Virus record (IMG/VR): IMGVR_UViG_3300043411_001016
Coordinates: 1 to 34,161 of that record
Source: a virus
Strand: one strand, 5' to 3'
DNA length: 34,161 bases
Positions within the stretch are counted from its first letter, which is position 1. Every line of letters starts with the position of its first letter. Positions 1 to 34,161 of this stretch are shown here, piece by piece. The position numbers and the translations under genes were made by a program. The notes beneath the pieces were generated by a model, which was not told where the DNA came from, did not search any database, and saw only the letters and a list, made by a program, of their open reading frames with translations.

Positions 1-221
1 AGAGACAAGCGTTGAATCATGAAGTTCAAAGAAACAGGATCGACAGTCAAATTCTGATATTGTAGGAACCTGAAGGACGTTCTTCAATACCAGTGAATTG
101 AGTTTGATTTCATTTGTATTGAAGAGTTGACGCACCGATCTGAACAGGAGTTCAGAATCTTGATGACGTCTTTGAGAAGTTCAAAGAAGTATGTGAACAC
201 AAGCTTCTTCGGTTCCACGAA
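1..221. repeat. Left copy of terminal overlap (circular genome)
   Basis: Bases 1-221 match 33941-34161 except for one base: A at 97, G at 34037. The overlap lies inside the terminase gene and keeps its frame. The difference changes an Ile codon (ATT) to Val (GTT) just before the Walker B strand. This is most simply an assembly overlap of a circular or circularly permuted genome, with one real polymorphism or error. A true terminal repeat is less likely because it would cut the terminase gene. Confidence 0.9.
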
Positions 222-1131
222 TCCCGGTTGAAAGTGACACGGTCGAGTCAAACGCATACGAATCAATCGTGACTTCATGGAAGGAGAAGATCCAAACGAA
301 TATGAATTCATTTCTGCTTCGATATACGACAATAAGTTTCTTCTTGAAAACAATCCCGAATACCTGAAAGCATTGCTTGCTCTTCCTGAAAAGCAACGTC
401 GTGCATACTTGGAAGGTGATCGAGATGTATTTGAATGACAATATTTCACGGAGTTCAGGCGCAACATTCACGTGATTGAAACACCGTATATTCCAACTGA
501 ATGAGTTGAACGTCGCATCATTGCGCTTGATTACTGATTCACGAATCCTTCTGCATTATACCGAATGAGTCAGGACACGCAGTCAGAAGTTGTTTGCTAT
601 CGTGAATTGTACGTAACTTGAAAAACATACAAGCAACTTCACCAACTCGCATGCGATCTGACAACATCGCAAGAAAAGATTGATTTCGTTGTTGCTGATC
701 CTGCAGTTGTGAACAAAAAATCAGAGACAGGAGGAATGACATTCAAACAAACACGAACTTCTTTCAGAGTAATTTCTTGAAACAATTCGCGTGACGATTG
801 ACGATCTTTGTTCCGTGATTACATTCACGAAACTGCTGAATGAAATTGATTGTCGTTGAAATTCACTTCGAATTGCACACAAGCAATCAGAACAATTCCT
901 GAACTCATTCACGACGAAACACGTGTTGAAGACGTTGATTCCAAAGGAGAGGATCATGCTGCTGACGCTATCAGATATTGACTGCTTGCATTCTGAAGAA
1001 AAAGCAATACAACAAAAAAAATCAGTCAATCAAATAAGAGTTTGTCCATGCAGAATATCAATTCCAAAATACAGGAAATTTCAAAAAGAAGAGACGGACG
1101 CAAAAACAATTCACTGACAAAAAGCTTTTAG
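1..1131 (+). CDS. terL: Terminase large subunit, C-terminal 376 residues (continues from 33674)
   Basis: This is the ATPase/nuclease motor that packages DNA into the prohead. The reading frame enters at base 1 and joins the piece starting at 33674; together they make 465 residues. Visible motifs are the Walker B strand FDFICIEELT (bases 103-132), the coupling motif STNPGGKGHGRVK (bases 214-252), and three acidic sites of the RNase H-like nuclease: ALDYGFTNP, VVADPAVV and the C-terminal DHAADAIRYG. TGA supplies two glycines of PGGKGHG and the glycine of DYGF, where the family has Gly. Without recoding the gene is split into many short frames. It ends at TAG 1129-1131, 14 bases before the portal start. 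Confidence is high. Confidence 0.95.
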
Positions 1132-1145
1132 TTTCTCAACTATAG

Positions 1146-3701
1146 ATGACAGACGCTTCAAAAAAAGGAATGAAACCAACACAGTCACAGCGTGGGAAGA
1201 AGAAGAATGCTGATCCTACACTTGGACGTTTGGGATCGTCTTGAACGTCAATCATGTCTTGAATGATTCAAGAGGACTACAATTCAGCGTTGACAGGAAC
1301 GGTTGGTATTGCAACATACAACAAAATGAGAAGGTCCGACGCAATGGTGTTTGCGACACTTCTTGCATGTGAACTTCCTATCAGATCAACAAAGCGATTC
1401 ATCGATGCGTCACGTGATGAAAATGACGAAGTATCTGAACAATCAAAGGAAGTTGCAAGCTTCGTTGAAGATGCTTTGTTCAAACAAATGTCGATCACTT
1501 GGGATTCTCTCCTGACAGAGATTTTGACTTTTTACACGTTCGGTTTCTCACTTTTTGAAAAAGTATATACAACGCGTGACGACAAAGTGATTCTCGAAAG
1601 TCTTTCTTCAAGAAAGCAATCCACGATCCTGAAGCGACAGACGTCTGATTGATATTCAGGAGTTCAACAACAGTTGATGAATTTTGACGATGACGGTGAA
1701 CCAACAGGGATCGTCGACATTCCTTCCGAAAGACTTGTGCGTTTCACGTTCCGTCAGGAGGGTGACAACTACGAAGGAGTCTCTTTGCTTCGTTCTGCGT
1801 ATAAACATCGACGGTATAAAGATCAGTTGTACAAGTTCGATGCAGTGAAACACGAACGTCAATCAGTTGGTATTCCTGTGATATATCCTGCAAGCGGTGC
1901 AAAAGATTCTGATCTTGATATTGCACAAGACATCGTTGAGAATATCAGAGCCAATGAGTCAGGCGGAATCATTATGCCGTGACCAAAATCAGAAGGTCGA
2001 GAGATCGAAATGCTTGACATGAAAGGAGCTTCAACTTCTGATCTTCGGACTTCAATCAATCACCACAACCGCGAGATCTCAAAGAATGTTCTTGCGCAAT
2101 TCTTGGAACTTGGAAACACAGAGAGCTGAAGTCGTGCTTTGTCAGAGGATCAATCAGATCTGTTCTTGCTTGGCTTGACAGCAGTTGCGAACTATATATC
2201 AGATATTTTCAATCGCTACGTGATCCCTGAACTTGTCGATCTGAACTTCGATGTTCAGGAATATCCGCACTTGAAGTTCAACAAACTCGGGAACATAGAC
2301 TTTGCAAGAGTATCGACAGCAATTTCAACTCTTGCGCAAGGTGGAATAATCAAAGCAGACGACAGGCTGGAAACTCATATCCGTGATCTGTTCGATCTTC
2401 CTTCACGTGAAGAAGAAGTGACACAGACACAACCAACAGAAGAAGCTCCAAAGGAAGCAGATCCTGCACCTGAACAAAAACATTCTCACGAGCATGAACA
2501 ACGATGACACTTCGATGAAGATTATCGGAACATTTCTCAAATGTTTGACAACAAGTTCATCATTCAGCTTCAGAATGAGACAGCTGACGGCGAAAACTAC
2601 GCTGAAGTAAAAAAAAAATGATTGAAGATAAATGAGTATGAAAGTAGAGCATCACGTCCTTTGACGTTCGCTGAACGCAAGGTCAACTTTGATTCATTGA
2701 ACAGATCGATCGATACTTTCCAAAAGATACTTGAAGAGAAGGTTGCAGAGATAACCATTGAAATGAAGACGGACCTTCTTGCACAGGTCAAGCGCGCAGT
2801 CGAATCAAACGACATAAAAGCAGTCTGACAGATCAATGCTAAATACAGCGGAAAGCTTTCCTCTGCTCTTTCTGATGTACAAAAAGAAATGTTCGAGATC
2901 GGGAAGAAGACGGCTGCAGTCGAAATGAATGTTCAGGTTCCGCCAACAAAGAAAGAGGTGCGCGGTGCATTGCGTGTGCAAAATGACAACATCATTGCGA
3001 AAATGAAGAATGATCTTGATCAGGCAACAAAGACCGCTGTGCTGACTACCGTCAACAACAACGCTTGATCCATTACTGTAGCAAGTGCTTCAACTGCTAT
3101 CAGTGCAGCAAACACTGCAATCGATCAGACACTTGCAAAGATAGCAGGAAACTTGAACACGTTGTGACTTGTTTGAGCGATCAATCTTTGACGTGCAACT
3201 ATATACGAACGCTATCCTGAAAAAATATATTGATTCCAATACTCCGCTATCCTCGACGAAAATACAACTGACTATTGCGCAAGTCTTGACGGCCGTGTTG
3301 TTGAAGCATGATCTCCTGAATTTTATGCGTACATGCCGCCGAAGCACTACAACTGCAGATCAGTTCGAGTTGAAATTCTTCTCGACGAAACATTCAAGCC
3401 GAAGTTCACAGGGATCCCTTCTTCAATTCCTGCACCTTCGACAGTCGACACATTCAAGAACTTGAAGTGACCGATTGTCTTGAAGAACTCTCCTGCGGTT
3501 GCACAGATAAAGTCAGAACTACAAGAACGCAAGGACAAGCTTGCTGAACTTGAAAAACTTTGATTGTTCCCAAACAGACAGGACGCACACAAAGAGCGTA
3601 TTGACCAACTTGAAAAATCACTGAAGAAAGTTTTCTTTGAAGATGTGAAGGAAATTTTGACTGAAGAATGAATCCGTTTCAAAGAATCGCTTGACAAATA
3701 A
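1146..3701 (+). CDS. Portal (Mu gp29/DUF935-like) fused to MuF-like minor head protein
   Basis: One uninterrupted 851-residue frame in code 25. Residues about 35-455 resemble the DUF935/Mu gp29 portal family: a ring protein at the capsid vertex through which DNA enters and leaves. A charged linker rich in Glu, Pro and His follows (about 425-455), then a helical region. Residues about 690-740 hold the MuF/SPP1 gp7 signature: an LDE stretch, Y-C-A-S-L-D-G at 710-716 and H-Y-N-C-R-S at 734-739, probably metal-binding. A coiled C-terminus ends the protein. In Mu these are two adjacent genes; here I see no stop or start between them. About 17 of 47 glycines are TGA. ATG 1146 follows the terminase stop closely. 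Confidence 0.88.
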
Positions 3702-3719
3702 GATGTAAAACTTTATCTT
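3691..3719 (+). promoter_or_regulatory. Possible sigma70-type promoter
   Basis: TTGACA at 3691-3696, a 17-base spacer, and TATCTT at 3714-3719. It overlaps the end of the portal gene and would start transcription only a few bases before ATG 3729. TTGAC is frequent in these coding sequences, so chance is a real possibility. Confidence 0.3.
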
Positions 3720-3728
3720 GCCGATGTA

Positions 3729-4055
3729 ATGCTTTCACAGATCCTGATTGAAGTTGACGAAAATCTCAACGTGAACGTTCACTACAATGACAAAGCCTGA
3801 ATGGCTGTTGCACTGTTGTGAGCTGTTGAAGTTGCGAAAGAAGCACTTCTTGAAAGAATAAAGAATGCTTCGAAAACAAGCATTGCGTGAGGCGAAAAGG
3901 AGATTGCATGACAGGAAGTTGCTTTGAAAAAAGATGAAGCGATCGGTGTGTACTTGAAAGCTTGGAAACTTATTGAATCGAGAATCACGGCAATACGCAA
4001 AGCAGACGATCAATCGGAATTCTGTGTCAATAAATCTTTACTTGATACTTTGTAA
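3729..4055 (+). CDS. Hypothetical protein, head region
   Basis: A 108-residue protein between the portal and the protease/scaffold. It starts with MLSQILIEVDENLNVNVHYN, and its middle is rich in Ala, Lys and Glu and probably helical. Five TGA codons are read as Gly. It ends at TAA 4053-4055, one base before the next ATG, which suggests translational coupling. I do not recognise the family. Position suggests a head accessory or assembly role. Confidence 0.75.
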
Positions 4056-4056
4056 A

Positions 4057-5277
4057 ATGCCACAAGTCAAAGCATGGATCTTCAATCAGTTCAACGAGGA
4101 CGGAAAGAAGTTCGAACCCGGAGCAGAAGTGAAGATTCAGATCATGCGTACTGGTGAACGGAATCACCCGACATACTGAAAAGTCTCTGTCACACATAAT
4201 ACATTGAATGATGTATTGCAGAACTTTGAATCACGTGAAAGGGGAATTGATCTTGTTGTCGACGAAAACCACGAGCCTGATCACAAGGCACTTGGAGTGT
4301 TTCAGCAACTATACATGGAGGGAAAAGATGCTTTGTTTGCGGTGATCAAGCTGACCAAGAAGGGCGCTGATCTGTTGACAGAGTGAGCATATAAATATTT
4401 TTCACCTGAAATCGTGTTCAAAAAGACCGATGAAGAAACCTGAAGTGTTCAGAAAAATTTGCTTTTGTGAGGTGCTTTCACGAACAGACCGTTCTTCAAA
4501 AAGATGCAACCTCTTTTTGCGACCGAAGCAGCCGACACAGAAACAGACGAAACAATGAACACTGATTCAATTTTATTCTTTGAAAACAAACAACCTATGA
4601 AGACATTGATTGAAATGCTTTTGAAGTTTGCTGAATCTAAAACGATCAGCAAAGATGAAAAAGTACAACTTTCAGAACTTTGGGAGAAGGCTGACGAAAG
4701 TGACAAGACTGACGAAATGAAAGCTCACGTCACTGAAGCACTAGCTTTCGGAGAGGAGGAAACAACTGAAGAGACCAAAGAGGAGGAGGAGAAAACAGAG
4801 GAAACAACTGAAGAGACAACCGAGGAGACACCAGTTGAAGCAGCTGAATTGCCTGACGAAATCAAGGCTGTTCAAGCGAATGAAAACGGACAATACGTCT
4901 TCGATGAAAATCAAATGCAGTTCATGAAGAACATTGTTTCCAAGGCAGGACAAATGATTGCTGAAGCAAGAAGAACAAAGCTCGAGAGTTCAATCAAGTG
5001 ATTCGCATTCAGTGAGACGAACAAGAAAGGTGTGATCCTTCCGAAGAACCTGAAGGAGATCGTCGACTTTGCAGTTTCTTTGAACGAGAATCAAGCAGGA
5101 AAATTCGTTGCTATTATGTCAAAACTTCAAGCTGTTTCGGCTGCTGAAGTAGGACACAACAAGGAAGGAAAACCTGTCAGCTTGACTGAAAAGGAAGAGA
5201 TGAAATTCTTCACGGAGAAACTCGGATTGAATGCTGAAGAAGCAGCTGAAGCATACAAACTTTCACAGAAAAAATAG
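4057..5277 (+). CDS. Mu I-like prohead protease with scaffold domain
   Basis: 406 residues. The N-terminal half matches the phage Mu I protein: VDENHEPDHKALG at 68-80, then EGAYKYFSPE at about 109-118 and GGAFTNRPF at about 138-146, the places where Mu I relatives have G-EYRYFSPE and TNRPF. The glycines before AYKYFSPE and AFTNRPF are TGA. A Glu/Thr-rich repeat (bases about 4757-4850) and a long helical C-terminus follow, as expected for a scaffold attached to its maturation protease. In Mu the scaffold Z is made from an internal start of I; in-frame ATGs at 4504, 4555 and 4600 could do the same, but I cannot show this. It precedes the decoration and capsid genes, as in other Mu-type head modules. 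Confidence 0.88.
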
Positions 5278-5317
5278 TCAAAACCTGTAATTACTTTATT
5301 TTGTTTTTTTGAACAAC

Positions 5318-5785
5318 ATGGCAGCAAAAACAGCAGCTCACGATTCAATGAGAAAACCCGGCGAATACGTTGCATATCCTATCAAGGCAAGCGCTCCAAA
5401 AATTTGGAAAGGCGCTCCGATCTTCATAAATTCTTCAGGACATGCGTATGCAAACGACGGAACAACTTTGACAATTGCAAACGGAGACATGTTCGTTGGA
5501 ATTTCTGACGATACTGTTGACAATAGCGCAGGTGCATTCGGTGACAACTATGTCAGAGTTTGGGCGTCAGGTATGGTTGCAATGCCAATTGCAGCAACAG
5601 CAGCACAAACTGACGTTGGTCAGCTTGTATACGTAAACAACGCAACAGATGACGCACTCGTGACTCTCACTTCTGACACTGGAAATCCACAAGTATCAGT
5701 TGGAAGAGTTGTCGAGATTCTCTCAACAACAAGCGTTCTTGTCGCATTGACTGGAGTCTATTCAGTAGCAGCAAACGGAGCATAA
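5318..5785 (+). CDS. Head decoration / capsid-stabilising protein
   Basis: 155 residues starting MAAKTAAHDSMRKPGEY at ATG 5318; an in-frame TTG nine bases earlier is less likely. The protein is rich in beta strands, Val, Thr and Ala, and the residues around GAPIFINSSGHA and GQLVYVNNA look like the small beta-barrel decoration or DUF2190-like proteins often coded just before the major capsid gene. All 14 glycines use GGN and none uses TGA, as in the neighbouring capsid gene and unlike the rest of the genome. A T-rich leader (TTTATTTTG) lies about 20 bases before the start. Assignment rests on fold impression and position. Confidence 0.7.
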   Translation: MAAKTAAHDSMRKPGEYVAYPIKASAPKIWKGAPIFINSSGHAYANDGTTLTIANGDMFVGISDDTVDNSAGAFGDNYVRVWASGMVAMPIAATAAQTDVGQLVYVNNATDDALVTLTSDTGNPQVSVGRVVEILSTTSVLVALTGVYSVAANGA

Positions 5786-5826
5786 TCCGTTCGTAAATAT
5801 TTCTTTACTATTTTTTTTGTAATACA

Positions 5827-6708
5827 ATGTTGAATAAAGGCGATTTGACAAGATTGATGACTGCAGGATTGCAGACGGTCTTCTCCAAAGGAGTGTCTTC
5901 ATATACTCCAATTTACCCTGCATTGACAACGGAAGTTGAATCAGTAGGTGCAAGCGAGATCTATGGACGACTCGGTGCAAACCCTTCTTTGAGAGAATGG
6001 AGAGACGAAAGAATGCCAAAAAAACTTCTTGAAAACGGCTTCACCGTAGTCAATAAAGATTGGGAAGCAACCATTTCTGTTTCAAGAAATGCTATCAAAG
6101 ATGACAGATACGGTCAGATCAAGATCCAAGTGCAAGCACTCGGATTCGCAGGTGCAAAAGGCTACGATCAAGCATACGCAACAGTCGTTGAAGCAGGAAC
6201 AGCAGCACTTTGCTACGACGGACAGTATTTCTTTGACACAGATCATGCAGAAGGTGAATCAGGAACACAAGCGAACTACGCTACAGGAACAGCGCTTTCT
6301 GTTGCAAATGCAAAGACTGTGATCACAGCAATGCAGAACTTCAAAGATGACAGAGGTATCAATGCAGGAATCAATCCGACGCATATCATGGTTCCGCCTG
6401 CTTTGAGATTCACAGCAAATGAAATCTTCGATCCAAAAGGAACAGGAGACACAAATGCGAACACAAGCTTGAAGGGAGTTTTGCAAATTATTGTGAATCC
6501 TTTCTTGACTTTGGCGACTACTTGGTACGTAATGGACTTGTCTCAACCAGTCAAGCCTATTATATATCAAAACAGACAACCTCTCGAATTTTCAAACACT
6601 GAAACAGGTGACGCAGCATTCAGCAGAAAAGAAATTCAATACGGTGTTGACGCAAGATTTGCGTTCGCATACGGTGATTGGAGAACTGCCTACAGAGCTA
6701 TTGCCTAG
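5827..6708 (+). CDS. Major capsid protein, Mu gpT-like
   Basis: 293 residues with the pattern of the Mu major head subunit family: an N-terminal MLNKGDLTRLMTAGLQTVFS, a REWRDERMPKKL loop, an ISVSRNAIKDDRYG segment, FDTDHAEGE, and a C-terminal domain ending YGVDARFAFAYGDWRTAYRA. It assembles the icosahedral shell on the scaffold coded at 4057. It is intact even in the standard code: all 24 glycines are GGN. It ends at TAG 6706-6708, followed within ten bases by a strong hairpin, so head transcripts may end or be stabilised here. Family call is confident. Confidence 0.92.
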   Translation: MLNKGDLTRLMTAGLQTVFSKGVSSYTPIYPALTTEVESVGASEIYGRLGANPSLREWRDERMPKKLLENGFTVVNKDWEATISVSRNAIKDDRYGQIKIQVQALGFAGAKGYDQAYATVVEAGTAALCYDGQYFFDTDHAEGESGTQANYATGTALSVANAKTVITAMQNFKDDRGINAGINPTHIMVPPALRFTANEIFDPKGTGDTNANTSLKGVLQIIVNPFLTLATTWYVMDLSQPVKPIIYQNRQPLEFSNTETGDAAFSRKEIQYGVDARFAFAYGDWRTAYRAIA

Positions 6709-6717
6709 GCAAAAGCA

Positions 6718-6760
6718 CTATACGAACGACGGCGAAAGTCGTCGTTCAATATAGTCCTTT
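6718..6760 (+). terminator. Hairpin terminator after the capsid gene
   Basis: Stem GAACGACG (6724-6731) pairs with CGTCGTTC (6740-6747), and outer arms CTATA (6718-6722) and TATAG (6750-6754) extend it. A short pyrimidine-rich run (TCCTTTCGTTTT) follows. It may stop part of the transcription or protect the capsid mRNA 3' end. Confidence 0.7.
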
Positions 6761-6783
6761 CGTTTTATACACTATATATTCAC

Positions 6784-7215
6784 ATGACGAAAATGATTGT
6801 CAGCCTGCACAAAGGTCACCCAACTGGAACAATGAGAAGATGCGGAATTGAATTCACCAAAGAAAAGAAAGAGATTGATGTCTCAAAAGAAGATGCTTTG
6901 ATCATTGAAAATGAAAGACGACTTGTTGTCTCAAAAGAAGATGCTTTGATCATTGAAAATGAAAGACGACTTGTTGTCTCCAAGGACATGACAAGGGAAA
7001 TCAAGCAAGACGAAGTCAAGCCTGTGAGTACAGGAGTAGTTGCAGAAGAATCAAATGAAACTGATTCTGATCCTGTGCCTTCTTCAAAGGTAAAAATTGA
7101 TTACGAAGAAATGACAATGAGTGAATTGAAAATGATGTTGACAAACGCAGACGTTGAATTCGGAGCAAGAGCAAGCAAGAGCGATCTGATAAAGCTTGCG
7201 AAGAAATTGAAATAA
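6784..7215 (+). CDS. Hypothetical protein with internal duplication and C-terminal HeH/SAP-like motif
   Basis: 143 residues. A 16-residue unit, VSKEDALIIENERRLV, occurs twice in tandem, coded by two identical 48-base units (6880-6927, 6928-6975). The last 35 residues, MTMSELKMMLTNADVEFGA and the following Lys-rich helix, look like the short helix-extension-helix/SAP-type motif seen at the end of several small phage head and tail proteins. Its place directly after the capsid gene suggests a head or neck accessory protein. No TGA is used. TTTTATAC and TATATATT lie just upstream. Confidence 0.75.
   Translation: MTKMIVSLHKGHPTGTMRRCGIEFTKEKKEIDVSKEDALIIENERRLVVSKEDALIIENERRLVVSKDMTREIKQDEVKPVSTGVVAEESNETDSDPVPSSKVKIDYEEMTMSELKMMLTNADVEFGARASKSDLIKLAKKLK
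6880..6975 (+). repeat. 48-bp exact tandem duplication within a CDS
   Basis: Two identical 48-base units, 6880-6927 and 6928-6975, followed by the first five bases of a third. The unit length is a multiple of three, so the frame is kept and 16 residues are duplicated. Perfect identity suggests a recent event or a repeat that varies in copy number. Confidence 0.95.
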
Positions 7216-7240
7216 TATCTTTATATTTGCTTTTGAAAAG

Positions 7241-7348
7241 ATGTCATTCATAAACATTCTATACTTTGTGTGAGGATTCATTGTTTGAATTGCTTTCAAC
7301 TTCTCGCTTGCTGTTTTGATCGTTGGTATGGAAATGAAAAGGAAGTAG
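7241..7348 (+). CDS. Small single-span membrane protein
   Basis: 35 residues, almost all hydrophobic between Ile4 and Val28, ending in MEMKRK, so probably one membrane segment with a basic inner end. Two TGA codons give the Gly residues of FVGGF and IVGI. It ends at TAG 7346-7348. CTTTATATTTG lies about 20 bases before ATG 7241, the same type of leader as other genes here. Function unknown; too short to assign a holin role. Confidence 0.6.
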
Positions 7349-7373
7349 TATTTATTTCAGAAATCAAGACAGA

Positions 7374-7601
7374 ATGTCAGTTGAGAAATCAAGAGGTGTC
7401 GGACTGTGACAGATTATGTGAACATTGATTGTCTCCTGAATATACGCGTATTTGTTGCACTCACAACAAGCAATCCCCTGAATGATCGACTGGCTATTCT
7501 GACTTGCAATTTCAACTCTCATAATAGGTGAGAAGTGAGTTGAATTCATAAAGAAACGACCGAATAATTGAAACAACGGGAACAACGACAGGAGGGAATA
7601 A
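7374..7601 (+). CDS. Small membrane protein, two predicted spans
   Basis: 75 residues with hydrophobic stretches near residues 12-27 and 38-54 and a hydrophilic, Asn- and Arg-rich tail (KKRPNNGNNGNNDRRE). About six glycines are TGA, so the frame is invisible in the standard code. The layout resembles small holins or spanin-like proteins, but the lysis cluster lies 13 kb away with its own holin candidate, so a role in the head-tail region or host membrane is equally possible. Start ATG 7374 is preceded by TATTTATTTC. Confidence 0.65.
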
Positions 7602-7624
7602 AATCTTTTATTGCATATATATCA

Positions 7625-8092
7625 ATGGTATACAACACAGCTTCAGAAGTACGCACTGCAGGCGGGTTTGACAACAATACTGACATCACCGACATTGTGA
7701 TTGACTGACACATTGCTGACGCAAACAGTGTCTTGCTTGGTTACATGGCGAGCATGTACGTATTGACTGGATTTGCGGGATCGAACTTCACTGATTCACA
7801 TGGTGAACGTATGCTGAAAAAGATTGAACTCCTCCTTGCAACTTGATACTTGCTTCTTGACGAATACGGTCCGAACCAATTCGGGAAGAATCCTGAAAGT
7901 GAAGGACTGATCAAAAAAGCAATGGACATGATCGATGCAATAATCGGAGCAAAAGGAAAAGACAGAGTGCGTTTGATATGAGTTGACTGAACAGAATTCA
8001 CTCTTGCTTGATTCACTTCAACACGCTGAACCATGCGTTCAACTTGATTCGTTGGGAACGAAAGCAAGTTTTCAGTCGATGACGAATTCTAA
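7625..8092 (+). CDS. Head-tail connector, Mu gp36-like (DUF1320)
   Basis: 155 residues. The first half is helical, with the pattern of DUF1320 proteins: DITDIVIDGHIADANSVLLG, then MLKKIELLLATGYLLLDEYG. These proteins lie after the capsid gene in Mu-type phages and are thought to act as adaptor/connector subunits. The C-terminus GTEFTLAGFTSTRGTMRS is TGA-rich. Its TAA at 8090-8092 is directly followed by ATG 8093, so the next gene is probably translationally coupled. Confidence 0.72.
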
Positions 8093-8578
8093 ATGGTGCA
8101 GATTGCTTTTTCAGTATCATGACAACAGCAACTTTCTCGTAATCTGCGCGTACTTGTGCAGAACATATCGAACATGGAATGATTCTATAATTCGGCAATT
8201 GATCTTGTTGAGAAGAGGACTGACGAAGTCTTTGCTTGACGTGGTCAGAATGTCGAAAAGAATCCTTCTTGGAAAGCATTGTCATTCAGCACACAGGACG
8301 CAAGGGCAAGGCGTATGTGATACTATAAGAAGGAACCGAACAGGCCTTCGATCATGCGTTGGACATGAAGACTTCAGGAGGACAGAAAGAGGGAAGTCCA
8401 CAAGGATCATTGATTGCTTGCGTTCAATGCTCCGTATGCACAGTTTCACCAAACAGGAGGTTGAAGACTTCCGAGACGTGCAATCATTGATCTTGATAAT
8501 AAAACAAACGCAGAAATTGTCAGAGCAATGCAAAAAAAGATAAATGATGACATAGGAATATTTGGATTGCAAACATAG
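8093..8578 (+). CDS. Tail completion / virion morphogenesis protein, Mu gpG-like
   Basis: 161 residues. The C-terminal half carries the family signature: IMRWTGRLQ, then LLAFNAPYAQFHQTGGGRLP and RRAIIDLD, matching the usual order of R-TG-L, VPYA-IHQ-GG, and LPARPFL in Mu G / P2 S-type proteins. These proteins join or finish head and tail. Several conserved glycines (TGR, GGGR) include TGA codons. The gene starts at the base after the previous stop and ends in a strong terminator that overlaps its last codons. Confidence 0.82.
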
Positions 8579-8600
8579 TCTTGCAGTCCATTTTTTTTTT
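8564..8600 (+). terminator. Intrinsic terminator
   Basis: GGATTGCAA (8564-8572) pairs with TTGCAGTCC (8581-8589) with one G-T pair and an 8-base loop, followed by an A and ten Ts. The stem's left arm lies in the last codons of the gpG-like gene. It separates the head genes from the tail genes. Confidence 0.88.
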
Positions 8601-8637
8601 CCTATGCTGACATAAATTCTACTTACTTATTTATAGA

Positions 8638-9138
8638 ATGTCCGAGCCAATAACCGCTCTGCAAGAGATGTTGAAGGGTGCAACGATCAATGCGTCCTCT
8701 CCTCTTTTCGGTATCAAAAAAGTGTACTTCGGTGATCCTGTCCTGATCCCTGCGTCTTCACTTCCTGCTCTGACGATCTCTCCGAAGGAAGATATTTTCG
8801 ACAGAAGGGGTTCACGCTATGATCAGAAAAACCACAAAATCGAAATCCGTTTGGTATACAATCAAAGGGATTTTTTCGGTGCTGAATGATCAGACGAAGA
8901 GAAGGTTGCGATCGTTGCAGATTGTTTGGCAAAGATAGGGGAAGTCACAGATCACAGCACAGACGCATTGACTGTCTGCTGACTGATACAGAACAACCCG
9001 TCTTTGACGTACACTGAATGAAATGCTTCAGAAGATTGCAGAGTTGTTTCAGTTACGTATTGACTCACGTCAGAAAGGTGATTTGCTACGTACGAAGCAG
9101 TTGTTGAAGTAATGGTGAAAGTAATCGGGGACAGGTAA
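8638..9138 (+). CDS. Putative tail terminator / minor tail protein
   Basis: 166 residues, first of the tail cluster. It has a mixed alpha/beta pattern: a short helix (EPITALQEMLKGA), strands around VYFGDPVLI, PALTISPKE and HKIEIRLVY, a helix with an EEKVAIVADCLAKI core, and a C-terminal strand YEAVVEVMVKVIGDR. This order and size fit the tail-terminator fold of proteins that cap the tail tube in siphoviruses, and the gene order (before the tube) agrees. No diagnostic motif is visible, so the name is inferred from shape and position. Confidence 0.6.
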
Positions 9139-9166
9139 AGATTTTTATTCTTTTTTTTACGCTTTC

Positions 9167-9352
9167 ATGCAAAAGGTAAAGAACACTTCTTCTGAAAGGC
9201 AGGCAATCACAAACATTCCTGCATTCGAGGCAGGAGAGGAAAGAGTTGTTGAAGACAATATTGCTGTGATCCTTCTTTGAAACACAAACTTCGCTTTGTG
9301 TTGAGATCAAGAATCGTACGAAAAAACTGTGAAGAAAGCAAAAAGTAAATAG
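9167..9352 (+). CDS. Small hypothetical protein, tail region
   Basis: 61 residues, starting MQKVKNTSSERQAITNIPAF and ending in a Lys-rich tail (KKAKSK). Two TGA-coded glycines. It sits between the tail terminator candidate and the tail tube, where Mu-type phages have a short protein of unknown role. I see no motif. A long T-run (TTTTTATTCTTTTTTTT) precedes ATG 9167. Confidence 0.65.
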
Positions 9353-9379
9353 TTTTTTTATACTTACTCACCACAAACA

Positions 9380-10624
9380 ATGGTCATGACACGTCTCGGC
9401 TATATAGCCGTAAAAAGAGAGTCAACACTTGCGACAGCAGTGAAGCCTTCTCACTTTCTCCGTTTCAAAGACGGCGATCTCAAATATGCACAGGAAGTGA
9501 TTGAAAACAATCCAATTCAGAACAACAGGTGGAATGCTTTGAATGCAGTCACATGAAAGATCAGCACAGACGCATCATTCAACATAGATCTTGACTACAA
9601 TGAATGCGTTCATTTCTTGTCTGCTGCTCTCGGTGGAATGTCTTCCGCAGACATTTCTTCTTTGACAGATGCTTCAGTGTATAGACACACGATCACGTTC
9701 GCGAACAGTCTTCCTTCATTGTCTCTTGAACAGCTCAAAGGCGACGGAACTGACACAGCGACAAACCGCCAAAAATACGAAGTTTTGCGTGGTTATGGAG
9801 TGCTTGTCGATCAGATAAAAATCTCTTCTTCTGACGGGATTATCAATCTTGAAGTCGGTTTGAAAGCACACGGTGTGTTCTCTTCAGCTTTCATGATTGC
9901 AAATGCAGCTGCAGGCTCAAACGTAAACATCGCACTTGACACAGTTGAGGGCCTTGTTGCAACTTCCGACACAGTGAACATTTATGACGCAACTCCACAG
10001 AATGAGACTGACGCAATTGCTTCAATAAGTACAGCAAACAAGACGATTCAGATTGCTACTCTCGGGAATAGCTACACCGTGGCAAATGGTGGAAAGGTTG
10101 AACTTGTTCCACAGACTCCTTCATACGGAACGCCTGCACAAGTTTGATCATTCACGCATGCTTCATTCCAATTTGCAACAACTCTTGCGGGTTGTGCAGC
10201 AGCAGCCGAGGTCAATGTTGAAGACTGGGAACTCACTTACATGAACAATCTTGAAGAAAGATTCGGATCACTCCGTGCGTCTCCTTCAGTGATTGCACCA
10301 AAAGGAGCGAAAGCAACTCTCAAATTCACAAAGTATTTTGAGACTTTGGCAGATCGTGACATCTTCAAACAGATCACAAAGACTGCATGTTTGTTGACCA
10401 TAAACAACAACAAGATTGTCTCTGCGACAGATACGGGGAATGCAAAATATCAAGTGCAATTTGAATTGAACAATTTGAGATTCACTTCGTATGATAACCC
10501 GACAGGAACAGATGACTTGTATGCTGTTGCTGTTGAAGCAACTGTGTTCTATGACGATACTGATGCGCAAGCAATCAGATGTCTTGTCCAAAATGCAAAG
10601 GTTTGAACCGAGTACACTGCGTAA
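9380..10624 (+). CDS. Major tail tube protein
   Basis: 414 residues. The N-terminal part (TRLGYIAVKRESTLATAV, then FSSAF near residue 175) and the C-terminal part (VEDWELTYMNNLEERFGSL, then a beta-rich end) fit siphovirus tube proteins of the large phage_TTP type. An inserted beta domain lies between about residues 178 and 255 (DTVEGLVATSDTVNIYDA and following). It stacks in rings round the tape measure. Only 3 of about 25 glycines are TGA, again a low share for an abundant protein. It is followed by the tail assembly chaperone and tape measure, which supports the call. Start ATG 9380; the in-frame ATG two codons on is an alternative. Confidence 0.8.
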
Positions 10625-10650
10625 TTTTATTGTCTCACACACCACCACAA

Positions 10651-10986
10651 ATGCCAAAAGTACAAATATCTATACCACACAAAAGAGTTGAACTTCCTTC
10701 TTTCTCATGAAGCGAAGTTATTCTGAAGAAACTGACAGTCGGCGAACAAAGATCTATTCGCGAGAAATACGGCCTAACTTCAACAAGCAATATTGAATCA
10801 AAGGAGGCAGAGGACGCAATGTTTGAGTTGGTTGAAACGTGCATAGTCGAACGGAATTTGTACAATGGTGATGAAAAAGTTCAAATAAACAAAGAATCAT
10901 TGAATACTCTTCCGCAAGAAGACATTCAGTTCCTGATTGCAACTGTCATGTGAGTAAAGATTCCCGGACAGGAAAAAAACGAATAG
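10651..10986 (+). CDS. Tail assembly chaperone, upstream (G-type) product
   Basis: 111 residues, MPKVQISIPHKRVELPSFSG onward, mostly helical after residue 30. It occupies the place of the lambda G chaperone between tail tube and tape measure. The gene ends CAG GAA AAA AAC GAA TAG. The heptamer A AAA AAC (10974-10980) is in the right phase for a -1 ribosomal slip two codons before the stop, which would fuse this product to the next frame. The chaperone pair binds the tape measure and recruits tube subunits. Family identity rests on position, size and the frameshift signal. Confidence 0.8.
10974..10980 (+). promoter_or_regulatory. -1 programmed ribosomal frameshift site A AAA AAC
   Basis: The heptamer fits the X XXY YYZ rule, with codons AAA (10975-10977) and AAC (10978-10980) in the zero frame. 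After a one-base slip the next codon is CGA at 10980, which opens the frame to 11243. It lies just before the zero-frame stop TAG 10984-10986. Such slips make the G-GT type chaperone in many dsDNA tailed phages. Confidence 0.82.
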
Positions 10987-11243
10987 AGGCACAGAAGACA
11001 AAGAACACCGTCTTCGATAGCATGATCAGCGGAAAGACTGTCAACAACACTTCGCCTGAAGCACAAAAGGCAATACAGACATTCACTGACATTGCAATCA
11101 TGGAACAATTCGGACGAAGCTATCAGGACTTGTGCGAGTTGCCTTTGTGTCTATACGATGACGTAATCCTGATCCTGAACAAGCAGAACGAGAAGCAGAA
11201 ACAAATGATCGAAGAGTCAAAGAGAAAGTCGTCAAGGTTTTAG
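10980..11243 (+). CDS. Tail assembly chaperone, -1 frame extension (T-type domain)
   Basis: Read after a -1 slip at 10974-10980, this frame adds 87 residues starting RIEAQKTKNTVFDSMISG to the 110 residues upstream, giving a fusion of about 197 residues. The frame is open from GTG 10950, but that weak start inside the upstream gene looks less likely than the slip. The extension is helical and ends in a basic Lys/Arg tail (ESKRKSSRF). In lambda-type systems the T domain contacts the tail tube protein while the G part binds the tape measure. TAG 11241-11243 lies 14 bases before the tape measure start. Confidence 0.78.
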   Translation, partial: RIEAQKTKNTVFDSMISGKTVNNTSPEAQKAIQTFTDIAIMEQFGRSYQDLCELPLCLYDDVILILNKQNEKQKQMIEESKRKSSRF

Positions 11244-11257
11244 CATAAAGCACATGA

Positions 11258-12991
11258 ATGGCAGACAACAAAGTTCAGTTTCTGATCTCGGCGAAAGACG
11301 AGGCTTCTCCTGTGATTGAAGGCGTTGAGAAGAACGTTGACAGTCTGTGAAATAGTGTCGAGAAGAATCAAAAAACAGTCGGCGAACGAGCAAAAAGCAA
11401 TCAAGCTGCATTCCAAAAAATGGCGGTAGTTTGAGGGGTTGTCGCATGAATCGGGATTGCTATTGCGAAGACTAGCTTCGACGCTTTCTCTGACGCACAA
11501 GCTGAAATGGCAATCGTGAATCAGAGCCTTGCAAATTCTTTGGTTTGACTGAATGAGAAACAACTGAAAGCTGCGACATGATTCGTGACCATAGCAGAGG
11601 CGTTGAAATGAAGTGTCGTTCCTGCAATGGAAGCAGCATCACAGTCAGCAATCCAGTTGTGATTCGATGACGAAGCAGCGTCAACTGCATTCAGCAAACT
11701 TTTTTCTGTCACAAAAGACACTTGACTTGCAATGCAAGAAATGTCAATTGCAATGGATCTTGCAAGATATAAAAACATTTCACTCGAGGAGGCTTCACAG
11801 AAACTTCTCATGGTACATGCAGGAGCAACAAAGGAACTGAAATCACTGTGAATTGCAGTCGAGGAGAATGCAACAATCACTCAAAATTTGGCTTCAATTC
11901 AAAGGCAAGTCGCAGGCACAGCAGCCACGTTTGGAGAGACGTCAAAAGGTGCGGCTGAAAAGATGAAAGTCTCTATGTGAAATTTGCAAGAAGCAATCGG
12001 TGCGGGACTTGCTCCTGCTTTGACGCAACTTGCAACAGCGATCCTTCCTATTGTTCAAGGGTTCACTTCTTGGGCGGAAAACAACCCGAAGCTTGTGTCT
12101 TGAATTATTCTCGGGATCACAGCAGTGGGCGGAATAGTCGCTGCACTCTGAACGCTCGGACTTGTAGCACCGTCTGTCATTCTTTGATTTGCTAAATTCA
12201 AGATTGCACTCACAGCAATGAGTTGACCAATATGAATCTTGATAGTGGCAATATGAGTCCTTGCATATTTTATATACAAAAACCGAGACACTATTGTTGC
12301 GGCAACAAATGCCTTCAGCGCGAAGATGCAGAAGATTCGAGTTGACTTGAAGGTCTTTCTTGTTGACTGGTTTCTTGTCATTACGTGATTCATATCCGAC
12401 AGCCGAAATTCAATATACACGACAGCAACAACGATGCGGAACAATATATCTTCCATGATTTCAGGAATCGTGAACTGAATTGTTTCATTTATCAGCTGAT
12501 CACGTGACGCAATCACGTGAGCTTTTTCGAACATGCTCGGAGGAATATCAGGTGTCGCAAAATCTATTTTGAACGGTGCAATCGGTATCATTGAAGGGTT
12601 TGTCAATTCTGCGGTTGCTTCTTTGAACAGCCTGATCAGTCTTGCAAACTCTGTTCCGTGAGTATCTATTGAAAGCATTGCTCCTGTCTCATTCGGAAGA
12701 CTGGCGAAAGGCGGTATTGCTTGAATGTGATTCTTCGGTGATGCAGGCGGTGTTGTAACTGGTGCGCATGGTATCGACAAGGTGCCAACGATGCTGACAG
12801 CAGGTGAACTTGTTTTGAACCGCGCACAACAATGAAGTATTGCAGGACAACTACAAACTGGAACGCAGAAGGCTCCGACGATAGTTATTCAAGGCAACAA
12901 TTTTTATTGAACAGATCGTGAATTCATTGACAAGATAGGTGAAACAATCATGCAAGAATTCAAACTACATGCAGGATTTGCATCGTTTTAG
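11258..12991 (+). CDS. Tape measure protein
   Basis: 577 residues. The start MADNKVQFLISAKDEASPVI and a helical N-terminal half are typical of tape measures, the molecule that sets tail length and is ejected with the DNA. Hydrophobic segments follow at roughly residues 285-345, with ILGITAVGGIVAALGTLGLV and the glycine-rich IGILIVAIGVLAYFIY. Near the C-terminus VPTMLTAGELVLNRAQQ is the common closing motif of this family. About 25 of 61 glycines are TGA, the heaviest use among the long genes I counted, so in the standard code it falls apart. The modest length suggests a short tail, on the order of 90 nm by the usual 0.15 nm per residue. ATG 11258 is preferred over the out-of-frame ATG 11254. 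Confidence 0.88.
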
Positions 12992-13006
12992 CGGGAAAAA
13001 AACTTC

Positions 13007-15640
13007 ATGAACTTCAGGATCTATGCGAACGGTGTTGACGTGTCACAGTATGTGTGACGTAATTCTTTGCGCATAGTCGAGCAGTTGAACAACCGTGCAA
13101 ATGTCTGTGATTTTACAACGATCAATTATAAGATTGATCAATCAGAAATGGTCTATATATACGAAGGTTATGAGACAAGCGCAGCCGTCACAGCTTCGGC
13201 TGTCATTCCTGTTGTCGAGAATTACAAACGATTTGATCAGTTTGCTGCAGGCGATGAAATCATTGTTGATCCTGAAGGAGCTTGAAGAGCATACGTGACA
13301 ATTTTGTCGATTTCTGATACGAACAAAACAATCACGCTGACATCGAACGTCACTTTGGCAAAGGGAACCTTCATTTGACGCTTGATCTTCGCAGGGACGG
13401 TTGAAAGGAATCCTGACACACAGATTTGATATTCTGAAAACTTCGAATACAAGCTGAATGTTGTTGATCGGACCACTATGCTGAATAGAAAGAATGTTGT
13501 CGACGTGTTCGAAGAAATGTATTGACGTGAAATAATCGGAAGAATGATTTATTGATTCACTGCAACTGATTCAAGCATTGTCCTGAACAACTTCGATGCT
13601 GCATGGACTGAATCAGGAGTCGCAAGAGCGATGACAAACGAAACGACGGATCTGATTGAAGGGACTGCAGCACAGTCGACAGGAGCAACAGGAGCGGGAA
13701 CTGCGACACGGACAAAGACAATAACCAGTCAAGATATATCTGACGCAACTGACATCAGGTTGCGGTCAAAAATATGAGCTGCGATCTGAAACAAGATCAC
13801 GACAATGAAAGTGCGTGTCGGAAATGATTCGAGCAACTATCTTGAACGGTCTTCTGTGTACGTAAACACAACAGACGAAGAGTGTCGGAATTACGAAAAC
13901 TTCAAGATCGATCGTGCAACCGAGACGGGGACAGTCAACCTTGCAACTATAGATTGGCTTCAAATAGAGGTTGTCGCTAGTGCTTCAATTGCTGCAGGGG
14001 GAATCTTATTCGATGAAATCACTGCAACTTCAGGAGGTTTCTATTTGTTGAACGTGATCAGAGGAACAAGAACATTCGACAGAATAAATTGAAACTATGA
14101 CAAAGCATCGAACCTGATCGAGAACATTGCGAAGAAACAATCGCTCTTCCGAAAGGTCGACTATAACAGAAACATTTCAGTATTCGAGGCGAATGACACT
14201 CCTGCACCTTTCGACATAGACGATACTTCACAGAACTACGGTGATTTGTCAATCAAAGCAGACACGTCAATGCTCCGCAATCGTCAGGTTGTTCGTGGTG
14301 GTGAAGCTCCTTCAACCACACTATACACGCAGATCTTTGTTGCTGACGGGTCACAAACTTCGTTCACGCTTGACTACAAACCGAAAGATCTTGCAGTTTC
14401 AGTCGATACATGAGGAGGGTATGCTGCGAAAACTCTCGGGATTGAAAACCTTGTCGATCCGACGTCAGTTCAATTCCTGTACAACTTCCAAGAAAAGGTT
14501 GTCAGGAATGGTTCGCATGCAACACTCTCTGCAGGCCACAAGATCAAGTTCGTATACTATCCGTATCAAGCAGTCAGAGTGCGTGTTTCTGATCCGGCTT
14601 CGATTGCTACCATGGCAGCACTAGCAGGAGGAGACGGAATCTTTGACGGACCTGTGATCAATGACAATTCAATCACTTCGTTTGCTGAAGCAAGAAAGAG
14701 AGCAAGAGCAGAAATTGACGCATACTCGAATCCTGTGATCTCCGCTTCCTTTGTGACAGAGCAGGGCGGTTTGCATGCTTGACAAACCATAAACATCGTT
14801 GACGCTTCACGCAGTTTGTCGAGTGATTTCCTGATTCAGAAAGTCGTGAGAGAATCAGTTTCAGGAGCAAAATCTGTGTACAAAGTTGAGTGTGCTTCGA
14901 CAATGTTTTGATTGATTGAATTCTTTCAGTTGCTCTTGAAGAAGACGGATAGACTTGAATCAGATGCTTCTGAAATCGTGGACATCGTAGTCAATGAAGA
15001 TGAAACAATCACAATCACTTTTGCAGCTATCTTCACGCAATCACCGAACGAATTCCTTGCAGGATCCGTGAGAAAAAAAGTATATGATTTTATAGGCAAC
15101 AGTTGAACAGCTACTGCTTCTTGATTGATAGGTGCAGAGTGACAACGGAAGGCAGTATACACAGCGAACACAAACTGATCCTGCGGATTCGGAGCAAGCA
15201 ACTACAACACAGCGAAAAGTTTGTTCCTGAATGTCACTTCCTATACAGGATCACCTTCTTCACAGTATATGCTTGTTCAACAACACAACCTTCTTGCTGC
15301 AAAAGCTTCGACTGACTACAACGCGTATGCGTGGATTGAAAACCTTGTTTCTGATTGACTCACTGGTTGAGTTGGTTTCAGTTTGGTTGTTCAAGAACTA
15401 TCAAGTGCGCTTGCTGTACTGGCTACAAATACAATTGTCTCTGCATGGAATACGAAACAAGATTTCAAGCGCACAAATGTTCTTGCATTCACCACAAATG
15501 CAAGTACAACATATTTCAATATTGTTGCAAAAATCTCGGAAAGCACAGGGAAAGTCAGTTTGTCGAACATAGTGATTGAAGAAAATGAAGTTGAATCAGT
15601 AGTGAACGCAGGTGTCGCAAGCTTTAGTTCAGCATCATAA
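13007..15640 (+). CDS. Tail tip / baseplate hub-like protein
   Basis: 877 residues in one frame with TGA as Gly. The N-terminus MNFRIYANGVDVSQYVG, then SLRIVEQLNNRANVCDFT, is the pattern of distal-tail and hub proteins that close the tube and hold the fibres. The middle contains an RNLTKITTMKVRVGN-like beta region and a segment with YNRNISVFEAND and APFDIDD typical of hub domains. The C-terminal 250 residues are beta-rich with many Thr and Ser, like an adsorption domain. It follows the tape measure directly and overlaps the next start (TAATG at 15638-15642). The exact role (Dit, Tal or both) cannot be decided from sequence reading. Confidence 0.75.
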
Positions 15641-16242
15641 TGCAAGTCAAAAAGGAATTCAATATCATTTCAAACTATCGTTTCAGTGTTGTGCCTGAAG
15701 AGATTCTCGGTCGAATGCTGAAGAGTATGCACGGCGGAATAGTTTCCGACTATCTTGAAAACTTCAGAGTCAAAAAAGAGTTTGTGCATCTTATACCAAG
15801 ACTTTTTTCTGCATATAAACGTCTTTCAGAAAACCCATATTGAAAATATATAAGAGAATACCAAGGACACAACATCGTTCCTTTGATCCTTCGTGAAGAG
15901 TTCGCTTCCCTGATCTGCGGGAACACTGTGACACCTACTTTCGCAGCCAACTACATGGCTTTGTGAAGTGATAATACTGCAGCCACAAATGCGGACTTGT
16001 TGCTTTGAACAGAGACACTTCGCTGAACATTCACCGACAGATTCAATGTCGAAAATGTTGCATACTTGGACAAATATTTTTCTTCGGCAGAAGTTTGAGG
16101 AAACACATATCTTGAAGCAGGAGTATTCGTTGACGGAACAGCTTCAGTCGATACAGGCTACTTACTGTCAAGAATCATAATTGCGGAGACAATGACAGCG
16201 ACAGAGACTTTGACTATAAATTGTTCGTTCTCCGTCACTTAG
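15640..16242 (+). CDS. Tail tip-associated structural protein
   Basis: 200 residues. The ATG overlaps the previous stop (TAATG), so translation is probably coupled. The second half, ANYMALGSDNTAATNADLLL, then YLEAGVFVDG and a final TLTINCSFSVT, follows a pattern seen in many phage tail/fibre attachment proteins: a FTANYMALG start, an E-aGvF strand and a closing beta strand. The N-terminal 90 residues are helical. It probably sits at the tail tip next to the hub. A homing endonuclease gene begins 30 bases downstream. The specific family is not certain. Confidence 0.68.
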
Positions 16243-16271
16243 CTATACTTTTATGATCTTACAAAACAGTC

Positions 16272-16826
16272 ATGAAAAAATGAAGTACACATTCGGCAGA
16301 AACGATTGAAAAAATGAAATCAGTCGACAGACGACGAAAACCAATGCAGGGGAAGTTTCATTCAGAAGAGACAAAGAAAAAGATAGGAATATCAAGGACT
16401 TGAAAATGAACTCGGAACGCTTGAAAAGTGTGAGTCTTCAGACAAGATACTTTACTTATAATGTCAGAGTCTGCAAAAAAGAGGGGTTCCAACCATACCA
16501 AAGTATCACTTGAAAAGATGTCTCAAAGAATGAATGGTGAATGAAATCCAAGGTTCAAGCCTTTGGGATCAAAAAGATCAGACTGACACTGATATATTCT
16601 CGTAAAAACTTCTTGCGGAAATTGATTCAAAGATCGAGAATTTGAACATGTTCATATTATTGAATGTTCAATATGAAGAAAAATAAACAAAAGAACCGAG
16701 TGTGTTCATCACATAAACTATAATAAACAAGACAATCGTATTGAAAACCTACAACTTATGGCGATCAAGGATCATAAAATATTGCATCTAAAAGACAATC
16801 TTCATAAACATTTATTTACAAAGTAA
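16272..16826 (+). CDS. HNH homing endonuclease with NUMOD-like N-terminus
   Basis: 184 residues. The C-terminal half has the HNH fold: EFEHVHIIECSIGRKI at 123-138, VHHINYNKQDNRIENLQL at 145-162 and H168 and H172, giving the His-Asn-His catalytic set (H146/147, N155/159, H168). The N-terminal GKFHSEETKKKIGISRTGKG (27-46) resembles NUMOD3 DNA-binding motifs. It is a free-standing selfish nuclease lodged between two tail genes. About ten TGA codons, one at the conserved Gly of SIGRKI, show it is adapted to code 25 and not a recent arrival from a standard-code genome. Its stop is two bases before the next ATG. Confidence 0.9.
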
Positions 16827-16828
16827 CA

Positions 16829-18727
16829 ATGCCAAGAGTAAATTCGCAAACGCGATCAGTATGAGACGACATCACTGCAACAGCGTTGCAGGACATAAAC
16901 GAAGATCTTGACGATATTTATGCGAACGGATCTGATCGTCTTCGTGTATATAGAGCAGTCAGTTGAACTGCTTTGAGAGTCGACATCGGTGCAGGAGCAT
17001 ACTATGTCGGATCGACGCAATGAATCTATGCGGGGAGTGTTGACAATGTTGTTGTAAACGCTGCAACGAATTACGTCATGATCGACAATGCAGGAGCAAT
17101 TTCAATCAATCAATCTTGATTCACGGCAGGGCTTGGAAGACTTGCAACAGTTACGTGCGCGGGTGGAGCAGTCACAAGCATTGTTGTTTGGACAGACGTC
17201 GTGTTCGGTTGAGCTGCTCTTGATCTTACTGCTTTGACAGCAGACACGAATCCAAACAGAGCAAACGACAAAATCCTGACGTACGATGCGAGTGCATCAC
17301 AGAACAAGGCAGTCACGCTCGAGGACGCAATCAAAACAGCAACTGTGACATGTACTGCGTGAGAAAGCATCACTGCGGGTGATGTTCTCTATATGGACAT
17401 TGACGCAAAAGTATACAAGACCGTCAGGAAGTGCAGTGCGGTTGCACAGTTGTGAACGATCACAGGTCTTGATTCGGGAACGCACACAGGATTCTTCACA
17501 CAGTGCTGATACCTTTCAGATAATGTTGCAGTAACTGCATACAAGAAATCCGCGGACAATAAAGTCTATGCGTCAATAGCAACGTTCACGAGGTGAACAC
17601 CTTCTGTCTGAACAGAGTCGGGTGCGATTGGTGCAGCCTTGGAAGCGTCAGGAGGATTTGTGATGTGTGTTCTTTCCTCGACTCTATTTGTTATTGTTTA
17701 CAAGTTGGCTTCAGACGACAAACCGTATGGTGTAGCGTGTACTGTGTCTTGATCGACTATCACAGTCGGCACAGCGGTCAAGTTGTACGACACAGAAACA
17801 GTATATGCAGGCAATGGAGAAATGAGTTGTTGTAAGGTGTCAGCAACTTCTTTCGCAGCTTGATTCGTGAACGCTACTTCATTCGATCCACTGTGTGTAG
17901 TTGGTACTATCAGCGGGACAGTGATCACACCGGGGACCGCGGTTGCATTCAAGAGTGGTATTACTAGCAATGAACCAGTATTGGTCGAATATATCAGTGA
18001 CGGTGTGATTGCGGGTGCGTACGATGACTGATCTGTTTCTTATATCAGGCCAGCAACCGTCAGTGGTTCGACGATAACTATGCAGACAGAATCTGCATCA
18101 ATTACGTGATTGATCACATTCAGGGACCAACTCATTTTCGTTGAAACGGGACAACTGCTTCTTGTTGACGTAAGTACAAGCGGAACTACAAGGATCGTTG
18201 TTTTGAATATTGCAAACCAGTCAACTTGGGCGTTGGCTGTTGCCGTGAGTACGTTCTATATTACGAACGATTATGCTACAGCATGAGAAGGAAGCCTTGT
18301 ATATCTTGGAGACAGGAAGTTTGCTTGGGTGACACAAAAAACACTTGGCACAGATGCAAGGGTCAGGATCATGGAGTTCGGGCAAAACGATATGAAGATA
18401 TTGTTCGACACGACAGTTGCAGGGACAATGACAATGCTTTCTGCCTGCAAACTCACAACTGCACAGGACAAAATGATGTTTGTGTACGAATCAGGTGCTG
18501 ACATGAGATATTCTTTGTACTGGAACACAGAAAAACAATTCTTCGGTGTTGCGTGGGAAAACGCGTCTGCTGCTGCTTCAGTGCAAGTTGTGTTCAGTTG
18601 AGTGGCTACAATCAGCGGTTTGACAGCTTGACTTCCATACTTTGTTTGAGACGCAGGAGCTGTTGCAACGACTGGAACATATAGAATCGGGGTTGCGAAA
18701 ACTACGGGAACGCTTTTGATCAACTAG
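16829..18727 (+). CDS. Tail fibre / receptor-binding protein
   Basis: 632 residues. An N-terminal attachment part (MPRVNSQTRSVGDDITATAL, then an Ala/Gly-rich beta region) is followed from about residue 270 by beta repeats, each with a turn like SGSTITVGTAV or SGTVITPGTAV and a spaced aromatic, resembling blades of a propeller. The end, GLTAGLPYFVGDAGAV then YRIGVAKTTGTLLIN, matches the C-terminal tip domain of many phage fibres. It likely binds the cell surface. TGA use is high. The adjacent HNH gene may once have moved with it. Receptor and exact fold are unknown. Confidence 0.72.
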
Positions 18728-18753
18728 GTATTTATTTTTCAATCAAAAATCAC

Positions 18754-19113
18754 ATGGATCGAAAAGTTTCGAGAGGGGACAAGTTCACAACTCCGATCAC
18801 AGTCACGGATCAAGACGATGTTGCAATTGATCTGACAGGTGCAACAATCTTTTTCATTGTAAGGACAACAAAAACTCCTGACGTGAGCGATACTGACGAC
18901 AACGATTCGACAGTTTTGTTCTATGTCACGCAAGCTTCACACACAACACCTTTGTCAGGGATCAGTTCGATCGCATTTACAAGCGCAAACCTTACGCAGA
19001 CGCCGTGAACGTACTTTTATGAATTGCAGATCAAGTTCAGTAATGGAGACATAAGAACAGCGGACGTTGGGAAATTTACGATTTTAGCTGATCTTAACCG
19101 TCGCACAACATAA
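18754..19113 (+). CDS. Baseplate upper-protein-like (BppU N-terminal type) domain protein
   Basis: 119 residues. It starts MDRKVSRGDKFTTPITVTDQ and continues with AIDLTGATIFFIVRTT, the pattern of the immunoglobulin-like BppU N-terminal domain: RGDtf...DLtGatv.f.v. These domains anchor receptor-binding proteins to the tail tip. TAA 19111-19113 overlaps the next ATG (TAATG). GTATTTATTTTTC precedes the start. Confidence 0.75.
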
Positions 19114-19838
19114 TGACTGAAACAATCAAAGCGGTATTTGAAACGACCGAGATCAAGATCAAGTTTCCATGAACTCAAGGTGTTCCGGGCGGTCAAGGTG
19201 ATACGTGAGAAACTTGACCGACTTGACCTGCTTGAATGAATCGACAAGGTGCTTGGAGTGCTGTCACCGCGTATGTTATAGATGACGCAGTTTCTTTGAA
19301 CGGGTCTTCTTATATTTGTATATTATGAAATACGAATCAGACTCCTCCGAACGCTACATATTGGCAGGTTTTGGCAAGTAAGTGAGACACGGGGAACACT
19401 GGAGCAACTGGTGCAACGGGGAACACTGGAGCAACTGGTGCAACGGGGAACACTGGAGCAACTGGTGCAACGGGGAACACTGGAGCAACTGGTGCAACAG
19501 GGACAGGTGTTGACTCATTCTTCACAACGACAAGTGTCACAACTTCAGCAACACCAACTCCAACAGGTGGAACGCAATTCAATGAATACTATTTGACAGC
19601 ATTGGCGGAGAGTGCAACTTTCGCAGCTCCTTCGTGAACGCCAGTGAATGGCTACAGACTTATGATAAGAATAAAAGACAACAACACCGCAAGACCTTTA
19701 GCTTTCAATGCAATCTATAGAGCAGTCGGAATCACGTTTCCAACAACAACAGTATTATGAAAAACAACTTATTTGCTTTGCATCTATAACAGCGCAGATA
19801 CTAAACGAGACGGTGTAGCTTTAGCACAACAAGCATAA
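19113..19838 (+). CDS. Collagen-like tail fibre protein with carbohydrate-binding module
   Basis: 241 residues. A short Gly-X-Y run, [20 protein letters not shown] onward, has its first Gly and four others coded by TGA, direct proof of the code. Next is a module with [20 protein letters not shown] and a closing W, like chitin/cellulose-binding CBM5/12 domains. A second collagen stretch is made of four identical 27-base units, each coding TGNTGATGA. The C-terminal 95 residues form a beta-rich head. Triple-helical Gly-X-Y shafts are common in phage fibres. It sits between the BppU-like anchor and a lectin-like protein, so all three may form one adsorption device. Confidence 0.82.
19389..19496 (+). 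repeat. Four tandem 27-bp collagen-coding units
   Basis: Identical units at 19389-19415, 19416-19442, 19443-19469 and 19470-19496, each coding nine residues (three Gly-X-Y triplets). Glycines here are GGG, GGA and GGT, never TGA, unlike the first collagen segment of the same gene. Identity of all four copies points to recent slippage expansion; copy number may vary between strains. Confidence 0.95.
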
Positions 19839-19839
19839 A

Positions 19840-20535
19840 ATGGCTTTATCTGACGGATTAGTTGCAGCGTGGAATTTTGACGAGAGTAGTGGAAACGCTG
19901 TTGACAGTATAGGTGGTTTTACGCTTGTCAACACAAATACTTGCACGTACGATGCTTGACTTATTGGTAATGGTGTCAATACACACCCGACTTGAAACAA
20001 ATATCTGACTGTCGCAAGCAACTTGTGATTGAATTGAAGCTCACAACCTTGGACGGTGGCAATGTGGATAAAGCCAAATGGTAATATAGGGACGCAACAA
20101 TGTTTCATAAACCGAGTTGACTACACATATAGAGTTTATAGCTATCTTGAACGGTATTCAGGTGCTTGTAGACTTATTCGTGTAAGAGGAGGAATTGCAG
20201 CAGATGTATGTAGCAAAACGCAAACATTCAATGATGCAACTTTGTATCACATTGTTGGCAGATATGACGGAACAACTCTCAATCTCAAAATAAATGATTG
20301 AACAGCAACAACAATCGGCTCTGTTGGTAATGGTGCTTGAAGTGGGTATCGAAACGAGACGGCAATTTGAGCATACACTGCTTGAGGAGGAGTAAATCAC
20401 AGAGGGAAAAATGACGCTATACAGGTGCGGAACAGAAGTATATCTGATGCTGAAGTAACCGAAGATTATAATGCTTGAGCAGGCAGACAAGTTCCATTTA
20501 CAACGCCAAACTCCAACTTTTTATTCTATATGTAA
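19840..20535 (+). CDS. LamG / concanavalin A-like lectin-fold protein
   Basis: 231 residues. It starts MALSDGLVAAWNFDESSGNA, then GLIGNGV, QPWTVAMWIKPNG and HIVGRYDGTTLNLKIND, the strand order of LamG_3-type jelly-roll domains, in which DGLVAYW-FDE and W--W-KP are standard. It probably binds glycans on the host or on the host's own prey surface. A single domain fills almost the whole protein. About ten TGA glycines. It begins one base after the collagen-like gene ends. Confidence 0.82.
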
Positions 20536-20539
20536 CCAA

Positions 20540-20818
20540 ATGAAAGTAACCAAAATTGAAGCAACACCACTTGAAACAATTACTGTTGCAGGTGAAGAAG
20601 TGCGTGTTGAGTGAACTGGTGTTGAGACCTACAAAGTAGTTATTGACGGCAAAGAGGAGATTTCAACAAAGTGACACTTCGAGAGATGTATTGAATATTG
20701 GGAAAAACAAAAGGCAGAGCATATCGCTAAGTGTGATGCAGAGATCGAAAAATGCAATGCAATTCTTATTGAAATTACAAAAACGGAAGTAAAAACCGAT
20801 ATTCTGTCAAAAAAATAA
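20540..20818 (+). CDS. Hypothetical protein, possible fibre chaperone or adaptor
   Basis: 92 residues. The first half is beta-rich (KVTKIEATPLETITVAGEEV), the second half a long charged helix with three cysteines (ERCIEYWEKQKAEHIAKCDA). Two TGA glycines. It sits between the lectin-like protein and the endolysin. The shape, short beta domain plus coiled coil, would fit a tail-fibre assembly protein, but that is a guess from position. GTAACC lies directly before the start. Confidence 0.6.
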
Positions 20819-20845
20819 AACTGCTATTTTACAATAGCCAATCAA

Positions 20846-21544
20846 ATGATTTTTACACCAAACAAGATTGTTGTTCACCATTCAGCGACTTCTCGCGATC
20901 AAGACTTGATGAAGTCGGTTTCCTCGTTCGATAAAAATCACAAGGAAAGACTAGGATCACCGAAGTCAAAACTTGGGTATCATGTAGCGTATCATTTCGT
21001 CATTGCCGGAGATTGATCGCATCTTCAATGTCGCGACATTGATGAAATTGCACGGCACGCATCGAACATGATAGTCAACAATTCTTCGATCTGAATTTGC
21101 TTCACAGGAAACTTCGACACCGAAACACCTTCTGAAGCACAACTGCACAAGTTTGTCAAGATAAAACAGTATCTTGAAAAGGAACTTTGATCACTTCCGA
21201 TTCATTTCCATAATGAGTACGCAGCAAAGACTTGTCCGGGGAAGAATATGACCGTCGACCTGATACAGAAGACACTCATGCAATACGCGTGAGACCCGAA
21301 CGATTTTTCGACACTATACAAAGCCGTTTTCGAGGGTGAAAACAGAACATTCATGCTTCCTGATCAAGCAATCAAGCAACTTGAAGAGGTGTATTTGCAA
21401 GAAGGGGGTGTTTGACTTATAAGAGAATTGGTTTCTTTGATTGCAATTCTGACCACGAAGATTGATCTTGCATCGAAATGATCTCTTCCGCCAGTCAAGA
21501 TTGTTGTGCATGACATACCTGACAGCTGTTCCTGTAACAAGTAG
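20846..21544 (+). CDS. Endolysin: N-acetylmuramoyl-L-alanine amidase (Amidase_2, T7 lysozyme type)
   Basis: 232 residues. It cuts the bond between N-acetylmuramic acid and L-alanine in peptidoglycan. IVVHHSAT at 8-15, GYHVAYHFVIAGDG at 44-57, SIGICFTGNFD at 81-91 and IHFHNEYAAKTCPGKN at 119-134 are the family's blocks. Zinc ligands would be H11 or H12, H122 and C130, with Y45 or Y49 and K128 close to the catalytic set; H122, K128 and C130 even match the T7 lysozyme numbering. The C-terminal 90 residues are helical and end with HDIPDSCSCNK. There is no signal peptide, so export would need the holin coded at 22306. Confidence 0.9.
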
Positions 21545-21565
21545 TTTTATTCGTGACAAACCGAA

Positions 21566-22282
21566 ATGATCGACTATTCAAAATTGTACGGAGCAGAGGA
21601 GGACGCAAACGCGCCTGTCACTTCATTCAGTTTTCTTGATTTCCGTTCCCTATACTGACAGCCTTTGTCGAGGGTTTGGAAGTCAAAGGATTTTCTTGAT
21701 CAGAATGAATTCAAAGAACACTCTCCTTTCTGCACACTGTACGCAGCAATGTATTCATTCGTTCACTGGTTTGGATTCGCTCCGGCGAAGACACGAAGAC
21801 TTGCAGCACTGAAGTACATGCTTGACCGTTCAATCATTCTTGATACTGAAAAGAAGAAGTGAGGACAGCCAATGAAGACAGCAGAAGCCTTTGTCGAATT
21901 TTTCAATGATAATCAGTTCAAGATTGACTGAAAATATTACAAAGCAAAGATCAGCTTTTTCAATTCGGGATCCTATCCTGAACGCCTTCTCATGACATTC
22001 GGAAGGCACGGCTTTGTCACGTGATTCACTATCACTGATTGATTCATTGCCGATAGGGTAGGGGACGCAACTCTTGACGAACAGATCCACGGTGGTGACA
22101 AACACGGTTGACATGCTATCTTTGAGACGATACGACAACCGAATCAATTGTTGGTCATGAACAACTATCCGAACAGAGATGACAACAATTTCGGTATAAA
22201 ATGAAAAGATTCGATTGACAAACGGTATGACAAAAAATATCACTACGCATATTCTGCATTGATAACCTATCGGGCGGAATAA
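21566..22282 (+). CDS. Putative papain-like cysteine peptidase, lysis-cluster protein
   Basis: 238 residues, between endolysin and holin. HSPFCTLYAAMYSF near residue 56 puts a Cys at the start of a helix, HGGDKHGHAIFE near 180 gives a His in a strand, and LLVMNNYPN near 198 gives an Asn: the Cys-His-Asn order of papain-like (C1/C39-type) peptidases. RVWKSKDFLDQNEF before the Cys also resembles the propeptide-to-core junction of such enzymes. It could be a second wall-degrading enzyme, a virion-associated peptidase or an anti-host factor. The peptidase call is by motif order only. Confidence 0.5.
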
Positions 22283-22305
22283 TTTATTCCCTACAACCAC
22301 AGCAC

Positions 22306-22587
22306 ATGGAGGCACTATCTGTCATTGTTATTGGAGCAATTATCACGTGAGTCACTCAACTGATTCAGAAAAAGTACACTGTGTCTGCAAGGGTATTGTT
22401 GGGGATCATGTCTGTATTGTTGGCTATTATTTACAACGCCTTTGTCACTTTCGTTCCCGAGGCAATGCAAGCAACGACAGTTCAGTTTGTCAGTTCCTGT
22501 ATGTGAAGCGCCGTGTTCGTATATGAATATTTCGTTCGCATCTGAATCCGCAAAGACGTTCCGTCCTTCGATATAAAAGAAAAATAG
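22306..22587 (+). CDS. Holin
   Basis: 93 residues with three hydrophobic segments (about 3-16, 28-46 and 58-72) and a charged C-terminus (RKDVPSFDIKEK). Small size, membrane segments and position directly after the endolysin and just before a terminator all fit a class I-type holin, which forms membrane holes so the amidase can reach the wall. Three TGA glycines lie in or near the membrane segments. ATTTATTCC precedes the start. No holin family motif was identified, so the call is by topology and context. Confidence 0.75.
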
Positions 22588-22609
22588 ACCGCTGTATGCG
22601 GTTTTTTTA
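22588..22609 (+). terminator. Intrinsic terminator after the holin
   Basis: ACCGC (22588-22592), a 5-base loop, GCGGT (22598-22602), then a T-run. It begins at the base after the holin stop TAG, and probably marks the end of the late transcript. Confidence 0.85.
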
Positions 22610-22623
22610 TTGCACACATTCAG

Positions 22624-22860
22624 ATGCAATCAGTCCTTTTCCATTTCATTGACCTCGAGGGTAAACTAAAAGTTTGATTTGGATCTGAAGAGTATATGAA
22701 GAACAGAGCGAATACTTGCAGACAACTGCTTGATATTCTCGGCGTACAACATACGGAAGAGCAGCGAAAGGATCTGTGTGAACTTGCTGAAGAAGACCTT
22801 TTCATTGTTCTTGAATGAATTCGGGAAGACAATATTTTATATGTTGAACGCGTCACATAA
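22624..22860 (+). CDS. Hypothetical protein
   Basis: 78 residues, MQSVLFHFIDLEGKLKVGFG then a helical, charged remainder with two cysteines. Two TGA glycines. It ends at TAA 22858-22860 and the next ATG begins at 22861, so the two are probably co-translated. No motif recognised. It follows the terminator after the holin, so it may belong to a different expression class from the late genes. Confidence 0.65.
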
Positions 22861-23172
22861 ATGAAAAAATTCATCACTACACTTCAAATAAATGGACAAG
22901 ATCGAGACATATATGAAAAAAATAAGATGAAGCACTACTGACTATGTAGGCTTGACAAACAGGATATACTTATCAAAACAAAAGGATTGAAACGTAAAAA
23001 TTATGGAGACAGTATAGTTCACGAACTACTCCATGCAATACGGGACGAATACAAAATAGATCACAAGAATATGAAAGAAGAGGAGATAGTTTGCAGGTTG
23101 AGTAAGGCTATAATAGCCGTATTGGAACAGCTTGCGCCCGGAATCAATTTGCTTGAGACATTGAAGAAATAA
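22861..23172 (+). CDS. Small HExxH metallopeptidase-like protein
   Basis: 103 residues. SIVHELLHAIRDEYKIDHKN at 51-70 holds a zinc-peptidase H-E-x-x-H motif (H54, E55, H58) followed by a helix with acidic residues that may give the third ligand. Small phage proteins with this layout are common and of unknown target; ImmA/SprT-like peptidases share the motif. It is directly joined to the previous gene (TAA then ATG) and is followed by the metallophosphoesterase gene. Activity is inferred from the motif only. Confidence 0.7.
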
Positions 23173-23195
23173 TATTTATAATATTTTTTTACGCC

Positions 23196-24221
23196 ATGGA
23201 CGTACATATTTGAAAATGAATAAGTCCTTTGTCAGAGCAGGATATGCTTGATATGTATAAAGTGAATCAAGATTTTCGAGAGCCTAGCAGATTGAAACAT
23301 AATAACCGACCGACGACAGTCAGGCGCGCAGACGGTGAAATTTCACAGGTACTGAATCACCAAACGACACTGGAGTTGAAACCCAAGTACAATTCTTTGG
23401 TTCCTGAACGGAGCGTTGAAATTATGAGCGCATTATTGTCTAAGAATGGACAGGCTCCAAAGGTATTTGAGCGCTCGCCTGCAGTAGAGGGAAACATACT
23501 AGGAGGGGTGCTATTCAGTGACCTTCATTTCGACCGTACAGACGTAGAAAACACTCCTATACAAAGGAGAATGGAGCATGCAACTGAATGTTATAAGAGG
23601 GCTATAGATAGAGTACTTATGTTCAATCCTGACAATCTTCTAGTTGGCTCTATAGGCGACACACAGAACACAGATTGAAGGTATTCCACAACGAGTTGAA
23701 AACATCACCAACAAAATAGTGTATCAGAACAAGATGCTTTCAAGTATGTATTTGAATGGAGCGTATGAATGCTAGAGTACATACATCAATTTAGATTGCC
23801 TGTGGAGTACGCACAAGTTTGAGGAAATCATGACTTTTTGACTTCATATCACATGGGTATAGCACTACAAGCATACTTCCATGACAGCGATATCAATATT
23901 GTAGTGTCTAAAAATAGATTTTACAAAGAGCGATGAGATATACTGATTATGCTTTCTCATTGAGAGGCCGAGACACCTAAAAGGGTATTGGAGATAGCAG
24001 TAAATGAATTTGTTAGGAAAAAATATAATCAGATGTATTCATATATGGGCCACAAGCACATCAAGGAGATGCAGCAAGTGTGACCTATGGTGAACAAGAG
24101 GGTCGGAGCTTTGGTGCCGCCTAGCGAATGGGAAGCAAAATTTTGATACAAACCATACAAAGGCATGAGCTGATTTGTACGAGACAAAGAGCAAGGAGAA
24201 ATTGCAGATTTGAAAGGATAA
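23196..24221 (+). CDS. Calcineurin-like metallophosphoesterase
   Basis: 341 residues. The five metal-binding blocks occur in order: VLFSDLHFD (D109, H111), LLVGSIGDTQNTDG, VGGNHDF, IMLSHGE and YMGHKHIKE. This is the two-metal phosphodiesterase fold shared by Mre11/SbcD nucleases and many phage enzymes. TGA codes the first Gly of GGNHD and the Gly of SHGE, both family glycines. Residues 1-100 carry an extra N-terminal region of unknown role. The substrate cannot be read from sequence; nuclease or cyclic-nucleotide phosphodiesterase are both possible. It is the last + strand gene before the minus-strand unit. Confidence 0.88.
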
Positions 24222-24234
24222 TGGTTAAATAAAA

Positions 24235-24258
24235 AAACCGACTCTGTCAAGTCGGTTT
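24235..24258. terminator. Bidirectional terminator between convergent units
   Basis: AAACCGACT (24235-24243) pairs with AGTCGGTTT (24250-24258) with a 6-base loop. On the + strand it ends the phosphoesterase transcript. On the minus strand it is followed by TTTTTTTATTT, a strong T-run, so it also terminates the minus-strand operon. Confidence 0.85.
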
Positions 24259-24305
24259 GTCTCCTGTTTGTCCGTTGGTGGCACTACCGTTGCACGTCGG
24301 TTTGC

Positions 24306-24992
24306 CTAGGTGTTGACTGCGGTTTGCAACATTCAGTCAATTTCAATTTTGTTGTCAATAGGGGAGTGGGGGAGTTCAACTTTTTGTTCGATTGGTTCGG
24401 ATTGGATCTCGATCGGCTTTGCAAGAATTCATGTGTTGATATACCTGCGGATCGTTGAGATCATGTCGAACTGACTTCGTTCACTGTTCAGAACTCTTGC
24501 ATTGTTTTCTCCTCTTGATAGGATTCAGATCGATTCAAGCTTGTCTGCAATTTCGGTGAACCTATGTCTTGCGATTCAGAACTTTGCTTCGACTTCCGTA
24601 CGTTTGAAACTCCTGAACTTGATCAGGTGTGCGATCAATTCGTTGACTGGAATACCTTCAATCATTTCTTGTGATTCTGACTCCTCTGCTATTTCCTGCA
24701 CTTCGTCCATACCGACGAACTGCACTGTCGGAATACTGTTCAGAATACTCTTCAGATTCATGAAGCCAAAGAAGCAAACAGGGACCGTCACCATAAAGAA
24801 CGCATGTGCTTCCCGGGTTGATCGGAATCGGTCTGCTGTCTCTTGCTGATTCGTCAACACATAGATCACAATGACTGCGCTGATAAATAGCACAACGTTT
24901 CTTACTATTGTTGACAATGGTGATTCCTCGACGGTATCAAGCACTTTGTTTCGTACGATTGAACTGAATGTTCTTTGTGTTTGTGTTTCCAT
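24306..24992 (-). CDS. Membrane-anchored winged-helix protein, FtsK gamma-like
   Basis: 228 residues on the minus strand. Two hydrophobic segments (about 32-47 and 63-79) place the rest on one side of the membrane. Residues about 113-170 (NELIAHLIKFRSFKRTEVEA, then KFGIARHRFTEIADKLESIG and ILSRGENNARVL) follow the FtsK gamma winged-helix pattern, in which a helix-turn-helix is followed by QMEaqGIVs and a wing ending R-VL. Known FtsK gamma domains read short DNA signals and contact XerD; no ATPase motor is present here. G139 and G156, inside the DNA-binding domain, are TGA, so the standard code cuts it in two. The tail is acidic and Pro-rich. Role unknown: a membrane-bound regulator, DNA tether or exclusion factor are possible. 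Confidence 0.7.
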
Positions 24993-24994
24993 GG

Positions 24995-25186
24995 TTATTT
25001 ATTTTGAAATGATAAAGACAGATCTTCACACTGCTCTCTTTCCATTTCAAGGAGTGCATGCAGTTTTTTGCTTCGTACACGAAGGAGGTGTGTTGAACGC
25101 ATGACGTCCTGCTCTTTCGTGTAACTGCTCCGAACGGACATTGTCTCGACTTGCAGTCTGTCCATGGCCTTGATTTTGTTTTTCAT
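24995..25186 (-). CDS. Small basic protein, first gene of minus-strand operon
   Basis: 63 residues from ATG at 25186-25184, MKNKIKAMDRLQVETMSVRS then a Lys/Arg/Glu-rich helical remainder. The frame is open further upstream, but this start lies about 27 bases after the predicted transcription start and is preceded by TATTTATTACTTACACC, the same leader type used on the + strand. Its TAA is two bases from the next gene's ATG, so both are one operon. No TGA codons. No family recognised; size and charge would fit a small regulator. Confidence 0.6.
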   Translation of the reverse strand: MKNKIKAMDRLQVETMSVRSSYTKEQDVMRSTHLLRVRSKKLHALLEMEREQCEDLSLSFQNK

Positions 25187-25422
25187 TTGTGTTTTGGTGT
25201 AAGTAATAAATACAGTTATATTATAATGATTTGAAAGCGGTTTGTCAAGTATTTGGGGACTTTTTTCGATAGCCAAAAAACCGCTATACAAAGCCGTTGT
25301 TGTGTTTTTGGTCAAATATTATGAAATAAAATCGCAATAATAAAAGATGAAATGTGTATAAATCACTTGCAATCTGTATGTCAAAGAATACAAGGTTGTT
25401 GTTTTATTTTGTAACCGTACAA
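25187..25422. promoter_or_regulatory. Divergent intergenic control region
   Basis: 236 bases separate the minus-strand operon from the + strand replication genes. It holds the consensus minus-strand promoter (25220-25248) and an inverted pair AGCGGTTT (25236-25243) and AAACCGCT (25278-25285). One arm lies inside the promoter spacer. Nearer the right end is the 17-base leader TTTATTTTGTAACCGTA (25403-25419). The layout suggests an operator that could switch between the two directions; no + strand promoter as good as the minus one is visible. Confidence 0.6.
25220..25248 (-). promoter_or_regulatory. Consensus sigma70-type promoter (minus strand)
   Basis: Read on the minus strand: TTGACA (25248-25243), exactly 17 bases, TATAAT (25225-25220). 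Transcription would start near 25213, about 27 bases before ATG 25186. It is the best promoter match in the window. The spacer contains AAACCGCTTT, one arm of an inverted repeat, so it may be repressible. Confidence 0.85.
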
Positions 25423-25614
25423 ATGAAGTTCACAAACGAAGAACTGATCAATATCCGAGAGCTGACAAGAAGACTGCTCTTCTTTGGCGAAGTGATGTTC
25501 TTCATCTTCCGACTTCTCGATCCTGCTGTGTCCTTCCGAGACTGGCAGATTGTCCTTGTCTCGTTGACCGCAATGTTCATCGCTGTCGAAATATTGGTGG
25601 AAAAATATCGGTAG
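25423..25614 (+). CDS. Small two-span membrane protein
   Basis: 63 residues, MKFTNEELINIRELTRRLLF onward, with hydrophobic segments at about 18-31 and 41-58 and a short basic end (VEKYR). No TGA codons. ATG 25423 is chosen because the 17-base leader TTTATTTTGTAACCGTA ends three bases before it; an in-frame ATG at 25354 would add 23 residues. First gene of the + strand early region. Function unknown. Confidence 0.65.
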   Translation: MKFTNEELINIRELTRRLLFFGEVMFFIFRLLDPAVSFRDWQIVLVSLTAMFIAVEILVEKYR

Positions 25615-25638
25615 TTTTTATCTTTCACAAATATCCGA

Positions 25639-26646
25639 ATGGAAATCAAAAAGTTCAAACCTGTTGACCATTATGTCAGATGTACAATTTACGGTGCGTC
25701 AGGAGTTGGAAAAACTGTCTTCGGGGGAACTGCTCCGAATCCAATCTTCGCTTCTTCTGAATCATGACTGCTCTCTATTGTCTCAACACTCGGGTACTCT
25801 CCGGACTACGTCGACATCAAAACCGTGAAAGATCTTCAGGATCTGTACAAATTCTTGAAGGAGTGAAAGCACGAATACAAAACACTTGTGATTGATTCGC
25901 TGACAGAGATCAACGAAATCATAAAAGAATGAATCGAGAAGAAAGTCTGACGCTGAATGCAAAGGAATGATCGAGGTGAACTTGCGAAACAGATCAAAGG
26001 AATCATTCGTGCAATGAAAGATCTTCCGATTCATATCATTGTCATTTGTCAGGCGAAAGAAACCGTCGACGACGACTGAAAAGTGATCCATGTCAAACCA
26101 ATGTTGAACGGGAAGAATGCAGACGAAGTTGCCTATCTCATGGACATCGTTTGATATATGTACATAAACAGTCAGGGGATTCGTGTGATCACAACTGCTC
26201 CGAACGACAAGCTTGTCAGCAAGGACCGCACGGGAAAACTTGCAAACCTTTGACCTTTGGTTGCACTTGATTTCAAACAGTGGATCGAAGCAGTTCAAGA
26301 ACTTCAGATCCCTGTTGTGCAGAAAATAAGTTTGAAAAACTGAAAGGTATCTGATGCGCCGCAGCAAAAAACGGAGAAGAATATTGAAGACGTAGTACAA
26401 CAAACAGTGCAAGAAAATTCGAAGATCCTTCTTGCAGACAAAGAAACGGCAGGAAAAACTTTTGTCACATTCACCAAAAAAGCATATCCGTGACAGGATC
26501 CAAAACAAGCATTTGCTGAACTGGTAGCAACAGAGTTTGAATGAAAGAAGATCGACGAACTGACTGAAGCGGAAGGAAAGAAACTTGTTGAACACATTCA
26601 AGCACTGATCGAAATGTTCGAAGCAATGCAGGTGGCCAATAAATAA
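25639..26646 (+). CDS. Sak4-like RecA-fold ATPase (AAA_24), probable recombination protein
   Basis: 335 residues. Walker A is GASGVGKT at 19-26, followed by PNPIFASSESGLLSI, typical of AAA_24/Sak4 ATPases. Walker B is TLVIDSLTEIN at 82-92, and IHIIVICQAKE looks like sensor 1. Phage Sak4 proteins work with single-strand DNA and annealing partners in recombination-dependent replication. The C-terminal 90 residues (KNIEDVVQQTVQ onward) are helical and extra to the core. About twelve glycines are TGA. It starts the replication block with the HTH and initiator genes. AAA_24 assignment is firm; the recombination role is from the family. Confidence 0.82.
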
Positions 26647-26720
26647 ACACTTGCAATATGTGAAGTAATCATGCAAACTTTCCAACAAAACGAAACAAAA
26701 ACTTTATACTCAACAAACTC

Positions 26721-26816
26721 ATGAAGTTTCTTGACTATGCTATCTTGTTTTGTGCCGGTGCATTTGTGATTGAAAACTTGGTATTCCTACAATTGTACAT
26801 TTTCTTGATAAAATAA
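26721..26816 (+). CDS. Very small membrane protein
   Basis: 31 residues, MKFLDYAILFCAGAFVIENL then a hydrophobic end, so one membrane segment. It is supported by the leader ACTTTATACTCAACAAACTC directly before ATG 26721, the same arrangement seen before larger genes, and by filling an otherwise empty gap. No TGA. Function unknown; it could be an untranslated stretch. Confidence 0.4.
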   Translation: MKFLDYAILFCAGAFVIENLVFLQLYIFLIK

Positions 26817-26841
26817 TTTTTATATATTCTCTTCCTATCGA

Positions 26842-27360
26842 ATGACACAACCCGACTTGTTCGCTGATTTTCCCGATGAAGTAAAAGACGATTGAAGTTC
26901 GTATCTTGATGAAAACTGAATTCAACGTTGCTCTTGTTGCAATCAGAAAGTTGCAATCAGAAAAAGAAATTTTGACACTTCAATCCTACATGGTGGAATT
27001 ATTATGCGGGAATATTGTATATTGAACAACAAGCAAACTGTGAATATAAGAGATGTCATGAACCTGATGACAAAGTCAGAGTATTGCAACGTCAATAATC
27101 TTGTTCGTTTTGGTCTTGCGTACAAAAACGAATCAATGGTATTTTGAGAATACGGGATTCCGAGAAAACGTCGACAAGACTTTTTGAATGGTGATCGAAC
27201 TGTTGCAAGATATTACTTGAACGACAAGACGAATCTCGAGGAACCAAGAATGATGTCAGAGGAACGCATCTGGATTCACGAGGTTCCGCATGTCAACAAG
27301 ATTATGCACGAAACGAATGGAACGTTCACTGAATATTCTCGGAATCACAACTTCGACTAG
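26842..27360 (+). CDS. Hypothetical early protein with cysteine cluster
   Basis: 172 residues. QRCSCCNQKVAIRKRNFD near residues 28-45 holds a C-x-C-C cluster that may bind metal, and INIRDV/NVNNLVRFGLAYK follows. This order (Cys cluster, then a helix ending in R-GL) recalls a family of small early phage proteins of unknown role. The C-terminal half is polar with IHEVPHVNKIMHE. Three TGA glycines. It lies between the Sak4-like gene and the HTH gene. Confidence 0.65.
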
Positions 27361-27419
27361 CATTCGCTTGCAATGTATATATATGTCTTGAAAGTATTTT
27401 TTTATATCACATTGATCAA

Positions 27420-27617
27420 ATGTTTCTCACGATCAAAAATACTGCAATCCTTTTGCAGGTAAGTACGAGAACAATTTATAATTACATTGACGACGGTCTT
27501 CTTGAAGTTATCAAAATTCAGAGGGAATGAAAGAAAAATCCAACGGTAAGAATCACACAAGAAAGTGTGAACAAACTTATTGACAATTCTAAATTTGAGG
27601 GCAAAAATAAAGAGTAA
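27420..27617 (+). CDS. Excisionase-like helix-turn-helix DNA-binding protein (HTH_17 type)
   Basis: 65 residues. TIKNTAILLQVSTRTIYNYI at 4-23 is a MerR/excisionase-type helix-turn-helix, followed by a wing with PTVRITQESVNKLI. Proteins of this size bind DNA as early regulators or recombination directionality factors; no integrase is present here, so regulation or replication is more likely. One TGA glycine. It directly precedes the replication initiator gene. Confidence 0.78.
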
Positions 27618-27659
27618 AAACAGAAGAATTTGTACATTTATTTCTTTGTTTTTTCCTTC

Positions 27660-28565
27660 ATGAAAGAAACAATATATTTTCGTCACGACGTCGACGCACA
27701 CCACGATCCAAAAATTATAAAAATAAGAATGAGATTTTGACGGGAGTGAGTCGGCTTGTATTGGGCGACTTTGGAGATTATGAGAGCCGATGCGAACGCA
27801 TTGCTTTCGCATAGCGACCGCATAGCGACCGCATTCCGTTTGCAATACGATAGTGAAAAATACGCATTATTTCTCGATTTTTGCGTCGAAATTGGTCTTT
27901 TTGTTTATGACAAAGGGAAGTCAGCGTTTTACTCCTCGAGATTGCAGGAAGACGTCGACTTCATGAGGTCAAAATCGAAGAAAGCAAGAGCGTCTGCAAA
28001 GGCTAGGTGGAAACCTGAAAGTAATGCGAACGCATTGCCAACGCAATGCGAAGGCAATGCTATAAAAGATAATATAAGAAAAGATAAGATAATATATCCT
28101 TCAGTAAATACTGAAGGAGAAGAAAAAATTTCTTCTCCGCCAACTACAAAAAAAAATCAAACTGAAATTCTTCCTGAAAAAAAACATGGCCGATCAGAAG
28201 AAAAAAAACAGGAAGTAAATTCCGCGATCGAAACGTTCAAAGATTTCATCGTGCAATCCTGAATCGCCTACAAGGGGAACAAGGATCGCCAGTTCGTGGC
28301 GCATATTCTCTATGCGAAGGAATACGGGGAACACTGCGAAAGGCTGAACATAGATCGCATGGAGTACGCACGCAAGATCGTCCTCGCTTCGCAGAAGATT
28401 CCTTTCCTGAAGGGTTGAGTCTGCGGAGGTCCCGAAGATGTTTACAGGCGTCATGCAACTGTGTACAACGAGTTTCTCAAACAGAAAGAGCTGAAAAAGA
28501 AAAATGAAACACCGGGCGTGTACGTGCCAACTCCTCCGCCTGACGGACTTTATTCCAAAGAATAA
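27660..28565 (+). CDS. Replication initiator-like protein (DUF4373 / Lin1244-type N-terminus)
   Basis: 301 residues. YFRHDVDAHHDPKIIKIRMR then FGREGVGLYWATLEIMR at 6-42 matches the DUF4373 winged-helix domain found in phage and plasmid replication proteins. A low-complexity Lys/Glu/Ser linker (about 115-195) follows, then a C-terminal domain (GIAYKGNKDRQFVAHILYAK onward) similar in place to DnaD/helicase-loader domains. Like lambda O, the coding sequence contains repeats, an AT-rich stretch and palindromes that may be the origin it binds. No polymerase or helicase is coded, so it would recruit host ones. Confidence 0.78.
27790..28139. other. Candidate replication origin inside the initiator gene
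   Basis: The 15-mer ATGCGAACGCATTGC occurs at 27790-27804 and 28024-28038. CGCATAGCGAC is repeated in tandem (27808-27818, 27819-27829) with a partial third copy. GCAATGC, the reverse complement of GCATTGC, occurs at 28043-28049 and 28054-28060. A strongly AT-rich stretch follows (28061-28097), then two perfect inverted repeats: TCCTTCAGTA / TACTGAAGGA (28098-28119) and GGAGAAGAAA / TTTCTTCTCC (28117-28139). Iterons plus an unwinding element inside an initiator gene is the lambda O layout. Confidence 0.55.
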
Positions 28566-28567
28566 CC

Positions 28568-28936
28568 ATGACAAACGAAATCAAAAAATACGTTGAAATG
28601 TGATTCCTGTACACGTTTTGAACAGGAGAAGAAAAGAAGATCTATGCTATGCCACGGGCGAACTGTCTCGAGATCATGGCGTTGAAGAATCTTCCGAAGG
28701 CAAAAAGACCGGAGGTGATCGACCTGACTCCGTTCGGTTTTTGATTTGAAAGTATTTCCATGATCCGCTGATCCGATAAATACGAAAATACAGAGGGAGA
28801 ATTGATGCAATTCGTGGCTTCGCTGTCTTGGGAAAAACGTGATTCCGTGTGGAGATTTCTCAAAGTGAGAAAAAGTACCAATATGCCAATTTCACTTTCT
28901 GTGGTGCAAAATTACGTCAATGAAGAATTGGCGTAA
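28568..28936 (+). CDS. Hypothetical protein, replication region
   Basis: 122 residues. It begins MTNEIKKYVEMGFLYTFGTG and has a helical C-terminal half (LMQFVASLSWEKRDSVWRFL). Five TGA glycines. It starts two bases after the initiator stop and its TAA overlaps the next ATG (TAATG), so it belongs to the same operon. No motif recognised; a helper of the initiator is possible from position alone. Confidence 0.68.
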
Positions 28937-29106
28937 TGAAGCAATACAGAGAGACGGCAGTCTTTGACTTGCTTTTCATAATTATGTTGACAAATATTAT
29001 AATTCTTATGAATTATATTTGAGAAATTATTTCGACACCGTGCAATTGATTCGTCAAGAAAAATATTTTTTTACCTTCACAACGACACGAGAGATGCGAA
29101 AAGTAA
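28936..29106 (+). CDS. Small membrane protein, overlapping start
   Basis: 56 residues starting at the ATG that overlaps the previous stop (TAATG). A hydrophobic stretch at about 10-29 (DLLFIIMLTNIIILMNYI) is a probable membrane segment, followed by a polar, basic end. Two TGA glycines. The stop-start overlap is used elsewhere in this genome (15640, 19113), which supports it, but AT-rich DNA could give such a frame by chance. Confidence 0.5.
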
Positions 29107-29125
29107 TTCTGATTTTTTTGATCAC

Positions 29126-29443
29126 ATGGGGACCGTTCAGTTTGTTGGTCGCTATGGAATATTGAACCGGAAGATCTTTTCGATTGGACTTCGTCATGAT
29201 CGTGTTCGGCAGTCTTTACCTGTATACTCTAAAAAAGGAAATATGAAAATAGACGGAGCAAAAGCAGCATATCTTTCTTTGAACTACGACGACCGCGCGG
29301 TGTTCAGGAAACGAGTGAATCAGGATTCAGTTTTCGGACGGGTTCCTGTTCCTGAAGAAGACGAAGAGGATCTCGAGGAGCAGTTCATGATTCAACAATT
29401 GATGCTGAAGATCGGTGTGTATAGCAAACATACTATAACATAA
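29126..29443 (+). CDS. Hypothetical protein with acidic C-terminus
   Basis: 105 residues from ATG 29126, preceded by TTTTTTT. A start at ATG 29242, MKIDGAKAAYLSLNYDDRAV, with AAAAAAGGAAAT before it, would give 66 residues. The end contains EEDEEDLEEQFMIQQLMLKI, an acidic helix. No TGA and few glycines. No family recognised. Confidence 0.6.
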   Translation: MGTVQFVGRYGILNRKIFSIGLRHDRVRQSLPVYSKKGNMKIDGAKAAYLSLNYDDRAVFRKRVNQDSVFGRVPVPEEDEEDLEEQFMIQQLMLKIGVYSKHTIT

Positions 29444-29464
29444 AATAAAAACAATGTAAGATGA

Positions 29465-29487
29465 ATTGCAAAGAAATCTCTTGCAAT
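29465..29487. other. Perfect inverted repeat in an intergenic gap
   Basis: ATTGCAA (29465-29471) and TTGCAAT (29481-29487) form a perfect 7-base inverted repeat with a 9-base spacer. No T-run follows on the + strand, so it looks more like a protein-binding site than a terminator. Confidence 0.4.
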
Positions 29488-29534
29488 ACGTAAACAAAAA
29501 AGTATAGAGGCGTTGTTTTATTATTTTCAATCGC

Positions 29535-30023
29535 ATGGACAAGGAAACGAAGATACCTGAAAGATGTTTATTCACTCTTGTTGAGTTGAAAAAGAAGTGA
29601 AGACAGTGGACCGCAAAACTTGAATTACGAAATGAATTTGATGAAGTCATCACAAATCAAAGAATCAAGATGACATACAATACTTCTTTATATGTCAATG
29701 AACTTGAAGAAGCGGAACAAGCATATCAGGCTGCGAAGTATAAAAACAACAACAAGCTTCTCGATACGGAAGACGCATGATCTCTTCAGAATGAAGTCAA
29801 ACGCACAAAAGAACGTGTCGATCTTTTGAATAAACGTCTTGCAAATGTGCAAGAGACGAACAAGGATTTTGATTTCAATGCGAAAGTATTGTCACACAAA
29901 ATGAAGTACAAAGAGGAAACCATGATGACGGAAATTGTGTATCATATCGACAAGAAAACCATTGACTGGTTCGATGAATTCTGAATGCAATTGTCTCATT
30001 ACGTCATGATGATTCAAGAATAG
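29535..30023 (+). CDS. Hypothetical coiled-coil protein
   Basis: 162 residues. After a start MDKETKIPERCLFTLVELKK, the region 50-120 is a long heptad-like helix (YVNELEEAEQAYQAAKYKNN onward). The C-terminus (IDKKTIDWFDEFGMQLSHYV) is amphipathic. Three TGA glycines. It may be an oligomeric early protein or a host-factor binder; no family recognised. GTTTTATTATTTTC precedes the start. Confidence 0.7.
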
Positions 30024-30093
30024 TTTTGTCTCTTATTGTTTGTCAGAATAAAAAAAGTTGTGTACATTGATCTTTATATTTATGAATACTCAC

Positions 30094-30294
30094 ATGGCCG
30101 AAGCTCCTGATCTCGAAAAACTTGCAGAAGATTCCTACAATGTTTGGATTGAAAAACTAAAACTTTGACTTCCGTGAAAATTTGAGGAGCCTGAAAATCG
30201 GAGAAAGTTTTTCAAACTTTGATATATACAAGGTGCGCAAGATATTGTGAAGCGTGCGATTTCAGATATAAACAAGAATTCTTTACAATCTTAA
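30094..30294 (+). CDS. Small hypothetical protein
   Basis: 66 residues, MAEAPDLEKLAEDSYNVWIE onward, acidic at the start and basic and helical at the end. Three TGA glycines (KLGLPGKF and KLGYIQG). ATG 30094 is preferred to the in-frame ATG 30082 because CTTTATATTTATG then lies about 20 bases upstream, as for other genes. No motif recognised. Confidence 0.62.
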
Positions 30295-30305
30295 TTTTCA
30301 GTTGC

Positions 30306-30878
30306 ATGACTAAAACACAGTACGATCTGAAGTTTGGTGATCTGACTTCTCTGAAGATAGCAATCAAAGTGAATGAGTGGAAAGTTGTTTCCTGACATCA
30401 CTGTGACTGTGAACACTGCACGGAGAATAAAGACGATGTCATGCAATGTCCAAACTGCAACAGGGAATATACCGAAGAAGATCTTGCTAAAGAAAACAAA
30501 AAAATAATTTTCATAGAATGCGATGCTTCAAGATGTCCATGATGCAAGAAAATGATAGACGCGACCTGAACGTTCCAAAAAAGAATTGATGCGTACAAAG
30601 GGAAGATGAAAAAGACAAAGAAAGATAAACAACGCATTGTACTCACTAAAACATTTGCGAAACCATATTTATTGCTTGATTCAAAAAACAAATCAGATGA
30701 AAACGCGTTTATGAAAATTATGAAACGCGAAATGGTTTTTCAACTTGCGGAATATATGCTTGATTCAAAACGAATGATGAAACATATAAAACATGAAACG
30801 CATTGCGATCAAGATAGGTTCACGTTAGATTTCACGGTGAATTTTAGCAATAATAAAAAAAACAATGACAACCTATAG
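30306..30878 (+). CDS. Zinc-ribbon protein
   Basis: 190 residues. Four cysteine pairs occur: C-D-C and EHC near residues 33-38, CPNCN at 48-52 and CPGCK at 77-81, where the Gly of CPGC is TGA. Each CPxC knuckle is typical of zinc ribbons. The C-terminal half is Lys-rich and helical, likely nucleic-acid binding. Its last 14 bases overlap the next gene. Exact function unknown; a DNA- or RNA-binding early protein is plausible. Confidence 0.68.
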
Positions 30879-31545
30879 ACACCCTGTACTTGGACGAAAA
30901 ACAGGAAAAGGCACTTTGTCCGAGACATGACAACAATTGTATCAAGTATTTGATAGAGAGTTTTTAGTTTATACTTACAATCACACAGAACAAGAACTCC
31001 TAGCCCTCTGATTTGAGGAGGTGAAGGAGGAGAGGAAAATAATAACAATAGCCGAATGGAGGAAGAGGATTTTATTTCCACCACCGCTGATTTGAGAGGA
31101 GGAAGAGAAAGATCAAGATCGAATCGACAACCTGTATAAAGAACTTAGTTGTGATGCAGAGCTTTGACACAAAGAAGGTAATTTATTTCCGAGAATGACA
31201 AATGATTTCTTCCGTCAAGCAATCGAAAAACACATGCCGAAGAGACTGTGTAGGATTATCAAGAGAGGTGATCTGCAAGGGAAAGAGTTTGACTATATTA
31301 TCATTGACGAAAATGTGACAGAAGAGCAGATCAAGGAACTGCAGGAAGAGAAGAAGGAAGAGCGTGCTTGAAATTGGATTGACGCCTGTGTCGATGAGAT
31401 CTTCGAATATCAAAGATGACGACCGAAAGAAAATGAACCTTACTTCGTTAGCGTGAGAAAAATTATTGAAAAACATTTACCGAAGCAGAAGAAAGTGATC
31501 GAGGAGACAATGAGATTGAAAGAGCAAATTGATGCTATGCGATAA
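30865..31545 (+). CDS. Hypothetical acidic helical protein
   Basis: 226 residues, very rich in Glu and Lys. Two related segments each end in a helix with a KHMPKR or KHLPKQ motif (FRQAIEKHMPKRLCRIIK and VRKIIEKHLPKQKKVIEE), suggesting an internal duplication. DYIIIDENVTEEQIKELQEE lies between. Six TGA glycines. It overlaps the preceding gene by 14 bases, indicating coupling. No family recognised. Confidence 0.68.
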
Positions 31546-31572
31546 CATTTTACTTACAACACTTTTTCACTC

Positions 31573-31899
31573 ATGAAACGATTCTCAAAAAAGCAAGTTG
31601 AATGAATCTGACAACCCTTCAATCACTGTGAACTTTGCTGACACGCTCTTTTTGAATGACATGAATGTCGCTGATCGAAGTACAAGTTCAAGCTATATAC
31701 TCCAGTTCAGCGAACAGATATATATAAGATTGTTGACTATAGCAAAATCACTTTGAATCATACTCTGATCAATAGAGATTGAACAATGCTGCTTGTCAAT
31801 CTTCACAAAGACATCGAGTTTGTCAACTGACATGAACTGATCTGAAAGCAGGTAGTCAGGAAAGTAAAGAAGTCTTTATCAAAGAAGTCAAAATGATAA
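31573..31899 (+). CDS. Hypothetical protein with Cys/His cluster
   Basis: 108 residues. FNHCELCGHALFEGHECRG at 16-34 holds a C-x-x-C-G-H and a later H-x-C that may bind zinc. The C-terminus is Lys-rich (KVKKSLSKKSKG). Up to ten TGA glycines in 108 residues, one of the densest uses here; the last two codons are TGA TAA, so in code 25 a glycine precedes the stop. The next gene's ATG (31893) overlaps its end. Confidence 0.65.
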
Positions 31900-32291
31900 A
31901 AGAAAAATCAGTTCAGGAGCAGATCATAAAATCGATCAGGGAAAAATGATTCTATGCTGTGAACGTCAACTCATGATCATTGTTCAAGAAGACTTGAAAG
32001 TTCGTTTACAAGGTCGAACTTGCACCGACGGGAACTCCTGACATATTGGCTTGTATTGACTGAAAGTTTTATGGGATTGAAGTCAAGAAAAACAAAGAAG
32101 AGCTATCGGATCGATTCAGGATCGTCGAGAATTATATCAGGGGATCGAAGGACTTCAAGTCACATGTGCCAGTTGTTCAACAACGAAAAACTGGTGGAGA
32201 TATCGCTGAAGCGTGATGAACATATATTTGCACGTACAGTGTTGAACACTTCCGAAATTGCGTGAATGTTGAAAAAATATATGAAAAATAA
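31893..32291 (+). CDS. VRR-NUC family nuclease
   Basis: 132 residues. It starts MIKEKSVQEQIIKSIREKGF and has the PD-(D/E)xK core: TGTPDILACI with D50, and FYGIEVKK with E63 and K65. VRR-NUC nucleases of phages are usually small, structure-specific enzymes acting on branched DNA such as replication or recombination intermediates, which fits the Sak4-like ATPase in the same region. The core is preceded by a KTGKFVYKV strand. About seven glycines are TGA, including two in a row (EAGGTY). Its start overlaps the previous gene. Confidence 0.85.
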
Positions 32292-32354
32292 TTTTCTTAC
32301 ATAGTCGCACACACCAAACAGATATAAACCCGCTTTATTTTGTAACCGTAAAAC

Positions 32355-32774
32355 ATGAAAGAAGTATCGTTGTCAAATAGCGCATTGGAAAGATTGTTTG
32401 GGATTCTAGTGAATGTCAAGCCTGACGACATGAATGAGTTGAGGGAATTGCACGCCCTCTTCGATGTTCTTGAAGAACCGACAATCTTGTTCGAGGAAAA
32501 AGCAAAACAAATGAGAGAAGAGTGGAATGCTCTTATTCTTGAAAGCAAAAAGACAGAACTGAAGCAAGAGGTCAGAGACGAAGCAACCAAGAAAGCTGAA
32601 CAGATCTGAATTGATTTTGAAGAAATTCACAAATGTAGAGTAACTTTGTTGTTGAACCAAGCAAATGTTGACATTATAAAAAAAGTCATTGAATCGGAAA
32701 TCAAAAACGAGAAAGTCTTCGGAAGAGGTCTTGTCAGAGATGTGAATGAAATCCGAACATCTGTTTGCATATAG
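32355..32774 (+). CDS. Hypothetical helical protein
   Basis: 139 residues, MKEVSLSNSALERLFGILVN then long charged helices (FEEKAKQMREEWNALILESK). It resembles coiled-coil early phage proteins in composition, but no family is recognised. One TGA glycine. The leader TTTATTTTGTAACCGTA (32334-32350) is identical to that before 25423, so both genes may share a regulator or translation signal. It is the last gene before the terminator pair and the terminase operon. Confidence 0.68.
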
Positions 32775-32848
32775 TTGGGGATTCTGTAACACCGTTTCGG
32801 GATACCACACAAAATCCCTTGCACGCGTGGTGTGTGTGCGACAAAACG

Positions 32849-32874
32849 AGAAGGCTTCGGCCTTCTTTTTTTTT
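32849..32874 (+). terminator. Intrinsic terminator with UUCG loop
   Basis: AGAAGGC (32849-32855), TTCG, GCCTTCT (32860-32866), then a run of Ts to 32874. A very stable hairpin that would end the early-region transcript. Confidence 0.95.
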
Positions 32875-32909
32875 ATTGCTTTTTTGTTCAGCATAAGTAT
32901 ATTTTGCAC

Positions 32910-32981
32910 GGGGTCATTTGAAAAGAATATAAAGCACGGAGAAACCTCGACAAAGACTCGTTGCCGCGAGAGAGGTTTTTT
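32910..32981 (+). ncRNA. Candidate small RNA between two terminators
   Basis: TTGCTT (32876-32881) and TATATT (32898-32903) with a 16-base spacer could start a transcript near 32910. It would end at the hairpin at 32943-32981, giving a stable RNA of about 70 bases with no reading frame. Its function, if any, is unknown; the second terminator may simply be a backup. Confidence 0.3.
32943..32981 (+). terminator. Second intrinsic terminator
   Basis: AACCTC (32943-32948) pairs with GAGGTT (32972-32977); an inner CTCG / CGAG pair lengthens the hairpin, and a T-run follows to 32981. Confidence 0.8.
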
Positions 32982-33065
32982 CGTATTGCATTGTTGCGTA
33001 TTTCGTATATGTTCAAAACATTGAAGATGCACACATATTGTCTTTTATAAAATAGTATATATATT

Positions 33066-33701
33066 ATGAAAGGTAAACCAAAAACAGATCGTGTCAGAAC
33101 AGACATTCAAGACCGTGGCGACATGCTGACGAAGTTTGTCGAGGAGATTGGATTTTTCGTACAATATCCCGAAATGTCAAGAAGTCAAATAATATTCGGA
33201 GTGTTCCTTGCTTTGCCGAGGGAAGTTGATAACTGATTGATCAGGAAGGACCTTGCTGAATACCTAGGCGTCACCGATGAAACGCTTGTGAATTGGAAGT
33301 ATAGACTTGATGTTGCAAGGGTTCAGAAGGCAGCGTGCATGCAATTTCTGCAGTCGAATTCAATTACTGAAGTTTTGAACTATTTGAAACTCATGGCCAC
33401 AGGGCAGACAGAGTTCAATCCTGCACCTGCACTGAAACTGTATTTGCAATTTATAGAGGGGCGAAGTGAGAAGATAGGTGTTGAATCAGATCAGCCTGTG
33501 ACTATTGTTTTTGGTGGAGGTACTTCACACTTTGTCAGGAAAGAGGAGGAGGAAGACGAAGACACAAAACCAAAGAACAAGGGAAAATGAGCAGAAAAAG
33601 TGAAGGCAACGGACACAGAGAAAGGAGGCACAGGAACGCAAATGAAGAGGCTTTCATGAAGTAGGAACCTGACATGAAAAACAAAGGCGAAGGCAAAGTA
33701 A
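33066..33701 (+). CDS. terS: Terminase small subunit
   Basis: 211 residues. A helix-turn-helix lies at about 58-77 (LIRKDLAEYLGVTDETLVNW), as in small terminases that recognise the packaging site. A helical middle (AACMQFLQSNSITEVLNYLK) for oligomer formation follows, then IVFGGGTSHFV. The acidic run EEEEDED and a basic tail complete it; such tails bind the large subunit. It ends at TAA 33699-33701 and overlaps the large-subunit start by 28 bases. TGA at about residue 57 (VDNGLI) and several in the tail extend the frame past where the standard code stops it. Confidence 0.87.
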
Positions 33702-34161
33702 TCAACATATATTCCGATCCGCAACCAAGACAGGTTGCTTTTTTCAATTCAACGGCAAAATATCGTTTGTATGGTTGACAGAAAGGCGGTTGAAAATCTC
33801 GGGCGATGCGCTCGGAGGTGTGTCGTCTTGCTATGTCGAACAAGGTCCGTGGCCTTGTGCTGCGTAGGACAACAGACGAAATTCAGGAAAATATGCTGAC
33901 GCCAATTATGTCAGAGATTCCGCCTTCTTTGTACGAATGGAGAGACAAGCGTTGAATCATGAAGTTCAAAGAAACAGGATCGACAGTCAAATTCTGATAT
34001 TGTAGGAACCTGAAGGACGTTCTTCAATACCAGTGAGTTGAGTTTGATTTCATTTGTATTGAAGAGTTGACGCACCGATCTGAACAGGAGTTCAGAATCT
34101 TGATGACGTCTTTGAGAAGTTCAAAGAAGTATGTGAACACAAGCTTCTTCGGTTCCACGAA
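33674..34161 (+). CDS. terL: Terminase large subunit, N-terminal part (continues at base 1)
   Basis: ATG 33674 begins MKNKGEGKVINIYSDPQPRQ; an in-frame TAG at 33662 limits the start. Walker A is LYGGQKGGGKS at residues 32-42, with TGA for Gly35 and for Gly40 just before the catalytic Lys41. VRGLVLRRTTDEIQENM follows, as in terminase ATPases. Residue 89 ends at base 33940, and the frame then runs on through the copy of bases 1-221 to the window end. The full protein is 465 residues. Confidence 0.95.
33941..34161. repeat. Right copy of terminal overlap
   Basis: This is the second copy of bases 1-221, with G at 34037 where base 97 has A. Both copies are in frame within terL, so removing one closes the genome at about 33,940 bp. 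Confidence 0.9.

Follow-up and report, generated by a model that had tools for sequence, protein, structure and literature searches.

Here we found that a lone minus-strand transcription unit in a complete tailed-phage genome encodes a 228-residue protein predicted to carry two membrane spans and a winged-helix domain, and that this protein belongs to a family with members in six phages. We tentatively propose that the membrane-anchored winged helix reads a phage-specific site and tethers phage DNA for replication or partition, a reading which we would put somewhat short of even; a membrane-bound regulator is its close rival. The six-member family is undescribed. Single phage genes of the FtsK gamma type and the membrane-anchored DNA-binding proteins of phi29 are known, and what is new is the combination.

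The window, that is the whole stretch of DNA analysed, was the complete IMG/VR virus record of 34,161 bases, in keeping with its presumed viral origin. The two ends (bases 1-221 and 33941-34161) were 99.5% identical and form a direct repeat, which had not been recognised as such, and the terminase gene was split over both. Because of this 221-bp terminal repeat the map was taken as complete, at about 33.94 kb. Genes of a tailed phage were found for the portal, major head protein, terminase, amidase, Sak4, an SbcD-like exonuclease, and a replication initiation protein. In-frame TGA was frequent across the window, and comparison with standard-code homologues placed it at Gly in 53 of 91 aligned residues, with Ala second (9/91). 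Since the standard-code relatives mostly carry Gly at these places, the reading of TGA as Gly, on which the original prediction had made the domain depend, is supported beyond a merely open frame. The 228-aa gene itself has in-frame TGA at residues 139, 156, 188, and 220. Gly139 (codon at 24576..24578, minus strand) is invariant across all six homologues, being encoded by GGN in the standard-code members and again by TGA in the other code-25 member, and Gly is the most frequent residue in the column of G156.

The sequence of 24306-25186 on the minus strand was read as a single transcription unit made up of a promoter, a 63-aa gene, a 228-aa gene, and a terminator. Both open reading frames lay where they had been predicted, with the small basic protein P0002 encoded first (24995..25186, minus strand) and the two-span, winged-helix protein P0001 second (24306..24992, minus strand). 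The claimed consensus promoter was confirmed as TTGACA-17-TATAAT (25220..25248, minus strand), which matched the sigma-70 consensus at 12/12 positions; a scan of both strands of the window gave no second full match, the runner-up reaching 11/12. An intrinsic terminator with a 10-bp stem and a T run was found by hairpin folding at 24235..24258 on the minus strand. It had been described as shared, which held in part: the hairpin and T run are strong on the minus strand, whereas on the plus strand the hairpin has no good U tract. Every well-scoring supported frame elsewhere was on the plus strand, so the unit does stand alone; the few minus-strand frames with comparable codon scores were all antisense to confident plus-strand genes. 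Its convergent neighbour on the plus strand is an SbcD/Mre11-like DNA repair exonuclease (23196..24221; phrog_704, E 1.6e-27), and its divergent early-gene neighbour is a Sak4-like annealing ATPase (25639..26646, plus strand; phrog_124, E 2.9e-50). Between the unit's promoter and Sak4, a small hydrophobic frame was read at 25423..25614 (plus strand), possibly encoding a partner protein or one of holin type.

In codon use the 228-aa gene scored 0.07, compared with 0.19 for typical genes of the window, and the 63-aa gene scored -0.10. Because these scores are low for the genome, the case for both genes being real is their conservation. The family was invisible to a direct search, in which the window protein alone gave no match in Pfam, PHROG, PDB sequences, or GenBank phages. 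Relatives were reached by walking, starting from the nearest relative by major head protein and continuing with Sak4 and profiles. Five were obtained, all from uncultured phages: G006, L103, L172, and L175, which use the standard code, and L176, whose long frames are open only if TGA is not a stop, making it a second code-25 phage. G006 is the nearest phage to the window by major head protein (49% identical), and its homologue showed 42% identity across residues 105-169 with an E of 2.3e-13. Over the full length, the five homologues were 24-28% identical to the window protein, and they aligned over the whole layout. Such sharing of the layout takes the unit beyond chance.

A search of other code-25 phages for the same arrangement had been proposed as a check, and one of them showed it, together with the four standard-code phages. 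L176 mirrors the whole unit: it has TTGACA-16-TATAAT, a 64-aa protein (L176:5526-5717:+), and a two-span protein together with a terminator, and the unit is likewise alone on its strand. The 64-aa protein was 30% identical to P0002 in an almost ungapped alignment (score 85, equalled by 0 of 1000 shuffles). This agrees with the claim of a small basic protein, and the reality of the 63-aa product rests on this homologue, since its own codon score is negative. The short frame of L175 was borderline, 31 of 1000 shuffles being as good, and the small upstream frames of G006, L103, and L172 had no detectable relation to the 63-aa protein. In G006 the first frame encodes 47 aa and is hydrophobic rather than basic, and the winged-helix gene is followed by a third gene (L096:7564-7809:-) for an 81-aa protein with CxxC motifs, preceded by a GGAGG ribosome site, so the G006 unit differs from that of the window.

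Further searches did not enlarge the family. A scan of viral contigs with the neighbouring exonuclease gave no relatives, and a plasmid search and a consensus search of GenBank phages returned just generic HTH or chance matches. No member had a convincing match in Pfam, PHROGs, or PADLOC, or a detectable relative in GenBank phages. No member was found in 289 genomes of one bacterial phylum, a set which was drawn around an unrelated Sak4 match and is uninformative on the real hosts. Two candidates were rejected: a long match in L002/L003 lay antisense and contained an internal stop, making it an artefact, and a weak match in L147 was an out-of-code frame within another gene.

To describe the C-terminal domain, the six-member alignment was modelled with AlphaFold2. 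Residues 111-187 (24432..24662, minus strand) were given as helix-helix-helix-strand-strand-helix, with pLDDT block means of 71-88 over residues 111-190; the model was poor outside the domain, and a model of the domain by itself had a mean pLDDT of 77.9. Winged-helix matches were returned for this region by both Foldseek and VIA. On these models a winged-helix fold is very likely, as structure prediction had been expected to show. The domain had also been called FtsK gamma-like, which stood at the level of fold and fell at the level of family. E. coli FtsK gamma ranked first among Foldseek PDB matches in both runs (2j5p, E 0.14 and probability 0.99 with the full model; E 2.7 with the domain model), and P. 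aeruginosa gamma (2ve8) gave a TM score of 0.64-0.70 by target length with an rmsd of 2.0-2.4. By VIA, gamma reached Z 5.6 with an rmsd of 2.2 over 61/62 residues, with Csa3, Cdt1, IscR, and CymR equal or slightly above, and the structure matches also included the plasmid centromere binder AspA.

Sequence profiles placed the domain outside the gamma family. A two-member profile found FtsK gamma as its sole match among PDB sequences (E 0.18-1.4), and with a three-member profile MarR and others ranked above gamma. The profile search proposed in the original prediction went against it: at the curated cut-off, PF09397 missed all six proteins, and a PF09397 search of the whole window genome was empty, compared with matches in 8 of 14 control genomes. 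With a gamma HMM made from 26 sequences, none of the six rose above noise, and the hhalign profile-profile probability was 12.7%. True FtsK_gamma membership was therefore rejected, and gamma may pass as a fair nearest neighbour of the domain. As had been claimed, the protein has no motor, Pfam finding none in the 228 aa and no RecA-like motor lying between the spans and the domain.

We then compared conserved and variable positions. Residues G113, F138, G139, L152, E153, L158, R160, G161, and N164 were invariant across the six members. The wing (residues 157-168; 24489..24524, minus strand) carries the signature L-x-RGENN-x-R-[VI]-L, its motif RGENN.R[VI] being present in five of six members; besides the four invariant wing positions (L158, R160, G161, N164), E162, N163, and R166 were each kept in five. 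In the recognition helix (residues 142-154; 24531..24569, minus strand), pairwise identity fell to 0.0-0.2 at positions 142, 143, 144, 146, and 147. Mean pairwise identity was 0.59 for the wing and 0.35 for the recognition helix, to be read with six sequences as a pattern and not a statistic. A variable recognition helix beside a near-constant wing fits a common grip on DNA at different sites, each in the phage's own genome, and variation of this helix between phages argues against a single conserved host site.

This bears on an alternative in which the protein would interfere with host chromosome segregation, as a decoy FtsK gamma acting on KOPS-like sites or competing with host FtsK. The first rank of gamma with both Foldseek models is what speaks for it. 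From an alignment and the numbering of the C-terminus of E. coli FtsK, residues 1300, 1303, and 1306 were placed at window residues 147, 150, and 153. In the six members these positions read E/K/K/S/R/K, D/D/K/K/N/K, and an invariant E. Reading of KOPS requires R1300, E1303, and E1306 (PMC2680272), and one of the three, the E1306 equivalent, is kept. With PF09397 unmatched and R1300 and E1303 gone, interference based on KOPS found no support, and we consider a host-directed decoy very unlikely, the least probable of the readings.

The claimed pair of membrane spans was seen as two hydropathy peaks ahead of the domain in all six members. In the window protein, span 1 covers residues 29-47 (24852..24908, minus strand), after a helix at 9-23, and span 2 covers residues 66-84 (24741..24797, minus strand); AlphaFold2 placed helices at 9-23, 25-47, and 59-86 with low confidence. 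Span sequences were poorly conserved among the six members, as expected of a plain anchor. Several members have K/R-rich segments on both sides of the span pair, as would suit a cytoplasmic domain, and the window protein has an acidic linker past span 2, leaving its topology ambiguous. The winged helix is predicted to be cytoplasmic. An early membrane protein with its own promoter could also serve superinfection exclusion, blocking entry of other phages' DNA while the winged helix binds the incoming molecule, and the locus, judged from known phages, would be typical for exclusion genes beside lysogeny modules. We find this improbable, as known small exclusion proteins need no conserved DNA-binding wing, and the best PADLOC matches (E 0.005-0.02) were scattered among unrelated models.

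To place the gene in its genomic setting, we compared the six loci. In all of them it lies between lysis-side or tail-end genes and the early replication genes: the window, G006, and L103 have it adjoining Sak4, and L172, L175, and L176 have it where the lysis and early genes meet. Its neighbours are encoded on the other strand in the window, G006 (where it immediately precedes Sak4), L175, and L176; it is co-directional with the early genes in L103, where it runs with Sak4, and in L172. Two near-identical temperate code-25 contigs (L003:2110-4647 and L002:1-2538) carry a Ser recombinase, an ImmA-like peptidase, and an HTH repressor on the minus strand beside Sak4, so that an integrase/ImmA/CI-type module occupies the same place and strand as the window unit, next to the Sak4 early operon. 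This module holds a soluble HTH repressor and a recombinase, whereas neither was found in the member phages, save for one weak repressor match. Among the six member records, of which the window is complete and the other five may be fragments, no integrase (PF00589, PF00239) and no ParA-type ATPase was found, and an HTH_3 repressor was absent from five, including the window, with a weak sub-cut-off match in G311, the record of L175. PF00239 was positive in G002/G003, and HTH_3 was positive in the L002/L003 records.

These comparisons bring in the close rival, a membrane-bound regulator that would amount to a pared-down switch for immunity or lysis timing, sited where lysogeny genes usually lie. 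Its winged helix would act on the divergent early promoter region, and its anchor would couple it to an infection or envelope-stress signal. What the temperate contigs carry at this place, together with the missing HTH_3 repressor in five member genomes, suits such a switch, even though no integrase was found in any member. Four of the six genes have the opposite strand to themselves, and both code-25 cases add a strong promoter and a terminator of their own; the two genes that run with the early genes (L103, L172) depart from this pattern. The recognition helix varies as in phage repressors, yet no significant operator dyad was found near the promoter, where an 8-bp inverted repeat (AGCGGTTT/AAACCGCT) around the -35 region was equalled by 22% of shuffles. 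Taken together, we regard a membrane-bound regulator as doubtful, though second in rank. It may also be that the membrane-anchored winged helix replaces the lysogeny module at the lysis/early junction, as a membrane-based centromere or switch. We give this little credence; if true, integrase-less phages could maintain themselves in, or keep step with, the small cells of Gracilibacteria/Absconditabacteria and of other hosts.

Occurrence of the gene was patchy, since seven Sak4-sharing loci (L001, L002, L003, L101, L105, L106, and L124) gave no match to it. This, like the separate promoter and terminator and the atypical codon use, might be expected of a moron, an accessory gene carried passively with a function unrelated to phage DNA. 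Retention of both place and layout in phages with just 24-28% full-length identity speaks against passive carriage, which we rate marginally below exclusion. Exclusion, the host-directed decoy, and passive carriage are each less likely than the tether or the regulator.

In the tethering mechanism that we favour, the strong promoter would drive the small basic protein and the inner-membrane protein against the rest of the genome, and the two N-terminal spans would hold the winged-helix domain at the cytoplasmic face. Each phage's domain would bind a site in its own DNA through the varying recognition helix and the near-constant wing, and the DNA so held at the membrane could have its replication or partition organised there, in the manner of phi29 p16.7. 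DNA binding, own-site specificity, tethering, a role in replication or partition, and a role of the small protein are what we infer from these features. Several results argue for a tether: the same motor-less layout in six members, the structural matches to DNA-binding winged helices including FtsK gamma and AspA, and the perfect promoter and small partner shared by the two code-25 members. With no integrase or ParA-type ATPase found in the members, a tether would duplicate no known partition system. We ranked it narrowly first because the gene stays by the early genes whatever its strand, and because an anchor would have little obvious purpose otherwise. Other results argue against a tether. 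The surroundings of the unit showed no significant iteron or repeated operator, the acidic linker leaves room for another topology, and a lone opposite strand with a strong separate promoter is commoner for regulators and accessory genes than for replication genes. The analogy with p16.7 is itself weakened, as that protein has a single anchor and a different DNA-binding fold.

Comparison with known systems further set the family apart. FtsK has four membrane spans, compared with two in the phage family. Like the predicted phage domain, FtsK/SpoIIIE gamma (PF09397; 2j5p, 2j5o, 2ve8, 2ve9) is a winged helix of about 60-70 residues in a membrane-anchored protein, and the two align in register at the F-x-I turn, in helix 3, and at the LE-x-x-GI end. 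The phage family differs in having no Pfam match, no motor, lost KOPS-reading residues, and its own wing, RGENN.R[VI]L. The phi29 protein p16.7 would be comparable as a membrane protein of a phage in which one part binds DNA; it has been proposed to recruit the phage's DNA to the membrane and interacts with the terminal protein and ssDNA, and a sequence relation to the phage family is not expected. Both p16.7 and p1 serve to attach phi29 replication to the membrane (PMC4974454). The Bacillus phages Sam46 and Sam112 carry stand-alone or terminase-fused FtsK_gamma, whose role as a single gene is unknown (PMC8190038). These are likewise gamma-type winged helices in phage proteins without a motor, but they match PF09397 strongly (E about 2e-27, PMC8190038) and keep the DNA-binding residues, whereas the phage family has neither and adds membrane spans. 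In a viral fold search, the Sam46 small terminase came at rank 16 with an E of 0.28.

Almost all that is known of phages of code-25 candidate phyla comes from sequence, and a function has been assigned to few of their accessory genes. This compact conserved unit yields a testable prediction, namely membrane location together with phage-specific DNA binding, and since the family spans standard-code and code-25 phages, a standard-code member could be tested in laboratory strains. It also suggests a possible role for motor-less gamma-type phage domains, listed as unknown in PMC8190038. As to the hosts, standard-code phages possibly infecting code-25 hosts have been described, and code-11-compatible Gracilibacteria phages favour TAA stops (PMC10746230). 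TAA ends most genes in the standard-code relatives L095, L096 (G006), and L103, and such a preference in the G006 and L103 relatives fits code-25 hosts without proving them.

Some minor features were recorded besides. In the window, the protein from 6784-7215 has a perfect tandem duplication (VSKEDALIIENERRLVVSKEDALIIENERRLVVSK), and a tail-region protein (19113-19838) has collagen-like GATGNTGATG repeats. L172, a phage of 44% GC with a family member, encodes at L172:2028-2675 a protein containing a very long stretch rich in alanine (AAADAAARAAA...).
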